Positions 1 to 64,000 of a stretch of DNA of 64,000 nt are shown here, piece by piece. Positions within the stretch are counted from its first letter, which is position 1. Every line of letters begins with the position of its first letter. This stretch comes from Deltaproteobacteria bacterium (lineage in GTDB: Bacteria > Desulfobacterota > Binatia > UBA9968). The notes below the pieces were generated by a model. The model saw nothing but the letters and a program-made list of their open reading frames with translations. It did no database searches and was not told the DNA's origin. The DNA lies in the NCBI GenBank assembly GCA_016874755.1, contig VGTH01000002.1, forward strand, positions 124,501-188,500. Reading direction: 5' to 3'. Position numbers and translations under genes: made by a program.

Positions 1-1
1 A

Positions 2-676
2 GAACGACGCGTTTACGACAAGGCCGGCTACAAGGGCAAAGAAAAGTTCGGCATCAACCCGGCGCTGATCATCATCGACGTCATCACCGGTTTCACTGGC
101 ACCAAACCGATGCCGGTGATGGAAGCCATCGATGAATTCCCGACGAGCTGCGGTCAAGTCGCCTGGGACGCGCTGCCGAAGATCAAAGAATTGCTGCATG
201 CCTGCCGCGACGCGCAGATTCCGGTGGTCTATTCGACCAGCGATCCGGAATTCAAAGCGGCCTTCGGCAACGCGACGAAGCGCGGCACGGACAAGACCGA
301 TTTTGAAAAGCTCGCTGTCGAATTTCCCGAGATGATCAAGCCGCGCGACGATGAATTCATCGTGCGCAAAGCCAGAGCCAGCGCGTTCTTTGGCACGCAC
401 TTGATCACCTATCTCGTGCGCAAAAACATCGACACATTACTAATTGCCGGCACCAGCACCTGCGGCTGCGTGCGCGGCACGGTGCTCGATGGATATTCGT
501 ATGGCTATCCGGTATTTCCGGTTGAAGAATGCATCTTCGATCGCTCGCGCACATCGCACTTGGTCAACCTCTTCGAGATGAACGCCAAATACGCTTCGGT
601 CATCCAGCTCTCCGAAGCGCTCGACTACGTCGGCAAGATCAAACGGATGGAAGGCCGAAAGACACTGGCGAGCTAA
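2..676 (+). CDS. Isochorismatase-family cysteine hydrolase, 5' end cut by window edge
   Basis: The open frame enters from the left edge (first whole codon at base 2), so the true start lies outside; an internal ATG at 110 is not the start because the conserved strand ALIIIDVITGF lies upstream of it. The catalytic triad of the cysteine hydrolase (isochorismatase/N-carbamoylsarcosine amidase) fold is visible: Asp in LIIIDV, Lys in FIVRKARASAFFGT and Cys in GTSTCGCVRGT. The family cleaves amide or vinyl-ether bonds in the cytoplasm. Family membership is clear; the substrate is unknown. It is followed on the same strand by an M24 peptidase and an ornithine cyclodeaminase homologue, which suggests breakdown of a nitrogen-containing compound. 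Confidence 0.88.
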   Translation, partial: ERRVYDKAGYKGKEKFGINPALIIIDVITGFTGTKPMPVMEAIDEFPTSCGQVAWDALPKIKELLHACRDAQIPVVYSTSDPEFKAAFGNATKRGTDKTDFEKLAVEFPEMIKPRDDEFIVRKARASAFFGTHLITYLVRKNIDTLLIAGTSTCGCVRGTVLDGYSYGYPVFPVEECIFDRSRTSHLVNLFEMNAKYASVIQLSEALDYVGKIKRMEGRKTLAS

Positions 677-689
677 CCGAATAATCACT

Positions 690-760
690 CACCACGAAGG
701 ACTCGAAGTGCACGAAGGTTTCAGACGAGCAATTTTCCGAACTTCGTGTTCTTCGTGGTG
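690..760. repeat. Intergenic palindrome, CACCACGAAG family
   Basis: Perfect 10-bp inverted ends CACCACGAAG (690-699) and CTTCGTGGTG (751-760) enclose degenerate copies of the words CGAAG and CTTCGTG. It sits between two co-directional genes and could fold into a long hairpin in the transcript. A partial copy lies at 7820-7845. Confidence 0.8.
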
Positions 761-813
761 TAATCAGTTCTTCGACTCGGCTACGACCGCCGAGTTGTAA
801 GGAGAAGACCCTC

Positions 814-1950
814 ATGGCAACCGAATCCCCTTTCGTCGATCAAGAATATTCAGACCGCTACGCCCGCGCCCAAGCGCTGATGCAGCGCGACGGCCTCGAC
901 GCGCTGGTGGTCTCCGAGAAAAACAACTACTGGTACTTCAGCGGCCTGATCAGCTACCAGCTCGATCACATCCAACGCCCGCAGATTTGCATCCTGCCGA
1001 AAACCGGCAAGCCGCTCCTGATCGTCTACGGCAACGATAAAGCCAAGGCCAAGGCTCTGCCCTGGGTCGGCGAAGTGCGCTCCTACACCGACGTGCCGTT
1101 CCCGCAGGAAATGATTGCGGCGTCGATCAAAGAAATGGGCTTAGGTGAGTCCAAGCTCGGCTTCGAGTTGGGCGACGATCAACGGCTGGGCATTCCCGTT
1201 AACTATCTTTCCGGCCTCACCGAAGCTCTCCCCAAAGCGCAGATCAAAGATGGCAGCGCCGCGTTGAACGAATTGCGCACCATTAAAAGCGCTCGTGAAA
1301 TTGAGTTCATGCGCAAGGCCTGTGAGATTTCCGTCAAAGCCTACGACCGCTGTTTGCCGAAACTCAAACCGGGCATGACGCGCCGCGAAGTCGCCGACAA
1401 CTTGTACATCTCGATGATCGAAGAAGGCGCCCATCCGCGCCATCCGGGATTTCTAATGTTGAACTCGTCGACCCGCTACGACGACCGCGTCTACAAAAAG
1501 GGCGACCGCATGATCGCCGACTTCGGCGCCTGCTACGAAGGCTACTACGGCGACATTACGAGAATGGCGATCTTCGGCGCACCGACCGAAGAGCACAAAA
1601 AAGACCACGAAACCGCCTGCGACGTTATTGATCTCTGCTTTGAGTCGATGAAGCTCGGCACCCCGCTCGCCGAAGTCTCGCGCGTGGCGAATCGTGAACT
1701 AGTTAAGCGTGGCTATGAAGCCGTCGACAGCCCAAAGCGCATCGGCCACGGATTAGGCATGTCGCGCGCCGAGCCGCCGTCGCTAAACGAAGTCGAAACC
1801 GAAGTTTACCGGCCAGGAATGGTGCTCGCGTTGGAGCCCAAAGTGCGCTCGAAAACCAGCGCCGTGCATTTGGAAGAAGACGTATTGATAACGGAAAAGG
1901 GGCAGGAATTCCTAACCACGGGTTGCCGCCGCCTAGACGTGATCAAATAA
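814..1950 (+). CDS. M24 metallopeptidase, creatinase/Xaa-Pro aminopeptidase type
   Basis: A 378-residue protein with an N-terminal creatinase-like domain (about 15-155) and a C-terminal pita-bread domain. All five metal ligands of M24 enzymes can be placed: D236 and D247 in DFGACYEGYYGDITR, H312 in IGHGLGM, E341 in ALEPKV and E355 in HLEEDVL. This predicts a two-metal hydrolase acting on Xaa-Pro bonds or, in the creatinase branch, C-N bonds of small amidino compounds. The ATG at 814 is preceded by AAGGAG nine bases upstream. No signal peptide, so cytoplasmic. With an isochorismatase-type hydrolase before it and a cyclodeaminase homologue after it, a role on a small N-containing metabolite is at least as likely as peptide turnover. 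Confidence 0.9.
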   Translation: MATESPFVDQEYSDRYARAQALMQRDGLDALVVSEKNNYWYFSGLISYQLDHIQRPQICILPKTGKPLLIVYGNDKAKAKALPWVGEVRSYTDVPFPQEMIAASIKEMGLGESKLGFELGDDQRLGIPVNYLSGLTEALPKAQIKDGSAALNELRTIKSAREIEFMRKACEISVKAYDRCLPKLKPGMTRREVADNLYISMIEEGAHPRHPGFLMLNSSTRYDDRVYKKGDRMIADFGACYEGYYGDITRMAIFGAPTEEHKKDHETACDVIDLCFESMKLGTPLAEVSRVANRELVKRGYEAVDSPKRIGHGLGMSRAEPPSLNEVETEVYRPGMVLALEPKVRSKTSAVHLEEDVLITEKGQEFLTTGCRRLDVIK

Positions 1951-2000
1951 TTGCTCAACAACGGCTGTTGTGGGGGCGACCGGCTGGCGCGCCCGCGCCC

Positions 2001-2037
2001 CGAACTCTGCGCCCTCCGCGCCTCAGCGCGAGAAAAA
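2001..2037. repeat. Half copy of the CTCTGCGCC / GCGCGAGA intergenic repeat
   Basis: Reads CGAACTCTGCGCCCTCCGCG followed by CCTCAGCGCGAGA, matching the right arm of the full palindromes at 10930-11006 and 52827-52908. The left arm is missing here. It lies just before the cyclodeaminase-family start. Confidence 0.7.
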
Positions 2038-2051
2038 TCCGAGGAACTAAC

Positions 2052-3047
2052 ATGAACCAAAAAGGCATCCTCTACCTCTCCAACGACGACGTAAAAAAAG
2101 TCCTCGACTTGGGCCGTGCCATCGAGATCACCGAGCAAGCGCTGCGCGATCACAGCGAAGGCCGGGTCATCTGGTCGACGCCGGAAGACTTCGCCATCAA
2201 ACCCGACGAAGGCTGGCAGTCCTGGGTCACCGGTTGCGCGCTCAAAACTTCCCCCGTGGCCGGCTTTCGCATCCGGTCGATCAAAGCCGCCGGCGGCAGC
2301 CGCGACGTGTCGCGCCCACCGCGCGGGCCGCGCCGCGTGTTGATTCTCAGCGACCTCGAAGGCGGCGAGATCGTCGCCTTCATGGACGAAGACTGGTGCC
2401 ACGCCGTGCGCACCGCCGCCGCAGCCACGGTAGCTATGCGCGTGCTGGCGCGCAAAGGCGCCAGCACCATGGCCATGCTCGGCGCCGGCGACACGGCCCG
2501 CGCCGCCGTGCCGGTGATGGCCAAGGCATTCAACCTAAAAGAAATACGCGTCACCTCGCGCACGCCCGAGTCGCGGCAGAACTATGCGAAAGAAGTCGGC
2601 AAAGAGTACGGCTTGAACATTAAGCCGGTGGAGTCGACGGAGGAAGCGTTAAAAGACGCTGATGTCGTAATCTCCGCGACAACAACTTCGACGCCATTCG
2701 TCAAAGAGTCCTGGCTCGGCGAAGGCATCACCGTCTACTCCATCGGCAAGCACCAGGAAATGGAAAGCTCGATCTACAAAAACGCCGACAAGTTCGTCGT
2801 CGACAGCTGGCTCCATTGCAAAAACAAATCCGACATGCAGCGCATGCTCAAAGAAAATTATCTGAGCGAAAAAGACCTCTACGCCGAGCTGCCCGAGCTA
2901 CTTTCAGGAAAGAAAGCCAGCCGCCAGTCAGACAAAGAACGGGTCTTCATCCGCGCCATTGGTCTCGTCAATCAAGACATCGCCATGGCGAACACGATCT
3001 ATCAGAGCGCATTGGAGAAGGGTATCGGGACGAGATTGCCTTACTGA
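2052..3047 (+). CDS. Ornithine cyclodeaminase / mu-crystallin family protein
   Basis: A 331-residue protein. The frame is open from 1923, but the ATG at 2052 with GAGGA just upstream fits the family start, and the bases before it belong to an intergenic repeat. The Rossmann nucleotide-binding loop is seen as MLGAGDTARA near residue 140, followed by the strand IRVTSRTPES, as in NAD(P)-dependent ornithine cyclodeaminase, alanine dehydrogenase and imine reductase relatives. The fold predicts amino-acid deamination or imine reduction in the cytoplasm; the substrate cannot be read from the sequence. It follows the M24 gene by about 100 bases on the same strand. Confidence 0.87.
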   Translation: MNQKGILYLSNDDVKKVLDLGRAIEITEQALRDHSEGRVIWSTPEDFAIKPDEGWQSWVTGCALKTSPVAGFRIRSIKAAGGSRDVSRPPRGPRRVLILSDLEGGEIVAFMDEDWCHAVRTAAAATVAMRVLARKGASTMAMLGAGDTARAAVPVMAKAFNLKEIRVTSRTPESRQNYAKEVGKEYGLNIKPVESTEEALKDADVVISATTTSTPFVKESWLGEGITVYSIGKHQEMESSIYKNADKFVVDSWLHCKNKSDMQRMLKENYLSEKDLYAELPELLSGKKASRQSDKERVFIRAIGLVNQDIAMANTIYQSALEKGIGTRLPY

Positions 3048-3110
3048 CTTTGATTCCCTGATTCGATTCTCAGACGAGAAAACAATCCACAACTCGTGCA
3101 AGGGCGACCA

Positions 3111-3185
3111 ATTCCGACTGCCTCTCCCTCTGGGAGAGGATAGAGGTGAGGGCGCGTTGTGGCACGATCCTGCCGCGCTTCGATC
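3111..3185. repeat. CCCTCACC-type intergenic element, left two thirds
   Basis: Contains the perfect stem CCTCTCCC (3121-3128) / GGGAGAGG (3132-3139), then GAGGTGAGGGCGCGTTGTGG. The same arrangement, about three quarters identical by eye, appears at 63034-63150. It lies between the convergent cyclodeaminase-family and Rieske genes. Confidence 0.75.
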
Positions 3186-4456
3186 TACCCCCCCGCGCGT
3201 AACCCATTCCCGTGCTTGGCGATCATCGCCTCGAAATCATCCACTGCCGTATTCACGTCCATGGCCCGCACGCCATAGATGTCCCCGTGCGACGCGGGAA
3301 AAGGCTCGATGCCTTGCTGGAGCTCGCGCGCCAGATTCATCAGCCGGCGCCGCGCCGTGATGATCGCGAGGTCACTGGTGCCGAGGTGCTCTTTCCGGCG
3401 GTCGTAGACCGGACCCATGCTTTCCTGTATCGCGCGATCCTGATCGTTGACGCCCCAGATTCCTGTGTAGCTCGTCGCGCGTTGGATTTTACGATCGAGC
3501 AGATAGTCGTTCTCCATGTTGCGCTTCGGAATGAACGTGCCAGGGATCAGCTCAGGCGGAAACGAGCGGCCCGTGCGGCGCGGCTCGATGTCCTTTTCGG
3601 TCAACGGCCGCTCGGGGTGGTAGGAAATGTAAAACGTCATCGTGCGATGGTCGTCCACCGGAATCCAGGCCCGTCCGCCGGCTGGAAACCGTATGAACGG
3701 GATCAGGCTATAGGTCGGCAGCAAAGCCTGGGTGACGCGCCAATTGTAGGTGCCCTCGCCCACGGTGCGACGGGCGCCGTAGCGAAAGCCGTAGTCGGTG
3801 TCGTTCACGATGATCTTGGGCGACCTGTCCAGCGCCTTCTGCCGCGGATCGATGGCGCTGCCGTCGCCATTGGGCGAAGCCGCCGGGTCGAGATACGTGT
3901 GCAGGAACGATGCGTGGGAGCTGTCGATGTCGCCTTCGTACCCCTGTAGGAAGTTGGTCTCCTGATACCACTTCGACACCGAGCGGTGACTATCGGGGAC
4001 TTGAGTCCACTCCAACTTGGGTAGCTCGGCGTGGAGATGTTGGGGACCCATGTAAACCCAGATCAGGCCGCCGTGCAGCGCCGTCGGGTAAGATGTAATG
4101 TGGATTTTGTCTTTGAAGTTGCTCTCGGCCGGTTCCGAAGGCATGTCGACGCAGTTGCCGGCGACGTCAAACTTCCAGCCATGATAGACACAGCGAATGC
4201 CGCACTCCTCGTTGCGCCCAAAATAGAGCGACGCGCCCCGGTGCGGGCAGTGCGCCTCGACGACGCCGATTTCGCCGTTTGAGTCGCGAAACGCGACGAG
4301 GTCCTCACCCAACAGCCGCAAGCGCACAGGCGGGCAATCCGCCTCGGGCAACTCCTCAGGCAGCATCGCTGGCAGCCAGAAGCGCCGAAACAGCTCGCCC
4401 ATGGGCGTCCCTGGCCCGACCCGACACGCAAATTCGTTGTCTTCTCTGGTTAACAC
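3185..4456 (-). CDS. Rieske aromatic ring-hydroxylating oxygenase, large subunit
   Basis: A 423-residue protein. The N-terminal Rieske [2Fe-2S] site is complete (C70-P-H72 and C89-V-Y-H92), and the C-terminal catalytic domain shows the mononuclear iron ligands in EGDIDSSHASFLH (H181 and H186, with acidic residues just before). The sequence resembles the phthalate 4,5-dioxygenase/O-demethylase branch, which hydroxylates or demethylates an aromatic carboxylate using electrons from a separate reductase. No reductase is adjacent. The start is a GTG at 4456, supported by GGGAGGT three bases upstream. The only genes beside it are solute-binding and cupin proteins, so the electron donor must be encoded elsewhere. 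Confidence 0.9.
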   Translation of the reverse strand: MLTREDNEFACRVGPGTPMGELFRRFWLPAMLPEELPEADCPPVRLRLLGEDLVAFRDSNGEIGVVEAHCPHRGASLYFGRNEECGIRCVYHGWKFDVAGNCVDMPSEPAESNFKDKIHITSYPTALHGGLIWVYMGPQHLHAELPKLEWTQVPDSHRSVSKWYQETNFLQGYEGDIDSSHASFLHTYLDPAASPNGDGSAIDPRQKALDRSPKIIVNDTDYGFRYGARRTVGEGTYNWRVTQALLPTYSLIPFIRFPAGGRAWIPVDDHRTMTFYISYHPERPLTEKDIEPRRTGRSFPPELIPGTFIPKRNMENDYLLDRKIQRATSYTGIWGVNDQDRAIQESMGPVYDRRKEHLGTSDLAIITARRRLMNLARELQQGIEPFPASHGDIYGVRAMDVNTAVDDFEAMIAKHGNGLRAGG

Positions 4457-4607
4457 CGCACCTCCCGTGCGAGGAACTTTCTGACCGGGGATTTATCGCC
4501 GAACCGGCGAGGCTGTCAAACGTCGGAGGTTTGGCTGAATTGCGTTGGCGTACTCATGGCAAATCGTAGCCGCGCTGCCTGCACACTATATGATTAGCTG
4601 TCGGCGC

Positions 4608-5612
4608 CTATCTGATCTGAAAGATCTCGCGCCAGAGTTTCTGATACTTCGGATAATCCTTGCCGTCCTCGACGCCTAGGAAATAAACCTTCGTCGGTCG
4701 GCTTTTTTCCACCGGCTCAACCTTCGGATGAGCCGGCGTCTCGCCGGCCTGGGCGTAAACCTTCTGACCTTCTTCGCTAATCAGCCAGCGTGCCCAGAGT
4801 AGCGCGGCGTTGGGATGCCGCGAATCTCTTAGCACCGTTACGGTGCCGCCAACGTGGCCGACCCCTTCGGAGAACATCATTTGCAGCGGGCTGCCTTGCT
4901 TGACGCGCGGTGGAAAATGATGGCCGTAGCAAGTGACACAGACATCGGCCTGGCCGGCGGCGAGCAGTTCAATCAACTGTGAGTGGCCGCGGTGGAATTC
5001 GGGATTGTTCGCGGCGATCTTCTTGAAAAGTTCGACGGCTTTTTCGTCGCTGTTGTATTTGTACTTGGCGAGGCCCATGAGCAACTGAAAGTCACGCGGT
5101 TCCGCTGCCAAGCGTTTATTCCAGCGAGGGTCCGCGAAATCTTCGAACTGCTTGGGCTCTTCGCCTTTCTTCACCCGAGCAGTATTCCAGCCAGCGACGA
5201 AATATTCCGTATCCGTCGCCACCCAATAACTGCCCTTCATGCCGGCCGGATACGCCGCTGCTTCGGGCAGGTTGATGTCGTTCAACAGGTTCTGTTCCTT
5301 TAATTGCTGCAAATAAACCTGCGTACCGCCAAAGACGTCGCCAAGCACCTTGCCGCCGCGCGCCTCGGTAATCGCGCGCGCGACCAGTTTGTCGGAGGTC
5401 GCATCGACATGCTCGATGGTGATACCTGGAAAACGTTTGCGAAACGCCGGAAACACAACCTCCTCGGTCTTTGCCGACAGCGGAGCGTAAATCGAAACTT
5501 TCCCCTCTTTCCGCGCCCGCTGGTACAACTCGTCCAGCGATTGGGCTCCGCCAAAAGAAGGAAACAACAAGGCAAGAACTAGCAAACTCACAAACAGGCG
5601 ACCAAGGGTCAT
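4608..5612 (-). CDS. Periplasmic solute-binding protein, iron/spermidine-type ABC family
   Basis: A 334-residue exported protein. The ATG at 5612 is chosen because it follows GGGGGGTGG and opens a good signal peptide (MTLGRLFVSLLVLALLF, cleavage near FGGAQS); the frame runs further upstream only through an AT-rich intergenic repeat. The segments KVSIYAPLSAKTEEVVFPAF and GDVFGGTQVYLQQLKEQ, plus the late GVEDGKDYPKYQKLWREIF, are typical of family 1 extracellular solute-binding proteins that bind Fe(III) or small organic ligands for ABC import. No permease or ATPase gene is next to it. It is transcribed away from a divergent NitT/TauT-type binding protein, with a double-cupin gene between. Confidence 0.85.
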   Translation of the reverse strand: MTLGRLFVSLLVLALLFPSFGGAQSLDELYQRARKEGKVSIYAPLSAKTEEVVFPAFRKRFPGITIEHVDATSDKLVARAITEARGGKVLGDVFGGTQVYLQQLKEQNLLNDINLPEAAAYPAGMKGSYWVATDTEYFVAGWNTARVKKGEEPKQFEDFADPRWNKRLAAEPRDFQLLMGLAKYKYNSDEKAVELFKKIAANNPEFHRGHSQLIELLAAGQADVCVTCYGHHFPPRVKQGSPLQMMFSEGVGHVGGTVTVLRDSRHPNAALLWARWLISEEGQKVYAQAGETPAHPKVEPVEKSRPTKVYFLGVEDGKDYPKYQKLWREIFQIR

Positions 5613-5647
5613 GACCACCCCCCCGAAATCCGATTCCGACATTATCA

Positions 5648-5678
5648 ATTTTCCATTATCCATTTTCCATTATCCATT
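5648..5678. repeat. AT-rich tandem repeat, ATTTTCCATTATCC x2
   Basis: Two head-to-tail copies of the 14-mer ATTTTCCATTATCC (5648-5661, 5662-5675) and the beginning of a third. It lies between the solute-binding gene and the double-cupin gene and explains the false N-terminal extension of the former. Confidence 0.8.
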
Positions 5679-5690
5679 GTTCGTGCGCGC

Positions 5691-6743
5691 TCACATGTCG
5701 ACTTTCACCCCATTTTTCGCGCACTCATCAGCAAACATCTTTTTCATCCACTCATCGCTTTCTTCAAATTCGAGCTGCTCGACGCCCTGCTCTTCGCCTT
5801 GCACCGCGGTGTTGGCGTGCAGCGCAACAAACTTACAGGGCTGGTTGCCGGTATTGTAATGTTGATGCCACGAGCCGGCCGGTGGTGAAATCACCGTGCC
5901 CTCGTGCCAGTCGTAGCGCTGCGGTTTTTCGCCCTCGTGCCACATCAGCGTGTAGCCGGTGGAGTCGAGCAAAAAGACATGGGCGCCGGGGCCGTGGCGG
6001 TGGGCTTTTTTGTAGCGGCCGACGGGGAACTCAGACACATGGGCGAGCATCGAGCCGCCGGACATGTGGATGTACATGTTCTTGGTGCCCTTGCCGCGTT
6101 TTTCGCGGGCGACGAGATTGATCTTGCGGATATCGGGAATGAAGTTTGAGTGCAGTATGCCACCGTAGTATTCGGTGAAATATTTTCCTTCGCGAGAAAA
6201 GAACTCGCTGTCGCCGGGATCGAAGCGGTCTTTGAATTGGTAATTTGTATTGTAGATAAACTCCGGGTCGCGGTAGAGCTCAAAGGCAATCGGCTGGCTG
6301 GTGAGCGCAAAGTAGCGGCAAACCTCGGTGCCGCTGGCGTTGAAGTGCTGATGCCAAGCATTCAGAGGAATCGCGAAGGTGCTGCCGCGCTCCCATTCAA
6401 ATGTCCGCTTGGCGGTGCCGTCGTACCAAACCGTTGTGGCTCCACGGCCTGAAGCCACGGTGATGATCTCCTCATAGAGTTGGCGCTGGGGTTTGGTGCT
6501 CTTGCCCGGATCGATCTCGCAAATATAGCCGTCGGCTACCATCTGATCGGAGAATGTGCAGATGGCGCCCTTGCAATCTTTGCGTTTCCAGTAGCCCAGC
6601 TCGTGCGTGCGCACGTCTTGGACAAACTCACCGCCAACGATCGGCACGCCCTCGGACTGGATCCAGCTCTTGTAAGGGCTGTACTTGTCCCTCATGAACT
6701 GCACGTAGGGATGGACTTCGAATTCTTTTTGCGGCCCGGCCAT
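5691..6743 (-). CDS. Double-cupin protein
   Basis: A 350-residue protein with two cupin barrels (about 70-165 and 215-320). The ATG at 6743 is nine bases after AAGGAGG; a TTG at 6749 is too close to that site. The C-terminal barrel has a plausible metal site (KKAHRHGPGAHVF and GSWHQHYN). The N-terminal barrel has lost the first histidine pair (KSTKPQRQLYEEII) but keeps AWHQHFN. Bicupins of this size include gentisate-type ring-cleaving dioxygenases and oxalate decarboxylases, but the glutamate usual in the HxH...E motif is replaced here, so a dioxygenase call would be speculative. It shares a strand with a solute-binding gene and a Rieske oxygenase, which favours catabolism. Confidence 0.8.
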   Translation of the reverse strand: MAGPQKEFEVHPYVQFMRDKYSPYKSWIQSEGVPIVGGEFVQDVRTHELGYWKRKDCKGAICTFSDQMVADGYICEIDPGKSTKPQRQLYEEIITVASGRGATTVWYDGTAKRTFEWERGSTFAIPLNAWHQHFNASGTEVCRYFALTSQPIAFELYRDPEFIYNTNYQFKDRFDPGDSEFFSREGKYFTEYYGGILHSNFIPDIRKINLVAREKRGKGTKNMYIHMSGGSMLAHVSEFPVGRYKKAHRHGPGAHVFLLDSTGYTLMWHEGEKPQRYDWHEGTVISPPAGSWHQHYNTGNQPCKFVALHANTAVQGEEQGVEQLEFEESDEWMKKMFADECAKNGVKVDM

Positions 6744-6817
6744 GAACAATTACCTCCTTGACTTCAGGCTGAGGTTACTGCGATGTAATTGATTGTGTCA
6801 ACATAGAAAGGAAGCAG

Positions 6818-7810
6818 ATGAAACGAAAACTTTTGCTGGTCGTTGTCTCTATGTTTGTGGGCGTCATGGTCGATGCCGCCTCGGCTCAGCTTAGGCCGCT
6901 CAAAGTGACCTATTCGGCGATGAGTGCCGCTAGCTTGGTGACCTGGGTTGCCAAAGATGCAGGGATTTTTCAGAAACACGGGCTTGACGTCGGCTTGGTT
7001 TACATCGCCGGCGGCAGCATGGCGATGGCAACGACCATCGCTGGCGACACGCAAATTACGCAGGGCATCGGCTCGGGCGCCATTCTTGCCAAGCTCAGTG
7101 GTGCGGATACCGTCATGCTGGCGTCGATTCTCGACACGACCAATCAAAGCTTGATGGTCGTGCCGGACGTGCGCACTGCCCAAGATTTGCGCGGCAAGCG
7201 CCTGGGCGTGACGCGCTACGGCTCGCTCAGCGACTTCGGCATCCGGCGCTATCTTCAGACCGTCAACCTCGATCCGGAAAAAGACGTGCGCATCATGCAG
7301 ATCGGCGGTCTGCCGGAAATACTGGCGGCCATGCAAGGCGGCTCGATCCAAGGCGGCGCGATTTCATCGCCGACTCTCACGCGAGCCAAGATGCTCGGCT
7401 ACCGCGAGCTGATCGACCTTGGCACCCTTGGCATCAAGTATCCGGCCACCAGTTATATGACCACGGAAGCGTACATTAAGAGCAACCGGCCCAACGTGAC
7501 CAACTTTCTCAAGGCGATCGTAGAATCCGCCCATTTCGTCAAAGCTAACAAAGAAGTATCGATCAACGTCCTGCGCAAATATACTAAAACCAACGAAATG
7601 CCGATCCTCGAAGACACCTACAATATTTACGTGCAGCGCTATATCCGTTTGAACCCGGTTTCGTCGCCCGAAGAAGTGAAAACAATTCTCGATCAGGTCA
7701 AAGACAAAGACCCGCGCGCGCGCACGACGGACTACGACAGCTTTATTCGCGGCGATTTGCTGCGCGAGATTGAGCAGAGCGGGTTTATCAAGGCGCTGAG
7801 CAAGAGCTAG
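6818..7810 (+). CDS. NitT/TauT-family (NMT1/THI5-like) periplasmic binding protein
   Basis: A 330-residue protein with a clean signal peptide (MKRKLLLVVVSMFVGVMV, cleavage near ASAQL) and the SsuA/TauA/THI5 fold: the strand VTYSAMSAASLVTWVAKDAG, then GIFQKHGLDVGLVYIAGGS, and the hinge segment DLRGKRLGVTRYGSLSDFG. AGGAAGCAG precedes the ATG. Such proteins deliver sulfonates, nitrate, pyrimidines or aromatic acids to an ABC importer; which one is unknown. No permease or ATPase lies beside it. Immediately downstream is an RpiR regulator behind a repeat-rich gap. Confidence 0.88.
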   Translation: MKRKLLLVVVSMFVGVMVDAASAQLRPLKVTYSAMSAASLVTWVAKDAGIFQKHGLDVGLVYIAGGSMAMATTIAGDTQITQGIGSGAILAKLSGADTVMLASILDTTNQSLMVVPDVRTAQDLRGKRLGVTRYGSLSDFGIRRYLQTVNLDPEKDVRIMQIGGLPEILAAMQGGSIQGGAISSPTLTRAKMLGYRELIDLGTLGIKYPATSYMTTEAYIKSNRPNVTNFLKAIVESAHFVKANKEVSINVLRKYTKTNEMPILEDTYNIYVQRYIRLNPVSSPEEVKTILDQVKDKDPRARTTDYDSFIRGDLLREIEQSGFIKALSKS

Positions 7811-7819
7811 GCGAAGACT

Positions 7820-7845
7820 CACCACGAAGGAGACACGAAGTTAAG
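7820..7845. repeat. Partial CACCACGAAG repeat
   Basis: CACCACGAAGGAGACACGAAG, the left arm of the palindrome seen in full at 690-760; the matching right arm is absent. Confidence 0.65.
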
Positions 7846-7855
7846 CAACGATTTC

Positions 7856-7878
7856 GTAGGGTGCGCCGTGCGCACCAT
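7856..7878. repeat. GTAGGGTGCGC-type palindromic repeat
   Basis: GTAGGGTGCGCCGTGCGCACC, with GGTGCGC / GCGCACC self-complementarity. It is the same family as the longer hairpin at 61593-61644. Confidence 0.7.
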
Positions 7879-7983
7879 GCGAATTGTGGTACGCTTCGAC
7901 AAGCAGGCTGGTGGTACGTTCAATACGTCGTGCCTTGGGAGTTGGGCTACCACACCGGCCAGGTCGGCCGCTGTCTTCTCGTC

Positions 7984-8010
7984 TTGACATCATTTTTTCA
8001 CTACGATAAT
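7984..8010 (+). promoter_or_regulatory. Candidate sigma-70 promoter of the RpiR gene
   Basis: A consensus -35 box TTGACA (7984-7989) is followed 15 to 17 bases later by GATAAT/TAATTG (8005-8012). A start of transcription near 8017 would leave only about nine bases before the ATG at 8026, so the message would be almost leaderless. The spacing to GATAAT is shorter than ideal. Confidence 0.5.
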
Positions 8011-8026
8011 TGAAACAAAAGTTTCA
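8011..8026. promoter_or_regulatory. Candidate RpiR operator, TGAAAC-AAAA-GTTTCA
   Basis: A perfect 6-bp inverted repeat with a 4-base spacer ends on the A of the start codon and overlaps the expected transcription start. RpiR-type regulators often control their own promoters through such palindromes, so autoregulation is a fair inference. Confidence 0.5.
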
Positions 8027-8865
8027 TGGCGTCCCTCAAACAGCTTCTCACCAAAGTCGAATCCCTCAACGGCGCCCAGCGCCGCCTGGGGCGTTATTTG
8101 AAGAACGACAGCTCGGCGCTGCTGGTTTACAACGTCAACGATCTGGCTCAGGCGGTGGGCGTGAGCAAGGCCACCGTGGTGCGCTTTGCCAAGACCATGG
8201 GCTACGCGGGGTTCCCCGAGTTCAAACGCGACATTCAGAAGGAAATGCGCCGCAAGTTGCGTGCAGCGGACCGGATGAAGGAAACCTTTGCCGAGCTGGG
8301 CGATGATGAAAATATTTTCGGCAAGTTGATCAAACGCGACATTCAATTATTACAAGAACTACAGTCAGCCTCCTTCAGCGATTTCCAAGCAGCCGTGGAA
8401 TTGATCCTCAACGCGCGCAAGGTTTATTTAATCGGCTTGAATGCTTCGACGGCGCTGGCCTACATTCTTTACTTCCGGCTCATGCGTGTTAAGAAAGAAG
8501 CGCACTGGATCGTCATGACCGGCGGGGCCTCGCTGGTCGAGCAGCTCGCATTCATGAAACCGGAAGACGCGCTGGTCGCCATTGATTTTGTCGAGGTGCC
8601 ACGCGAAGTGCAGACCGCTTTGCAGCATGCGCAGAAGATCGGCACGCCAATTTTGGGCATCACTGATTTTCCCAGCTCGCCGATCGCCAAGGCTGCTAAA
8701 GTTTGCCTTTACGCCAAGCGTGGTTTGCACTCGTCGGTGAATTCGCTGACACCGGCGTTTTCGCTGGTCAACGCGCTGGCCATTGCCGTCGGTTGGGCGA
8801 AACGGTCAGATTCGATCAAAGCGCTCACCGATCTCGATATTTTATTGGAAGAATCGGGTATATAA
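8026..8865 (+). CDS. MurR/RpiR-family transcriptional regulator
   Basis: A 279-residue protein with the N-terminal RpiR helix-turn-helix (about 35-70: VNDLAQAVGVSKATVVRFAK followed by MGYAGFPEFKRDIQ) and a C-terminal SIS sugar-phosphate-binding domain (about 125-255: LNARKVYLIGLNASTALAYI and VAIDFVEVPREVQTALQHAQ). Family members sense phosphosugars or other small ligands. There is no Shine-Dalgarno sequence before the ATG; instead a perfect palindrome abuts it. The gene lies between a NitT/TauT-type binding protein and a run of LLM oxidoreductase and hydrolase genes on the same strand, which it may regulate. Confidence 0.9.
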   Translation: MASLKQLLTKVESLNGAQRRLGRYLKNDSSALLVYNVNDLAQAVGVSKATVVRFAKTMGYAGFPEFKRDIQKEMRRKLRAADRMKETFAELGDDENIFGKLIKRDIQLLQELQSASFSDFQAAVELILNARKVYLIGLNASTALAYILYFRLMRVKKEAHWIVMTGGASLVEQLAFMKPEDALVAIDFVEVPREVQTALQHAQKIGTPILGITDFPSSPIAKAAKVCLYAKRGLHSSVNSLTPAFSLVNALAIAVGWAKRSDSIKALTDLDILLEESGI

Positions 8866-8899
8866 GTTAATTTCGAACAAAAAATAAGGAGAGAGAATC

Positions 8900-9898
8900 A
8901 TGGCAACGAAACTAAAATTTGGCCTTCTGTTACCGCACTTCTGCGAGTATGGCTCGGCAGACAGCTGCATCGAAGGATCGAAAAAAGCGGAACAGTATGG
9001 CTTCGACTCAGTCTGGGTGCGTGACCATTTGGTTTTCGAACCGCACGGCATGGAAGGCGAAGACAACACTCACATCGAAGGCTTGTTGATCCTCGCTGCC
9101 ATCGCGGCGGAATGCAAGAAGCTCACCCTCGGCACTGGCACGGTAATCTCGCACCGCCATCCGATTCACCTCGCCCAATCGATGGCCGGTCTCAGCAACA
9201 TAGCCAAAGGCGATCTCATCATGGGCTTGGGCCTCGGCACTTTTCCGCACGAATTCGAAGCCGCCGGCTATAAGAAAGTGACGCTGCAAGATCGCGCCAA
9301 TATGGCGAAGATCAACGCGCAACTTTGTCGCCGTTTCTGGTCCGGTGAAAAGATCAGCTATCAAGACGATTACTACGATTTCAAAGACGTCGAGTTGAAA
9401 CCGTTGCCGCGCGGTAAGATTCCCATCTGGTACGGCGGCGGCACGCCGGCTTCGGCGCGCCGCGCCGCGGATTATTGCGACGGCTGGATGCCGGGCCGGA
9501 TCCCGACAGCGACGTTCAACAAAATGGTCAAGTACCTCGAAGAACAGTGCAAAGGCAACGGCCGGCCGATGGTTACCACCGGCGCGATCCCGATTACCAG
9601 CATCGACAAGAACCGCGACGTGGCGCTCAGCAAGGTCAACACCAAGGGTTTGATCAACGAAGGCAATGCGCCGAGCAAAAAGACCTGGGTCAAACCGAAA
9701 TCGGGAACTTTTTCGACTGTCGAAGACATCGAAGGCTTGCTGATGGCTGGCACGCCGGCGGACATCGCGCGTGACACCAAGCGCTACGAGGAAGCGGGCT
9801 TGAACCATATCGTCTATGATTTGCGTTTCCGCTACGCCGACTGGATGCAACAGATCGATTTTTTGGGCCAGGAAGTACTGCCAGCGGTGCGCGCGTAG
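8900..9898 (+). CDS. LLM-class (F420/FMN) flavin-dependent oxidoreductase
   Basis: A 332-residue luciferase-like TIM barrel. Family landmarks are FGLLLPHFCEYGS at the N-terminus, YGFDSVWVRDHLVF, the segment LTLGTGTVISHRHPIHLAQS, GLGLGTFPHEFEAAGY and IPIWYGGGTPASARRAADYCDGW. These enzymes use reduced F420 or FMN in hydride transfer or monooxygenation. AAGGAGAGAG precedes the ATG. A second LLM gene lies two genes downstream with an alpha/beta hydrolase between them, so the three may act in one pathway. Substrate unknown. Confidence 0.9.
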   Translation: MATKLKFGLLLPHFCEYGSADSCIEGSKKAEQYGFDSVWVRDHLVFEPHGMEGEDNTHIEGLLILAAIAAECKKLTLGTGTVISHRHPIHLAQSMAGLSNIAKGDLIMGLGLGTFPHEFEAAGYKKVTLQDRANMAKINAQLCRRFWSGEKISYQDDYYDFKDVELKPLPRGKIPIWYGGGTPASARRAADYCDGWMPGRIPTATFNKMVKYLEEQCKGNGRPMVTTGAIPITSIDKNRDVALSKVNTKGLINEGNAPSKKTWVKPKSGTFSTVEDIEGLLMAGTPADIARDTKRYEEAGLNHIVYDLRFRYADWMQQIDFLGQEVLPAVRA

Positions 9899-9910
9899 CG
9901 CGCTGCACAT

Positions 9911-9982
9911 GTTTCGGGTTCCGAGTTTCGCGTTTCGGGTTAAGATCCGAAGACTCGAAACCCGGAACTCGCAACTCGAAAC
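9911..9982. repeat. Intergenic palindrome, GTTTCGGGTT family
   Basis: Left arm starts GTTTCGGGTTCCGAGTTTCG (9911 on); the right arm ends GGAACTCGCAACTCGAAAC. The arms, about 33 bases each, are imperfect reverse complements built from the words TTTCG and GGGTT. A single-arm copy lies at 18063-18104. Confidence 0.8.
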
Positions 9983-9996
9983 ATCAAGGAGTTTCT

Positions 9997-10917
9997 ATGC
10001 GTACGGAAAAAGTTAACTTCTACAGCGAAGGCAATAAACTTGCCGGCGTGCTCTATTTGCCCGACGGCGAGCAAGGCAAACCATTTCCCGGCATCGTCCA
10101 GGGCCCCGGGTTCCTCGGTCTCAAAGACGCCAAGCATTACATCATGATGTTCGAAAAACTTTGTGCCGCCGGCTATGCCTGCCTGTGCTTCGACTACCGC
10201 GGCTGGGGCGACAGTGAAGGCAACGATCGTGGTTGGGTCATGCCAGCGTGGCAAGCCGCGGACATCCGCGCCGCGCTCTCCTACATGGAGGCTCGTCCCG
10301 ACATCGACTCCGATCGCCTAGCGACCTACGGTTCCGGCGGCACCGGCGGCGGTAACGCCGTCTACGTTGCAGCAAACGACGCGCGCGTCAAATGCTGTGT
10401 TAGCTACCTGGGCGTCAGCAGCGGCCGCGACTGGCTGCACTCCATGCGCCGCGAATACGAATGGGTTGATTATTTGAAAGAAATCGACGAGGACCGCAAA
10501 CAGCGCGCGCTCACCGGCAAGAGCAAAATCGTTAGTGCCCGCGAAGGCGGCATCATGGTGCAGACCCCGGAGCGGGTCACGACCAACATCAAGAAAGACG
10601 TCGCCGACAAGATCCCAGACGGCATGCCGCTGGCTTGCGCCGAGGCGATTTTGGAATACAGCCCCATCGACGTCGTGCACAAGATTTCGCCCCGCGGCGT
10701 GCTATTCATCGCCGTCGAAGGCGACGCCGTGACGCCGGAGCAGCAGTCTTTCGATTTATACGAAGCCGCCGGCGAGCCGAAGAAGTTAGTGCTGTACAAG
10801 AAGACCACCCACTACGGCATCTACAATGATTACTTCGACGATGTCGCCGCCAACGTGGTCGACTGGTACAACCGGTATTTGAAATATCATAAGGTAGAGA
10901 TCACCGAATCAAAGTAA
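9997..10917 (+). CDS. Alpha/beta hydrolase, dienelactone-hydrolase/xylan-esterase type
   Basis: A 306-residue protein. The oxyanion segment GPGFLGLKDAK, the strand YACLCFDYRGWGDSEG, the acid region VEGDAVTPEQQ and the terminal histidine in THYGIYNDYF all match the fold. The nucleophile elbow is odd: it reads ATYGSGGTGGGN where relatives have a G-x-S-x-G-G-G-N pattern, so a serine is not at the expected place. AAGGAG lies upstream of the ATG, inside the tail of a palindromic repeat. Flanked by two LLM oxidoreductases, it may hydrolyse an ester or lactone made by one of them; with the altered elbow it could also be a non-hydrolytic relative. Confidence 0.82.
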   Translation: MRTEKVNFYSEGNKLAGVLYLPDGEQGKPFPGIVQGPGFLGLKDAKHYIMMFEKLCAAGYACLCFDYRGWGDSEGNDRGWVMPAWQAADIRAALSYMEARPDIDSDRLATYGSGGTGGGNAVYVAANDARVKCCVSYLGVSSGRDWLHSMRREYEWVDYLKEIDEDRKQRALTGKSKIVSAREGGIMVQTPERVTTNIKKDVADKIPDGMPLACAEAILEYSPIDVVHKISPRGVLFIAVEGDAVTPEQQSFDLYEAAGEPKKLVLYKKTTHYGIYNDYFDDVAANVVDWYNRYLKYHKVEITESK

Positions 10918-10929
10918 CCGGAAAATATC

Positions 10930-11006
10930 GCGCGCGGAGGCGCAGAGAACGCAGAGAAAAGAGTTTTTATTTTTCCGAACTCTGCGCCCTCAGCGTCTCC
11001 GCGCGA
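10930..11006. repeat. Full GCGCGGAG / CTCCGCGC intergenic palindrome
   Basis: Left arm CGCGCGGAGGCGCAGAGAAC then GCAGAG; right arm CTCTGCGCCCTCAGCG then TCTCCGCGCG. The arms are imperfect reverse complements around an AT-rich loop (TTTTTATTTTT). Related copies: 2001-2037, 52827-52908 and 57919-57952. Confidence 0.85.
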
Positions 11007-11032
11007 AACAATTCTTAATTTAGGAGCATTCA

Positions 11033-12055
11033 ATGAAAAACATATCCTTCGGCGTGCGCGTGCCGAATTCTGGGCCGCTGTCGAGCATTGAAAACATCGT
11101 CAAGGCCAGCAAAGCCGCCGAAGACATGGGCTTCGACGCAATCTGGGTGCACGACCATGTGGTTTGGTCGTCGGAGATGCACAAACATCACATCTCTTCC
11201 GGCGCCTTCGAAGCGCTCGCCGACACGCAGGACGCAAACTTCTTCGAGGCGACAACGATTCTTTCTTACCTCGCCGCCGAGACGAAAAAGATCGTGTTAG
11301 GCGTCGCTTGCTTGGTCATGCCGTGCCGCAATCCGGTGTATGCCGCCAAGCAATATGGCACGCTCGATCATCTCGCCAACGGCCGCCTGCTCGTCGGCGT
11401 CGGCTTGGGCTCGAAAGCGACGCGCGAATCGGACGAATTCGGCGTCTTCGGCGTGTCCTACGACCGGCGCGGCGACCGCACCGACGAATACATTGAAGCA
11501 ATGAAAGCGATCTGGACCCAGCCGCTGGCTTCCTACAAAGGTGACTTTCTCGAATTCAAAAACGCCGAAGTTTATCCCAAGCCCATTCAAAAGCCCCATC
11601 CACCGGTGTGGGTCGGCGGCTGGATGAAGCTCGCAGCCAAACGCGCTGGCAAATACGGCGAAGGCTGGATTCCGGGCTGGCTGTCACCGAAAGAAATGAA
11701 AGTCGGCTGCGATATATTGGCACAGACCGCGAAAGACAACGGCCGCGATCCGAAAAAGATCACCATCGCGGTGGAAAAGCTCGCGACCATCGCCAAGACC
11801 CGCGAAGAAGGCTTGAACCTGGCGCTGCCGACACTGAAAACCAGCAGCGAAAGCTACGAACGCGACATCGACAGCATGCAATTCGCGTTGGACCGTCACA
11901 TCTTCGGTTCCATCGATGACGTGCGCCGGCGCTGCGATGAGTTCGTCGAAAACGGCGTGCAGCACTTCGAGCTGAAGATCATCTATCCGACGATCGACAG
12001 CTTGCTGCGCCAGATGGATCTTTGGGCGGAGAATATTATTCCGAAGTACAACTAG
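11033..12055 (+). CDS. LLM-class flavin-dependent oxidoreductase
   Basis: A 340-residue luciferase-like protein, a paralogue of the one at 8900. Landmarks: FGVRVPNSGPLSSIENIVKA, MGFDAIWVHDHVVW, IVLGVACLVMPCRNPVYAAK, GRLLVGVGLGSKATRESDEF and PPVWVGGWMKLAAKRAGKYG. AGGAGCATTCA precedes the ATG. The long loop after DHVVW (SSEMHKHHISSGAFEALADT) is the active-site cap that usually sets substrate choice and differs from the 8900 protein. The molybdenum hydroxylase operon follows it on the same strand after another palindromic repeat. Confidence 0.9.
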   Translation: MKNISFGVRVPNSGPLSSIENIVKASKAAEDMGFDAIWVHDHVVWSSEMHKHHISSGAFEALADTQDANFFEATTILSYLAAETKKIVLGVACLVMPCRNPVYAAKQYGTLDHLANGRLLVGVGLGSKATRESDEFGVFGVSYDRRGDRTDEYIEAMKAIWTQPLASYKGDFLEFKNAEVYPKPIQKPHPPVWVGGWMKLAAKRAGKYGEGWIPGWLSPKEMKVGCDILAQTAKDNGRDPKKITIAVEKLATIAKTREEGLNLALPTLKTSSESYERDIDSMQFALDRHIFGSIDDVRRRCDEFVENGVQHFELKIIYPTIDSLLRQMDLWAENIIPKYN

Positions 12056-12057
12056 CG

Positions 12058-12142
12058 CAAAGCGTCTAGCGTCTGGGTTCTAGAGTTCGGCGTTTTCGGA
12101 TTCCGAAGCGCTAGACCCTAGACGCTAAACGCCAGACGTTTT
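12058..12142. repeat. Intergenic palindrome, GCGTCTAGCGTCT family
   Basis: Left part AAAGCGTCTAGCGTCTGGG; right part CTAGACGCTAAACGCC then AGACGTTTT. The arms are imperfect reverse complements built from the words GCGTCTAG and CTAGACGC. It separates the LLM gene from the molybdenum hydroxylase operon. Confidence 0.8.
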
Positions 12143-12154
12143 CCGGAGAAAACC

Positions 12155-12634
12155 TTGAATCTGCAATTCACTCTCAACGGCAAGCCGTGGAAGGTTGACT
12201 GCGAGCCGGCCGATACGTTGGCCGAAGTGCTGCGCAATCAGTTGAATCTCAACGGCACGAAGGTTTCCTGCGAAGTGCAGGTGTGCGGCGCCTGCACGGT
12301 TTTGGTCGACAACTTGCCCGTCAGCGCTTGTACTTATTTAGCCTACGAAGCTCGCGGCAAAAGCGTCGTCACCGTCGAAGGCTTGGAAAAACCGGACGGC
12401 ACGCTGCACCCAATTCAGCAGGCGTTTATCGATGAGTTCGCTTTTCAATGCGGCTTTTGCACGCCGGGCATGATCCTGGCGACCAAAGCGCTGTTGGATG
12501 AAAATCCCAAGCCGACCCGCGACGAGATCGTCCATCACATGGACGGCAACATCTGCCGCTGCACCGGCTACGTGCCGATCGTCAACGCGATCAACCGCGC
12601 CGCCGACATGCTGGCCAAGGAGAAGGGAAAGTGA
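12155..12634 (+). CDS. Molybdenum hydroxylase small subunit, [2Fe-2S] protein
   Basis: A 159-residue iron-sulfur subunit of a xanthine dehydrogenase-family enzyme. The plant-ferredoxin-like cluster is carried by CEVQVCGACTVLVDN and the partner cysteine in VSAC; the second, proximal cluster by CGFCTPG and NICRCTGY. It passes electrons from the molybdopterin subunit towards the FAD subunit. The start is TTG at 12155 with CCGGAGAAAACC before it; no better start exists, since the frame upstream is repeat sequence. Its TGA overlaps the GTG start of the next gene (GTGA), so the two are translationally coupled. Confidence 0.93.
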   Translation: MNLQFTLNGKPWKVDCEPADTLAEVLRNQLNLNGTKVSCEVQVCGACTVLVDNLPVSACTYLAYEARGKSVVTVEGLEKPDGTLHPIQQAFIDEFAFQCGFCTPGMILATKALLDENPKPTRDEIVHHMDGNICRCTGYVPIVNAINRAADMLAKEKGK

Positions 12635-14910
12635 GCGCGCAAGAAAAAACCGATTTTTCTATCGTCAATCATTCGATCCCGCGGCGCGACGGGCGCGTCA
12701 AAGTCACCGGCCGGGCGCAGTACGTCGCCGACTTAAAACTAATCGGTATGGCCTACGCGAAAGTGCTGCGCAGCCCCTACGCCCACGCGAAAATTATCTC
12801 TATCGACAAGACCAAAGCGGAGAATCATCCCGGCGTTTACTGTGTCGTCACCGGCTTCGATCTCAAAGGATTGAATCCCTATTTCGGCCACGCGGTCAAA
12901 GACCATCCGCTCTTAGCCATCGACAAAGTCCGCTACGCCGGCGAGCCCGTGGCGGCCGTCGTCGCAGTCGACGAACGCACCGCGTTCGAGGCGCTGGAAT
13001 TCATCGATGTCAAATACGAAGAGCTGAAAGGCATCTTCACGCCGCAGGAAGCGCTCGCCAAAGACGCCCCGTTGTTGCACGACCGAAAATTCGAAGCCGG
13101 CGCGCTGCGCGGTTTCGAAGGCGAAGTGAGCGCTGGCAAGGGCAGCAACATCTGCCAGACCCATAAAATTCAGTGGGGCGACATCGACAAAGCTTTCAAA
13201 GAAGCGGCCGCTGTGATCGAGGGCGACTACTATTTTCCGATGACCTACGCCTACGCGATGGAGCCCTATGTCGCCATCGCCGATGTCACCGATCAGGGCG
13301 TTAACATTTACTCTTCGGCGCAGCACCCCTTCATGGTGCGCCACGATTTGAAAACCGTTTTCAATTTGCCGGTCAGCAAAGTGCGCCTGATGGTGCCGTT
13401 TGTCGGCGGCGGTTACGGCAGTAAGTCGTATACGAAAGTCGAGCCGCTGGCTGCGGCCTGCTCATGGAAAGCCAAGCGGCCGGTGAAGCTCCAGCTCACC
13501 GTCGAAGAAGCCATGCTCACCACGCGCAGCGATGACGCTTACACCTGGATGCGCACGGCGGTCGACAAAAACGGAAAAATAATTGCGCGCCAGGCTAAAA
13601 TAATGATGAACACCGGCGCATACGCCGAGAATAGTCCGCTGGTGGTCGAGAAGTCGACCAATCGCTGCGTCGGACCGTATGCGATTCCTAATGTGTTGAT
13701 CGAAAACATGTCGCTCTACACGAACACCGTTCCGGCGAGCTCCTATCGCGGCTTCGGCTGCGCCCAAGTCACTTTGCCGGGCGAGTCGCAGATCGACGAG
13801 CTGGCGGCGAAGATCGGCATGGACCCCTACGAGTTTCGCCAGTTGAATGCCGCGCAGCCAAAGCAAGAATTTTTCCCCGGCATGCGCCCCTTCGACGGCA
13901 CGTTGAAGCAGGATCTGGAAACCGCCGCGAAGTCGATCGGCTGGGGCACACCCGTGCCGAAGGGCCACGGCCGCACGGTCGCTTGCTCAGGCAGCGACGC
14001 CGGCGCCTATCCTTTAACGTCGACAGCCGTGCGGGTTCACGCAGATGGCTCGGTCACGATCATGACTGGCAGCACGGAACTAGGCCAAGGCAGCCACACG
14101 ATTTTGCCGCAGATCGCAGCCGAAGAGTTAGGCATCGAATATAGCGAAGTGAACGTGGTCTCGTCCGACACCGCGATCACGCCCTACGACCGTTCCACCG
14201 GCGCCAGCCGCACGACGACATTGATGGGCAGCGCGGTCTTGGAAGCCTGCCAAGAAGCGATCCAACAAATGGTCGTGATGGCCGCCGACGTCCTTAAAGT
14301 GAAGAAGGAAGATATTCAAGTGATCAAAGGCGGCGTGCGCTGCGGCGAAGCCCAGCTCAACTGGTCGCAGGTGATCAGCAAATTCTACGCGCTGCCCGAC
14401 GGCGAAGTGATCGGCCGTTCGTACATCAGAAAATCCGGACGGTTTGCAGCCCTGCCGGTCTTCTGGGAGACCGCGGCCACCGCCTGCGAGCTTTCCGTCG
14501 ACGAAGATACCGGCAAGATCACCGTCGAAAAACTCGCGACCGTCGGCGACGTCGGCTTAGCGATCAACCCCGCGTTGGCCGAAGGCCAAGACATCGGCGC
14601 CGCGACCATGGGGTTGGGCATCGGCCTGTTCGAGGAGCTGGTCTACGAAGGCTCGCAGTTGATGAACGGCTCGATCCTCGACTACCGCGTGCCGCGCTTC
14701 TCCGACTTGCCGAAAGAAGTCGAATTGCACTTGGTACAAAACCGCGACGGCGTCGGCCCCTACGGCGCCAAAGGCGGTGGCGAAGCATCGTTAAATTCCA
14801 TGGCCGCCAACATCGCCAACGGCGTCGATAAAGCCGTCGGCGTGCGCATCCGCCAAGCGCCGCTGACACCCGAGCGGGTGTGGCGAGCGATGAGAGAGAA
14901 GAAAGGATGA
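12631..14910 (+). CDS. Molybdenum hydroxylase large subunit (xanthine dehydrogenase family)
   Basis: A 759-residue molybdopterin-binding subunit beginning at a GTG that overlaps the preceding stop. Diagnostic segments: GRAQYVADLKLIGMAYAKVL, VPFVGGGYGSKSYTK, SYRGFGCAQ, STELGQGSHTILPQIAAEEL and near the C-terminus GAKGGGEAS, whose glutamate (about residue 718) is the catalytic base of the family. It hydroxylates or reductively dehydroxylates a carbon centre using water, on substrates such as purines, nicotinate, aldehydes or benzoyl-CoA derivatives. The order small-large-medium matches CO dehydrogenase-like and hydroxybenzoyl-CoA reductase-like operons, but the substrate is not decidable here. 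Confidence 0.92.
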   Translation: MSAQEKTDFSIVNHSIPRRDGRVKVTGRAQYVADLKLIGMAYAKVLRSPYAHAKIISIDKTKAENHPGVYCVVTGFDLKGLNPYFGHAVKDHPLLAIDKVRYAGEPVAAVVAVDERTAFEALEFIDVKYEELKGIFTPQEALAKDAPLLHDRKFEAGALRGFEGEVSAGKGSNICQTHKIQWGDIDKAFKEAAAVIEGDYYFPMTYAYAMEPYVAIADVTDQGVNIYSSAQHPFMVRHDLKTVFNLPVSKVRLMVPFVGGGYGSKSYTKVEPLAAACSWKAKRPVKLQLTVEEAMLTTRSDDAYTWMRTAVDKNGKIIARQAKIMMNTGAYAENSPLVVEKSTNRCVGPYAIPNVLIENMSLYTNTVPASSYRGFGCAQVTLPGESQIDELAAKIGMDPYEFRQLNAAQPKQEFFPGMRPFDGTLKQDLETAAKSIGWGTPVPKGHGRTVACSGSDAGAYPLTSTAVRVHADGSVTIMTGSTELGQGSHTILPQIAAEELGIEYSEVNVVSSDTAITPYDRSTGASRTTTLMGSAVLEACQEAIQQMVVMAADVLKVKKEDIQVIKGGVRCGEAQLNWSQVISKFYALPDGEVIGRSYIRKSGRFAALPVFWETAATACELSVDEDTGKITVEKLATVGDVGLAINPALAEGQDIGAATMGLGIGLFEELVYEGSQLMNGSILDYRVPRFSDLPKEVELHLVQNRDGVGPYGAKGGGEASLNSMAANIANGVDKAVGVRIRQAPLTPERVWRAMREKKG

Positions 14911-14975
14911 ATTATGAATTATGAAGGATGAATTAGAGGAGAATTACTTCCGCTTTCCGCCTTCATACTTCCGAC
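14907..14975. repeat. ATGAATT word repeat with partial inverted arm
   Basis: Four head-to-tail variants of the 7-mer ATGAATT (14907-14934), beginning in the stop codon of the large-subunit gene, then a pyrimidine-rich arm CTTCCGCTTTCCGCCTTC. It replaces any visible ribosome binding site of the next gene. Confidence 0.65.
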
Positions 14976-14981
14976 TTTTTT

Positions 14982-15836
14982 ATGATGCCCCTAAGAAAAT
15001 TCACGATCCATCAACCGAAAACCGTCGCTGAAGCCGCGCAGATGCTCACCCAGTTCGGCGAGAAGGGCCGCCTCTACGCTGGTGGCACCGAGCTGCTGCT
15101 CGCGATGAAACACGACTTGCTGCGCTATGAAAATCTTGTCGACGTCAAAACCATTCCCGGACTCGACAAGATCGAAGCGAGCGGTGCGAGCGTCGTCATC
15201 GGCGGCGGCGTCACGCACCGGACACTAGAACGCAACAACGTTATCAAAGAAAAACTTCCGGTCGTCGCCGAAATGGAATCCAAAGTCGCCAACATTCGCG
15301 TCCGCGCTTCGGGCACGCTGGGCGGCAACCTCTGTTTTGCCGAGCCCCACTCCGATCCCGCAACCCTGCTGACTGCTCTCGAAGCCAAAGCGCGCATTCA
15401 AGGCAAAGCCGGCGAGAAAACCATCGCGGTAGAAAAACTCATCACCGGCGCCTACGAAACTTCATTGGGCGCAGACGAACTGCTCACCGCCGTGGAAGTT
15501 CCAGCCCTGGCAAAGAATCAGCGCGCCGCCTATCTGAAATTCCAAACCCACGAACGCCCCACTCTGGGCATGGCGCTCGTCCTCGAAGTCGACGGCGACA
15601 CCATCAAAAAAGCCCGCGCCGTCGTTGGCAGCGTCAGCGCCACACCGACGCGCTCCGACAAGACCGACGCCGCCTTGGTGGGCAAGCGCAGCGACGTGGA
15701 AAAGCAACTGGGCGATGCCGCACAAGCACTAGCCGATGCAGCGGATCCGGTGGATGATCTTCAAGGAAGCGGCGAATACAAGCGGCACTTGATCGGGGTT
15801 TTCTTAAAGCGGGCGTTCGTCAAAGCGTTGGTTTAA
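14982..15836 (+). CDS. Molybdenum hydroxylase medium subunit, FAD-binding
   Basis: A 284-residue FAD subunit. The flavin-binding segments KGRLYAGGTELLLAMK and VANIRVRASGTLGGNLCFAE are clear, followed by the CO dehydrogenase flavoprotein C-terminal domain (about 175-280). With 12155 and 12631 it completes a three-subunit molybdenum hydroxylase that passes electrons from the substrate to NAD or another acceptor. Two ATGs (14982, 14985) are possible; neither has a clear ribosome binding site, because the 70-base gap is a word-repeat element. Confidence 0.9.
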   Translation: MMPLRKFTIHQPKTVAEAAQMLTQFGEKGRLYAGGTELLLAMKHDLLRYENLVDVKTIPGLDKIEASGASVVIGGGVTHRTLERNNVIKEKLPVVAEMESKVANIRVRASGTLGGNLCFAEPHSDPATLLTALEAKARIQGKAGEKTIAVEKLITGAYETSLGADELLTAVEVPALAKNQRAAYLKFQTHERPTLGMALVLEVDGDTIKKARAVVGSVSATPTRSDKTDAALVGKRSDVEKQLGDAAQALADAADPVDDLQGSGEYKRHLIGVFLKRAFVKALV

Positions 15837-15889
15837 GGCCCTGTCAGCCTTAGTAGCGAGCGTGGATTCTCCCTCGCCCGCCCGTTCTA

Positions 15890-16711
15890 CTACTTTCCCC
15901 AATCGCGCGAATAGCGGAAATCGCGGTCGATGGTGCGCTGCGAGACTTTTGCGATCACTGGCAGACGGCGCTTAAACTGCGAGTTCATGATGCGCTTCGA
16001 AACATCGTCGACAAAGCGCTCGGGAAAACCAGCGGCAATCAGTTCGCTTCGGGTGTAGCGCTGATCGACCATCAGGTACAACAGCTTGTCGACTTCCCGG
16101 TAAGTAAATCCCAACTCTCCCTCGTCGGTTTGGCCGGTCCAGAGATCGGCTGAGGGTTCCTTTTCGACAATCTCCGACGGCACTCCGATCGCCGCAGCCA
16201 ATGCCCAGACTTGCGTCTTATAGAGATCGCCCAGCGGGTTGATCGCTGACGCCATGTCGCCGTGCAGCGTGCCATAACCCAACAACAGTTCGGTCTTGTT
16301 GCTGGTGCCCAGCACCAAGGCGTCCCACCGCATCGAATGGTCGTAGAGAATGGTCATGCGCTCGCGCGCCATCTTGTTGCCGCGCCGGCGCGCGTCGGCA
16401 TCGGGAAATTTTTCGAAATAAGCGTCGATCTGCGGCGTGATCTCGACCAGCATCGATTCGATACCGCTCTTGCGCGCCACCATTTCGGCGTGCCTTTGAC
16501 TATCGGGATTGGAGCTTTTGTAGGGCATCAAGACGGCCAAAACATCTTGCGGCCCAAGCGCCTCAGCGGCGAGCATCGCGCTCAACGCCGAATCGACGCC
16601 GCCGGAAAGGCCGACCACCACGCGCTTCAAGCCGGTTTTCTCGACCTCGTTGCGAATGAACGCGGCGAGAATTTCCCGGAGCAAAGTAGTATTGGTCGGA
16701 ATTTGAATCAT
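15890..16711 (-). CDS. nadE: NAD(+) synthetase, ATP-PPi synthetase domain only
   Basis: A 273-residue NAD synthetase (start ATG 16711; an in-frame TTG at 16729 would add six residues, and neither has a good ribosome site). The N-type ATP pyrophosphatase loop [18 protein letters not shown] is intact, as are [14 protein letters not shown] and the [19 protein letters not shown] segment that binds deamido-NAD. The enzyme amidates nicotinate adenine dinucleotide with ammonia. There is no fused glutaminase domain; instead a nitrilase-type protein that could supply ammonia is encoded just upstream (16756-17679) on the same strand, about 45 bases away. Confidence 0.93.
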
Positions 16712-16755
16712 GGCGAGGGATCGCGGCAAGGGAAGTGCTTGGGCGCAAACAAAAA

Positions 16756-17679
16756 CTAGCCACGCCCGCGCTTGGCAACGCGGGACTTTGGCACCTTCGC
16801 GTCCTTCACCTCTTGGAGACTGCTCTGTGGCGCGGGCCGCTCGCGAATGCGCAGCAATTCATTAATCGTCAAGTCGATATCCTCGTCGCGCAAGAGCGGC
16901 GACATGGTGCGTTTGCGCCGCACCGTTTCGAAGCCCACCTCGGCGATAACGAAATCCTGGTCGTAATATTTTGCTTTGGCGAGCCGTTGGCCAAAAGGAT
17001 CGACGATTTCCGAGCCGCCCCAGAAGCCAACACCGTCTTCGAAACCGCAGCGATTGCCATAGACCATAAACAAACTAAAAGTCTCGGCGTAAGCTTGATT
17101 GATCATCTCCCAATAGCGCGCGTTGTCGTCCTGCGCCTGGTTGTCGATCACACCGCGCAGCGGACTCGCCGAAGGACAGAGCACCGCCAGCGCGCCATCC
17201 AACGCTGCCAAATAAATTGTCGAGGGGTGCCAGAGGTCCTCGCAAATCAGCAGCGCAAGCCGGCCGAATTTAGAGTCGAAGGCGCGCAGCCGATCGCCGC
17301 GCGCGAAATAGCGCTGCTCGTCGAACATACCGTAGGTCGGCAGATAAACCTTGCGATGCACGTGACGCACGTCGCCATCTTCGAAATAGACGGCGGCATT
17401 GAAAAACCGGTGATCGGCGCTCTCTTCGACCAGCCCCGCGACAAAAGGGAGTTCTCGGCTCAGTCGCTTGAGTTTTTCGATTTCCGGAGAGTTTAACCGA
17501 AGCGCCGCCGTGGGCACGATGTCGCGCAGCAGATAACCGGTCAGGCTCAGTTCCGGAAACAGCAGAAGCTCGGCTTTTTGCTCGACCCCTTGGCGGATTT
17601 TCTCCTCGTAAATCGCCATGTTGGCCGGCAGATCGCCAAGTTTGGGACTTATCTGTGCGATGGCAAAACGAATGGACAC
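16756..17679 (-). CDS. Nitrilase-superfamily amidase, probable glutaminase partner of NadE
   Basis: A 307-residue carbon-nitrogen hydrolase. The catalytic triad is visible: Glu in [16 protein letters not shown], Lys in [19 protein letters not shown] and Cys in [11 protein letters not shown]. That last motif and FPELSLTGY are characteristic of the glutaminase domain of glutamine-dependent NAD synthetases. The start is the GTG at 17679, eight bases after GGAG; the frame extends a little further upstream without support. It is read through into nadE. This is a split form of an enzyme that is usually one polypeptide; other nitrilase functions remain possible but the neighbourhood argues against them. 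Confidence 0.85.
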
Positions 17680-17804
17680 CGGGTTGACTCCGTAAGCGAA
17701 TCGGCCGCAAGAAATTCCCACGAAACTAACATAGAGAATGACACACTTGCAATTTCATCGGCGCGTTATCAAGATGACGTTTATAGAGTAGCGAGGACAT
17801 GGAC

Positions 17805-18032
17805 ATGACCACCGACAAAGTGCTGATTTTTGGGCAAGACCTTTGACCCTACACCTCGGGAGCCCGTGAGGCTTTCACCCGCCGCAAGATCCCGTTCGAG
17901 TATGTCAATGTCCTGGAGGACGACACCGGCTTGGAACGTATGCTCAAGATTTCCCACGGCCGGCGCAAGATTCCCGTCATCGTTGAAGGCGACAGCGTCA
18001 CCATCGGCTTCGATGGCAGTTGAGAGGTCTAG
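17805..18032 (+). CDS. Glutaredoxin-like double selenoprotein, two in-frame TGA codons, U-x-x-stop tail
   Basis: Reading one frame from the ATG at 17805 (GAGG eight bases upstream) to the TAG at 18030-18032 gives 75 residues if the two in-frame TGAs (17844-17846, 18021-18023) encode selenocysteine (U). The N-terminus MTTDKVLIFGQDLUPYTSGA puts the first U exactly at the first cysteine of the glutaredoxin CPYC motif (here UPYT). It continues AREAFTRRKIPFEYVNVLED, then ERMLKISHGRRKIPVIVEGD with the family cis-proline, and ends VTIGFDGS-U-E-V-stop. The rest of the frame is uninterrupted and conserved in character, and each TGA has a hairpin about 18-19 bases downstream, as bacterial SECIS elements do. 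I recall a curated UXX-star (seleno)protein family with this layout; membership is from memory. A cytoplasmic thiol/selenol redox role is inferred. Standard gene finders would miss it. Confidence 0.82.
17858..17876 (+). promoter_or_regulatory. Candidate bacterial SECIS hairpin for the first Sec codon
   Basis: GGGAGCC (17858-17864) pairs with GGCTTTC (17870-17876) through five Watson-Crick and two G-U pairs, with loop CGTGA. The loop begins 18 bases after the TGA and has G at its second position. Known bacterial SECIS elements need a short stem, an early loop G and roughly 16-37 bases between UGA and loop. Confidence 0.6.
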
Positions 18033-18035
18033 ACC

Positions 18036-18052
18036 GACCGGCGGCGCCGGTC
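18036..18052 (+). promoter_or_regulatory. Candidate bacterial SECIS hairpin for the second Sec codon
   Basis: GACCGGC (18036-18042) and GCCGGTC (18046-18052) form a perfect 7-bp stem with loop GGC. The loop starts 19 bases after the TGA at 18021-18023 and begins with G, which fits bacterial SECIS geometry. Because it lies mostly past the TAG stop it is not constrained by coding, so its perfect pairing is notable. It could alternatively be part of a terminator, but no T-run follows. Confidence 0.65.
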
Positions 18053-18062
18053 TCCGCACATG

Positions 18063-18104
18063 GTTTCGGGTTTCGGGTCAGAGTTCCGGGTTTCGACTTT
18101 CGGC
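18063..18104. repeat. Single arm of the GTTTCGGGTT repeat
   Basis: TTTCGGGTTTCGGGTCAGAG then TTCCGGGTTTCGAC, the same vocabulary as 9911-9982 but without an inverted partner. It separates the selenoprotein gene from the convergent metallophosphoesterase. Confidence 0.65.
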
Positions 18105-18118
18105 GTGACATCTGCGCG

Positions 18119-19306
18119 TCACACCTGAATAAGCACCAGTTCGGCAATCTGCGGCGGGCAATTCACCCGGATCGGTAAACCGCTGGTACCGATGCCGCGG
18201 CCGACGAAGAGATGGGTGGAACGTTTGGCGCTGGTTGGCTGCAGCCGATAGAGCCCTTCGGCATAGGGCGTCAGCAAACGCGCCACCGATGGGCTCTCGC
18301 AGCCCATGTATGGCTTGACTTGCCCGCCGTGATAGTGCCCCGACACAACGAGATCGATGCCAGCCTGCGCAGCCAGCGGAAATATTTCCGGCCGGTGCGA
18401 AAGCAAAATTTTGAGCTCACCCGGATCATCGTCCACTGCGCGCTGGGCGCCAGCAAGGTCGGGCTTTCCCAACTTGAGATCGTCGATGCCGAGGATAGAA
18501 ATTCTCCCTGCGGCGGTGGCCAGCGTAACACCATCGTTCCTTAGAGTGTGGATGCCGTGCTTGGCAAACAGCTCGGTCAGCCGATCGTCGGCGCCAGCGT
18601 GAATATCGTGATTTCCCATGCACGCAAAGACGCCGTAGCGAGCCTTTAGCCCTGCCAAACCGTCGGCGCAAATGTTCGCCTCATCGAACTCCCCCGTGAC
18701 AAAATCGCCGGTCAGCACGATCAAATCGGGTTGGAGCTCGTTGACGGCATCGGCGTATTGCTTGAGGTCTTCGCTGCTCATGAAAGGGCCGGCATGTACG
18801 TCGGTCAGCTGCACGATACGCAGCTGCGAGAGACTCTCCGGTAGCTCGCTGATGGCGATTTCGAATCGCTCGATCGAGAACCGGCGCCGTTCCAGCAAAA
18901 CGCCGTAGCCCGATACCGCAAACGGCGCGGCGGCGGCAAAATTGACGCTGCGTCTAAGAAACTCACGGCGGCTTACGTCCGGTGTGCTCGCCGGCGCGCT
19001 TGGATTCACGCGGCGAAACCAGTTATAACCTAGCAATACCAACGCGCATCCAATGGCTCCCACGCCCCAGATAGACGTAGCATAGAACAAGCTGCGAAAT
19101 TCCCTGGACTCGAGCGCGTCGTAGCTGGCACCAGCAAAGACACGGCAAGCCAAAGGAACCAGCAGCACGAGAAACCAAAAGGCGTTGAGCGCGATGAGAG
19201 AGTCGTGGCCCTTTTTCCCGGCGAATCTCTCGCGCACAAAGCGGCGTGCGCGCAGGAAGAGGTAGAACTGCAACGGCAACGAAATGAGCAGATAGTACGA
19301 AAACAT
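18119..19306 (-). CDS. Membrane-anchored metallophosphoesterase, YkuE/YaeI type
   Basis: A 395-residue protein. The N-terminal part has about three membrane segments (residues 1-15, 42-60 and 75-95) and then SRREFLRRSVNFAAAAPFAV, a twin-arginine-like stretch before another hydrophobic segment. The calcineurin-like domain (about 160-390) holds the metal ligands: QLTDVHAG, LTGDFVTG, CMGNHDIH, LLSHRP and VSGHYHGGQ. Relatives hydrolyse UDP-diacylglucosamine or other phosphoesters at the membrane. The phosphatase domain therefore probably faces the periplasm. It is divergent from amgK with only 29 bases between the starts. Confidence 0.88.
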   Translation of the reverse strand: MFSYYLLISLPLQFYLFLRARRFVRERFAGKKGHDSLIALNAFWFLVLLVPLACRVFAGASYDALESREFRSLFYATSIWGVGAIGCALVLLGYNWFRRVNPSAPASTPDVSRREFLRRSVNFAAAAPFAVSGYGVLLERRRFSIERFEIAISELPESLSQLRIVQLTDVHAGPFMSSEDLKQYADAVNELQPDLIVLTGDFVTGEFDEANICADGLAGLKARYGVFACMGNHDIHAGADDRLTELFAKHGIHTLRNDGVTLATAAGRISILGIDDLKLGKPDLAGAQRAVDDDPGELKILLSHRPEIFPLAAQAGIDLVVSGHYHGGQVKPYMGCESPSVARLLTPYAEGLYRLQPTSAKRSTHLFVGRGIGTSGLPIRVNCPPQIAELVLIQV

Positions 19307-19335
19307 GGTCGTGTCTCATTAGCTGAGAACAAAGC

Positions 19336-20412
19336 ATGAACCCGCCCATGCAAGATTGGCTGTCTGCCGAACTGCGCCAGCGCTTCAGCGCCGGCTGCGA
19401 GTTGTTGTCTCTGACGCCGCTTGCCGGCGATGCTTCGAGCCGGCGTTACTATCGCGCCCGCCTAAGCGGCACCGAAACCGTACCGTCACTGATCGTTATG
19501 CAACTGCCCGAGGGAAGTTCGCTGCCGCTCTCGTCTGAGGAACTGGCAGTGTTCAAGGAAGCTCCAAAGGAACTGCCTTTCATCAATGTTCACCGCTTCT
19601 TGGAAAAGATCGGCGTGTGCGTGCCAAAACTTTACGGTTATTGGGAGAATGAAGGCATTTTAGTGCTCGAAGATTTGGGCGATCAGCCGCTGTGGGAGCG
19701 GGTGCAGAACATTCCTCCTCAGGAAGTCCTGGTTTGGTACAAAAAAGCCCTTGATGAATTATTGACACTACAACGGCGCGGCACGGCGCAGCGTGACGGG
19801 GACTGCATCGCGTTCCAACAACGTTTCGACTATGCGCTGTACATGTGGGAGTTCGATCATTTCCTACAGTACGGTTTATCTAAGCGGCCCGGCCTAGTCG
19901 TCAGCGACGCTTTGCAAAAGGACTTACGCAGTTGCTTCACAACGATCGCCCGCGATCTCGATCATGAGCCGCCGTGCTTGAACCACCGCGACTACCATAG
20001 TTGGAACTTGATGATTCACGACGAAAAAGTCGCGGTCATCGATTTTCAAGACGCGCTGTTGGCACCGCCGCAATACGACCTCGCCTCGTTGTTGAACGAT
20101 CGCATCACCGACAGCGTCGTGACCACCGAGCTGGAAAAGGAGCTGCTCGATTATTTTCTCGCCGGACGCAAAGACTTCGCCGCACCGCCTGTGACGAAAG
20201 ATCATTTCGTGGAAATCTACCTGCTCTCGGCGATTCAGCGCGACCTCAAGGTCGTCGGCCGCTTTTACTACCTCGACGTCGTGAAAGGCAAACCCGGCTA
20301 CATGAAATTCGTCCCGCCGACGCTGCGCCGGTTAAAACGCAACCTAGCGCGGCTACCACGCACCGAACATCTGCTGCCGTTACTGGCCGAGCATTTCGCA
20401 GAGCTGCGCTGA
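19336..20412 (+). CDS. amgK: AmgK-type anomeric MurNAc/GlcNAc kinase
   Basis: A 358-residue aminoglycoside-phosphotransferase-fold kinase. The catalytic loop CLNHRDYHSWNLMIHDEKVA and the metal site VIDFQDALLAPPQYDLASLL are typical of the cell-wall sugar kinases that phosphorylate the anomeric hydroxyl of N-acetylmuramate and N-acetylglucosamine. The start region GDASSRRYYRARL is the nucleotide-binding strand. The next gene is a MurU-type uridylyltransferase on the same strand; together they convert recycled MurNAc to UDP-MurNAc, bypassing the early cytoplasmic steps that fosfomycin blocks. The gene pairing makes the call stronger than the sequence alone. Confidence 0.86.
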   Translation: MNPPMQDWLSAELRQRFSAGCELLSLTPLAGDASSRRYYRARLSGTETVPSLIVMQLPEGSSLPLSSEELAVFKEAPKELPFINVHRFLEKIGVCVPKLYGYWENEGILVLEDLGDQPLWERVQNIPPQEVLVWYKKALDELLTLQRRGTAQRDGDCIAFQQRFDYALYMWEFDHFLQYGLSKRPGLVVSDALQKDLRSCFTTIARDLDHEPPCLNHRDYHSWNLMIHDEKVAVIDFQDALLAPPQYDLASLLNDRITDSVVTTELEKELLDYFLAGRKDFAAPPVTKDHFVEIYLLSAIQRDLKVVGRFYYLDVVKGKPGYMKFVPPTLRRLKRNLARLPRTEHLLPLLAEHFAELR

Positions 20413-20424
20413 ACGGCTTTGCCC

Positions 20425-20459
20425 TTTTTTAGTTTTGAATTGTTAATTTTTAATTCGCA
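20425..20459. repeat. AT-rich word repeat between amgK and murU
   Basis: TTTTTTAGTTTTGAATTG then TTAATTTTTAATTCGC, a short AT-rich inverted element, like the one at 5648-5678 in style but with other words. It leaves no ribosome binding site before murU. Confidence 0.5.
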
Positions 20460-21209
20460 ATGAAAGCCATGATCTTTGCCGCCGGTCTCGGCGAGCGCTT
20501 GCGACCGATCACCAGTCGCTTGCCCAAGGCGCTGGTACCCGTTGCCGGTCGGCCGATGATCGACTACCCGCTGGCATTGCTGCGCCATTACGGCATTCGC
20601 GACATCGTGATCAACCTGCATCACCTGGGCGAACAGATCGAGGCTTATTTGGGAAACGGCGCAGCGCAGGGGCTTAGCATCGTCTACTCCAGAGAGGACG
20701 AGCTGCTCGATACCGGCGGCGGGCTGCTCAAGGCAAAACCTTACCTGCAAGACGACCGCTTCGTGGTTATCAACACCGATGTGTTGATCGACCTGCCGCT
20801 CGCTGCATTGGTCGACTTTCACCAGCGAAATCGGGCCGCGGCGACGCTCGCGGTGCGCCCAGATCCGTTTGCCGACCAATTCGGTTCGATGGAGGTAGAC
20901 GAGTCAGGACGGATCGAACGCTTCCTTCAAGTGCACCGACCGAACGCGATCCCTGCGGCGAGAGAAAAGCTAATGTTCACCGGCGTGCAGATACTTGAAC
21001 CACGCATCTTCGACTACATGCCGCCGCCAGACCGGCAGAAAAAATTTGGCACGACCAAAGACACCTACCCGCGCATGCTCACCAGCGGCGAGCCGCTCTA
21101 CGGCTTTCGCTTTGACGGCTACTGGCAGGATCTCGGCACGGAGCAAAGAGTCGCCGCAGCCGAGCAAAGTTTGGCTCAAGCAACGACGAGGCTTCACTAC
21201 CTGAGTTGA
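20460..21209 (+). CDS. murU: MurU-type N-acetylmuramate-1-phosphate uridylyltransferase
   Basis: A 249-residue nucleotidyltransferase. The signature MKAMIFAAGLGERLRPITSR with PKALVPVAGRPMIDYPL binds the nucleotide, NTDVLIDLPLAAL holds the metal-binding Asp, and GYWQDLGTEQRVAAAEQSL is the conserved C-terminal region. It transfers UMP from UTP to MurNAc-1-phosphate to make UDP-MurNAc in the peptidoglycan recycling route with AmgK. A mannose- or glucose-1-phosphate transferase is the alternative, but the partner kinase argues for MurU. Confidence 0.87.
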   Translation: MKAMIFAAGLGERLRPITSRLPKALVPVAGRPMIDYPLALLRHYGIRDIVINLHHLGEQIEAYLGNGAAQGLSIVYSREDELLDTGGGLLKAKPYLQDDRFVVINTDVLIDLPLAALVDFHQRNRAAATLAVRPDPFADQFGSMEVDESGRIERFLQVHRPNAIPAAREKLMFTGVQILEPRIFDYMPPPDRQKKFGTTKDTYPRMLTSGEPLYGFRFDGYWQDLGTEQRVAAAEQSLAQATTRLHYLS

Positions 21210-21216
21210 AGCGCGC

Positions 21217-21400
21217 TCAGCGCGATGCTGCAATCACGCCGCAAACGATGCGGTTGCCGGCATTGCCGGCAGGATCGGACAGATTGAAATGTCCGGCCGC
21301 GCTGGTGAACCCTGGGCCTTCGCACTTGCCGACCGCGTGGATATGGACCGCGTGCAGCCCGGGATTTTCATGCTGTCTCCACAAAGGTGTGATCACGATT
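21217..21400 (-). pseudogene. Cu/Zn superoxide dismutase remnant with internal deletion
   Basis: The minus frame reads GLHAVHIHAVGKCEGPGFTS then AAGHFN, a textbook Cu/Zn superoxide dismutase copper-site segment, and passes straight into LSDPAGNAGNRIVCGVIA, the usual C-terminus of the same enzyme. The 70-80 residues that normally lie between (rest of the zinc loop, the DLPN strand, the electrostatic loop) are missing, so metal binding and catalysis should be lost. Upstream of GLHAV the sequence only weakly resembles the N-terminal strands and no signal peptide is visible. The remnant lies between murU and a convergent glycosyltransferase. Confidence 0.75.
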
Positions 21401-21486
21401 TTACTCCCTATCACTGGGATGTTGGGGCACGCAATGGCAGACTCCAAATGAGCCAGAATAAGACAAAACAAGACAATACCGATATT

Positions 21487-22278
21487 TTAACAACTACTAT
21501 TGTAAAGCCCAAACCAGAGGGCAAGCCTCACTCTTAAGGTGTCGCGCAACACCGAAAGATAATGAAACCAACGCACATGACTGCGCTCGTCATTACACCA
21601 ACGGGCCGGAATGATACCAATCTTGAGCTGCATCGCGTTTGCCAACGCGAGGATTTCAATATCAAACGCCCAGCCGTCTAACTTGGCGTGGGAGAAGATC
21701 TGGTCGGCGATCTCACCGCGAAACGCCTTGAAGCCGCATTGGGTATCCCAGATTCCTGGCACGGCAAAGAACTGCACCCAGAGATTGCCAAAGTGGCCGA
21801 CTAGCCGCTTGTACCAGACCTGCGATACCACCTGTTCAGCCCCGGCGACATCGCGCCAGCTGCGCGAAGCGATGACGACATCCCAGCCCAATTCAAACAG
21901 CGGCTTCATCTTGTCGAAGTGCGCGATATCGGTGGAGTTGTCCGCATCAGTAAAGAGTCGCAGCTTGCCGCGAGCCGCCAGCATTCCCTGTCGCACCGTA
22001 TAGCCCTTACCGCGATTGTCGGCGCGGTCGATAATCCGCAAGTTGGCCACCTGCGGCAACAGGTCGCGAGCAACGACCGCAGTCATGTCGCTCGAACCGT
22101 CGACGATGACAATAATCTCATAGGTCAGTGGACTCGCCACAAGATATTCGTGCAAGCGCTCCAGGGTTTTCGGCAAGCGCGCCGCCTCGTTGTAAGCCGG
22201 GACGATCACCGAAAGATCGGGGCCGTTGAGCTGGCTCACCGAGTTGTCCTGGAGAATACCGGATCGCGAGTCGTTCAC
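21487..22278 (-). CDS. Family 2 glycosyltransferase, dolichyl/polyprenyl-phosphate glucosyltransferase-like
   Basis: A 263-residue GT-A enzyme. Landmarks: LSVIVPAYNEAARLPKTLER, IIVIVDGSSDMT, NRGKGYTVRQGMLAARG, LFTDADNSTDI (the DxD-type metal site) and CGFKAFRGEIADQIF. The pattern matches ALG5/DPM-like enzymes that load glucose or mannose onto polyprenyl phosphate at the inner face of the membrane, with no C-terminal membrane segments. The product would be the donor for the membrane GT-C enzymes encoded nearby (22324, 26502, 28947). Confidence 0.88.
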   Translation of the reverse strand: MNDSRSGILQDNSVSQLNGPDLSVIVPAYNEAARLPKTLERLHEYLVASPLTYEIIVIVDGSSDMTAVVARDLLPQVANLRIIDRADNRGKGYTVRQGMLAARGKLRLFTDADNSTDIAHFDKMKPLFELGWDVVIASRSWRDVAGAEQVVSQVWYKRLVGHFGNLWVQFFAVPGIWDTQCGFKAFRGEIADQIFSHAKLDGWAFDIEILALANAMQLKIGIIPARWCNDERSHVRWFHYLSVLRDTLRVRLALWFGLYNSSC

Positions 22279-22323
22279 GTTTTCTGGGGTTACGCGGTAG
22301 CTTGGCCGCGGCTGACCGCAGCC

Positions 22324-24318
22324 TTAACGGCGCTGCTGCAAAGAATCATCCGTCATGCCGGCTTCGGCCAGCGCCAGTGCCAAGTTCCGCCGTGCCTCGG
22401 CAGACTCCGGCGCCAATCGCACCGCCTCACGAAAATGACCGATGGCGCGCTTGAGATCGCCCTGCGCCGCGAACACGCGCCCCAGATTCGTGTGGGCGAG
22501 CGGCGAGGAAGGATCGTGCTTGACGGCGTTGTTGAGATGCTCGATCGCTTCGCCAAACTGGCCTCGCAGCACTGCCACTTCGCCAAGGCCGAGGTAAATC
22601 CTGGGCTCATTCGGCTGCAGCTTCAGAGCCAGGCCGTATTGCTCGACGGCTTCAGAAAACTTTCCAGCCAAGGCAAAGGCGCGCCCCAAGTTGCCGCGCG
22701 CGTCAAGATAGCGCGGATACACTTTGAGCGCGTGCTGATAGTGCGAAATAGCTTCATCAAACCGGCGCCTCTCGACATAGAAATTGGCCAGGTTGTAGTG
22801 TGCCACACCGTAGCTCGGATCGATCTGCAGCGCCGCCTGGGCGCTTCGAATGGCATCATCGATATTGCCTTGCTTGGCGTAGCCGTTGGCGAGATAAGTG
22901 TAGCCGGGAGCCGAAGGACCGGGCCGGCCGACGACCGGCCAATAGACAAACACGGCGGCGAGCAGCGCCACGGCCGCCAGCGCCGCCAGCCTGCCAAAAC
23001 GCTGGCGGCGATACAACTCGATGGACTCGACGATCGCAACAGCGGCGAACAGCGTTAAGAACGGCGTCAGCGGAAACCGATAGCGGCCAAAAACGAAAAA
23101 CAGCGCCACTCCGGCGGCGAAGCTCAAGAGCAATCCGCAAAGCAGCCACAGTTTGCGCCACTCGTTCAGCTTTGCCGCCACCCCCGCGGCCGCCAGTGGC
23201 GCCAGCACACCGAAGTTGATCCAGCCGAGCAACGCCAACAGCCAGGACCATTTCTGATAGAGGTAAAAATCGTCGGAGTCTTCCAGCTCGCGCACGTTCC
23301 AAACGATCAGCCATTTCTTCCAAAGCAGAAAAAGCCACTCCGCCGGCTCCGTGCGAATGTAGTCGAGCGCGCGCCCCATCCAGTAGGAGGAAACTTCTGC
23401 TAACGTCAGCGGACGACCGGCCGCCTGCTCGGCCAGTCGCCGCGCTTCGGCTTGCTCGAATTGCTTCTCGCCGGTAACCAGGCGAATCGAGCCGTAGGTG
23501 CCATCGGCCGACGGATTATTGCCAATATAAAAGTTTGGCCCCATCTGCGAAGTGGTCAGAGCGAGTTGCCCGCCAACGGCGTAATTGCGCAAACCCACCG
23601 GCAGTAAGACGAGCGCCAAACCAAAGACAAACAATGCGAGTCGCTGCCAACGTACCTTTGGTGTTTCAAAATGAAAGTAGAACAAAACCCATATTGGCAA
23701 GAGCGGTAGCCAGATGAGCGCGTTTTCACGCGACAGCGCCAACAAGCCAAGGGCAGCGCCGATCGCCAGGAAGTTCCAGCGCTGCGGTTGCACCGCCGCG
23801 ACGCTAACCAGGTACAGAAGCAGCGTCACCAAAAACAGATCGGTTACGGTTTTGTCGATGACGCTCCCATAAAAAACCGCCGGCCCATAGAAGCACAGCA
23901 GCAGCGCGGCGGCGATGCCCGCAGTTCGAGAGAAAAAGTTCTTGCCGGTGAGATAGATCAAGCTGCAGGCGGCGGCACCGAGGATCAACTGCGCCACCCG
24001 GATCGCCCACAGATCGTGGCCCAGGAAAAGCTGGAGCACGGCTAGAAAATATGGGTAGAGCGGCGCCTGATAAAAGACGCTCTGGCCGATCCAGTCGCCG
24101 GCAACGATCCGCTGCGCCCAAAGATCGTAGGCGAGCGGGTCGCCCGGGAGATGGTAAAAAACTGGAATCGATTCGATCTGAAACAGGCAGATAAGGCGCA
24201 CGAAAAACGCCGCAAAGCCGATCGTGGTGCAGACCGCCAGGTCGCTCCACTCGCGGCGCACCGAAGCGCTGGGCTTTTTCGCCTGGGCTTTCTGTTTCAC
24301 CGCTGTTTTTTGCGCCAT
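22324..24318 (-). CDS. GT-C (family 39-like) glycosyltransferase fused to TPR repeats
   Basis: A 664-residue protein. After a basic N-terminus it has about ten membrane helices (30-460), with the acidic first periplasmic loop FYHLPGDPLAYDLWAQR that carries the catalytic Asp in protein mannosyltransferase-like enzymes. The last 190 residues are about five TPR units (for example YGVAHYNLANFYVERRRFDE and AHTNLGRVFAAQGDLKRAIG). GT-C enzymes use polyprenyl-phosphate sugars to glycosylate proteins or lipids in the periplasm; the TPR part may dock acceptor proteins. Same strand as the GT2 gene downstream, 45 bases apart. Confidence 0.85.
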   Translation of the reverse strand: MAQKTAVKQKAQAKKPSASVRREWSDLAVCTTIGFAAFFVRLICLFQIESIPVFYHLPGDPLAYDLWAQRIVAGDWIGQSVFYQAPLYPYFLAVLQLFLGHDLWAIRVAQLILGAAACSLIYLTGKNFFSRTAGIAAALLLCFYGPAVFYGSVIDKTVTDLFLVTLLLYLVSVAAVQPQRWNFLAIGAALGLLALSRENALIWLPLLPIWVLFYFHFETPKVRWQRLALFVFGLALVLLPVGLRNYAVGGQLALTTSQMGPNFYIGNNPSADGTYGSIRLVTGEKQFEQAEARRLAEQAAGRPLTLAEVSSYWMGRALDYIRTEPAEWLFLLWKKWLIVWNVRELEDSDDFYLYQKWSWLLALLGWINFGVLAPLAAAGVAAKLNEWRKLWLLCGLLLSFAAGVALFFVFGRYRFPLTPFLTLFAAVAIVESIELYRRQRFGRLAALAAVALLAAVFVYWPVVGRPGPSAPGYTYLANGYAKQGNIDDAIRSAQAALQIDPSYGVAHYNLANFYVERRRFDEAISHYQHALKVYPRYLDARGNLGRAFALAGKFSEAVEQYGLALKLQPNEPRIYLGLGEVAVLRGQFGEAIEHLNNAVKHDPSSPLAHTNLGRVFAAQGDLKRAIGHFREAVRLAPESAEARRNLALALAEAGMTDDSLQQRR

Positions 24319-24530
24319 TTTGCCAAACGCCTTCGAGGAACTGCCGGACCACCCGACTTATGCCGCAATTCTAAAACTGCGCTCGCTGGCTGAGCCGCTT
24401 CAAGATACTCGCCTGGACTCACGAAACCGTTGTCGGTGCAAACTGCCGCATCGCGGATGATTTCAAAACGTTGGAATGCCTGCTACTTTGGCGCAACGTT
24501 TCAACATTCGCAAGGTTTTAAAGTCGCGAA

Positions 24531-26486
24531 ATGGCAGCCGCGCGCGCGAAAAAAAAGTCCGGCAAGCAAAAGTCGGCCGGCCCATCGAAACAGCCCCCCC
24601 TCTTGGCGACCCCAGAGTGGAACAGTCGCACTGCGGCGGCGTGCAGCGCGGCTATTTTCTTCGCCCATGTTCTCGGTCTGACACTGTTGTTCGATCCCAT
24701 CGGCGGCATATTCGACGCCCAACCCATCATCGAGCAAGACTGGGGGCTCCACTTTCATCATTTGCAGTCGCTTGAGGTTTTCTGGCGCCAGACAACCAGC
24801 CTGTGGGGCTACAACCACTGGTTTATGGCCGGCTATCCCTCCAACACGATTCAGGACCTGAGCATCAAGCTTTTTGCGCTGCTTGCGGTTCTTACCTCGA
24901 GCACCGGGCTCGCCGTGCTTGCGACTTTCAAGTTGTTGGTTTTTCTCGCCACGGCGAGTATTCCTTGGCTGATTCATTTCACCGCCAAGAACTTTTTCGC
25001 AAAGGAACCCGGCGCCGCCAAAGTTACCGTCGCGGCTGTCGCGCTGGGCACCGTCTACTGGTGGGCGGCGCTGCCGCGGGAAATGTTTTTTTATGGCATG
25101 ATCGGTTTTCCGCTAGGCGCCTACTCCTCGCTGTTGGCTTTATCGCTGCTCTATCGCTCGTGCCTGTCCGAGCAGGCTTTTGTTGCCGTGCACTGCGCCT
25201 GGTTGGCCGCCGCCGCCGTTTTGCTGCCGCTCCATTTTCAAAACCTGCTAATCATCGCTCCCGCCGCCATCGCCTTGGGAATCATTCACTGGCGGCCCCA
25301 TGGGCTGAAGTTTCTCGCCTGGAGCGGCGCAGGCGCGCTCGTGGCAGTCCTAGTAAATTTGCCCTGGCTGTTGACAGCGTTGGGCCATCGCGCCGACGAT
25401 GCCTCAGCGAGCATCGTGGCCCAGCTGCCGCTGTTTGCCAGCACCGACTTTTTCGCCTTTATAACGGACTACCTCAGACCTGGCGGCTACTGGAGCTTTC
25501 GCTCGTCGCTGTGGGCCAACGGTCTGCGCGTGATGCTGCTTGCGCTGGGCGGTCTCGGGCTCATCAAACTGCTCCGTTCAGAACAGCGAGATATCGGCGT
25601 CATCATCGCGGCCGCTCTCGGGACGCTGTTTCTGTTGACCTACTTCGGCTCGTTCATTGGCCCGCTCAAAAATCTTCAGCCGCTCCGATTTAAAGTTGCC
25701 TACGATCTTTTCTGGCTGCTCGCCGCAGCTTATGCGATCGGCCGCTTTTGGGGTGTCCCCGGCTCGAACATCCCCAAGGCAATCCTCGCTGCCGGCATGA
25801 TCGCCGCCTTAATCAATATTGTTCAGACCGAGTCCGCCGGGAAAATGCGCCTCCGAACCGAAATTTCACCCGAAGTACGCGAGATCGTCGAATGGGTCCG
25901 CAAAGAGACTCCGGCGAATGGCAGAGTTCTTTTCGAGGAATCGGGCGATGAAACCGGTTTTGTCTACGACGGGACTTATCTCTCTTCGCTGCTGCCGCAC
26001 TGGACTGGTAGGCAGCTTATCGGCGGGCCGATCAATCTGTACAACGACCGCCATCATTTCGCCGAATTTCATTCCGGTCTTTTGTTCAAACGCGATATCG
26101 CGAGCATCCCCAGCGAAGAGTTGGCCGCTTATTTGCGCCTTTACAACATCGGCGCCGTCGTGGCTTTTCACCCTCGCTCGGTGCAACGTCTACAGTCGCT
26201 GGACTCTATCTCTGTGGACCGTCGCCTGGGCGATCTGCACCTAATGAAAGTTAACCAGCCGTTAACCTGGTTCCACAAAGGCGAGGGGGACCTCAAAGCC
26301 GCTCTTGGCAAGATCGAGATAGAAAACGTCCGCGGGCCGGAAGTCGTCCTCAAGTACCATTGGATCGAGGGCCTTCGCGCCAACCCGCCGGCGACCCTGG
26401 TGCCGGAAAAGCTTCTCGACGATCCGATCCCGTTCATCAAAGTGGTCAATCCGCCGAAGCAGTTTTCCCTCGTTGCCGGTCGCTAA
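24531..26486 (+). CDS. Large multi-pass membrane protein, probable GT-C-like glycosyltransferase
   Basis: A 651-residue protein. A basic Lys-rich start (MAAARAKKKSGKQKSAG) is followed by about twelve membrane helices to residue 430 and a soluble C-terminal domain. The first loop contains IIEQDWGLHFHHLQSLEVFW, an acidic loop placed like that of GT-C enzymes, and there is a periplasmic PANGRVLFEESGDETGFVY region seen in large unassigned membrane proteins of this class. I do not recognise a named family. It is divergent from the TPR glycosyltransferase at 22324 and convergent with the one at 26502, so a role in envelope glycosylation is likely but inferred. Confidence 0.7.
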   Translation: MAAARAKKKSGKQKSAGPSKQPPLLATPEWNSRTAAACSAAIFFAHVLGLTLLFDPIGGIFDAQPIIEQDWGLHFHHLQSLEVFWRQTTSLWGYNHWFMAGYPSNTIQDLSIKLFALLAVLTSSTGLAVLATFKLLVFLATASIPWLIHFTAKNFFAKEPGAAKVTVAAVALGTVYWWAALPREMFFYGMIGFPLGAYSSLLALSLLYRSCLSEQAFVAVHCAWLAAAAVLLPLHFQNLLIIAPAAIALGIIHWRPHGLKFLAWSGAGALVAVLVNLPWLLTALGHRADDASASIVAQLPLFASTDFFAFITDYLRPGGYWSFRSSLWANGLRVMLLALGGLGLIKLLRSEQRDIGVIIAAALGTLFLLTYFGSFIGPLKNLQPLRFKVAYDLFWLLAAAYAIGRFWGVPGSNIPKAILAAGMIAALINIVQTESAGKMRLRTEISPEVREIVEWVRKETPANGRVLFEESGDETGFVYDGTYLSSLLPHWTGRQLIGGPINLYNDRHHFAEFHSGLLFKRDIASIPSEELAAYLRLYNIGAVVAFHPRSVQRLQSLDSISVDRRLGDLHLMKVNQPLTWFHKGEGDLKAALGKIEIENVRGPEVVLKYHWIEGLRANPPATLVPEKLLDDPIPFIKVVNPPKQFSLVAGR

Positions 26487-26501
26487 AACCGACAAGTCAA
26501 A

Positions 26502-28892
26502 TCACCGCGCGGGTGCCTGCGCCTTGAGCAGCTCGATCGCCTTGCGGAAATGCTCGGCGGCCTCCGAGCGTTTGCCTTGCTCGGCGAGCGCGCGCGCCAA
26601 GCTCTCATGCGCATCGGCGAACTCAGGATCGCGTTTGACCGCGCCGCGAAAATATTCCACGGCGGCGCCAAGGTCGCCTTTGGCGGCCATGACTTTGCCC
26701 AGACTCACGTATCCCTGTGCGAAATCCGGCCGCAGCTCGATTTCGCGGCGAAACAACGCGACCGCATCATCCAAACGGCCTTGCTGCGCGAACAGACTGC
26801 CCAGGCTGAATTGATAGGTGTCTCGGCCCAAACCCAGCGCCGAGGCTGTTTGGAAGTGCTTCAGAGCGCCATCTAGATCGCCTGTCCGAGTCAGATAAAG
26901 AGCCAGGTCGTAGTGCGCCAAGGCGAAGGACGGATCCAACTCAACGACCCGGCGAATAAGCTCCACCGCTTCATCGAGCTTTCCGGAGTAGTTCAGAATA
27001 TTAGCCAAGAAGTGGCGCGTCTTCGGGGTTGCAGCGCCGGCATGGACGAACCTGCGATACGCCTCGATAACTTCCTGCACCTCGTAAATGAAAATGGAAT
27101 AGCCGATTGTCGTAAGCGGCTTGAGTGAGTGCAAAGGTGTGACGAGATTTTTTTGATCTTCGGTGAATTTTTCGCCGGCATCGCTGGGAATTGGCCCAGC
27201 CAGATGAGTCGCGCTCACGGCGACATATTTGGCAACGCCAGGATCTTGCCCCGGTAACAAATAGTGACTAACCCAGCTTCCAGGAAGAAACATCGCATCG
27301 ATTTGATAGTAGCGAGGCGCAGCGACGCCGACGGTGCCGAAGTAGAGAAACTGAATCTTCTCCACTCGACGCGCGTCCATCCAGGACTTGAGTCCTTTGA
27401 GATCCTGCCCCCAATCCAGGTTGGAATCGAGTAAGACCTTGTGACCGTTCTTAGCGCCGCCGATCAGTTCATTGAAGTAGGCGAGATAGTGCGGATAGCT
27501 GAGCGACGACGACAGCAGCAACCAAACTCCCGAGACCCCTAGCCCGCCCTTGAGGACACTATGGCCCTCTTGCCAAAGCCGCGCCGCGGCGCCGCTAATA
27601 AATACAAACAAGAACGGATAGATCGGCAGGATGTGGCGCACGCCAATGTTGATGCGCGAAACGATAGCCACCATAAAAAACACCGTTATGGGCACTAGCA
27701 GAAAAAGTGCTTGCCGCCGCTCGCCTTTTCTTGCGACCCATAGGCCCAACGCGACAAAGAACAGCAGCAATGTCGGCAACGGTGTTTTGACCGCAAAAGC
27801 CAAGGGGAAATAAAGCCAGAAGCCCTGCTCGGAAATCTCGCCCAACATGTAGGTATGGCGCACCAGATGAGAGTGCACGTAACGCTGGCCATAGATCCAT
27901 GCCTCGGGAGCGAGGTGATAGTCGGCCGCGATCAGCGCAATCTTCTGCAGCAGCGGGTTTTCGCTTAGGAGCTTCGCCGCTGGCAAAGAAAGGCCGGGTT
28001 CCGGGATGGCTTGAAAGCGAAAACCATACACAGCCCAGATGCAGAGATAGGCGGTGATCAGTCCACCGGCAAAGATCGCCGAGTACCAAGCTAGTTTTTG
28101 CCGCCGGCTTGAAGCTGCCGGGAACTTGCCCACGCCCACCCGCACCGGCTCGGCGGAAACAATTCGCGCCAGCGCGAGCAACCCCCAGGCGAGAAACAAG
28201 ACCGGGTAGGAGTATTTTGTGACCACGGCGATGCCGAAGCTCAGAAAAGCAAACAATAGATTCGCCCGCGTGATGTCGTTCGAGACACGCCAGAACGAAT
28301 AGGTTCCGATGAACACGACGGCGGTCATCGGCATGTCGGTGTGGATGATCGGCGCATGAGCTAAAACATTTGGGTCGAGACCGTAAAGCACGAGCGCGAT
28401 GATCGCCGCGGTGGTGCCGAAAAGCTCCCGACTCCAGCGATAGACGAAATATCCCAGGAGCAGCGCCAAACCGACCATCATGAGCTTGGGATAAAAGAAA
28501 AGTGTATCGGCATCATTCAGCGCTAAAGTCATGCTGTTAGCGACGCCGTCCGTGTCCCACTCTCGGCTTGCCGGGCGCGGATCTTTGACGTCCATCGCGA
28601 GCAGCGGCAGAGCCGCCAAGATTTTCGCCAGCAGCGGGTGTTCTGGATTCACTCTGAAATCGGCCCAGCTTAAGGCGGCATAACCCGAGAGCAGATGGAT
28701 TGGCTCATCGACGGTCAGGGACTTCTGCACAAAGCTGGTAACGGTAACGGCGGAGAACCAAAGAAAGAACAGCCCGAGAATAATCGCGGCCACGAACCGT
28801 TGCGGAATCGTTCTTGAAATCTTAGCAGCATCGACCGGCGGCGCGGCAGCAACGCGCGCACGGGAGGCCTTGGCAGTTGACCGAGTTGCCAT
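26502..28892 (-). CDS. GT-C (family 39-like) glycosyltransferase with C-terminal TPR repeats
   Basis: A 796-residue protein. The membrane part (about 35-450) opens with KSLTVDEPIHLLSGYAALSW and RVNPEHPLLAKILAALPLL, the DE...H loop typical of ArnT/protein mannosyltransferase relatives. A soluble stretch includes NLDWGQDLKGLKSWMDARRV, conserved in this class. Residues about 610-790 are TPR units (ALAHYDLALYLTRTGDLDGA and similar). It predicts polyprenyl-phosphate-sugar-dependent transfer at the periplasmic face. It is the second TPR-fused GT-C gene in the cluster and runs in the same direction as the one at 28947. Confidence 0.85.
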   Translation of the reverse strand: MATRSTAKASRARVAAAPPVDAAKISRTIPQRFVAAIILGLFFLWFSAVTVTSFVQKSLTVDEPIHLLSGYAALSWADFRVNPEHPLLAKILAALPLLAMDVKDPRPASREWDTDGVANSMTLALNDADTLFFYPKLMMVGLALLLGYFVYRWSRELFGTTAAIIALVLYGLDPNVLAHAPIIHTDMPMTAVVFIGTYSFWRVSNDITRANLLFAFLSFGIAVVTKYSYPVLFLAWGLLALARIVSAEPVRVGVGKFPAASSRRQKLAWYSAIFAGGLITAYLCIWAVYGFRFQAIPEPGLSLPAAKLLSENPLLQKIALIAADYHLAPEAWIYGQRYVHSHLVRHTYMLGEISEQGFWLYFPLAFAVKTPLPTLLLFFVALGLWVARKGERRQALFLLVPITVFFMVAIVSRINIGVRHILPIYPFLFVFISGAAARLWQEGHSVLKGGLGVSGVWLLLSSSLSYPHYLAYFNELIGGAKNGHKVLLDSNLDWGQDLKGLKSWMDARRVEKIQFLYFGTVGVAAPRYYQIDAMFLPGSWVSHYLLPGQDPGVAKYVAVSATHLAGPIPSDAGEKFTEDQKNLVTPLHSLKPLTTIGYSIFIYEVQEVIEAYRRFVHAGAATPKTRHFLANILNYSGKLDEAVELIRRVVELDPSFALAHYDLALYLTRTGDLDGALKHFQTASALGLGRDTYQFSLGSLFAQQGRLDDAVALFRREIELRPDFAQGYVSLGKVMAAKGDLGAAVEYFRGAVKRDPEFADAHESLARALAEQGKRSEAAEHFRKAIELLKAQAPAR

Positions 28893-28946
28893 TTCGACTA
28901 ACGCCGGTCCATCGATATCGTTCCGCGAAATCGGCGCATAGATGAA

Positions 28947-30647
28947 CTACGGAACTTGAAAAATCTGATAGGCCGGGGGGTTTCTCAGCCTAGGGGCATC
29001 TAGGACAATCTGACTAACGGGTTGCGCCGCAGGCGGCGGCATATCCGAGTTGGCTAAAACCAAGCCCTTGCCGCTCGCGGAAAAGACCTCCTCACCGTTT
29101 TTCACCAACAGAACCGACTTGCTCGGTAGATTCGTATCCGGCTTCAGTGGATAAATGCGAAATCCGGCCATGCCCTTCTGTTGATAGGTTTTGGGATCGA
29201 GCTTGCCGAAGAATAGGAACTGCATATAGGGCTGAATGTCCGGCACCGTCGATTCGAAGTTCTCGTCGCGAAAGGCTTGCATCGAATAGTGCAACTCCGA
29301 CTGCGATGGGTCGCGCTGCAGCGAGATTTTTATTGCCTCGGGAAGTCCGGCGTTGAACCAGGCCCGGGCCCGTTCGGGGTAGCTGAAAAAATAATCGACG
29401 AAGAAACCACCGGCCTCGAGCGCCGCAACTAAAACCAGCAGCGCCGCCAGGACTCGCTGCGCGCCGATCAGCGCGCGCAAATACAAAATGCCCCAGGCAA
29501 CCATGACAACCACAAACGGTATCACGTTCGCGGTCCGCAGCGAGTGCGCGCTGTCGGCGGTCAGGCTCGCCGCCAACGGGAACAGCAAAAATCCGGCTAA
29601 GACAAAACGGACGTTTGCCCGGCTGCGATTTTGCCAAATGTGTGCCAAACCGGCAATCACCGCGGGAAACGCTACGAGAAATAGTTCTCCGCCGAAACCC
29701 GTATGATGACGCAGGTTTGTATCGCCGTTGAGAAAGAGAAATTGCGGCGAAAGATACGTCAAATAGTTGCCGATAAAACGGCCCATCCAGATCAACGAAT
29801 CGTGGCTGTCTCTGGCGATGCTGATGTCGGCGAAGCGCGCCGTCAGCGCACCGGGATGTTGGATCATCCACGTCGCGAGAAGAAGCAGGCACAGCCCGAA
29901 CGGCACGGCGGCAATGAGCGGGCGAAAACGCTGCTCCTTGATCTCACGGTAGTAACTAATCAGCAGAGCCAAGACGATAACAGGCGCCATCAACCTTGCA
30001 GTGGAGTAGGTAAAAATCGCCACGCCCCAAGCGAGACCGCATACGAAGAACCACGCGATCGCCGCCGACTTGATCCCTCTCAGCCAACACCACCAAGCCA
30101 AGGCGATGAAAAAAGGAAATGAGATGACCTCGAAGCTCACCCGGCTAAGCGTAAATAGCCAAGGCGTCAATCCGGCAATGACAAAACCAACCATCCAACT
30201 TAGGCTTGAATTGGAATCCTCTTTCACGATCAAGCCGAGCAGCAAGGCCGTGCCCAGCCCAAAGAGCGCCGCGCCAAGCCGAATGGTCCATACCGAGAGA
30301 TCGAAAACCCCGATGAGCGGGACTAAGGTGTAAATGAAGACCGGATTTTTATACTCACCAAAGGCTTTGAAATAGAGCGGGAAGCTAACACCGTGCTCAT
30401 CCGCCCCGGTGCGCAAGATGCTGTACGCGTTGTAGCCGATGGAAGTCTCATCGACATAGGCCCCCGGTGGAGCAATATCCAAAGCCCACAGGTGCAGAAC
30501 GAGCGTTACAACGGCCAAAAGCGGCCAGATAAACCGCGACAAACCTTGGGCTGAATTTGCCGCCGGCTGCTCTGTTGGCTGGGTTGTCGGACTGGCGTTT
30601 TTTGCGCTCTGATTCTTGTTGCCGGGCGGTCGTTTTGCTGATGCCAT
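28947..30647 (-). CDS. GT-C (family 39, PMT-type) membrane glycosyltransferase
   Basis: A 566-residue protein with about eleven membrane segments. The loop APPGAYVDETSIGYNAYSIL contains the acidic pair expected in protein mannosyltransferase-like enzymes, followed by FKAFGEYKNPVFIYTLVPLI. A Lys/Asn/Gln-rich N-terminal tail (about 35 residues) precedes the first helix. No TPR domain, unlike its two relatives nearby. It starts at the ATG at 30647 and lies 54 bases upstream of the 26502 gene on the same strand. Confidence 0.83.
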   Translation of the reverse strand: MASAKRPPGNKNQSAKNASPTTQPTEQPAANSAQGLSRFIWPLLAVVTLVLHLWALDIAPPGAYVDETSIGYNAYSILRTGADEHGVSFPLYFKAFGEYKNPVFIYTLVPLIGVFDLSVWTIRLGAALFGLGTALLLGLIVKEDSNSSLSWMVGFVIAGLTPWLFTLSRVSFEVISFPFFIALAWWCWLRGIKSAAIAWFFVCGLAWGVAIFTYSTARLMAPVIVLALLISYYREIKEQRFRPLIAAVPFGLCLLLLATWMIQHPGALTARFADISIARDSHDSLIWMGRFIGNYLTYLSPQFLFLNGDTNLRHHTGFGGELFLVAFPAVIAGLAHIWQNRSRANVRFVLAGFLLFPLAASLTADSAHSLRTANVIPFVVVMVAWGILYLRALIGAQRVLAALLVLVAALEAGGFFVDYFFSYPERARAWFNAGLPEAIKISLQRDPSQSELHYSMQAFRDENFESTVPDIQPYMQFLFFGKLDPKTYQQKGMAGFRIYPLKPDTNLPSKSVLLVKNGEEVFSASGKGLVLANSDMPPPAAQPVSQIVLDAPRLRNPPAYQIFQVP

Positions 30648-30795
30648 AAATTACTTCATCGTCGCGCCCGCGCAGCGCAAACGAATAGACCATTGAGACG
30701 AGCTGCAAGCGCACAAGCCTTGACTTGCCGGCGATTCTCGGATTAATGGTTCTCACTTAATTCAGCGCGAGAAGCGGTGGGCGAGCGCCTTCCTC

Positions 30796-32238
30796 ATGGC
30801 CTATAACAGCTTGCAAGAATTCGTTCAAGTTTTAGAGCGCGATGGCGAGTTGAAGCGCGTCGCCCATCCGGTCAAAGCTGAGCTGGAAATCACCGAGATC
30901 GCCGATCGGGTGATGAAAAGCGGCGGTCCAGCGTTGTTGTTTGAAAACGTCGTCGGCAAGAGCATCCCGCTTTTGATCAATGCCTTCGGCTCGACCAAAA
31001 GAACGGCGACGGCGCTGGGCGTGAGCGATGTCAAAGAAATCGCCCGTGAGATCGAAAAACTATTGCAGCTGACCAGGCCGCCCAAGTCGTTCAAGGACAA
31101 ACTTCACCTTCTTGGCGAAGGCCTTAAGCTCGCTGGCATCCCACCCAAAAAAGTCAAAGACGGACCGTGCCAAGAGGTCATTCACCGGGAACCGGATTTG
31201 GGAATTCTTCCGGTTCTGACCTGCTGGCCTGGCGACGCGGGTCCTTTCATCACACTACCGATGGTCTTTTCCAAAGACCCCGAGCGCGGCACGCGCAACG
31301 TCGGGCTCTACCGCATGCAGGTCTACGACTCACGCACGACTGGCATGCACTGGCACTTGCACAAAGTTGGCGCGCGCCATTACCGCCATCAGCAGAAAGG
31401 TCGCATGGAACTCGCCGTCTGCATCGGCGGCGACCCGGCATTGACCTATGCCGCCACGGCGCCGCTGCCGGATCAAATCGACGAGATTCTCTTTACCGGC
31501 TTCATGCACAAAAAGGGCGTAGCGCTGGTCAAAGCGATTACCGTCGACATCGACGTGCCCGCGAACGCCGACATCGTCATCGAGGGCTATGTCGATCCCA
31601 CCGAGCCATTTCGCCGCGAGGGTCCGTTTGGTGACCACACCGGCTTTTATTCGTTGGCGGACGACTATCCGGTGTTTCACGTGACCTGCATTACCCAAAG
31701 AAAAAAGCCCATTTACTTGACCACCATTGTCGGCCGCCCGCCGATGGAAGATGCCTATCTTGGCAAAGCAACGGAACGTATCTTTCTGCCGTTGTTAAAA
31801 CTTACGTTCCCAGAAATCGTCGACATGAATCTCCCCATCCACGGCGTGTTTCACAATTTGGCGATCATTGCGATCAAAAAAGAATATCCCGCTCATGCGC
31901 GCAAGATCATGCACGCGCTCTGGGGCATGGGCCAGATGATGTTCACCAAGGCCCTTATGATCGTCGACCACGACGTCGATGTTCAGGACCTTTCGGAAGT
32001 CACCTGGGTGGTCGGCAATAATATCGATCCCAAGCGTGATGTGATTTTCGTCGAAGGCCCAGTCGATGTGTTAGACCACGCCGCCCCCATGCTCGGCTTT
32101 GGCTCAAAAATCGGCATCGATGCCACGCGCAAATGGCGCAGCGAAGGATTCGAGCGCGAGTGGCCGCCGGCCATCGTCATGGATGAAAAGACCAAGCAAC
32201 ACATCGACTCGATCTGGTCCAAGTTGGGGATTTCGTGA
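30796..32238 (+). CDS. ubiD: UbiD-family (prFMN) decarboxylase, quinone-biosynthesis type
   Basis: A 480-residue UbiD enzyme. It starts MAYNSLQEFVQVLERDGELK and has GGPALLFENVVG, the prenyl-FMN-binding MHWHLHKVGARHYRH, and the active-site string REGPFGDHTGFYSLADDYP, in which EGPFGD has Asp at the last position, as I recall for the ubiquinone-type UbiD. It removes the carboxylate from a prenylated aromatic acid or, in the futalosine route, from a naphthoate (MqnL). A UbiA-type prenyltransferase lies two genes downstream on the same strand, supporting a quinone role and setting it apart from the two catabolic-looking UbiDs at 52925 and 55470. No ubiX flavin prenyltransferase gene is in the window. 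Confidence 0.87.
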   Translation: MAYNSLQEFVQVLERDGELKRVAHPVKAELEITEIADRVMKSGGPALLFENVVGKSIPLLINAFGSTKRTATALGVSDVKEIAREIEKLLQLTRPPKSFKDKLHLLGEGLKLAGIPPKKVKDGPCQEVIHREPDLGILPVLTCWPGDAGPFITLPMVFSKDPERGTRNVGLYRMQVYDSRTTGMHWHLHKVGARHYRHQQKGRMELAVCIGGDPALTYAATAPLPDQIDEILFTGFMHKKGVALVKAITVDIDVPANADIVIEGYVDPTEPFRREGPFGDHTGFYSLADDYPVFHVTCITQRKKPIYLTTIVGRPPMEDAYLGKATERIFLPLLKLTFPEIVDMNLPIHGVFHNLAIIAIKKEYPAHARKIMHALWGMGQMMFTKALMIVDHDVDVQDLSEVTWVVGNNIDPKRDVIFVEGPVDVLDHAAPMLGFGSKIGIDATRKWRSEGFEREWPPAIVMDEKTKQHIDSIWSKLGIS

Positions 32239-32241
32239 GTC

Positions 32242-34140
32242 GTGGCGCGCCGCAAAGAGAAAAAACCAACGCCGCGGCCGAGTCGTCAGCCCAACCGCAC
32301 CAACCCGGTATCCCCAATCGATGCCCCAAGCCGCAACGACGAGCCGCTAGCGACAACCTCCAACCGCGATAGCTCCATCGCGCTGGCGGTGGCGGCATTC
32401 ACGATCGCGGTTTTTCTGCCCGCGCTGCGCAACGATTTCGTCAACTGGGACGACTACGATCTGCTCGTCAACAATCCCTATTACCGCGGCTTGGGCTGGC
32501 AGCAGCTCGCCTGGATGTTTTCGACATTTCACCAGGGCCATTACCAGCCGCTCAGCTGGATCACCCTAGCCGTGGACTATTACCTCTGGGGGCTCAACCC
32601 AGTGGGCTATCACCTGACCAACATCCTGCTGCACGGCGCCAACGCGGCGCTGTTTTTTCTGATTGCGCAGAAGCTGCTCTCGGTCGCTCGCTCCACTCCT
32701 GCGACCGACTTCGGCTTGCGCGCGGCTGCCGGCTTAGCCGCGCTGTTTTTCGCCGTCCATCCGCTGCGCGTCGAGTCGGTGGCCTGGGCGACCGAGCGGC
32801 GCGATGTTCTGTCCGGGCTTTTTTTTCTTGCGACGGTTTATTGTTATCTGCGCGCTGTCATCGACACGGACGATGGCGCGCGCCAAAGCCGCGGCTGGTT
32901 GGGCGCTTCCGTGCTCTGTTTCGCGTGCTCGCTGCTGGCCAAGGCCAGCGGCGTTACACTGCCCTTGGTTCTATTGTTGCTCGATGTGTGCCCTCTCGGC
33001 CGTATAACCTGGCTGGCCGGACGGGCGCTGCGAACGGCACCGCGCCATGTTTGGCTGGAGAAGGTTCCCTTTGCACTGCTCGCTCTATTGGCTGGCATCG
33101 TTGCTCCGCTCGCCCAGTCAGACGCTGCCGCAGTGGCATCGCTGCACGCCCATGGTTTGGCCGCGCGTGCCGCTCAGGCGTCCTACGGCTTGGTGTTCTA
33201 CCTCTGGAAGACCGTATGGCCCTTCGATCTAGCGCCACTCTACGAGGTGCCCCCGCGAATCGATCCGGTTGCCTGGCCTTTCTTGCCAAGCGCCGCAGTG
33301 GTTATTGCGCTCTCGGTTGGCTTGTGGATTTTTCGCCGCCGCTGGCCTGCGGCCTTAGCCTGCTGGCTTTCTTACGTGGTGATCGTGGCGCCGGTTCTCG
33401 GTTTCGTGCAAAGCGGTCGCCAGCTTGTCGCCGACCGCTATAGCTACCTACCCTGCTTGGGCTGGGCGCTGCTCGTCGGAGCCGGTTGGTTTTTTCTTTG
33501 GCAACGGCGCACCGTTTCGTGGCTGGGGAGCCGCAAGCCTGCTGTTCCTGTCGCGCTTGCTGCCGCCATGGTCGTGGGATTGGCCCTCGTGACAATCCAG
33601 CAGATTGCCATCTGGCGCGATTCCGACACGCTGTGGAATCAGGTGATATCGGTCGCTGACCGCTCGACGTTCAAATCGGCGACGGCGCACCATATGGTTG
33701 CCCGCTTGGCCGCCGATCGCGGTGATCTCGATAACGCGCTGGCTCATCTCAAAACATCGATCGCAATCGAGCCCAACGATTATGCTATCTACACCGACCT
33801 TGGCGTGGTCCTCAGCCGGCGCGGTGAGCCCGCCGAGGCGATTCGCGCGCTTGAGCAAGCTCTATCGATGAAGCCAACTCTTGCGGTCTCTCACTATAAT
33901 CTGGCCAGCGCCCTTGCCGTGCAAGGCCGCCTTGACGAGGCCATAGCTCGTTTGGAAACCGCGTTGAAATTGCAGCCTGACTATCCACAGGGCTACAACG
34001 CACTGGGCAAGATCTATGCAGCCAAAGGGGATTTGGTGAAAGCTATCGCACTTTTTCGCCGCGCCCTCTATATTAGACCGGATTTTGCTGAAGCGCAGCA
34101 CAACCTGGCTCGTGCTCTCGACGAAGCCAAGCAAAAGTAA
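32242..34140 (+). CDS. TMTC-like membrane protein with C-terminal TPR repeats
   Basis: A 632-residue protein from a GTG at 32242, three bases after the ubiD stop. The N-terminus is basic and Pro-rich. The membrane part (about 45-450) has the loop NDFVNWDDYDLLVNNPYYRG and HQGHYQPLSWITLAVDYYLW with NPVGYHLTNILLHGANAALF, diagnostic of the bacterial relatives of TMTC protein O-mannosyltransferases. Residues about 475-625 form four TPR units (YAIYTDLGVVLSRRGEPAEA and others). A polyprenyl-phosphate-sugar transferase role is inferred. Coupled on one strand with ubiD and ubiA. Confidence 0.84.
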   Translation: MARRKEKKPTPRPSRQPNRTNPVSPIDAPSRNDEPLATTSNRDSSIALAVAAFTIAVFLPALRNDFVNWDDYDLLVNNPYYRGLGWQQLAWMFSTFHQGHYQPLSWITLAVDYYLWGLNPVGYHLTNILLHGANAALFFLIAQKLLSVARSTPATDFGLRAAAGLAALFFAVHPLRVESVAWATERRDVLSGLFFLATVYCYLRAVIDTDDGARQSRGWLGASVLCFACSLLAKASGVTLPLVLLLLDVCPLGRITWLAGRALRTAPRHVWLEKVPFALLALLAGIVAPLAQSDAAAVASLHAHGLAARAAQASYGLVFYLWKTVWPFDLAPLYEVPPRIDPVAWPFLPSAAVVIALSVGLWIFRRRWPAALACWLSYVVIVAPVLGFVQSGRQLVADRYSYLPCLGWALLVGAGWFFLWQRRTVSWLGSRKPAVPVALAAAMVVGLALVTIQQIAIWRDSDTLWNQVISVADRSTFKSATAHHMVARLAADRGDLDNALAHLKTSIAIEPNDYAIYTDLGVVLSRRGEPAEAIRALEQALSMKPTLAVSHYNLASALAVQGRLDEAIARLETALKLQPDYPQGYNALGKIYAAKGDLVKAIALFRRALYIRPDFAEAQHNLARALDEAKQK

Positions 34141-34141
34141 G

Positions 34142-35044
34142 ATGACTAAGATCGCCCAAACTAACCCGATGCCATGGCTTACCAAGATGCGGAGTTTCGC
34201 TAGCCTCGTGCGCTTTTCCCACACGGTCTTCGCGCTTCCCTTCGCCATGGCGTCGATCGTCTTGGCGTGGCCGCAGCATCCGGTCACGCTGCGCATGCTT
34301 TTCTGGATCGTTATTGCCATGGTCGGCGCGCGCACCGCGGCGATGGGATTCAATCGGTTGGTGGATCGAAAATTCGACGCTCTCAACCCGCGCACCAAGA
34401 ATTGGGAGCTGCCCCAGGGGAAAGTGAAAACTGGCGAGGCCGTTGTGTTGACGGTGCTCTCATCGACAGTTTTAATCCTCGCTTCCTTTCAGCTCAATTG
34501 GCTCTGTTTTGCACTTTCACCGCTCGCCTTGACCATCGTGTTTTTTTATTCCCTGACCAAACGGTTTACCTGGGCATCGCATATGTTTTTGGGCCTGGCC
34601 CTCGCCATCGCGCCGGTGGGTGCTTGGCTGGCTGTGGCACAGCCGCCTTTTGAATTGAAGGAGCTGCTGGTACCGATCTGCCTTGGTATGTCCGTGGTCT
34701 TTTGGCTGGCTGGCTTTGACATCATCTACTCGCTGCAAGACCGCGAGTTTGATAAGAAGATCGGTCTCCACTCGATTCCCGTTCGCTTCGGGGTGGCCAA
34801 GGCCCTCTTATTTTCCAGCGGCTTTCACGTCCTAACAGTACTTTTTCTGGTTTTGACTGGAATTGTTGCTGGGCGAGGCATTGTTTATTGGCTGGGCACC
34901 TTAGCGGTCGCCGCGGTCTTGTTTTGGGAGCACAAGATTGTTACGCCGAATGATCTTTCGCGCATCAATCGCGCGTTCTTTGATCTCAACGCCTATGTCA
35001 GCCTGGGTTATCTGCTCGCCACTCTCGGAGATGTGCTTCTGTGA
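34142..35044 (+). CDS. ubiA: UbiA-family prenyltransferase (UbiA/MqnP)
   Basis: A 300-residue membrane protein with about eight helices. Both aspartate-rich motifs are present: FNRLVDRKFDALNPRTKNW (residues about 60-80) and DIIYSLQDREFDKKIGLHSI (about 195-215). They bind the Mg-diphosphate of the polyprenyl donor. The ATG at 34142 is one base after the previous stop; a longer frame inside the upstream gene is not credible. The enzyme prenylates an aromatic acid in quinone synthesis. With the UbiD-type gene two places upstream it could serve ubiquinone or the futalosine menaquinone route. Confidence 0.9.
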   Translation: MTKIAQTNPMPWLTKMRSFASLVRFSHTVFALPFAMASIVLAWPQHPVTLRMLFWIVIAMVGARTAAMGFNRLVDRKFDALNPRTKNWELPQGKVKTGEAVVLTVLSSTVLILASFQLNWLCFALSPLALTIVFFYSLTKRFTWASHMFLGLALAIAPVGAWLAVAQPPFELKELLVPICLGMSVVFWLAGFDIIYSLQDREFDKKIGLHSIPVRFGVAKALLFSSGFHVLTVLFLVLTGIVAGRGIVYWLGTLAVAAVLFWEHKIVTPNDLSRINRAFFDLNAYVSLGYLLATLGDVLL

Positions 35045-35063
35045 CCCCCGTCGGATATAGGGC

Positions 35064-35849
35064 GTGAGCTCGGGTCTGTTCGCCACGCTGGTGGGCCTCG
35101 CGGGACTGGCCGGCTTCGGTGCCGGATTCATCGGCCTTGGCGGCGGCATTCTTTTGTTTCCGCTCTTGCTCTATCTGCCTCCTTACCTGGGCTTAGAGGC
35201 GATCGATGCCAAGACAGTCGCGGCGTTGGTTATTTCACAGGTTTTCTTTGCTGGACTGATTGGCGGGGTTGCCCACTGGCGCAAAGGTCGCGTCCACAAG
35301 AAACTGGCCGGCATCGGCGCGGTGGCTTCGGCGATTGGCTCATTCAGCGGCGGCGTGGCCTCGAAATGGGTTTCCGAGTGGCACCTGCTGCTGCTCTTCG
35401 GCATCATCACGATTGTTGCCGGTGCAGTGATGTTCTTGCCCGGTCCAACGGCTGCCCAGGAACAGGCTGAGATCAATGAAATTCCGATTCCGGTCATGTC
35501 GCTGGCCGTTATTTCGCTGGCCGTTGGAGCGGTTGTGGGTCTGCTTGGAGCGGGAAATTTTCTCTTCGTGCCGCTTTTGATCTTCGTGTTGAAGATCCCG
35601 ACTCGGGTCACCATCGGCAGCGCCCTTGTCATTCACGTCTTGAACGGTTTTACCGGCTTTCTCGGCAAGCTCATCACCGGCCAAGTGCCGTTTCTAATGA
35701 CTATTGCGGTGATCATTGGCGCTGGCCTCGGGGCGATTCTTGGCGAGAAGAGCCATAGCAAAGTCTCGCCACAAGCTTTGCGCTACGCTTATGCGGCGAT
35801 TATCGTGATCGTGGCGGCGCGCATTTGGACCACCCTGCTCTGGCCCTAG
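35064..35849 (+). CDS. TauE/SafE-family membrane permease
   Basis: A 261-residue protein from a GTG at 35064, with about eight membrane helices and the duplicated TauE/SafE motif: GFGAGFIGLGGGILLFPLLL in the first half and AVGAVVGLLGAGNFLFVPLL in the second. Members export sulfite or small organic sulfur and carboxylate anions. It follows ubiA by 19 bases on the same strand. The TAG stop lies inside the left end of the MITE-like element at 35846-36108. Confidence 0.88.
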   Translation: MSSGLFATLVGLAGLAGFGAGFIGLGGGILLFPLLLYLPPYLGLEAIDAKTVAALVISQVFFAGLIGGVAHWRKGRVHKKLAGIGAVASAIGSFSGGVASKWVSEWHLLLLFGIITIVAGAVMFLPGPTAAQEQAEINEIPIPVMSLAVISLAVGAVVGLLGAGNFLFVPLLIFVLKIPTRVTIGSALVIHVLNGFTGFLGKLITGQVPFLMTIAVIIGAGLGAILGEKSHSKVSPQALRYAYAAIIVIVAARIWTTLLWP

Positions 35850-36108
35850 CCCGAATTATTCATGCGACGGGGAAAACCCATGACACTGTGTCGATCGAAG
35901 TGGAACTCTGGAGGAGCGAAGGCATCAGCGCAGATCGTTCGGTTTGATTCCCCGATACTTGGCATCTCTTCGACCTTTTCACTGCGATTCGCAGCGCAGG
36001 GCGACCGCCGGTCGCCCCTACGAGGCGGCGTCGAAGCGGATATCTGTTGCCTTCGCTCCGGAAGAGTTTCACTTCGATCGCGTTGCAGCGATGAATAATC
36101 CGGGCTAG
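35846..36108. mobile_element. MITE-like element with long imperfect inverted ends and a GGGCGACC core
   Basis: Ends CTAGCCCGAATTATTCAT (35846-35863) and ATGAATAATCCGGGCTAG (36091-36108) are inverted repeats with one mismatch over 18 bases. Pairing resumes inside: CGATCGAAGTGGAACTCT on the left matches CGATCGAAGTGAAACTCT read from the right, followed on both sides by GGAGCGAAGGCA. The centre holds GGGCGACCG / CGGTCGCCC (35999-36017), itself a dispersed palindrome type. The whole 263 bases can fold on itself. No transposase is encoded. With its flanks it accounts for the 420-base gap between the permease and the next lipoprotein gene. Confidence 0.75.
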
Positions 36109-36209
36109 GCATTTGCGCTTGTTTCAATCCACTCGTGCTGCTTCCCGCGTAAATATTCCATAGGCGGATGCTCGAAGAAGCGGCCTTGGGAGACCGCTCC
36201 ACATGGGTC

Positions 36210-36238
36210 TTTTGAACCCTTTACTTGTGCGGTATGAT
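36210..36238 (+). promoter_or_regulatory. Possible promoter of the TPR lipoprotein gene
   Basis: TTTTGAAC followed 15-17 bases later by TATGAT (36233-36238), ahead of AGAGGAGG and the ATG at 36270. The -10 box is good, the -35 box and spacing are mediocre. Confidence 0.35.
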
Positions 36239-36269
36239 TTTTAACGAAATCAACTTCAGAGGAGGCACT

Positions 36270-36899
36270 ATGAAACGGACACACTTGTTTGGCCTGTTGG
36301 CGGTTTTGTTCGGCGTCGCCGGCTGTGCTTCTTTTCAAGCAGCCGGTGAAGCACAGCGCGGTAGACCGCAGCTCATATTCGGTGATCCAAAAGTCGCGCT
36401 GGCCCATTTTCAACGCGCCTCTGAGTTGGATAGCGGTTACGTTAAGCGTTTCCGCGCTTTCGACGAGGGCGTGTGGACCTACGTTGGCCGCGCCAACTAT
36501 GCCGCCGGGCGTCTCCCCGAGGCGCGCCAAGCGCTCGACCGCGCTATCTCGATGAATCGCAATGATAACCTCGCCCGCCTCTATCTGGGTTTAGTTTTGA
36601 CGAAGGGTGAGGATCGCACCGCAGGCCTGCGCGAGATTGAGGGCGGCATGAAAGGTATCTACAACGACTTGGAATACATTACCGCCAACACTCACTATGG
36701 CCAATTTTGGGACCCGCGCCGCGAGATACGCTCGGAGATCGAGACCAACCTACGACTGATCTCGGGCAAAGACGCCGATCTCAAGCGCATCGTCGAGAAC
36801 GGGGAGTGGGTCGGCAGGAGCCTCGAAGAAGAAGCAGATCGAGCGCAGCGTGACGAGCGTGAAGATCAAACTCGCGACGGTGACAACGGCCGGCGTTAG
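36270..36899 (+). CDS. TPR-containing lipoprotein of unknown function
   Basis: A 209-residue protein from the ATG at 36270, seven bases after GAGGAGG. MKRTHLFGLLAVLFGVAGC is a lipoprotein signal with the lipid-anchored Cys at 19. Residues about 50-130 carry one or two TPR-like units (VWTYVGRANYAAGRLPEARQ and LARLYLGLVLTKGEDRTAGL). The segment FWDPRREIRSEIETNLRLIS resembles a segment in the convergent protein at 36971, so the two may be paralogues. The C-terminal 25 residues are strongly charged and probably disordered. Envelope scaffolding is plausible; no function is known. Confidence 0.78.
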   Translation: MKRTHLFGLLAVLFGVAGCASFQAAGEAQRGRPQLIFGDPKVALAHFQRASELDSGYVKRFRAFDEGVWTYVGRANYAAGRLPEARQALDRAISMNRNDNLARLYLGLVLTKGEDRTAGLREIEGGMKGIYNDLEYITANTHYGQFWDPRREIRSEIETNLRLISGKDADLKRIVENGEWVGRSLEEEADRAQRDEREDQTRDGDNGRR

Positions 36900-36970
36900 A
36901 AACTCTCCGAACCAAGATTGTCAGTGGTGCGAAAAACGGACTGCCACCGCTTGCTCAGATAGGCAAACGA

Positions 36971-37573
36971 TCAGCGGTCTCGCTGCTGCTGGCGCGGTTT
37001 ATTGATTCTTTGAAAGTTTTCCTCTTCGTCCATGCGCGCCAATAGCACTTCCGTGGCGCGCAGGACATCCTGTTTAAAATCCACACCTTTGGCGATTACC
37101 AAAGCACAGCGCCGCAGTTCGGTGCGCACCTGGTTGTTGCTATCCCAATCTTCGTATTCGCGATAACCGCGTACCGAAACCCTGCTCAACTGAGTGATGG
37201 CACCTTTTAACGACTCCATGCCGCGGTGGTTGTCGTTCAGCCTTAATTGCGTAAGTCCTAGCGTAAGCCAGGCGATCTCGTCGTCCTTGTTGACCGCCAA
37301 GGCACGCTGCAAGATAACATGGGCATCGGCGTACCGTTCCTGCCGGTAATAAGCCCTCCCCAGGAGGGTCAGGCTATCTTTATACGTCGGATCTTCGCGC
37401 ACGACGTTTTCCAGCGCGCCGACAGCCCGATCCATATCGCCTCCACGTCCGCGCAGAAACTGATCACGGCCCTCCAGATAGCGCCCCGACAGACCCAGCC
37501 TTGGAATCGCATGGGTGCAGGCGACAACGTGAAGCATCATGAGCAACATCAAGAAACAGGCTTTTGCGACCAT
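36971..37573 (-). CDS. TPR-containing lipoprotein, convergent relative of 36270
   Basis: A 200-residue protein from the ATG at 37573 (AAGGAG ten bases upstream; the frame continues further up without support). MVAKACFLMLLMMLHVVAC is a lipoprotein signal with Cys at 19. Two or three TPR units follow (KDSLTLLGRAYYRQERYADA and IAWLTLGLTQLRLNDNHRGM). The later segment EDWDSNNQVRTELRRCALVI parallels FWDPRREIRSEIETNLRLIS of the 36270 protein. The tail is Gln/Arg-rich. Function unknown. Confidence 0.76.
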   Translation of the reverse strand: MVAKACFLMLLMMLHVVACTHAIPRLGLSGRYLEGRDQFLRGRGGDMDRAVGALENVVREDPTYKDSLTLLGRAYYRQERYADAHVILQRALAVNKDDEIAWLTLGLTQLRLNDNHRGMESLKGAITQLSRVSVRGYREYEDWDSNNQVRTELRRCALVIAKGVDFKQDVLRATEVLLARMDEEENFQRINKPRQQQRDR

Positions 37574-37620
37574 CGCCGGTGAACTCCTTGGAAAACCAAG
37601 ACTAAGATATTCGGCGGACA

Positions 37621-37655
37621 AAAAAAAGGGGGGCGCAAGGCTCCCCTTTTTTGGT
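37621..37655 (-). terminator. Rho-independent terminator, minus strand
   Basis: On the minus strand GGGGAGC and GCCCCCC form a stem with one mismatch and a 5-base loop, flanked by A6 and followed by T7. It lies just past the stop of the decayed outer-membrane gene at 37671, so it was that gene's terminator; the flanking A-run lets it work on the plus strand too. Confidence 0.85.
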
Positions 37656-37670
37656 TGAAGGTTTATGTTT

Positions 37671-38187
37671 CTAGAACGAGAAGCGGAAGTTCATCTGCAA
37701 GTCGGTCCAGTCGCAACCTTTGCCGCGAGTCGATCCTCCCGCGCCGCTGCATCCCGCGTTCTCTTGCGCCCCTCGACGACCGCTGCGCAGGTTCGATGCG
37801 TCGTAACACAGAACTGAGCCGCCGACGCTGATGCGGTTGGGCAAAAAGTACCATAAGTTCCACTCGCGGATCAGCACCCGGTTTCGTGAGAACTCGCCGC
37901 CCGCCGCGCAGTTGCCGGTAGACGCTGACCGCCATCTCACCGTCCATGCCGAACGCCACGGGAGGCAACCAGGGGTTGATCTGCTCAAAATGCACCTGCA
38001 TCTGGCCGCGCTGCAACTCGGTGGCTCCACCGAAGCCGTCATTGTCGTAGCGCAGGTTGATCTCATAGAAACAGTTGTTGACGCATTAGTTGAACTGCGA
38101 GCGGAAGCGCCGCCCCTCGACTTCGCCGTTGGTTCGGGTTGTTAGCGTTTTTTGGGCGCGCTTGGCATTGCGAGCATTCTGTGGCAT
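37671..38187 (-). pseudogene. Decayed outer-membrane beta-barrel protein, C-terminal part
   Basis: Two minus frames together give a barrel-like protein: CVNNCFYEINLRYDNDGFGG, QMQVHFEQINPWLPPVAFGM, then after a frame change near 37895-37908 NRVLIREWNLWYFLPNRISV and finally CDWTDLQMNFRFSF-stop. The alternating pattern and the terminal Phe are signs of an outer-membrane barrel. Two lesions are visible: a TAA at 38086-38088 where a Tyr codon would fit (FN-stop-CVNN) and a frameshift in the GC run GGCGGGCGGCGAG. The frame is open upstream to 38187 but no signal peptide is found, so the 5' part is gone. A proper terminator still follows. Protein family not recognised. Confidence 0.72.
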
Positions 38188-38199
38188 CTAAAGCCAGCG

Positions 38200-38658
38200 A
38201 TGAACCGAAAGACGACGGCTTGCCTGCACGGGGTGCTGTTTTGCCTATACGCAACCGCGGGTTGCGCGCCCCGGATCACGTCCTCGGAACCGCTCGCTGG
38301 CCGGCCTGGCGCGAAAGTCGATTTACCGATGCAATATCTGGTGGGCTGGCCACGGGTTGAGATAGGCGGCAAAATGATGGACTGGCCGCAGCTAAAGTTG
38401 ATGGCGCAAAAACCAGAGCGCCAACATGTTCCCGGAGAAGAGCTCATTTGGATCGAGGACAAAGTACTCCAGTTCACGGTTCCCGATTTGCCGCCCGGCG
38501 AGTACACCGTCACGATCCACGACGACAAAGGCCCTCCTGGTGATCTGATCTACTCCTTCCTCGAAACCACAGCCTACGTTATCTTTCCGCCGGTGTGGCC
38601 GTTTCTCTTCCGCGCCAATCAAGCGCAGACGACCCTACGTGTGCTGCCCGGGCAGTAA
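38200..38658 (+). CDS. Small lipoprotein, possible Ig/TIG-like domain
   Basis: A 152-residue protein. The ATG at 38200 opens a lipoprotein signal MNRKTTACLHGVLFCLYATA-GC. The mature part contains PLAGRPGAKVDLPMQYLVGW, GEELIWIEDKVLQFTVPDLP and PGEYTVTIHDDKGPPGDLIY, a pattern of short beta strands reminiscent of an IPT/TIG or bacterial Ig fold. It ends with a hydrophobic segment (TTAYVIFPPVWPFLF). No specific family is recognised. It lies upstream of the bamD-like gene on the same strand, with its own spacing and a repeat between, so it need not be co-transcribed. Confidence 0.7.
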   Translation: MNRKTTACLHGVLFCLYATAGCAPRITSSEPLAGRPGAKVDLPMQYLVGWPRVEIGGKMMDWPQLKLMAQKPERQHVPGEELIWIEDKVLQFTVPDLPPGEYTVTIHDDKGPPGDLIYSFLETTAYVIFPPVWPFLFRANQAQTTLRVLPGQ

Positions 38659-38728
38659 ACGCAAAGGGCATGGCGTAAAGAGCCCGCACGGATTGCACAG
38701 TCTGCCTCTTACCGCTCTGCCCTTTGCA
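38657..38728. repeat. Intergenic palindrome, GCAAAGGGCA family
   Basis: Left arm AACGCAAAGGGCATGGCGTA then AAGAG; right arm CTCTTACCGCTCTGCCCTTT then GCAC. The imperfect inverted arms overlap the stop of the small lipoprotein gene. Confidence 0.7.
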
Positions 38729-38740
38729 CATCTCCAGATT

Positions 38741-38768
38741 CTTGACTCCCCCGCTTTGTCGCGTACTA
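38741..38768 (+). promoter_or_regulatory. Sigma-70-type promoter of the bamD-like gene
   Basis: TTGACT (38741-38746), a 16-base spacer and TACTAT (38763-38768). Transcription would start near 38775, leaving a leader of about 25 bases with CGGAGTC before the ATG at 38801. Confidence 0.6.
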
Positions 38769-38800
38769 TGAGGCGAATAAGCCTAACGAGCGGAGTCTCT

Positions 38801-40702
38801 ATGCGAACGAGAATCACAGCAAGCCTGCTGATCGCGTTTTCTTGCGCCGGTTGTTCGATGCCGTCGATGCCCTCATTGCCGTGGTCAAGTCCGGCGCTGG
38901 AAGCAAATCGCACGGCCGAAACGCTGTACGCTGACGGCATGCGCTATTTCAAGGAAAAGCGCTATGCTCGCGCCATCGATGCGTTATCGAGGATCAAAAC
39001 CGACCACCCTTTCAGTCCGCTCTTGACCGACGCTGAATTGAAAATCGCCGACGCGCATTATTTGAATCAGCAATATCCGGAAGCCATCACCGCGTTCAAA
39101 GAGTTTCAGTCGCTCCATCCTAACAACGAGAATATTCCGTTCGTTGTCTATCGCCTCGGTCAAGCTCATTTCGATCAATTTACCAGCACCGATCGCGAGC
39201 AAAAAAATACCGAGATTGCCAAAGGCTATTTCGAAACCGTAGTTAATAACTACGGCAAATCGCCATACGCGCCGCAGGCGCGAGAGAAGCTTGCCAAGTG
39301 CATCGAGTATCTCTCTGAATATGAATTTAACGTCGCCAACTTTTACTTTCAGCAAGAAAAGTATCCCGCGGCGCGCGACCGCTTCGAGGAAATCGTGCGC
39401 AAGTACAACCGCACACCGGCGGCCGAGAAAAGCCTTTTTTATCTAGGTGAAAGTTATCGCAAAGAGAAAAATAACAGTCGCGCGGCGCTCGCCTACGAAG
39501 CGCTCGTGCAACACTACCCTGAAGGCAAATTCGCCCGCGAAGCAAAAACCCAATTGGCGCAGCTCGATAAAGACCGCCAAGACCCCTTGGCCATGCTGCT
39601 GATGCGCGATCGCCGCGCCGGGGCGACCAGTGCGGCGGATGTGCCTCAGGAGATCGCGCGGCCCAAGGAAATTCCTAACCTCGTCGCTAAGACGGACGTC
39701 GTCCACGAGGAGCCCGGACAACAAAAAGGGGGTTTTCGCCGCGTAGTCGACAAGATCAACCCATTCAGCAGCTCAGACGACGGCAATAAAAAAGTCGAGG
39801 AGAAAAAACCCGAAAGCGCCATCGACCTGCTCGCCAAGCGCAAGGCCGCTGAAAAAGAATCTCCGGGCATGCTCTCGCGCCTTTGGCCCTTCGGTTCTGA
39901 CGAGAAAAAAGAGACCAAAAAAACTCCCGACGCCAATAACACCCAACTGGTCGATCAGGTCGACAAAAACTTGCAGGGCAAGGGCGTCGATGCAAAGATT
40001 CAAACCGCAGCGCTCAGCGCCCCGGCGAATGATATCGCTAAAATCGCCCAAGCCCCACGACAGCAGCCGAGCGATACGAGCAAGCTTGTCGGCGACATCG
40101 ACGCCAGTTTGAAAAAGAGCGGCGCGCCAGTCAACCAACTACCGGCGCCGCCGGAAGCAGCACCGGTGTTTCGCAATCCAGCCGCGGCGCAAGCTGCCGT
40201 GGCAAGCGCGACCAAGGCCGCGGAAGCGCCAAAGAGTGCGGGTGCGAGCAGTCTGCTAGGCAACATCGACCAGAAGTTAAAAAGCCAGGGCGTCGAGTCC
40301 GCCAAGTTCGAGCCGCCGCCGCAAATCAAGCCCGATACTGCCAGGCAGGATACACCGAGAAGGGTTGAACTCGAACCGAAGATACCCTTGGAGAAGGGAC
40401 CGCTATTTCTGACGCCAGCCCAAGTCCCAGCCCAAGATAAAGCTGCCTTAGCTCAAACCCCGGCCACCGACGAGAGAAAGGGCGCACTGGCGGAACAAAA
40501 ACCAACGGAGCCAAGCGGACGCGATTTCGCAAGAAGCTTGGTCAAAGGTCCAAGCCTTGTCACCCAAGCGCCGCCAGCCAATCAAAAGCCGGCGGAGACG
40601 AAACCGGCCGCCAGCAGGGGCGAGGAGAGCAAAGGCGCCTTCGATCAACTCAAGCAAGACATCGATTCGATCGGCAGGGCGCTCAATCCGTTCCGTTGGT
40701 AG
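38801..40702 (+). CDS. bamD: BamD-type outer-membrane assembly lipoprotein with a long disordered tail
   Basis: A 633-residue lipoprotein (ATG 38801, GGAG five bases upstream; lipobox LLIAFSCAGC). Residues about 35-255 are the five-TPR BamD/YfiO domain: AETLYADGMRYFKEKRYARA, FSPLLTDAELKIADAHYLNQ, YPEAITAFKEFQSLHPNNEN and AEKSLFYLGESYRKEKNNSR. BamD scaffolds the BAM complex that inserts outer-membrane proteins. Usual BamD is about 245 residues; here some 375 extra residues rich in Lys, Ala, Pro and Glu follow. They hold three related motifs: LVDQVDKNLQGKGVDAK (about 382), LVGDIDASLKKSGAPV (about 427) and LLGNIDQKLKSQGVESAK (about 485), and a last one near FDQLKQDIDSIGRALNPFRW at the C-terminus. 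The tail could bind peptidoglycan or BAM partners; that is inference. Confidence 0.85.
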   Translation: MRTRITASLLIAFSCAGCSMPSMPSLPWSSPALEANRTAETLYADGMRYFKEKRYARAIDALSRIKTDHPFSPLLTDAELKIADAHYLNQQYPEAITAFKEFQSLHPNNENIPFVVYRLGQAHFDQFTSTDREQKNTEIAKGYFETVVNNYGKSPYAPQAREKLAKCIEYLSEYEFNVANFYFQQEKYPAARDRFEEIVRKYNRTPAAEKSLFYLGESYRKEKNNSRAALAYEALVQHYPEGKFAREAKTQLAQLDKDRQDPLAMLLMRDRRAGATSAADVPQEIARPKEIPNLVAKTDVVHEEPGQQKGGFRRVVDKINPFSSSDDGNKKVEEKKPESAIDLLAKRKAAEKESPGMLSRLWPFGSDEKKETKKTPDANNTQLVDQVDKNLQGKGVDAKIQTAALSAPANDIAKIAQAPRQQPSDTSKLVGDIDASLKKSGAPVNQLPAPPEAAPVFRNPAAAQAAVASATKAAEAPKSAGASSLLGNIDQKLKSQGVESAKFEPPPQIKPDTARQDTPRRVELEPKIPLEKGPLFLTPAQVPAQDKAALAQTPATDERKGALAEQKPTEPSGRDFARSLVKGPSLVTQAPPANQKPAETKPAASRGEESKGAFDQLKQDIDSIGRALNPFRW

Positions 40703-40738
40703 GCTGGGCCACAGAAACGACCCGCCGGTCACCGGGGT

Positions 40739-41893
40739 CTAACGCGGCTGCGGTTTGGCAACCGTCACGCGGACCTTGCTCTGCGGCGCCAACCTTTCCG
40801 GCGCGCTCACGACGACCGATTGATGCTCCTCAAGGCCGTCGACAACCTCACTCATACCGTCTCGATACGCGCGCACGGTAACCGGGACCGCTTCGGCTTG
40901 CCCGGTATCGGTTACGACATAGACGAGGGTTTTGCTTTCGCCGCGCACCAGCGCGCCACTCGGAACTAGAAGGGCATCGCGGTTGCCATCGGACTTCAGC
41001 AAATAGGAAACCCCCATCCAAGGACGTAGCTGGCGCTGTCTATTCGGCACTTGAATTTCGGCAACCCGTTCTTTGGCATCGAAAAGCACAACTTGCCCCT
41101 GGAAAACTTTTTCCGCCAATTCTTGTGCCGTGACAACCACACCCATGCCTTTGCGCACCACTAGCGCTTCTTTCTCAGAAAGTTTGAGCGATAGCTTCAA
41201 CGGATCGACCACCGCGACGCTTAGAATTGGCCAGTTGTTCTGCACGTAGGCGTTCGCCTCAGCGAACACATCGGTCACCACACCCGTCAACGGGGCCGTC
41301 ACCAACGGGGCTTTGAGCACGTAGCGCAATTGGGCCAGAATCGCTTCCTGTTGATCCATTTGATTCTTTACCAGGTCCCTTTCAGCACGCGCGGTCTCAA
41401 GCAGCGTTTTGGCGCTGCCCAGCTCTTTTTTGGCGATCAGATCGCGGCCGAAAAGATCACGGAGTTTTTCCAGCTGCTTTTCAGCCTCTACCAAGCGCGC
41501 TTCTTTTTCGCGCAGGGGCGCCTGCAGATCGCGGATTGTCGACTCGACTTGCTCGAGCCGCTTTCTCGCCTCGCCGATCTTGAAAGTGACAACCGCTTGC
41601 CCGGCGGCAATCGTATCGCCAATCTTGAAGTTTAATTTGTCGATGTAGCCTGAAACCGGCGAGAGGGCCTGCTCCTCGCGCACTGGCAATAGCTCGCCAG
41701 TGGCAGCGATCTCGAAGGGGATCGAAACTTTTCTGACCGGCTCGACCGTAACGGTGGGAATGACTTCTTGCCGGACCGGCGCAGCACCGGATTTATTGAA
41801 ATTGACAAGCTCCAGCAGTTCAGCACGCTGGCTGATGAGCGCAATCACCACGACCAGCGCGAGAAACCACCATCCTAAAAACCAATTCGCCAT
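40739..41893 (-). CDS. RND efflux periplasmic adaptor, second copy
   Basis: A 384-residue membrane fusion protein. ATG 41893 (MANWFLGWWFLALVVVIALI, a membrane anchor) is preferred over a TTG at 41908; neither has a good ribosome site. The lipoyl halves are ALSPVSGYIDKLNFKIGDTI and KAPLVTAPLTGVVTDVFAEA, with an alpha-helical hairpin between (VESTIRDLQAPLREKEARLV). It closes a four-gene minus-strand run after the RND pump at 41986, 92 bases away. Having a second adaptor besides the one at 45234 suggests alternative or mixed adaptor complexes. Confidence 0.87.
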   Translation of the reverse strand: MANWFLGWWFLALVVVIALISQRAELLELVNFNKSGAAPVRQEVIPTVTVEPVRKVSIPFEIAATGELLPVREEQALSPVSGYIDKLNFKIGDTIAAGQAVVTFKIGEARKRLEQVESTIRDLQAPLREKEARLVEAEKQLEKLRDLFGRDLIAKKELGSAKTLLETARAERDLVKNQMDQQEAILAQLRYVLKAPLVTAPLTGVVTDVFAEANAYVQNNWPILSVAVVDPLKLSLKLSEKEALVVRKGMGVVVTAQELAEKVFQGQVVLFDAKERVAEIQVPNRQRQLRPWMGVSYLLKSDGNRDALLVPSGALVRGESKTLVYVVTDTGQAEAVPVTVRAYRDGMSEVVDGLEEHQSVVVSAPERLAPQSKVRVTVAKPQPR

Positions 41894-41985
41894 TTGCGCG
41901 CAGCCCAAAGCAATAGACTAGCAAGCGCGGGGCAGCAAAGCGACCCTATCGCTTGACCGCCGCGCCGAAATTACAGGATTGCGCG

Positions 41986-44900
41986 CTAATCTACCTTTTC
42001 TGAGGCCAATTTCCTCGCTGGCGCGGTATCCCCAGCGGCGTGTGGTGCAGTGGCGCCCCGGCCTAAGCCAAACCATCTACGAAACATGTTCGGCAAAGTA
42101 AGAAAGATCTGTTGACACTTCTCCAAGTAGAGATACACAACCGGCGTAATGTAGAGCGTCAAAATCTGCGAAACAATCAAACCGCCGACGATGGCTACTC
42201 CCAACGGCTGCCGCGCTTCGGCCCCGGCGCCCAAGCCAACCGCGATGGGAACGGCGCCAACGATGGCTGCCATGGTCGTCATCATGATCGGCCGGAATCG
42301 CACCAGCGCCCCTTCGTAAATCGCTTGGGCCGGCGCTTTGCCCTCGTTGCGCTGCCCTTCGAGGGCGAAGTCGATCATCATGATAGCGTTCTTCTTGACG
42401 ATACCGATCAGCATGATCAAGCCAACGAACGCGTAGATGCTCAGATCCATATTAAACCAGTAAAGCGCAATCAATGCGCCGAGGCCGGCCGAAGGCAAAC
42501 CCGACAAGATCGTCAGGGGATGGATAAAGCTTTCGTAAAGAATTCCCAGGACTAGATAAACCACCAACACCGCGAGAGCCAATAGCAACCACAAGCTTTT
42601 GATCGACGACTGAAACTCCTGCGCCGTGCCTTGAAAGTTGGTGGTAATCGAGCCTGGCAGGCTCTCGCGCGCCAGCCGATTGACCCGATCGACGACGTCG
42701 CCGAGCGCGACCCCTTCGCGCAAGTTAAAAGAGATCGTCACCGAAGAAAGCTGGCCGGAATGATTGACCGACATGGGGCCGGCACTGTGGACGATTTTGG
42801 CGATGGCGCCGACTGGAATCATCGGCTGTGCCGCCGCCTGCTGGCCGGTGGTCGAACGAATATAAAGCAGTGACAACGCCGACGGATCGCCCTGGTATTT
42901 GGGATCAAGCTCGACGATCACGTCGTACTGGTTACTCGGCGTATTGATCGTTGAGATGCGCCGCGACGCGTAGGCGTTTTGGAACGCCTCTTCGAGCATG
43001 CGCGGTGAGATGCCCTGGGCCGTCACACCCATGGTCGCGGCTTTCTCGCGGTCGAGCACCACCGACAATTGCGGATTCTTTAGCTGCAAATCGCTGCCGA
43101 CGTCGCGCAAATCGGTGAGCCCGCGCATTCTTTCTTCAAACTGCGCCGCGTGTTTGTAGAGTTCCGTCGAATCGGGGCTTTGCAACGTAAATTGATATTG
43201 ACTGCGGCTGATGCGGCCGCCGATGCGGATCACCGGTGGATTCTGCAGCGATGCGCGAATACCCGGCACTTGGTTCAAGCGCGGCCGCATGTCGCGGATA
43301 ATCTCATCGGCCGTCAGCGAACGGCACGATTTGCCGAACCAACCCTCGGTACAATGGGTTTTCGGTCGCTCCGAGCGATCTTTAAGCTTCATAAAAACCC
43401 GCCCGGTGTTGCCGGTAAGGCTCGCGCCGCCGACGCCAACGCTCGACATATAGGATTCCACGTTGGGGTCGCGGCCGACGATCCTGGCGATCTGCTGTTG
43501 GTATTGCACCATCTGGACGAAGGAGACGCCCTGGGCGCCTTCGGTGTTGACGATAATCTGGCCGATGTCTTCGCTGGGAATGAAACCTTTGGGCACCAGG
43601 CCAAACATGTAGATCGTCGCCACCAGCACCAGGATCGAAGAGACCATCGTGGTTATACGGTGTTTCATGACCCAGCCGAGGGTGACTTCATAGAGGCGGG
43701 TCATGCTGTCGAGACCCTTTCCAAGCACCCGATACAGCCAGCCGTGTTTCTCCTCATGGGGCGGCCGCAGATAGCGGCTGCACAGCATCGGCGTCAGGCT
43801 GAGCGAAATAAATCCCGAGACCAAGATCGCCACGCAGAGGGTGACGGCGAACTCGCGCAACAGCCGGCCGAGCATGCCGCTCATAAACAAAATCGGGATA
43901 AACGCGGCGACCAGCGAGATCGTCATCGACACAATGGTAAAGCCGATCTCTTTGGCGCCCTTGATCGCGGCATCGAACGGTTTTTCGCCCAACTCCATAT
44001 GACGGACGATATTTTCCAAGACCACGATCGCGTCGTCGACGACGAAGCCCACCGCCAATGTCAACGCCATCAAGGACAGATTATTCATGCTATAATCGAG
44101 CAGGTACATGACGGCAAAGGTGCCGATGATCGACATCGGCAACGCCAAACTAGGAATGATGGTCGCCGAGACGTTGCGCAGAAACAGAAAGATCACCAAA
44201 ATGACCAGCACGATCGTGCCGATCAAAGTCAGCTGCACGTCGTGCACCGACTCACGAATCGCCTGGGTGCGATCGAAGAAAACGTCCAACTTGATCGATT
44301 GCGGAATCTGCTGTCTGAGTGTCGGCACCAATTCTTTGACCGCATCGACGACCTCGACGACGTTGGCGCCGGGCTGGCGCTGAATGCCAAGAATGACCGC
44401 CTTCTTGCCGTTGAACCAGCTCGCCACGCGCCGGTTCTCGACACTGTCGATCGCCTTGCCCAAATCTTGAACGCGCACCGGCGCGCCGTTGCGATACGTC
44501 ACCACCAGATTTTGATAGCCGGCGGCGTTCACCAGCTGCCCATCGGAAACCAAAGTGTAAGCCCGGTTCGGCGCATCCAACGTGCCCACCGGGAGATCGA
44601 CGCTGCCACGCTGCACGGCGTTGACCACGTCATCGATGCCGACCTGGCGTGCGGCTAATTGATTAGGGTCGAGCTGGATGCGCACGGCGTATTTCTGCGA
44701 GCCAAAGACGTCGACTTGTGCGACCCCATTTACCATCGAAATGCGCTGCGCCAGAATGCTCTGCGCGAACTCATCCACAGTCGACAGCGGCAGGGTTTCC
44801 GAAGTGAGCGCCAATAAGAAAACCGAATTGTTGGCGGGATTGACCTTGCGATACGACGGCGGACTCGGCATGTTCGGCGGCAGCTCGCGCGCCGCCCGGG

Positions 44901-45237
44901 CGATCATCGACTGCACGTCTTGGGCGGCCGCGTCTATGTTGCGGTTCAAGGCGAACTGCAAAGTAATTTGGGTCCGGCCCAGGGTGCTCGATGAGTTGAT
45001 CGAATCGAGGCCGGCAATCGTCGAGAACTGCTTTTCCAGCGGCGTCGCCACCGCCGACGCCATCGTCTCCGGGCTCGCGCCAGGCAGCGTGGCATTGACC
45101 GTAATCGTCGGGAAATCCACGGTCGGCAGGTCGCTCACCGGCAAGACGCGATAGCCCATGATGCCAAAGATGAGAATGCCGACCATGACCAGGGTGGTCG
45201 TGACCGGCCGACGGATAAACAGCTCAGACATGTTCAT
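41986..45237 (-). CDS. RND-family multidrug efflux pump, AcrB/MdtB type
   Basis: A 1083-residue inner-membrane transporter with the duplicated RND plan: helix 1 near residue 15, two large periplasmic loops and 12 membrane helices. The proton-relay segment LAVGFVVDDAIVVLENIVRH is intact, as are FDRTQAIRESVHDVQLTLIG and the late GLIMLIGIVKKNAIMMIDFA. The MdtB/MexF-like subgroup exports drugs, bile salts or solvents through an adaptor and TolC. Its ATG overlaps the stop of the adaptor gene 45234 by four bases (ATGA), so the two are made together. Confidence 0.93.
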   Translation of the reverse strand: MNMSELFIRRPVTTTLVMVGILIFGIMGYRVLPVSDLPTVDFPTITVNATLPGASPETMASAVATPLEKQFSTIAGLDSINSSSTLGRTQITLQFALNRNIDAAAQDVQSMIARAARELPPNMPSPPSYRKVNPANNSVFLLALTSETLPLSTVDEFAQSILAQRISMVNGVAQVDVFGSQKYAVRIQLDPNQLAARQVGIDDVVNAVQRGSVDLPVGTLDAPNRAYTLVSDGQLVNAAGYQNLVVTYRNGAPVRVQDLGKAIDSVENRRVASWFNGKKAVILGIQRQPGANVVEVVDAVKELVPTLRQQIPQSIKLDVFFDRTQAIRESVHDVQLTLIGTIVLVILVIFLFLRNVSATIIPSLALPMSIIGTFAVMYLLDYSMNNLSLMALTLAVGFVVDDAIVVLENIVRHMELGEKPFDAAIKGAKEIGFTIVSMTISLVAAFIPILFMSGMLGRLLREFAVTLCVAILVSGFISLSLTPMLCSRYLRPPHEEKHGWLYRVLGKGLDSMTRLYEVTLGWVMKHRITTMVSSILVLVATIYMFGLVPKGFIPSEDIGQIIVNTEGAQGVSFVQMVQYQQQIARIVGRDPNVESYMSSVGVGGASLTGNTGRVFMKLKDRSERPKTHCTEGWFGKSCRSLTADEIIRDMRPRLNQVPGIRASLQNPPVIRIGGRISRSQYQFTLQSPDSTELYKHAAQFEERMRGLTDLRDVGSDLQLKNPQLSVVLDREKAATMGVTAQGISPRMLEEAFQNAYASRRISTINTPSNQYDVIVELDPKYQGDPSALSLLYIRSTTGQQAAAQPMIPVGAIAKIVHSAGPMSVNHSGQLSSVTISFNLREGVALGDVVDRVNRLARESLPGSITTNFQGTAQEFQSSIKSLWLLLALAVLVVYLVLGILYESFIHPLTILSGLPSAGLGALIALYWFNMDLSIYAFVGLIMLIGIVKKNAIMMIDFALEGQRNEGKAPAQAIYEGALVRFRPIMMTTMAAIVGAVPIAVGLGAGAEARQPLGVAIVGGLIVSQILTLYITPVVYLYLEKCQQIFLTLPNMFRRWFGLGRGATAPHAAGDTAPARKLASEKVD

Positions 45238-46748
45238 GATTCACCCCGCGCGTCGCCTTTGCCTCGTGCTTCGCCGTCGTTCTTGCCTTGGCCGCGCCGT
45301 CCTCGGCGGCCCTCGCCTTTTTGCTCCTCACCTGAACTACTCGCTTTTTCTTTTACTTCGCCGTCCGCCGCCGCCTGACTCGCACCGCTCCGTTCACGTT
45401 TCATTTCCCCTTTGCCGGCGTCCTCGGCTTTGGCTGGCTCACCCTTTTCACCGTCCGCTTTCTGCCCGCCGCGACGGCCGCGCCGGCCTTGGCCCTTGCC
45501 TTCACCACCTTCTTTAGTCGGTTCTCTGATTTCGACTCGCGAACCTGGACCGAGCAGAAACTGTCCTTCTCGGACCACCTGTTCGCCCGCCACCAAGCCC
45601 TTCGCAATCACCGCTTCGCCTTCGGTCGTGCGGCCAATGGTCACTGGGCGCACTTCAACGCGGCGGTCCTCTTTGACGACAAATACATGCTGCCCGTCCG
45701 GCCCGATTTGCACCGCCTCAGACGGAACCACAACCACGCCCTTTTCGTCGGTTAACGTTAACGCAACGTTGACAAACTGCCCCGGCCACAGGCGCCGCTG
45801 CTTGTTGACGAACACCGCCTTGAGCTTGACCGTGCCAGTCGCTCGGTCAACCGCGTTATCGACAAACTCGAGTTTGCCTCTCTCCGGCCTACCCTCGTCG
45901 GCATTGAAACCAGCATCCACCTGGAGCTGACCGCGCCCCATGTAACGCTTCAGTTCGATCAGGTGCTGCTCCGGCACGGAAAAGGTAACGTTGATCGGGC
46001 TCACCTGGTTGATGACCACGAGTGGCGCGCCGTCGTTAACCCGCACCAAGTTGCCTTCGTTAACCAGCAGGCTGCCAACCCGGCCATCCATCGGCGCGTA
46101 AATATAGCAATAGCTCAACTGAACTTTGGCGTTCTCCACCGCTGCCTTCGAAGCAGCGACGGTCGACTCCAGGGCGTCGGCAGTTGTACGAATCTGTTCG
46201 TATTGTTCGCGTGAGACGTACTGCTTTTCGACCAGCTCGGCGTAGCGCCGCGCCTGCTCGCGAGCGTTTTGCAGCTGCGCCGTGTCACGCGCCAGCGTCG
46301 CTTCGGCTTGTTTTAACGTCGCTTCGAGGGGACGGGCATCGATGGTGAACAGAAGCTGGCCTTGTTTGACGTCTTGGCCTTCCTTGAAATGGGCTTTTTG
46401 CAGCACACCGGTGACTTGGCTCTTGACCGACACCGTGGCGTAAGGCTCGGCGTTACCAACGGCGCGAATCTGCAAGGGGATCGACTTTTGCGCGGCTGTT
46501 GCGACCAGCACCGGGACGGCTTCGCGACCGCGCCCGCCAGCACCGCGGCCGCCACCACCCTTGCCCTCGCCCTTGCCTTGGCCGCGCCCGGCACCGCCTG
46601 CACCGCCCTTTTCTCCGCCCTCCGGCGCGGCGGCAACGCCTTCGCCTTTGACCGCAGGTTTGTTTAGCGACCAGGAGGAGTATTGCTGAAAACCAACAAA
46701 TCCGCCAACTACCAACAGGAGCGCAACGGCCCAAAGCGAACGCCTCAT
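45234..46748 (-). CDS. RND efflux periplasmic adaptor, MdtA-like, with low-complexity arms
   Basis: A 504-residue adaptor. AGGAG sits before the ATG at 46748. After the membrane anchor comes a Gly/Arg/Lys-rich linker (about 40-80), then the canonical adaptor: VPVLVATAAQKSIPLQIRAV, VKSQVTGVLQKAHFKEGQDV, the helical hairpin and IYAPMDGRVGSLLVNEGNLV, and SVPEQHLIELKRYMGRGQLQ. The last 95 residues or so are again Gly/Arg/Lys/Glu-rich with RRGRRGG and RRGRRGQ blocks. MdtA-like proteins are usually near 400 residues, so the arms add about 100. It couples the pump at 41986 to the TolC-type channel encoded just upstream. Confidence 0.9.
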   Translation of the reverse strand: MRRSLWAVALLLVVGGFVGFQQYSSWSLNKPAVKGEGVAAAPEGGEKGGAGGAGRGQGKGEGKGGGGRGAGGRGREAVPVLVATAAQKSIPLQIRAVGNAEPYATVSVKSQVTGVLQKAHFKEGQDVKQGQLLFTIDARPLEATLKQAEATLARDTAQLQNAREQARRYAELVEKQYVSREQYEQIRTTADALESTVAASKAAVENAKVQLSYCYIYAPMDGRVGSLLVNEGNLVRVNDGAPLVVINQVSPINVTFSVPEQHLIELKRYMGRGQLQVDAGFNADEGRPERGKLEFVDNAVDRATGTVKLKAVFVNKQRRLWPGQFVNVALTLTDEKGVVVVPSEAVQIGPDGQHVFVVKEDRRVEVRPVTIGRTTEGEAVIAKGLVAGEQVVREGQFLLGPGSRVEIREPTKEGGEGKGQGRRGRRGGQKADGEKGEPAKAEDAGKGEMKRERSGASQAAADGEVKEKASSSGEEQKGEGRRGRRGQGKNDGEARGKGDARGES

Positions 46749-46801
46749 AGAACCAGCTCTCCTAAATCACGGCTTGCTTGCCTGTTCTTTCCTCAAAATA
46801 C

Positions 46802-48472
46802 TCACAAACCAATGGCCCGCGTGAACTGGGCATCGGCAATCTTATAGTCGTAAAGAGCTCGGACATAGGTCGTTTGTGCGTCGGCGTAGCGCACCTGAGC
46901 ATCAGAAACCTCTATAATGGAGCCAACCCCAACTTCGTATCTGCCACGAGCCAGGTCGAGGTTTTCCCTTGCCGCTTTGGCGGCCGCCTCATTGGCCTTA
47001 ATGCGCTCGCGCAGTTCCACCAAACGAAGATAGCTCTGCTCCACATCGAGGGCAACCTGCTGCCTTTGCTGTTCTTCCTGCGCCTTGATGACGGAATAAT
47101 TGTGCAGAGTTTCATCGACTCGGTTGGTGGTGCGCAAGCCATCGAAGATTGGCAGACTTAGAGTCAGCTGCACTTGCCAGCTCGGTTTCAGCGGAAAGGT
47201 GTTAACCGTATTCTTGTTAACGACCTCGTTACTGACATGCCTCCTCGCATAGTTGCCGTCGAAAGTTAAATCGGGCAGATGGCCGCGCCGGGCTACGGCA
47301 ATGTTTTGATCCTGTGCTCTGAGTTGCGCTTCAAAGCTTTTTAGCTCGGGCCGAGTCTGATAGGCCAACTCGCGCGCCTCGTTCGACGAATAACGGATGT
47401 CGGTCACGATCGCTTCTTCGGCCAAAGGACGGTCAGGCAAATCGCGCAAACCGAGCGCATTCTTCAATGTCACCCAAGCTACCTGAACGGCGTTGCGCGC
47501 GGTGATCTCATCTGCCAACGCGGTAAAATAATCCGACTCCGCACGGGCGACGTCGATCCTCGCGCGGGTGCCAACCTCAAAAAACCCGCGCGCCTGTTTG
47601 AGCAGCAAATCACGGCTCTTAACCGACTCTTCGCGTACGTTCACAATCGCCCGTGCTTGCAAATAACCGTAGTACGCGGTCTTGACGCCGAGCACGACGG
47701 CGTCGGTGGTGGTCTTGAAGTTGTGCCCCTGCGCGCTCAACGTTTCGCGCGCCGCCTGCACCGCGCCTTCGCGTTTGCCAAAATTATAAAGGGTAAACGT
47801 CGTACTAAATTGCACCGAAAAAAAGTCAGAGGCGCTGGCGGCGATGTTGGAGCCGCCGCTTTGGTTGCCGGTCTGATAGCGGTCGGTCATCGTCAACGTG
47901 GGGAAATAAGCCGCCATCTGTTGTCCGACCACAGCTCGCTGGGCGTAGATGCGCTCGCGCGCGGCACTCAGGTTGGGATGATTGGCGAGCGCGATCAAGA
48001 GCGCGTCATCGAGCGTCAACAGGTTCGCCGGCGGCGTTTGAGGCTGCGTTGGCTCGGTTGGCGTAGCGGTGCTTGCCACTCCTGGGGCAGTCTTCTGGCC
48101 CGTCAATGATGGCGGCGTAGCCGGCGCCGCTGCTGCAAGCTCGATAGTTCGCTGCGGCTCGGTCGGTGACGGCGCTTTTTCCTGCACCGGCAAACGAATC
48201 AGCTCGCCTTCACGCAAGTTGTCCCAACGCTGGCGCCCGGGATTGAGCTGATTTAATTGCGCTGTGTACTGCTGCAGTTTGCTCTCGTCACTAAAGTTGA
48301 GCTGTTCGCGCAAAATACGCGTGAGATGGTCCCCCGCCTTGATGCGATAATAGATGGTCGCGTTGTCGGCCGGGCTAGCCGCAGGTCGCGCCCAGGTAGG
48401 CCACAACAGGAACGCAAAAAGCGTCAGCCCGCATATGTTAAACGTTCGAAATTTAAGGCCCAACCCGATCAT
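46802..48472 (-). CDS. TolC-family outer-membrane channel with an N-terminal LysM-like domain
   Basis: A 556-residue exported protein. ATG 48472 is six bases after GGAG and starts a hydrophobic leader (FNICGLTLFAFLLWPTWARP). Residues about 40-95 read IYYRIKAGDHLTRILREQLN to GELIRLPVQEK, a LysM-like fold that in other proteins binds peptidoglycan. A Pro/Thr linker follows, and from about 135 the TolC outer-membrane factor domain with its internal duplication: LTLDDALLIALANHPNLSAA, FTLYNFGKREGAVQAARETL and LSLPIFDGLRTTNRVDETLH. It is the channel of the downstream RND system. The LysM-TolC fusion is unusual. Confidence 0.88.
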   Translation of the reverse strand: MIGLGLKFRTFNICGLTLFAFLLWPTWARPAASPADNATIYYRIKAGDHLTRILREQLNFSDESKLQQYTAQLNQLNPGRQRWDNLREGELIRLPVQEKAPSPTEPQRTIELAAAAPATPPSLTGQKTAPGVASTATPTEPTQPQTPPANLLTLDDALLIALANHPNLSAARERIYAQRAVVGQQMAAYFPTLTMTDRYQTGNQSGGSNIAASASDFFSVQFSTTFTLYNFGKREGAVQAARETLSAQGHNFKTTTDAVVLGVKTAYYGYLQARAIVNVREESVKSRDLLLKQARGFFEVGTRARIDVARAESDYFTALADEITARNAVQVAWVTLKNALGLRDLPDRPLAEEAIVTDIRYSSNEARELAYQTRPELKSFEAQLRAQDQNIAVARRGHLPDLTFDGNYARRHVSNEVVNKNTVNTFPLKPSWQVQLTLSLPIFDGLRTTNRVDETLHNYSVIKAQEEQQRQQVALDVEQSYLRLVELRERIKANEAAAKAARENLDLARGRYEVGVGSIIEVSDAQVRYADAQTTYVRALYDYKIADAQFTRAIGL

Positions 48473-48624
48473 ACCCCTCTCCCTGAGAGCAGCGGCGTCA
48501 ACCTTATACTCTTTTTTTGGCAAATTAAAATAGGTATTTAGATATATCCTGGGGGCCTACCCAAGGAGCGAACCGAGCAGACTTGTGGCAAGCGGGGCGG
48601 CTGGTTTGCGGCGCATGCGCCGAA

Positions 48625-49059
48625 TTAGCGTTTGCGCAAAAGTTCGAGCTGGCGGCGCGCGTCACCGAAGCCCGGATTGATCTTGAGCGCCGCTTCGAAT
48701 TCTTTTTCGGCTTCGGCGTTGCGGCCGCGCTCAGCGAGCACACGGCCCAACTCGTAGTGGGCGATTTCATCATCGGGGCAAAGCGCCAGACCATCGCGAT
48801 AAAGCGCGACGGTCTGCTCTGGATCGGTGGAGCTTTGCGCCTTGTCAAAGTAGTCACGAAAAGCGCGGCTGCAATCTTGTTGCTTTTGATCCTGAACTTG
48901 CTTGCCGGCTTTCAGCGCCTCAATGTCCTGACGCTGCTTGGCGAGCTCTTGGTTCTGCTGGCGAATTTGTTCCGCCTGCCGCTCCAGGGTCTCACCCAAA
49001 CAACCCGACAAGCTGATGATCAAAACGAAGGCAACTGGGAGACGCCATCTATTTGTCAT
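48625..49059 (-). CDS. Small TPR lipoprotein with a coiled coil
   Basis: A 144-residue protein. Lipobox FVLIISLSGC; then a coiled-coil stretch (ETLERQAEQIRQQNQELAKQ and on to about residue 60) and two TPR units (TVALYRDGLALCPDDEIAHY and LGRVLAERGRNAEAEKEFEA). The layout recalls CpoB/YbgF-like envelope proteins that join coiled coil and TPR. It lies between the molybdenum hydroxylase large subunit and the efflux operon on the same strand. Function unknown. Confidence 0.78.
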   Translation of the reverse strand: MTNRWRLPVAFVLIISLSGCLGETLERQAEQIRQQNQELAKQRQDIEALKAGKQVQDQKQQDCSRAFRDYFDKAQSSTDPEQTVALYRDGLALCPDDEIAHYELGRVLAERGRNAEAEKEFEAALKINPGFGDARRQLELLRKR

Positions 49060-49075
49060 ATCAGTGTCATTCGTC

Positions 49076-51412
49076 CTATCCGCGTTGATCCTCTAACGCC
49101 AAAAATATTTTTTCCGCTTTGATCGGCAAATCTTTGATGCGCACACCGCAGGCATCGAAGATCGCATTAGCGATCGCCGGCGCCACCGGGATCAGCGCGC
49201 TCTCGCCGATGCCCTTGGCGCCGAAGGGTCCGTTCGGGTCGGGAGTCTCGACCGCGATCGGATCGATCACCGGCGGCATATCACCCAGCGAGGGCAAAAC
49301 ATAATCGACTAAGTTGGGATTGATCAATTGCCCGTTGTCGTAGGCGATCTCCTCGAAGATCGCTTGGCCGATGCCGGTGATCACCGCGCCGGCGAGCTGC
49401 TGTCGGCAGCCCAAAGGATTGAGCGCTTTGCCGACGTCCACCGCTGTCGCGTACTTGAGTAGCTTAAACTTGCCCGTATCGATATCGACTTCGACCTCCG
49501 CCGCACCGGCGGCGATGAACCAAAAAGCCGAGGTGCTTTTTTCGCCGAAGTCATTCTTAGTCGATGTTTTCACCTGCCCATCGCCGACCAGCGTGCCGCC
49601 CTGCATGCCGAAGCGCTTGAACATGACTTCCGAATAGTCGAGCACAGTTTCCGGCAGACGAATCTTGCCGTCGGCAAAGCTGATCTTATCGAGCGGCACG
49701 TTGTATTCCTTGGCGACGATTTCTTGCAACTGGCGCTGGATATGCTGTGCCGCCAGCTGCACCGCTTTGCCCATGTGAAACGTCGAGCGGCTCGACGAAG
49801 TCGTCAAATCGTACGGCACGACGTCGGTATCGACGCCGAGGACTTGGATATTCGCCATCGGAATGCCGAGCTCTTTGCCAGCGATCTGCGCCAAAACCGT
49901 CTCCGACCCCTGCCCCATCTCCACTGTGCCGGCGTAGATCGACAGGCTCGCATCCTCATTCATCTTGACGACAGCGCAAGAAATCGACGGAGTAATCGTC
50001 GCCTTAATCATCGCAGCAAGCCCTTTGCCGCGCCGCACGCTTGACCGGTTTTCCTGATCTCCGAGTCCCCGCGTCTCCGCGTCTCGAAGTCTGTCTTGCC
50101 GTTCCCATCCAATCGAATCAGCAACGGCAGTGATACACTCCTTCAACCCCACCGCGCGCAGCGTCTCTTCGGTGACGAACTTGTCGCCCTCGTTGTAGCC
50201 GTTCTTCAAGCGCAGCTCGAGCGGGTCGATTTTCAACGCCGCGGCGATGATGTCCATCTGCGACTCGACTGCCCAAGCGGATTGCGAAACACCAAATCCG
50301 CGGAACGCTCCCGCCGGCGGTTTGTTCGTGTAAACGGAGTACGAATCGATCTTGAGATTGGGAATCCGATACGGCCCCGCCGCCGTGTAGCCAGACTTCT
50401 TCGCCACCCGCGGGCCGATCTCGGCATAGGCGCCGGTGTCGAGATGAATCTCGCACTCCCGCGCCAGTACGGTGCCGTCGTTTTTTACGCCGGTCTTCAT
50501 GCGAATCACCGCGGCGTGCTTGGTGATGGTGTAGAAAACTTCTTCGCGCGACAGCACCACGCGCACCGGCCGTTTCGCCTTTTGCGCCAGCGCTACGGTG
50601 ATCGGCTCGACTTTCGGATAAACTTTGCCGCCGTAGCCGCCGCCCAGGTAGGGCACGATGATCCGTACCTTCGACACCGGCACTTTGAAAATATTGGCGA
50701 GCTGGGTGCGCACCACGAACGGATTCTGCGTCGTCGCCCAAACAGTAATGCGCCCGCCCGGCTCCACCGACGCGATGCAGGCATGGGTTTCCAAAAAACT
50801 ATGCTGGGTGGCCGGCAATGTGAAAGTATCTTCGAAGATTTGATCGGATTCGGCGAAGCCTCTCTTGATATCGCCGCGGTCGAGCTTGAAGTGCGTGCAA
50901 ATGTTGGTGCCGTCGATCGGTTTGATCTCAGCCAGATCGGCGAAGCCTGAACTCGGCAGCTTGACCGACTCGTGCACCAACGTCGCGCCCGACTTGAGCG
51001 CATCCTGCACGTTGAGCACCGCCGGCAATTCTTCGTAGTCCACTTCGATCAAGCGCAGCGCTTCATCCGCTGCGTCGGCAGTCAACGCGGCCACCGCCGC
51101 CACCGGATCGCCGACATGGCGGACCTTTTCCGTCGCAACGATGGTCTGATCTTTGAACACCGGCCCATAAAACGGCTCGATGCCCTGGTCCTGCAAAATA
51201 TCGTCGCGGGTAATCACCGCCACCACACCCGGATGTTTACGCGCTTTGGCAGCATCGATGCGCTTGATCCGCGCATGGGGAAACGGGCTGCGTAGAATCT
51301 TGCCGTGGCACATGCCCGGCACGCTCATATCCGCCAGATACTGCGCCTGGCCGGTGACTTTGGTCTCGTAATCGAGCCGGCGATAGGTTCTACCGATTTC
51401 GGTGGGCTCCAT
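49076..51412 (-). CDS. Molybdenum hydroxylase large subunit, second system
   Basis: A 778-residue molybdopterin subunit (ATG 51412 after AGAGGATTT). Signatures: VPYLGGGYGGKVYPK, AFRGFGVSQSAWAVESQM, TVEMGQGSETVLAQIAGKEL, SSSRSTFHMGKAVQLAAQHI and GPFGAKGIGESALIP with the catalytic Glu. It resembles the nicotinate/xanthine/aldehyde dehydrogenase-like branch and differs enough from the 12631 protein to have another substrate. Residues about 438-455 (QDRLRDAETRGLGDQENRSS) look foreign and coincide with a short GC-rich word repeat in the DNA (50048-50100). Its partners lie upstream at 51474 and 51942. Confidence 0.91.
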   Translation of the reverse strand: MEPTEIGRTYRRLDYETKVTGQAQYLADMSVPGMCHGKILRSPFPHARIKRIDAAKARKHPGVVAVITRDDILQDQGIEPFYGPVFKDQTIVATEKVRHVGDPVAAVAALTADAADEALRLIEVDYEELPAVLNVQDALKSGATLVHESVKLPSSGFADLAEIKPIDGTNICTHFKLDRGDIKRGFAESDQIFEDTFTLPATQHSFLETHACIASVEPGGRITVWATTQNPFVVRTQLANIFKVPVSKVRIIVPYLGGGYGGKVYPKVEPITVALAQKAKRPVRVVLSREEVFYTITKHAAVIRMKTGVKNDGTVLARECEIHLDTGAYAEIGPRVAKKSGYTAAGPYRIPNLKIDSYSVYTNKPPAGAFRGFGVSQSAWAVESQMDIIAAALKIDPLELRLKNGYNEGDKFVTEETLRAVGLKECITAVADSIGWERQDRLRDAETRGLGDQENRSSVRRGKGLAAMIKATITPSISCAVVKMNEDASLSIYAGTVEMGQGSETVLAQIAGKELGIPMANIQVLGVDTDVVPYDLTTSSSRSTFHMGKAVQLAAQHIQRQLQEIVAKEYNVPLDKISFADGKIRLPETVLDYSEVMFKRFGMQGGTLVGDGQVKTSTKNDFGEKSTSAFWFIAAGAAEVEVDIDTGKFKLLKYATAVDVGKALNPLGCRQQLAGAVITGIGQAIFEEIAYDNGQLINPNLVDYVLPSLGDMPPVIDPIAVETPDPNGPFGAKGIGESALIPVAPAIANAIFDACGVRIKDLPIKAEKIFLALEDQRG
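50048..50100. repeat. Word-repeat element inserted in-frame in the large-subunit gene
   Basis: CTCCGAGTCCCCGCGTCTCC then GCGTCTCGAAGTC: repeats of GCGTCTC and GAGTC in the style of the intergenic elements, but inside a coding frame. It accounts for about 18 residues with no counterpart in the related subunit at 12631. Confidence 0.6.
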
Positions 51413-51427
51413 GCTAAATCCTCTTAA

Positions 51428-51492
51428 GGGGTGAGGCGTAAGGGGTTAGGGGTTCCAGAAATCGTCTCACGCCTTACCCCTCACGTCTTACG
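51428..51492. repeat. Intergenic palindrome, GGCGTAAGGGG family
   Basis: Left arm GGGGTGAGGCGTAAGGGGTT; right arm CTCACGCCTTACCCC then TCACGTCTTACG. The arms are imperfect inverted copies. The right arm supplies the last codons (NVRREG) and the stop of the [2Fe-2S] gene. Confidence 0.78.
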
Positions 51493-51938
51493 TTCTTCAA
51501 CGCTTGCATAATCTCCTGATAGCAACCGCAGCGACAAAAATTCCCCGCCAGATATTCGCGAATCTCCTGCTCCGATGGCTTGGGATTTTCGTCGAACAGG
51601 GCTTTCGCCGTTAGAATAAACCCCGACGTGCAATAACCGCACTGTAGCGCGCCGAACTCCATGAACGCTTGTTGAATAGGGTGCAGTGTGTCGCCCTGGC
51701 TCAAGCCTTCGATGGAAGTAATCGAACAGCCCTCCGCATCGACCGCCAGCACCGAGCAAGCGCTCACCGGCTTGCCGTCGAGCAGCAAAGTGCACGCGCC
51801 ACAAACTTGGATATCGCAGCCAAGTTTCGCTCCGGTAAGGCCCAGCTGGTCGCGCACGGCTTCTAATAAAGTCGTGCGCGGCTCGACCTCAAGGTTGCGT
51901 TCTTGGTCGTTGACCCTCAATGAAATAGATTTCTTCAT
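51474..51938 (-). CDS. Molybdenum hydroxylase small subunit, [2Fe-2S], second system
   Basis: A 154-residue subunit. Cysteine sets: CDIQVCGACTLLLDGKPVSAC for the ferredoxin-like cluster and CGYCTSG with NFCRCGCYQEI for the second. It begins three bases after the stop of the FAD-subunit gene, so the two are translated together. The last few residues (VRREG) and the stop codon come from the intergenic repeat at 51428-51492, so the C-terminus was probably rewritten by that element without harm. It transfers electrons between the 49076 and 51942 proteins. Confidence 0.92.
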   Translation of the reverse strand: MKKSISLRVNDQERNLEVEPRTTLLEAVRDQLGLTGAKLGCDIQVCGACTLLLDGKPVSACSVLAVDAEGCSITSIEGLSQGDTLHPIQQAFMEFGALQCGYCTSGFILTAKALFDENPKPSEQEIREYLAGNFCRCGCYQEIMQALKNVRREG

Positions 51939-51941
51939 GGG

Positions 51942-52811
51942 CTAGCTGCGCAACGCCCTTTCATAAGCTGCGGTCACTGCCCGTTTCGTCAGCGCCCGCA
52001 CCACAGCGCGCTTATAGCGCTCCGATCCACGAATGTCGCTGATCGGTTTGCATTCTTCGGCTGCCGACCGCGCGGCTTGCTCGATCCAATTCGTGTCCAA
52101 CTTCTTTCCAACCAGCAGTTCTTCACCTTTTCTGGCCCGGATCGGCGTCGCACCAACGCAGCCCAGAACGATTCTTACCGCCTTGCAAACTTCACCGTCG
52201 AGCGTGACCCGCGCGCAGACGCCGACACTCGGTTTGTCAACGACCGAACTGCTGGAAAATCGAACGTAATCGATGCCCGAGCGCGCCGGTAGCGATGGCA
52301 AAACCACCTGGGTAAGAATTTCATCCTCCGCCAAACTCGTCTGATAATAATCGACGAAAAAGTCATCGAGCGACAACACCCGCTCACCCGCAGGTGAAGC
52401 GATCTTCACTTTACCGTCGAGCGCCATGAAAATTTGCGCCAAATCCGTCAGCGGCTCACCGGAGGCAAGATTGCCGCCGACGGTAGCAACATGGCGCACG
52501 CGGATGTTGGCAACTTCTTTTTCCGCTTCGCAAAGCACTGGAAACTTCTCTCGCGCCAGCGCCGAAGTTTCCAACTCGCGATGAGTAACCAGAGCGCCAA
52601 TGATCAGCCCCTCTTTGGCGTCGAAGCGAATCCCCTTCAGCGCATCGATCTTTTTTATATTCACCAGCGCCTTCGGCTCCAGCAACCCTTGCTTCATCAC
52701 AATGCCAAGATAGGCGCCGCCGGCATAAACCTTGGCGTCGCCGCCGTGCTGTTTGAGCAACGCGCAGGCTTCGTTGACCGTGGTCGGTTCGAGGTAGTCG
52801 AAGTTTTTCAT
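51942..52811 (-). CDS. Molybdenum hydroxylase medium subunit, FAD-binding, second system
   Basis: A 289-residue FAD subunit, first gene of a minus-strand operon (FAD, [2Fe-2S], Mo). The flavin-binding motifs are KVYAGGAYLGIVMKQG and VANIRVRHVATVGGNLASGE; the C-terminal domain (about 180-285) matches CO dehydrogenase flavoprotein. In the first motif, GGAYL replaces the more usual GGTDL/GGTEL, which may affect FAD contacts. A GCGCGGAG-type repeat lies immediately upstream and hides any promoter. Confidence 0.9.
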   Translation of the reverse strand: MKNFDYLEPTTVNEACALLKQHGGDAKVYAGGAYLGIVMKQGLLEPKALVNIKKIDALKGIRFDAKEGLIIGALVTHRELETSALAREKFPVLCEAEKEVANIRVRHVATVGGNLASGEPLTDLAQIFMALDGKVKIASPAGERVLSLDDFFVDYYQTSLAEDEILTQVVLPSLPARSGIDYVRFSSSSVVDKPSVGVCARVTLDGEVCKAVRIVLGCVGATPIRARKGEELLVGKKLDTNWIEQAARSAAEECKPISDIRGSERYKRAVVRALTKRAVTAAYERALRS

Positions 52812-52826
52812 GGATCTAAGACATCC

Positions 52827-52908
52827 GCGCGCGGAGACCGCTAAGGACGCAGAGTTCGGAAACTTAAATTATTCTCAGCTCTGCGCCCTCAGCGCCTCTG
52901 CGCGAGAA
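52827..52908. repeat. Full GCGCGGAG / CTCTGCGC intergenic palindrome
   Basis: Left GCGCGCGGAGACCGCTAAGG then ACGCAGAG; right CTCTGCGCCCTCAGCGCCTC then TGCGCGAGA, around an AT-rich middle. Closest relative is 10930-11006. It lies between a UbiD gene and the FAD-subunit gene. Confidence 0.85.
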
Positions 52909-52924
52909 AATCCTCTTCCGTCCT

Positions 52925-54271
52925 TCAAATATATTTCACCTTATCGACGCCCGGTATCTCCACCTTCTCAAAGCGCCAGTGATCCTTCATCGGCGCCGTC
53001 GCATCGATGCCCAATCCCGCGGTCACGCGCGGCTCGGGGCAAGACGGATCTAGCGTCGAGCAGGCGAGCCGCGGAATGATGATCGTATCTTTATCCGCCT
53101 GAAAGCGCGTCGCCATTGCCCAATCGACATCCTGCGGATTGAAGGGATCGATGTCCTCGTCGACAACGATCACCTGCTTCAAGCCGATCGCCAGCGATAA
53201 TAACGCCAGAATAACATTGCGCCCCTCGTTTTCAGCGCGCTTCTTGATCGATACCACAACATGATGCCGAAACGTGCCGCCGGGCGTCATGTTGATGCCT
53301 TTGACTTCCGGCACGATCTTTTTGATCTCGCGCTCGACCACCGCGGCGTTGCCCCATTCGATCAGCGTGTGGTTTTCCGTGACCGGCATGCCAGTGAGCG
53401 CGGTCTGCCAGATCGGGTTTTTGCGCATGGTGATCGCGGTCACTTGCACCACCGGCGCTTGCTTGGCGTCGCTGTAGCAGCCAGGGTATTCCCCATACGG
53501 GCCGTCCGGCACCCGCTCGCCTGGAATGGTCACGCCTTCAATAATAACTTCGGCAAACGCCGGCACCTCGACATCAATGGTCTCGCATTTGGTGAGCTTG
53601 ACGGCGGAACCGCGCAGGCCGCCGGCGACGTGAAACTCGTCGATGCCGTAGGGAACCTTGGCTTGCGACGCAATGACAATCGTCGGGTCGACACCTACCG
53701 CGGTCGCGACTTCCAAACCTTTTTCCCGTTCCTCGGCCATTAGAATCATTCTACCGAGATGATGATCCGCCGGCGCCCAGAGCGAAAGCTTATCTTTGCC
53801 AAGCACCAGCATGCGATGCACGGAGACATTGCGCACACCGGAATCGGGATCTTTGCCGATCTGCACGCCGATCGTCACGTAAGGTCCGATGTCTTTGCTC
53901 GCGTGGGTGACAATCGGCAGCTTGGTCAGATCGATCTGATCGCCGGTCCATTTGATCTCTTTCACCGGCCCGGTGGCAACCATTTCCGGCGGGATGCGCT
54001 TTTCTTCGAGGGTGGCGTAGCGCTCAGCGATTTGCTCCTGCGGCACACCGAGTCCAAGCGCGACCAACTTGCGTGTGGCGAACAAACCGCCGAGCACATT
54101 CCATCCGGGATACCCTTTGACGTTTTCAAACAACAGCGCCGGCCCCTGGATGTCCGAAGCCTTGCGGATGCCGGCGGCAATTTCGTGCTTGACGCTGACT
54201 TCGTCTTTGACCCGCTTGAGTTGCCCCAAGTCGTCCAGATGGGCGAGAAAACCTCTTAGATCGTCGAACAT
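52925..54271 (-). CDS. UbiD-family decarboxylase with altered active-site motif
   Basis: A 448-residue UbiD enzyme (ATG 54271, GAGG upstream). N-terminal MFDDLRGFLAHLDDLGQLKR and GPALLFENVKGYPGWNVLGG are family-typical; prFMN-binding residues lie in NVSVHRMLVLGKDKLSLWAP. The active-site string reads VPDGPYGEYPGCYSD, so the first acid of the usual E-G-P-F-G-E pair is Asp. UbiD enzymes catalyse reversible decarboxylation of aromatic or alpha,beta-unsaturated acids. It is upstream of a molybdenum hydroxylase operon and downstream of an LLM oxidoreductase on the same strand, so a catabolic role is likely. Substrate unknown. Confidence 0.88.
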   Translation of the reverse strand: MFDDLRGFLAHLDDLGQLKRVKDEVSVKHEIAAGIRKASDIQGPALLFENVKGYPGWNVLGGLFATRKLVALGLGVPQEQIAERYATLEEKRIPPEMVATGPVKEIKWTGDQIDLTKLPIVTHASKDIGPYVTIGVQIGKDPDSGVRNVSVHRMLVLGKDKLSLWAPADHHLGRMILMAEEREKGLEVATAVGVDPTIVIASQAKVPYGIDEFHVAGGLRGSAVKLTKCETIDVEVPAFAEVIIEGVTIPGERVPDGPYGEYPGCYSDAKQAPVVQVTAITMRKNPIWQTALTGMPVTENHTLIEWGNAAVVEREIKKIVPEVKGINMTPGGTFRHHVVVSIKKRAENEGRNVILALLSLAIGLKQVIVVDEDIDPFNPQDVDWAMATRFQADKDTIIIPRLACSTLDPSCPEPRVTAGLGIDATAPMKDHWRFEKVEIPGVDKVKYI

Positions 54272-54292
54272 AAGGAACCTCGAAATTCAATT

Positions 54293-54370
54293 GCAGTATT
54301 GGAGTATGTGGAGTAATGGGCTTCGGATTCCGGACCCAAAACTCCACCACTCCAATACTCCATCACTCCA
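54293..54370. repeat. Intergenic palindrome, GGAGTATTGGAGT family
   Basis: Left GCAGTATTGGAGTATGTGGA then GTAATGGG; right ACTCCACCACTCCAATACTC then CATCACTCC. The inverted arms use the words GGAGTA and CACTCC. The stop of the LLM gene (54363-54365) lies inside the right arm. Confidence 0.8.
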
Positions 54371-55349
54371 GTCTTTTCAGCAACGGCAACACTTCCTCGC
54401 AAAACCGTCTCACCTGGCCTTTTTGATCGTTCGCGGTAAAGCGCAGTACCGGCGTGCGGATGCCCATGTCGATCCACTCTTGAATCAACCCGGCGCAATC
54501 CTTCGGCGTGCCGTGCGCGAGCCAGACTTTGATTAATTTTTCCGGCGGATACGTCGGGCCGTAGTAATGATTGAAGTAGTCTTTTGCCTGCCGATAGGCC
54601 AACTGCCGGTCCTCGTTAATGTTGACCATGCCGTGAATTGCCACTTCGAAATTCGACAAATCCTTGCCGCTCTCTTGCGCTCCCTGCTCAATGACTTTCA
54701 GTCGCTTGCCCATTTCTTCGGCGGTAACACCCATGGTGATGTAGCCGTCGGCGAGCAAACCCACCCGGCGCATCGCTTGATCGACGGTCTTGTCACCGGC
54801 CTGCTCGCGATCGGGGCTAACGGCAATCCAGATCGGCGGCGGCTTCTGCACCGGCTTAGGCACGATGTTGTAATTTTCCAGTGTGTAATACTTGCCGCGG
54901 AACGACGTCGGCGTGTCGCTCCAGATCTGGCGCAAAAGCTCGATGCCCTCGCGCATGCGGCCGACGCGCTCCTCCTTCTTGATACCGAAGGCGCGCAGCT
55001 CGCCTTCATGGCCGCCGCCGATGCAGACGCCAAGCAGCGAGCGGCCTTGCGACAGCTGATCCAGCGTCGCCCATTGGATCGCCAACAGCACCGGATGGCG
55101 CACCGGAAACGACGCCATGCAGATCGTTCCCAAACGGACCTTTTTCGTGTGGGTTGCGATCGCCGCGAGCATTGTAATGGCTTCTAAGCGCGGCTTGTGA
55201 ATCAAACTGTCGCCAAACCAGACCGACTCGAACACGCCGGTTTGCTCGGCGTACGCCGCAGTTTGGATCAACTCGTCGAGATCGGTGAGACCAAACAGCG
55301 CGCCGCGATTGGGCAAGCTTAAGCCCCATTTGACCGGCAAGTTTTGCAT
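54363..55349 (-). CDS. LLM-class flavin-dependent oxidoreductase
   Basis: A 328-residue luciferase-like protein, third of its class here. Landmarks: VKWGLSLPNRGALFGLTDLD, FESVWFGDSLIHKPRLEAIT, VRLGTICMASFPVRHPVLLA, RSLLGVCIGGGHEGELRAFG and PPPIWIAVSPDREQAGDKTV. It lies 91 bases upstream of the UbiD gene at 52925 on the same strand and is divergent from the UbiD gene at 55470, so it may feed a substrate to one of them. Its last residues and stop are part of a palindromic repeat. Confidence 0.89.
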   Translation of the reverse strand: MQNLPVKWGLSLPNRGALFGLTDLDELIQTAAYAEQTGVFESVWFGDSLIHKPRLEAITMLAAIATHTKKVRLGTICMASFPVRHPVLLAIQWATLDQLSQGRSLLGVCIGGGHEGELRAFGIKKEERVGRMREGIELLRQIWSDTPTSFRGKYYTLENYNIVPKPVQKPPPIWIAVSPDREQAGDKTVDQAMRRVGLLADGYITMGVTAEEMGKRLKVIEQGAQESGKDLSNFEVAIHGMVNINEDRQLAYRQAKDYFNHYYGPTYPPEKLIKVWLAHGTPKDCAGLIQEWIDMGIRTPVLRFTANDQKGQVRRFCEEVLPLLKRLE

Positions 55350-55469
55350 GGCTGGTTCAGTGTTAGAAGAACCGCTTTACACTGTCAAGCAATCCTTGAT
55401 AGAAGACAACATCTATGAAATGTAAAGGGATAAGACCGATTCGCAGCGAATTTTTGGAGGAAGTTAAAG

Positions 55470-56903
55470 ATGGCTAAGGACCTGCGCAGCTATTTGGACG
55501 ATCTATTGGAGAAGCGACCCAAGGATGTCGTCGTCGTCGACAAAGAAGTCGATCCGGTTTACGAGGTCACGGGAATCGTTGAGCGCTTCGAACGCGAAAA
55601 CAAATTTCCCCTCGTATTCTTCAAAAACGTCAAAGGATCGAAGTTTCCCGCCATTGTGAATCTTGGCGCCACCTACGAGCGCCTCGCCTTGGCCCTCGGC
55701 TCACCCAACGTGCCGCAGATGGTGCGCGACTTGGCGCATCGCGAGCATCAACCCCTGCCGGTGAAAGAAATCTCCGCCAAAGACGCGCCTTGCAAAGAAG
55801 TAATCTTGAAAGGCGACCAAGTCGACCTCGACCTGCTCCCCGTGCTGACCCACAACGAAGGCGACGCCGGCGCTTACATCAACGCTGCGGCGATGATCTG
55901 CAAAGAGCGCGGCACCGGCGCGGTCAATGTCGGTATCTACCGCCATCAGAAGCAGGGCAAACGTCAACTCGGTGTGATGATCAACCCAGCGAATCATGCC
56001 AACTACGTCCGCGCCGAATACGAAGAAAACAACGAGTCCATGGAAGTGGCGCTCTGCATCGGCCATCACCCGGCGTTGAACATGGCCGCAGTCAGCAAAC
56101 AGGCCGGCGTCGGCTCGGAGCTGGAAATCGCCGGCGCGTTTCTCGGCGAGCCGCTGCGCGTCGTCAAAGCCGAGACGGTGGATCTCATGGTGCCGGCCGA
56201 CTGCGAGATCATTGTCGAAGGCAAGGTGCCGCCGAAAAAACGCCAGTACGAAGGCCCCTTCGGCGAATGGCCGCATTACTACTACAAAGAAGGCGAATGC
56301 CCGTTCATCGAAGTCAGCTGCATCACCATGCGCAAGAACCCGATTTACCAGAGCATCCACAGCGCCCACATCGAGCACAACATCATCGGCGCCGCGCCAC
56401 GCCTGGGCAGCTTGTTGAAGCGCGTCCAGGAAGTCGTGCCGAGTACCACCGCCGTGAATTTACCGATCTCCGGTGCAGCGCGCTCGCACTGCTACATCTC
56501 GGTCAAGAAACGCGCCGAAGGCGATCCCAAACAAGCGGCCCTCGGCGCCATCGTCACCGACCCGAATATTAAACATGTCATCGTCGTCGACGAAGACGTC
56601 GATGTCTTCAACGAAACCCAAGTGCTGTGGGCCCTGGCCATGCGCTTCCAAGCCGACCGCGACCTGGTCGTCATCCCGCACATCATCGGCTCGCACTTGA
56701 ACCCGACCGCCTATGGCTACAATCGGCTGGAGCGCGGCCCGATGGAAACTAAATTAATCTTCGACGCCACCAAGCCGCTGCCGCCCTACGACTTCCCCCA
56801 AGAAGCCCAGGCGCCGGACGCGGTGCTGAAAAAAATCGACTTAAATCGCGACACCCGGCCCTACGAGCCCGGCAAAGACGACAAAGCGATAACCGGGAAA
56901 TAG
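55470..56903 (+). CDS. UbiD-family decarboxylase, catabolic type
   Basis: A 477-residue UbiD enzyme (ATG 55470, GGAGG nine bases upstream). The canonical acid pair is intact in RQYEGPFGEWPHYYYKEGEC, and NVGIYRHQKQGKRQLGVMIN holds prFMN-phosphate contacts. The N-terminus LRSYLDDLLEKRPKDVVVVD and the late segment FDATKPLPPYDFPQEAQAPD resemble UbiD-like enzymes found in aromatic degradation clusters. It is followed on the same strand by an ABC importer, fitting uptake plus decarboxylation of an aromatic acid. Substrate not known. Confidence 0.89.
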   Translation: MAKDLRSYLDDLLEKRPKDVVVVDKEVDPVYEVTGIVERFERENKFPLVFFKNVKGSKFPAIVNLGATYERLALALGSPNVPQMVRDLAHREHQPLPVKEISAKDAPCKEVILKGDQVDLDLLPVLTHNEGDAGAYINAAAMICKERGTGAVNVGIYRHQKQGKRQLGVMINPANHANYVRAEYEENNESMEVALCIGHHPALNMAAVSKQAGVGSELEIAGAFLGEPLRVVKAETVDLMVPADCEIIVEGKVPPKKRQYEGPFGEWPHYYYKEGECPFIEVSCITMRKNPIYQSIHSAHIEHNIIGAAPRLGSLLKRVQEVVPSTTAVNLPISGAARSHCYISVKKRAEGDPKQAALGAIVTDPNIKHVIVVDEDVDVFNETQVLWALAMRFQADRDLVVIPHIIGSHLNPTAYGYNRLERGPMETKLIFDATKPLPPYDFPQEAQAPDAVLKKIDLNRDTRPYEPGKDDKAITGK

Positions 56904-57004
56904 CCGAGTCAACGACTCGGCATTCCAAATTCCAAATTACAGATTCTAAATTATTCCAAATACGCACGATCTGGAATTTGGAATCGGGAATCTGGAATTC
57001 CGAG
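56904..57004. repeat. Intergenic palindrome, ATTCCAAATTCC family, with a small leading hairpin
   Basis: Starts with the hairpin CCGAGT-CAACG-ACTCGG just past the UbiD stop, then CATTCCAAATTCCAAATTAC and, inverted, ATCTGGAATTTGGAATCGGG then AATCTGGAATTCCGAG. Words TTCCAAA and TTTGGAA dominate. The fragment GTTCCAAATTCCAAAG at 57838-57853 is related. Confidence 0.8.
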
Positions 57005-57018
57005 CGTAGCGAGGACGC

Positions 57019-57876
57019 ATGCTTGAGATCCAAGGGGTCTCTAAAATTTACCAGAAGACCGTCAAAGACAGCACCAGCAAAGTTGAAGCGCTGTCCAACG
57101 TCAATCTTTCGATTCGCGAGAACGAGTTTCTCAGCATCATCGGGCCGAGCGGCTGCGGCAAGACCACGCTGCTCAAGATGATCGACGGCTTAATCCCATA
57201 CGATAGCGGCACTATCTCGATCGACGGAAAACCGGTCCGCGGACCGGGACCGGATCGCGCGGTTGTCTTTCAGACATTCGCTCTACTGCCCTGGCGCACA
57301 GTGCAAGCCAACGTCGAATTTAGCCTAGAGTTCCGCCACATCGCGCCCAAAGAACGGAGCGAGATCGCCCACGATTTTCTAAAGCGCGTGGGCCTGGCCG
57401 ACTTCGCCAACCACTACCCACACGAGCTTTCCGGCGGCATGCAGCAGCGCGCCGGCCTCGCTCGCGCTCTCGCGGTAAGTCCAAAAATCCTGCTCATGGA
57501 CGAGCCCTTCGGCGCGGTCGATGCCCAGACGCGCCAGCTTTTGCAGGAGGACTTGCTGGAGCTCTGGCAACGCGAGCGCAAGACCGTCGTTTTCATCACC
57601 CACAGCATGGACGAAGCGGTCTATCTTTCGGACCGCGTGGTCGTCATGACACCGCGCCCAGGGAAAATTGCCGAGATACTAGAGGTGCCGCTGCCGCGCC
57701 CGCGCATCGCCGACGACGTGCGCCGCGATGCCAAATTCGTCGACTTGACCAACTACATTTGGGACAGCTTGAAGAAAAATATGGAGAACGGCCACCGCGG
57801 CCCACGCAGCGCGCAAGTCCAAGGCTCCGAGTTCGAGGTTCCAAATTCCAAAGTCGGTTCCAGTGTGAAGGCGTAG
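57019..57876 (+). CDS. ABC importer ATPase, NitT/TauT (SsuB/TauB) family
   Basis: A 285-residue ATPase (ATG 57019, GAGG four bases upstream). Walker A IIGPSGCGKTTLLKM, Q-loop FQTFALLPWRTV, signature LSGGMQQRAGLARAL and Walker B ILLMDEPFGAVD are intact, followed by the H-loop FITHSMDEAVYLSD. It energises the importer encoded by the next genes. The C-terminal 20 residues (QVQGSEFEVPNSKVGSSVKA) come from an ATTCCAAATTCC-type repeat fused in frame (57826-57870), a likely neutral replacement of the original end. Confidence 0.93.
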   Translation: MLEIQGVSKIYQKTVKDSTSKVEALSNVNLSIRENEFLSIIGPSGCGKTTLLKMIDGLIPYDSGTISIDGKPVRGPGPDRAVVFQTFALLPWRTVQANVEFSLEFRHIAPKERSEIAHDFLKRVGLADFANHYPHELSGGMQQRAGLARALAVSPKILLMDEPFGAVDAQTRQLLQEDLLELWQRERKTVVFITHSMDEAVYLSDRVVVMTPRPGKIAEILEVPLPRPRIADDVRRDAKFVDLTNYIWDSLKKNMENGHRGPRSAQVQGSEFEVPNSKVGSSVKA

Positions 57877-57918
57877 TTTGCATTGCAAGGGGCCCTAGCA
57901 TAGCTAAGTAGAATAAAT

Positions 57919-57952
57919 CCGAACTTTGCGTCCTTTGCGCCTCTGCGCGAGA
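57919..57952. repeat. Half copy of the CTCTGCGC / GCGCGAGA repeat
   Basis: CCGAACTTTGCGTCCTTTGC then GCCTCTGCGCGAGA: a right arm only, as at 2001-2037, between the ATPase and permease genes. Confidence 0.7.
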
Positions 57953-57971
57953 CAATATCCGAGATCCAGCG

Positions 57972-58733
57972 ATGCCATCGCTAAATCGCTTCAACATCAA
58001 CGTCCTCTCAATCATTTCCCTCGCCGTGGTCTGGGAAGTGGCCGGCCGCGTCATGGACTCGCAGTTAATCCCGCCGCTGTCGCAAATCGGCCTTGCCTGG
58101 TGGAAGCTCTTTGCCAGCGGCAAGCTGCTCACCAACCTCACGGCCAGCCTATGGACCCTCGCCGCGGGATTTTTTCTGGCGGTCTTCGTCGGCATCATCA
58201 TCGGCTTACTAATGGGCCGCTTTCGCGCCGTCGAGCATTTTCTCGATCTTTATGTCAATTCACTCATGTCTGCGCCGACCACCGCTTTCGTCCCCGTGCT
58301 CATCATGTGGCTCGGCCTCGGCGTGCAGTCGCGCATCGCGGTGGTTTTTCTTTTTGCCGTCTTTGTGATCATCATCAACACCATGACCGGGGTTAAGCAG
58401 GTCGACCGGGTCTTGGTCGAGATGGCCCACTCCTTCGGCGCGCGCGAGCACGAAGTTTTTCGCAAGATCATTCTGCCCGCCGCCATGCCGGCCATCATGG
58501 CCGGCGTGCGCCTCGGCATGGGGCGCGCGGTCAAAGGCATGGTCACCGCCGAGATGCTGCTCACGCTCACCGGCATTGGCGCCATGATCATGCAATATGG
58601 CTCGGCCTTCGCCACCGATTCGCTTTTCGCCGTGATTTTGACCATTCTTATCGTCGCCATGATCACCATGAAGCTAGTTCAAATGGTCGACCAACGTCTA
58701 ACTGGATGGAAAGTAGAAGTCGCCGTCGAATAA
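57972..58733 (+). CDS. ABC importer permease, NitT/TauT (SsuC/TauC) family
   Basis: A 253-residue permease with six membrane helices. The cytoplasmic coupling loop EMAHSFGAREHEVFRKIILP, with AAMPAIMAGVRLGMGRAVKG, is the EAA motif that docks on the ATPase. The N-terminus (LNRFNINVLSIISLAVVWEV) shows the first helix. A second permease of the same family lies at 59910; transporters of this class are usually homodimers, so the two may form separate importers or a heterodimer. Confidence 0.92.
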   Translation: MPSLNRFNINVLSIISLAVVWEVAGRVMDSQLIPPLSQIGLAWWKLFASGKLLTNLTASLWTLAAGFFLAVFVGIIIGLLMGRFRAVEHFLDLYVNSLMSAPTTAFVPVLIMWLGLGVQSRIAVVFLFAVFVIIINTMTGVKQVDRVLVEMAHSFGAREHEVFRKIILPAAMPAIMAGVRLGMGRAVKGMVTAEMLLTLTGIGAMIMQYGSAFATDSLFAVILTILIVAMITMKLVQMVDQRLTGWKVEVAVE

Positions 58734-58758
58734 ACCCCTTACTATGGGAGGAGTTTTT

Positions 58759-59745
58759 ATGATCAGGTCGTTTGCCAAAACCGCCGCGTGGCTCGTGCTA
58801 GTCGCCTTGGCCTTGGTCTGGGGCAGCGAGGCTCAGGCGCAGAAAAAAGTGCGCTTCGCCTACCCGTCATCAGCGGACATGGGTGACATTCCGTCGCTGC
58901 TCGCTTGGGAACAGTTGAAGAAACAGGGCATCGAAGTCGTGCCGACTTTTTTTCCGAAGACCGACTTGGCCGTGCAGGCGGTGGTCGCCGGTGAGGCGGA
59001 CATGGGCACCGCCGCAGGCATCGCGGTCATGAAAGCGGTTGAAAGCGGGCTGAACGCGCGGATCATCGCCGAGCAGGTGCGCAACGAGTGGCAGCTGGTG
59101 GCGCCCGTATCGGTCAAAGACCCCAAGCAACTCGACGGCAAAAGAGTCGGCTACCACGCGCCGGTCACAGTCACCGAAGCGCTGGTCAAGTGGATGGCGC
59201 AACATTATAAGATCAATCCCCAGTGGATGATCATACCGGGCTCCGACGTGCGCGCCGAAGCGCTGATGCGCGGCCAACTCGACGCCACGCCCGCCGAGAT
59301 CGGCGACGTGATCAATATCTTGAATAGCAAGCCTGGCCAGTTTCACGTGTTGACCTCCTACGCCAAGACCTTTCCGCAGTTGATCGGCTCGATGTATTTC
59401 TCGCGCGTCGACTACCTTCAACAAAACGGCCCAGTCGTCGAAGCCGTGCTTGAAGCGCTGCTGCGCGCCCATCGCCTGCTTGACGAGAAACCCGCGCTGG
59501 TGAAAGAACACGCGCTGCGATTGCTGCCGGAGACCAAACCGGAGCTGATCGACGCCATCGCCAAGAGCTATCGCGAGTTGCGGATCTGGGACGTCAACGC
59601 CGGCGCCGGCAAAGAACGCGGCAATGCCAGCATCAAATTCTTCGAAGAGGCCGGCCTCTTGAAGAAAGACGCGGTGACCTTCGCTCAAGCCTTTGAAACC
59701 GCGCCGCTGGAAAAAGTGTTGAAGAAGATTGGCGTAAAGAAATAA
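58759..59745 (+). CDS. ABC importer periplasmic binding protein, NitT/TauT family
   Basis: A 328-residue exported protein. The ATG at 58759 follows GGGAGGAG by five bases and opens the signal peptide SFAKTAAWLVLVALALVWGS with cleavage near EAQAQ. The SsuA-like core contains IPSLLAWEQLKKQGIEVVPT, AVVAGEADMGTAAGIAVMKA and PKQLDGKRVGYHAPVTVTEA. It is the substrate receptor of the importer whose ATPase and permease genes precede it, with 25 bases to the permease. Confidence 0.92.
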   Translation: MIRSFAKTAAWLVLVALALVWGSEAQAQKKVRFAYPSSADMGDIPSLLAWEQLKKQGIEVVPTFFPKTDLAVQAVVAGEADMGTAAGIAVMKAVESGLNARIIAEQVRNEWQLVAPVSVKDPKQLDGKRVGYHAPVTVTEALVKWMAQHYKINPQWMIIPGSDVRAEALMRGQLDATPAEIGDVINILNSKPGQFHVLTSYAKTFPQLIGSMYFSRVDYLQQNGPVVEAVLEALLRAHRLLDEKPALVKEHALRLLPETKPELIDAIAKSYRELRIWDVNAGAGKERGNASIKFFEEAGLLKKDAVTFAQAFETAPLEKVLKKIGVKK

Positions 59746-59756
59746 GGAAATCGCAA

Positions 59757-59826
59757 ATCTCCTCTAACCCCTCTTTATTCAAAGAGGGAACCGGATTGCT
59801 CCCCCCTTGAGAAAACAGGGGGGAGC
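59757..59826. repeat. Double hairpin, CCCTCTTT and GCTCCCCCC stems
   Basis: CCCTCTTT (59769-59776) / AAAGAGGG (59781-59788), then GCTCCCCCC (59798-59806) / GGGGGGAGC (59818-59826), both perfect. The style is that of the CCCTCTCCC elements at 3111 and 63034. No T-run follows, so a terminator is not certain. Confidence 0.75.
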
Positions 59827-59841
59827 AGGAACCGCATCAGA

Positions 59842-59912
59842 AACTTTGAACCCTTGGATAGACTCAGGGCAAGCTTTTGAACCTTGAACTTTGAACCCAT
59901 CGCAAAGCGATG
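59842..59912. repeat. TTTGAACC word repeat and ATCGC hairpin before the second permease
   Basis: AACTTTGAACCC, TTTTGAACCTTGAACTTTGA and AACCC repeat one word; then CATCGC-AAA-GCGATG, whose right arm contains the ATG of the permease at 59910. No ribosome binding site is seen. Confidence 0.6.
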
Positions 59913-60653
59913 AAGCCCAACACCCTCCGCTTTCTCTCCGTCCTCACTCTCACCGCAGCCTGGGAGATCGCCGGCCGCGCAGGCAACGCGCGCCTGCTGC
60001 CGCCGTTTTCCAAAGTCATGAGCGCCTGGTTCGATCTGCTGGTTTCGGGGCAGCTGTTTCAAGCGCTAGCGATCAGCTTACAAGCGCTGGTTATTGGTTT
60101 TCTGATCTCGCTCGCCATTGGCGTGCCGTTGGGCTTGTTGATGGGCCGCTACCGCCGCCTCGCTTCGTTTCTCGACGTCTACATGACCGCGCTGCTTACC
60201 GTGCCGATGATCTCCTTCATTCCTTTTTTGGTCATCGCTTTGGGCCTGGGACTGCACTCGCGAGTCTGGATCGTTTTTCTCTTTGCCTTCGTGATCATCG
60301 CCATCAACACCGCCGCCGGCGTGCGCAACGTCGATCCGACGCTGACGGAGATGGCGAAATCCTTTGGCGCCAAGGAAAGCGAGCTGTTTGCCAAGGTAAT
60401 CCTGCCGGCGGCTTTGCCGATGATCATGGCCGGCGTGCGCCTCGGCATGGGGCGCGCCGTGTTAGGAATGGTCACCAGCGAAATGATTCTCGCGGTCGTC
60501 GGCTTTGGTGCCATGCTGATGACCTTCGGCGCGTCCTTTAACTCCCCCGCACTGTTCGCCACGATTCTCACGATCGTGCTGCTGGCCGTGGCACTGCTGG
60601 CACTGATTCAATTTCTCGACCGCAAGCTCACGCCCTGGCGCGCGGCAACATGA
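59910..60653 (+). CDS. ABC importer permease, second NitT/TauT-type
   Basis: A 247-residue permease with six helices and the EAA docking loop EMAKSFGAKESELFAKVILP followed by AALPMIMAGVRLGMGRAVLG. It is closely parallel to the 57972 protein over its whole length, so the two are likely duplicates. Its start codon sits within a small hairpin without a ribosome binding site, so the start is less certain than the frame. The stop TGA is followed by a CCCTTCGTCC-type repeat. Confidence 0.9.
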   Translation: MKPNTLRFLSVLTLTAAWEIAGRAGNARLLPPFSKVMSAWFDLLVSGQLFQALAISLQALVIGFLISLAIGVPLGLLMGRYRRLASFLDVYMTALLTVPMISFIPFLVIALGLGLHSRVWIVFLFAFVIIAINTAAGVRNVDPTLTEMAKSFGAKESELFAKVILPAALPMIMAGVRLGMGRAVLGMVTSEMILAVVGFGAMLMTFGASFNSPALFATILTIVLLAVALLALIQFLDRKLTPWRAAT

Positions 60654-60673
60654 GTCGCCGCACACTATCCCTA

Positions 60674-60716
60674 ATCCCTTCGTCCTGAGCTCGTCGAATG
60701 GCTCCGAAGAGTTTTT
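60674..60716. repeat. CTTCGTCCTGAGC-type intergenic repeat
   Basis: CCCTTCGTCCTGAGCTCGTC then GAATGGCTCCGAAGAG. Its ends CTTCG / CGAAG and the inner GAGCTC are self-complementary. It lies between the convergent permease and DUF1989 genes. Confidence 0.55.
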
Positions 60717-60726
60717 TAGCGGCGTG

Positions 60727-61362
60727 CTACGGCTTATAAATCGTAATATTCAGATCCCGTCCCCGCCCGCCTTCCGGACAAGCGCTGATCGCCACTAAAC
60801 AATCCATCTCCGAGCGAAAGTCGACCATGTCGCCTTCCGGCCGCGGCCGGGTCATCGAGTAGCGCATGCTGCCGGTCTTAGCGTTGATCTCCATGGTCTG
60901 GAAAACATTCAGCGGGCTCGGCACGTCTTCTTTAGGCACACCATGGGGTTTCAACGCTTTGGCCAGATTCTCCCAGCAGCCATGTTTCGGGGCGACGACC
61001 TTTTTTCTGCCGAGCTTCTTCCACACGCCGCCATAGATTTTAAAAATCTCATCTCCCCATTTCTTGTAGAAGGACGTGCTGCACATGCCTTTTTCCATAT
61101 CATGCGTGCCTCGATAGGTATCTTTGATAATCGTCTGCATGACGTTGTTGAACTTGGAGATCAACATGTCGCCGGTGGTCACGTAAATTTTTCCCTGATC
61201 GACTTTGGTGCGCGCCTGATCGAAACGCTCCTTGACGTTGCGCAGATTGAAAACCGTGTAATCCGCCGTCGAGTGGCCTTGCACGCGAATCACCTGGCCC
61301 TTCTTAACGGCGAACGTTGCACCGGTGTTGCTCTTGATTACTGACTCGCTGAGAATTTTCAC
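60727..61362 (-). CDS. Urea carboxylase-associated family (DUF1989) protein
   Basis: A 211-residue protein. The start is the GTG at 61362, five bases after AGGAGG; the frame goes on to 61515 but that part is repeat sequence and the family is about 200 residues long. Landmarks: KKGQVIRVQGHSTADYTVFN, YVTTGDMLISKFNNVMQTII, CWENLAKALKPHGVPKEDVP, SPLNVFQTMEINAKTGSM and CPEGGRGRDLNITIY at the C-terminus. The family is found near urea/allophanate and amide metabolism genes; its biochemical role is not settled. Beside an importer and an amidohydrolase it fits nitrogenous-compound breakdown. Confidence 0.86.
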   Translation of the reverse strand: MKILSESVIKSNTGATFAVKKGQVIRVQGHSTADYTVFNLRNVKERFDQARTKVDQGKIYVTTGDMLISKFNNVMQTIIKDTYRGTHDMEKGMCSTSFYKKWGDEIFKIYGGVWKKLGRKKVVAPKHGCWENLAKALKPHGVPKEDVPSPLNVFQTMEINAKTGSMRYSMTRPRPEGDMVDFRSEMDCLVAISACPEGGRGRDLNITIYKP

Positions 61363-61482
61363 ATCGTCCTCCTCGTGGGTGGGAAATCTTCCGTAAGTTA
61401 CTTGATCGATGCTCTCCAAAGCAAGAACGAATCGCTCATAGGCAATCGGCATGAGGCAACAGGGAATAGTTCGGATGCGGGC

Positions 61483-61506
61483 GGGCGCAATGAATTGCGC
61501 CCCTAC
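61483..61506. repeat. GGGCGCAA-TGAA-TTGCGCCC hairpin
   Basis: A perfect 8-bp stem with a 4-base loop, ending CCCTAC. First of three hairpins within 220 bases upstream of the amidohydrolase gene; together with the next two it fills the 421-base gap 61363-61783. Confidence 0.78.
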
Positions 61507-61592
61507 ATCGGACAACCGCAGCGATCAAGCATTAACGGTCTTAAGGAGCTCTGACTCATCGCGTCCACCGGACCGGTACACGAAAGGAATTT

Positions 61593-61644
61593 GTAGGGTG
61601 CGCAGCGCGCACCGTGTCTGGATGGTGCGCACGGCGCACCCTAC
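61593..61644. repeat. Long GTAGGGTGCGC hairpin
   Basis: GTAGGGTGCGC (61593-61603) and GCGCACCCTAC (61634-61644) are exact inverted copies; inside them GCGCACC (61609-61615) pairs with GGTGCGC (61624-61630). Almost the whole 52 bases fold as one hairpin with a loop near GTGTCTGGAT. Confidence 0.85.
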
Positions 61645-61683
61645 GAGATTCATCTGCTTCTGGCTCCCTAACGATCGCATGCA

Positions 61684-61703
61684 GGGGCGCGATTTATCGC
61701 GCC
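61684..61703. repeat. GGGCGCGAT-TT-ATCGCGCCC hairpin
   Basis: A perfect 9-bp inverted repeat with a 2-base spacer. Same style as 61483-61506 but with different arm sequence. Confidence 0.78.
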
Positions 61704-61783
61704 CGCTCTCTCGTGCGCCAATCGTGAATTGAATAACTAAACTCTGCCACGTATAAGCGAGTAGTCGATCCGAAGGAGGAGCC

Positions 61784-62935
61784 ATGCTGAACGGTTACAA
61801 GATCTGCGACGCCGACGCCCATGCGATCATGAGCCCGGCCATGTGGCAGGATTTGCCCGAGGAATTCGTCCACCGCCGCCCGCGCGCCGTGCGCATCATT
61901 GACGATAAAGACTTGGGCCGCTGGAACACCGGCTGGCTCATTGAAGGGCGCATGGAGCCGCATGTCTTCGGCCCCGGCTCCCACGCGGCAAACACGCCGG
62001 GCATCGTCATGGAAGAACTGGACACAAGATCCAATGTCGACAAGAACCACGGCGCCATTCCGATTGGCTGCCTTGATCTGTCCAAACCCGAAGAACGCAT
62101 CGCCATGCTCGACAAGAGCGGCATCGACATGCAGTTTCTGATGCCGAGCACGCTCTACGCCAACATCACCGAGGAGCCGGCCTATGAAGCGGCGTTGTAT
62201 CGCACCTACAACCGCTATATGGGCAAGCAATGCGGCCAGCATTCCAATCGCATTCGATGGGCCGGCCTGATTCCGATGCGCAACGGGCGCCAAGCCTGCG
62301 AGGCCATCGAGGAAATGAAAAAACTCGGTGCCGCGGCTGCGGTGGTTTACGGCACCGTCGGCAACCGCATGCTCTGTCATTCCAGCTTCACATCCGTGTG
62401 GGACGAGTTCGCCAAGAGCGGCCTGCCGCTGTGCGTGCACATGGGATCGAGCTACATGCCGCTAACCGAGTTATGCGAAAATATTTTGGACTCGAACATG
62501 ATCAGTAAAGCGCTGCCGGCCAACTTGGCGTTCGTCGCCATCGTCGGCCACGGCATGCTCGACCGTTATCCGCATTTGAAAGTGGGATTTTTGGAATTCG
62601 GCGCGGAATGGATCTTCTACATGTCGGGCCGGCTGAAACACTACGCTGTCTTGAACAAGCGGCGCATGCCCAGCAGCAGGGGTCTGCTCCAGCGCGACGT
62701 TGAAGATTATTTCAAATCCGGCAGAATTTTCGTCGCCGCCGAAGCCGACGACGAAATGATGACCCAGGAGATGGCGCTGCTCGGTGAAGATCAAATTCTC
62801 TTCTCATCCGACTTCCCCCACGACGAAGGCCGCGGCGATGCGATGAAAGAGATACTGGAGCGCCACGACCTCAGCGAAGTCCAGAAGCGCAAGATTCTGT
62901 GCGACAACACGCTGCGCTTTTTCGGCCAAGGCTAG
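61784..62935 (+). CDS. Amidohydrolase-family metal-dependent hydrolase (ACMSD-like)
   Basis: A 383-residue TIM-barrel enzyme. AAGGAGGAGCC precedes the ATG. Segments: YKICDADAHAIMSPAMWQDL at the N-terminus (D-x-H metal site), CVHMGSSYMPL, VGHGMLDRYPHLKVGFLEFG and the late ILFSSDFPHDEGRGDAM whose Asp is the usual catalytic acid. The layout fits the aminocarboxymuconate-semialdehyde decarboxylase/amidohydrolase-2 group, which decarboxylates or hydrolyses ring-cleavage products. Its place among UbiD, importer and DUF1989 genes supports a catabolic role; the actual reaction is open. Confidence 0.88.
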   Translation: MLNGYKICDADAHAIMSPAMWQDLPEEFVHRRPRAVRIIDDKDLGRWNTGWLIEGRMEPHVFGPGSHAANTPGIVMEELDTRSNVDKNHGAIPIGCLDLSKPEERIAMLDKSGIDMQFLMPSTLYANITEEPAYEAALYRTYNRYMGKQCGQHSNRIRWAGLIPMRNGRQACEAIEEMKKLGAAAAVVYGTVGNRMLCHSSFTSVWDEFAKSGLPLCVHMGSSYMPLTELCENILDSNMISKALPANLAFVAIVGHGMLDRYPHLKVGFLEFGAEWIFYMSGRLKHYAVLNKRRMPSSRGLLQRDVEDYFKSGRIFVAAEADDEMMTQEMALLGEDQILFSSDFPHDEGRGDAMKEILERHDLSEVQKRKILCDNTLRFFGQG

Positions 62936-63033
62936 AATAATCTGACAAAAGATTGCGGGCGAAACCAGGGTTCGCAAAGTACCAGTGCCGAAAAGCCAGT
63001 AGATGCAAGGACTATTCAAAGTCAGCGCAGCGA

Positions 63034-63150
63034 TTTCCGACCTCCTCGCCCTTTGGGAGAGGATCGAGGTGAGGGCACATTGTGGCATGACCCTGTCGCG
63101 CATCGAATCGCCCTCACCCTAACCCTCTCCCAGAGGGCGAGGGAACCGGA
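63034..63150. repeat. CCCTCACCCTAACCC-type intergenic palindrome
   Basis: Left: CCTCGCCCTTTGGGAGAGG then ATCGAGGTGAGGGC; right, inverted: GCCCTCACCCTAACCCTCTC then CCAGAGGGCGAGG. It is the fuller version of the element at 3111-3185 and fills much of the 342-base gap 62936-63277. Besides it I see nothing gene-like there; GTGCAC-AAAAA-GTGCAT near 63160 is a minor symmetry. Confidence 0.82.
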
Positions 63151-63277
63151 TCGTCTCAGTGCACAAAAAGTGCATCAACGCTAACCGGGCGGCAACTAAT
63201 GAACTCGATTTTCGCGGATTTCGTATTCCGTGTCGAATCAATGTTGGGTTTTAAGAAGCACACAAGGAGCACCCCCC

Positions 63278-64000
63278 TTGATCACAAAGATCTTCATAAC
63301 TTTACTTGTTAGTTTAGCGTTCTTATCTTTCTCATTTCTAAGCGACGCCAAAACCATCCGCGTCGCCATCCCCGGCTACAACATCACCCAGATCGCTTTC
63401 TTCACCGCCAAAGATCGTGGCTATTACAAAGACGAAGGTCTCGACGTCGAGCTGATTCAGATGACCGGCACGCTGGCCAACCTCGCGCTCATGACCGGCG
63501 AAGTGCCTTTCACCACCGTCCCCGCCGCAGCCATGAGCGCTAACCTGCGCGGCGCCAATCTGCGCGTGCTGTTTTCGACCTGGGAGCGGCCGCTGTTTTG
63601 GCTCATGACTAAAACGCCGATCCGCGATGTTAAAGAACTAAAGGGCAAAAGGATGGGCGTGCCGGGGTTGAACTCCGTCGGTTATTTCTTGCTGCGCGAG
63701 TATCTCGAAAAGCACGGCATGGAGCCGGGCAAGGACTACACGTTGATCCAAGCCGGCGACAGCGCGCCGCGATTGTTAGCGCTGCAGAACGGCGTGGTCG
63801 ATGCGACGATCTTGCCGCTGCCGTGGAACATCCAAGCCCAAGGCGCCGGCCTCTATGAAGCGGCGTCCATGGCCAAAAGCGACATCGTCGTGCCCAACGG
63901 CAGCATCGTCATCAAAGAAGAGCTGCTGAAGAGCGATCCAATACTCGTCGAGCAGTACGTGCGCGCCACCATGAAAGGCCTACGCTACGCCGCCGAGCGC
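63278..64000 (+). CDS. NitT/TauT-family periplasmic binding protein, 3' end cut by window edge
   Basis: The frame runs from a TTG at 63278, eight bases after AAGGAG, to the right edge (241 codons, no stop), so the end is outside. The signal peptide is LITKIFITLLVSLAFLSFSF with cleavage near SDAKT. The core follows: IRVAIPGYNITQIAFFTAKD, GYYKDEGLDVELIQMTGTLA, LKGKRMGVPGLNSVGYFLLR and VVDATILPLPWNIQAQGAGL. It is an SsuA/THI5-like receptor, the third of that class in the window and again without adjacent permease genes inside it. Confidence 0.88.
   Translation, partial: MITKIFITLLVSLAFLSFSFLSDAKTIRVAIPGYNITQIAFFTAKDRGYYKDEGLDVELIQMTGTLANLALMTGEVPFTTVPAAAMSANLRGANLRVLFSTWERPLFWLMTKTPIRDVKELKGKRMGVPGLNSVGYFLLREYLEKHGMEPGKDYTLIQAGDSAPRLLALQNGVVDATILPLPWNIQAQGAGLYEAASMAKSDIVVPNGSIVIKEELLKSDPILVEQYVRATMKGLRYAAER

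Follow-up and report, generated by a model that had tools for sequence, protein, structure and literature searches.

A probable double selenoprotein gene of UXX-star selenoprotein family 1 and its two proposed SECIS elements

On the forward strand of the stretch of DNA analysed here (64,000 nucleotides, hereafter the window), a short glutaredoxin-like reading frame is interrupted by two in-frame TGA codons, and the locus raises the question whether these codons are read as selenocysteine (Sec) or end translation in a gene that has decayed. The window comes from contig C2; the assembly comprises 5.56 Mb, with a listed completeness of 99.55%. According to the sequence-only reading of this DNA, one frame of 75 residues extends from an ATG with a Shine-Dalgarno site to a TAG if exactly two TGAs are taken as sense, and the positions collected in Table 1 bear this out. 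With U at the TGAs, the translation is MTTDKVLIFGQDLUPYTSGAREAFTRRKIPFEYVNVLEDDTGLERMLKISHGRRKIPVIVEGDSVTIGFDGSUEV. Another ATG in the same frame, at 17799, stands just 2 nt from the GAGG. The same reading had stated that ordinary gene calling would miss the gene, and indeed the list of open reading frames contains no standard-code frame of at least 60 amino acids in this frame at the locus.

Table 1. Parts of the UXX-star family 1 gene in the window, with their state in the relatives compared
Feature	Position	Strand	Remarks
UXX-star family 1 gene, very probably a double selenoprotein gene	17805..18032	+	75 residues, ATG to TAG, two in-frame TGAs
Shine-Dalgarno-like GAGG	17793..17796	+	8 nt 5' of ATG; read from the sequence
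TGA of putative Sec14	17844..17846	+	first redox residue position, U-P-Y-T; 85 loci: TGA 73, TGC 8, TGT 4
SECIS 1 core, proposed (GCC CGU GAG G)	17862..17871	+	offsets 22-23 (loop G, U), counted from the U of the UGA
TGA of putative Sec73	18021..18023	+	third residue from the C-terminus; TGA in 85/85 loci
TAG terminator	18030..18032	+	two codons past Sec73; relatives TAG 35, TGA 33, TAA 17 (n=85)
SECIS 2, proposed	18036..18052	+	7-bp hairpin, loop GGC, wholly 3' of the stop codon

Family, relatives and Sec machinery

The gene is a member of an already named family. Its protein matches the NCBIfam equivalog NF041114, 'UXX-star selenoprotein family 1', with 106.9 bits against a cut-off of 72 over model positions 1-70 of 70, and the broader Uxx-star model NF041212 with 83.8 against 66 bits. 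It remains below the cut-offs of NF041211 (family 2; 49.8 vs 100 bits), NF047338 (family 3; 51.7 vs 97 bits) and NF045501 (HUGP/GUXX-star fusion; 49.2 vs 325 bits). The 'UXX-star' family that the earlier reading had named is thus identified by a match above the curated cut-off. With TGA taken as Sec, the C-terminal arrangement of Sec, two residues and stop is present as U-E-V-TAG, a tail that gave families 2 and 3 and the HUGP/GUXX-star fusion, all related in sequence, their name. A 2026 review lists NF041114 as 'Distant Grx-like protein 1 (UXX-star selenoprotein family 1)', with a UxxT motif and two Sec (PMC13188914), which corresponds to the UPYT and U73 found here; with full-length match, UxxT at site 1 and U-X-X-stop in common, no difference between this protein and family 1 was seen. 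The kind of protein is therefore not novel, the two Sec being listed in that review. The review also cites an ocean metagenome study of 2008 (PMC2398784); the main text of that study does not carry the name 'Distant Grx', its 'Grx-like' family is a UxxC family, and the sole UxxT belongs to another family. Haft and Tolstoy 2025 is the reference that the review gives for family 2 and for the HUGP fusion (PMC13188914).

Four family 3 relatives from the same class (L044, L045, L046, L047) possess CP(H/Y/W)C at site 1 and end in GG-x-x-F-stop, with A, U, S and S, respectively, at the tail Sec position, so that Ser or Ala appears able to take the place of the tail Sec in family 3. Four relatives of the class (L130-L133, in genomes G138, G133, G108 and G124) contain a further glutaredoxin-like frame, whose single TGA falls at the redox site in a G-U-x-(S/A)-C-H context and which possibly encodes another selenoprotein glutaredoxin.

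Within the class, 26 of the 148 genomes searched contain a match above the NF041114 cut-off, and all of these belong to the order of the window (26/35 genomes, as against 0/113 in the rest of the class). Judged by record titles, the family also occurs far outside this order, in Methylomirabilota, Acidobacteria, Desulfobacterales, Planctomycetota and others. The comparison set combines the class with named genomes, the scan of the latter supplying the best 80 of 153 relatives, and one of the two retrieval patterns in that scan stops at the site-1 column. The locus pattern admitted only Sec or Cys, and a single record of 106, L116, failed it through a longer tail (1821-2036; U-R-V-V-stop in place of U-X-X-stop). 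De-duplication of the remaining 105 records gave 85 unique loci; L044-L047, which are below the family cut-off, and L116 were left out.

The 26 class loci have TGA at site 1 in 23 cases and TGC or TGT in three, and TGA at site 2 throughout. Across the 85 loci, site 1 holds either TGA (73) or a Cys codon (12), as had been expected for homologues at the first TGA column, and site 2 is TGA in every one. The claim that both TGAs fall at redox columns consequently stands for site 1; at site 2, which is never Cys, it does not stand as a statement about a Sec/Cys column. For 10 of the 12 nearest relatives listed, those with a computable dS, dN is 0.14-0.23 and dS 0.90-1.19, which indicates purifying selection and not decay. 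It would be conceivable that a glutaredoxin gene has decayed and acquired two stops by chance, a view that fits two in-frame stop codons as such and the unremarkable folds of the single sequence described below; but in the relatives, too, TGA stands in both of these columns (73 and 85 of 85), the gene is under purifying selection, and the genome carries a Sec machinery, which makes decay extremely improbable and agrees with the earlier argument that random decay would not leave such a frame.

This machinery had been named as something to look for, and selA, selB, selC and selD are all present in the source genome. The tRNA-Sec (selC) scores 75.9 bits against a gathering score of 47, and selD, selB and selA adjoin each other on contig C16 with 382, 411 and 600 bits, all above cut-off; SelD has an in-frame TGA of its own, in the context AAGUAAK. 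A genome-wide reassignment of TGA to Cys or Trp would likewise open the frame at 17805-18032. However, TGA ends 15 of the 44 long non-overlapping ORFs of the window, so that it has not been reassigned as a whole, and together with the presence of selABCD this renders reassignment practically negligible as an explanation.

Of the 148 class genomes, 118 have a selB match above cut-off and 107 a tRNA-Sec match. Sec genes are thus not discriminating here, because most genomes have them anyway. Where the gene is present (26 genomes), SelB exceeds its cut-off in 20 and tRNA-Sec in 19; re-inspection of G140 gave a partial SelB match (203 bits, positions 117-580). Three genomes, G127, G130 and G138, contain a UXX-star 1 gene with in-frame TGA and neither SelB nor tRNA-Sec above cut-off. 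We put this down, without proof, to fragmented assemblies, although G138 is listed as 100% complete. Taken together, we think that the locus is very probably an intact double selenoprotein gene of UXX-star selenoprotein family 1, as judged from comparison of the genes.

Proposed signals for the two probable Sec codons

For UGA14, the evidence for a SECIS lies in codon choice. At codons +4 to +7 behind this UGA, the use of synonymous codons is more restricted than elsewhere, and the restricted stretch lies 18-23 nt past the UGA. The codon of the invariant Ala is GCC in 26/26 class loci and in 70/85 overall, and the following Arg is encoded by CGT in 51 and by CGG in 20 of the 73 Sec loci, as compared with CGC 124, CGG 100 and CGT 35 among the 338 Arg codons in the remainder of these genes. 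In 80 of 85 loci, offset 22 carries G and offset 23 carries U or G, which matches the position of the loop GU in the E. coli fdhF SECIS (offsets 22-23 from the UGA); the constrained bases of the fdhF element are given as U17, G23 and U24 (PMC8659212). Positions 20 and 26 can pair in 68 of the 73 Sec loci, as C-G in 60 and as U-A in 8; the U20-A26 form is confined to loci with deltaproteobacterial titles (8/8), but corresponds to two changes only on the tree.

A motif GC[CT]CG[TG], defined after the data were seen, occurs in 70/73 Sec loci vs 4/12 Cys loci (Fisher p 1.5e-6, uncorrected for relatedness). Three of the four Cys loci that keep it (L018, L023, L025) pair on the tree with Sec relatives. 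Corrected by the tree, the association of motif loss with Cys does not reach significance (median p 0.25 over 6 pairs), the independent pairs pointing in the same direction in 2.7 cases on average, with 0 against and 3.2 undecided of 6. This tree was built on 68 columns and is poorly resolved.

As to structure, the window's gene can form GGGAGCC-CGUGA-GGCUUUC at site 1, of which the 73 Sec loci share mainly the loop and two closing pairs. Contiguous hairpins at site 1 gave no signal (-1.8 kcal/mol mean vs -2.6 in shuffles), RNAalifold found no consensus over the 73 Sec loci, and over the 23 class Sec loci it found a 2-bp consensus that 3/150 codon-permuted controls equalled. Folding against synonymous-codon shuffles reached a best z of -0.32 +/- 0.09 near site 1 vs -0.55 +/- 0.14 elsewhere in the gene. 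Taken by itself, the window's own sequence shows no better folding than shuffles at either proposed SECIS (z -0.50 and +0.31), so that the case for both is a comparative one. On this comparative support, the constraint on synonymous codons after UGA14 probably marks SECIS 1.

For UGA73 the geometry is different. Just two codons follow it, and because of this a SECIS for Sec73 must sit mostly past the stop codon. When the 34 nt that follow the stop were scanned for the best hairpin, the mean energy was -10.4 kcal/mol, and 80% of 84 loci (L031 being too short for the energy windows) reached -8 or lower; in four control windows lying further downstream this share was 5-8%, and among shuffles it was 12%. 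A hairpin with at least 4 contiguous pairs is present in 84/85 loci, L107 having none. These 84 hairpins have a G within the first two loop positions in 82 cases and a loop G[G/U] in 81, the most frequent loops being GGUC, GGC, GGG, GUC, GUU and GGA, and the distance from the Sec UGA to the loop is 15-22 nt in 81. At each of the stem positions 1-6, at least 5 kinds of standard pair are found, though the scan selects paired stretches. A bacterial SECIS is modelled in the literature with a loop of 3-9 nt, a G in its first two positions, a stem of at least 4 bp and 16-37 nt from the UGA (PMC13188914). The model also sets an energy limit; on stem, loop G and spacing, the window's gene and 77/85 loci agree with it, and L107 plus seven others fall short. 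RNAalifold behind site 2 gave no structure in a 25-row alignment (A2), in which the rows L023 and L042 begin a few bases too soon and the hairpins are misregistered.

The location of this hairpin is unusual. Bacterial SECIS usually lie inside the coding region (PMC13188914), and the deep-Sep paper places them immediately downstream of the Sec codon and gives SECIS in untranslated regions for archaea and eukaryotes. Unlike the E. coli fdhF SECIS and typical bacterial elements in coding regions, the proposed SECIS 2 is past the stop codon. In the open-access literature passages searched, no description was found of a bacterial-type SECIS wholly past the stop in this way or of the true UGA stops treated below.

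A different view of the same hairpin is that Sec is inserted at site 1 only, that the TGA at 18021 is a real stop and that an intrinsic transcription terminator follows. A G+C-rich hairpin right behind a stop can belong to a terminator. Yet in 85/86 loci precisely two codons separate the site-2 TGA from a second stop, L116 with U-R-V-V-stop being the exception, and the last two residues are EV in 29 loci, GV in 25, AV in 13, SV in 7, and others, with V or I at the end in 85/85. The restricted loop and spacing in 81 of the 84 hairpins each, and the lack of a T-run after the hairpin in the window's own sequence, also speak against a terminator, which we consider very improbable. We prefer the view that the hairpin just past the stop is, on comparative support, a candidate SECIS for Sec73.

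Mechanistically, SelB with Sec-tRNA would read UGA14 with the aid of the SECIS inside the coding sequence and UGA73 with that of the second SECIS past the stop codon, and the spacing between a UGA and the SECIS loop, 15-22 nt in 81 of the 84 hairpins behind site 2, would mark a UGA as a Sec codon. Recoding at a single UGA has been put at 30-40% in vivo (PMC4513850), and little full-length protein may therefore be made. That both UGA14 and UGA73 are decoded as Sec via two SECIS is, in our estimate, about 95% probable, an estimate that draws on the alignments of related genes.

The true stop deserves attention in this context. It is itself UGA in 33/85 genes, two codons after the Sec UGA and 9 nt further on; among the 26 class loci, this holds for 5. 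The tree requires a minimum of 18 changes between TGA and another stop, and of 9 between Sec and Cys at site 1. From the stop UGA to the SECIS 2 loop, the distance is 6-13 nt (32 measurable of 33), which is outside the published 16-37 nt, and we propose that this short spacing may explain why the second UGA terminates. Avoidance of a UGA terminator next to a Sec UGA was also considered. Over 78 loci, 31 such terminators were observed vs 39.6 expected from neighbouring ORFs (p 0.055), which is a slight shortage at most.

Fold, chemistry and gene neighbourhood

The part of the protein outside the two TGAs had been described as glutaredoxin-like, and this is confirmed by the Pfam Glutaredoxin domain (38.8 vs 22.9 bits) as well as by the predicted structure. 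AlphaFold2 on 74 aligned members gave a model with pLDDT 93.2 and pTM 0.81, in which four strands are accompanied by two helices and residues 73-74 form a short bridge. Judged against known glutaredoxin structures, the model presumably lacks the last glutaredoxin helix. With VIA-align, its Z score is 10.5 to cGrx1, a selenoprotein glutaredoxin of Clostridium oremlandii, 10.1 to NrdH and 9.5 to E. coli Grx3; in the 50 rows of this comparison the aligned range is residues 5-71 and stops short of the Sec73 tail. A sequence search of solved structures returned 32 distinct sequences, mostly named glutaredoxins, with the best stretches ending by profile position 69, and when profiles were compared, the alignment with E. 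coli Grx3 covered residues 5-64 only. The predicted model thus has the same fold as glutaredoxin 3, NrdH and cGrx1 (PDB 7c10, 7c12), with Z about 10 over residues 5-71, and differs from them by the Sec-bearing tail and by the lack of a second redox Cys, as the CPYC of classical dithiol glutaredoxins is replaced by UPYT.

What such a protein does can be envisaged in two ways, and for this combined proposal, a glutaredoxin/NrdH fold without second CPYC Cys and last helix whose two Sec act in either of them, we judge the odds to be even. In the first, Sec14 would attack a disulfide, an oxidised sulfur or a metal-bound thiolate, and Sec73, on its short tail, would resolve the Sec14 intermediate as an internal diselenide. 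In the second, the double selenoprotein is the same, but Sec14 and Sec73 would jointly bind a soft metal or metalloid and not take part in thiol-disulfide exchange. The metal-ligand role is a serious rival to the redoxin reading: the review suggests a possible metal-ligand function for Sec in the UXX-star family (PMC13188914), the UPYT motif offers no second Cys, and site 2 is never Cys in 85 loci. Against it, the predicted fold is that of a redoxin, and the recurrent neighbours, a minority of which was scanned, showed no conspicuous metal-resistance gene. The IPVI stretch, moreover, resembles the cis-Pro loop of redoxins. On balance, we regard metal binding as rather unlikely and prefer the redoxin reading.

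Classical dithiol glutaredoxins are reduced by glutathione. Among the 26 genomes with the gene, glutathione synthetase, GshB, is above cut-off in 12, including the window's own, and weaker or partial in 2. It was not found in the other 12/26, among them 7/7 of family f3, and GshB-made glutathione is therefore probably not a general requirement; we infer that the reductant need not be glutathione. The f3 genomes concerned are G110-G114, G116 and G117, in which the UXX-star 1 gene is present and GshB not detectable; two of them are assembled in one and four contigs.

The gene neighbourhood does not single out a pathway. In the window, genes with CN_hydrolase and NAD_synthase domains lie upstream on the opposite strand; downstream there is a metallophosphoesterase gene (opposite strand), followed on the plus strand by genes for an APH-type kinase and a nucleotidyltransferase. 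The last two (window 19336-21209) are AmgK-like (100.8 vs 500) and MurU-like (180.1 vs 250), respectively, both below the curated cut-offs. Of 81 loci, 14 have an APH-type kinase gene downstream in the same orientation, with distances of 24-88 nt in the eight nearest cases, and 11 have a nucleotidyltransferase gene downstream. A TIGR00730 Rossmann protein is encoded nearby in 15/81 loci, 12 of them on the same strand (three examples scanned); its eight nearest cases lie 34-187 nt downstream, in L105, L096, L116 and others with deltaproteobacterial titles. The recurrent neighbours are read as lineage synteny and not as proof of a shared pathway; the neighbours vary by lineage, and the 81 loci give no pathway common to them.

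A possible ruler for the meaning of UGA

As the family was named before, what is added here is the SECIS evidence and the pattern of UGA stops. With somewhat less than even confidence, we suggest from the sequence comparison that UXX-star 1 genes may serve as a natural ruler for the meaning of UGA, in that one SECIS behind the gene would recode a UGA located 15-22 nt before its loop, whereas a UGA 9 nt further on would terminate, and that the tail Sec, which Cys would be unable to replace, would serve a glutathione-independent diselenide redoxin. UXX-star 1 genes are common in the order of the window yet invisible to a plain ORF listing, and the comparative data yield testable SECIS positions for both Sec codons. 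In the genes with a UGA stop, nature provides constructs with a single SECIS in which the first UGA appears to be read as Sec and the second, 9 nt away, as stop, and such pairs offer a direct route to measuring the spacing rule of SelB.
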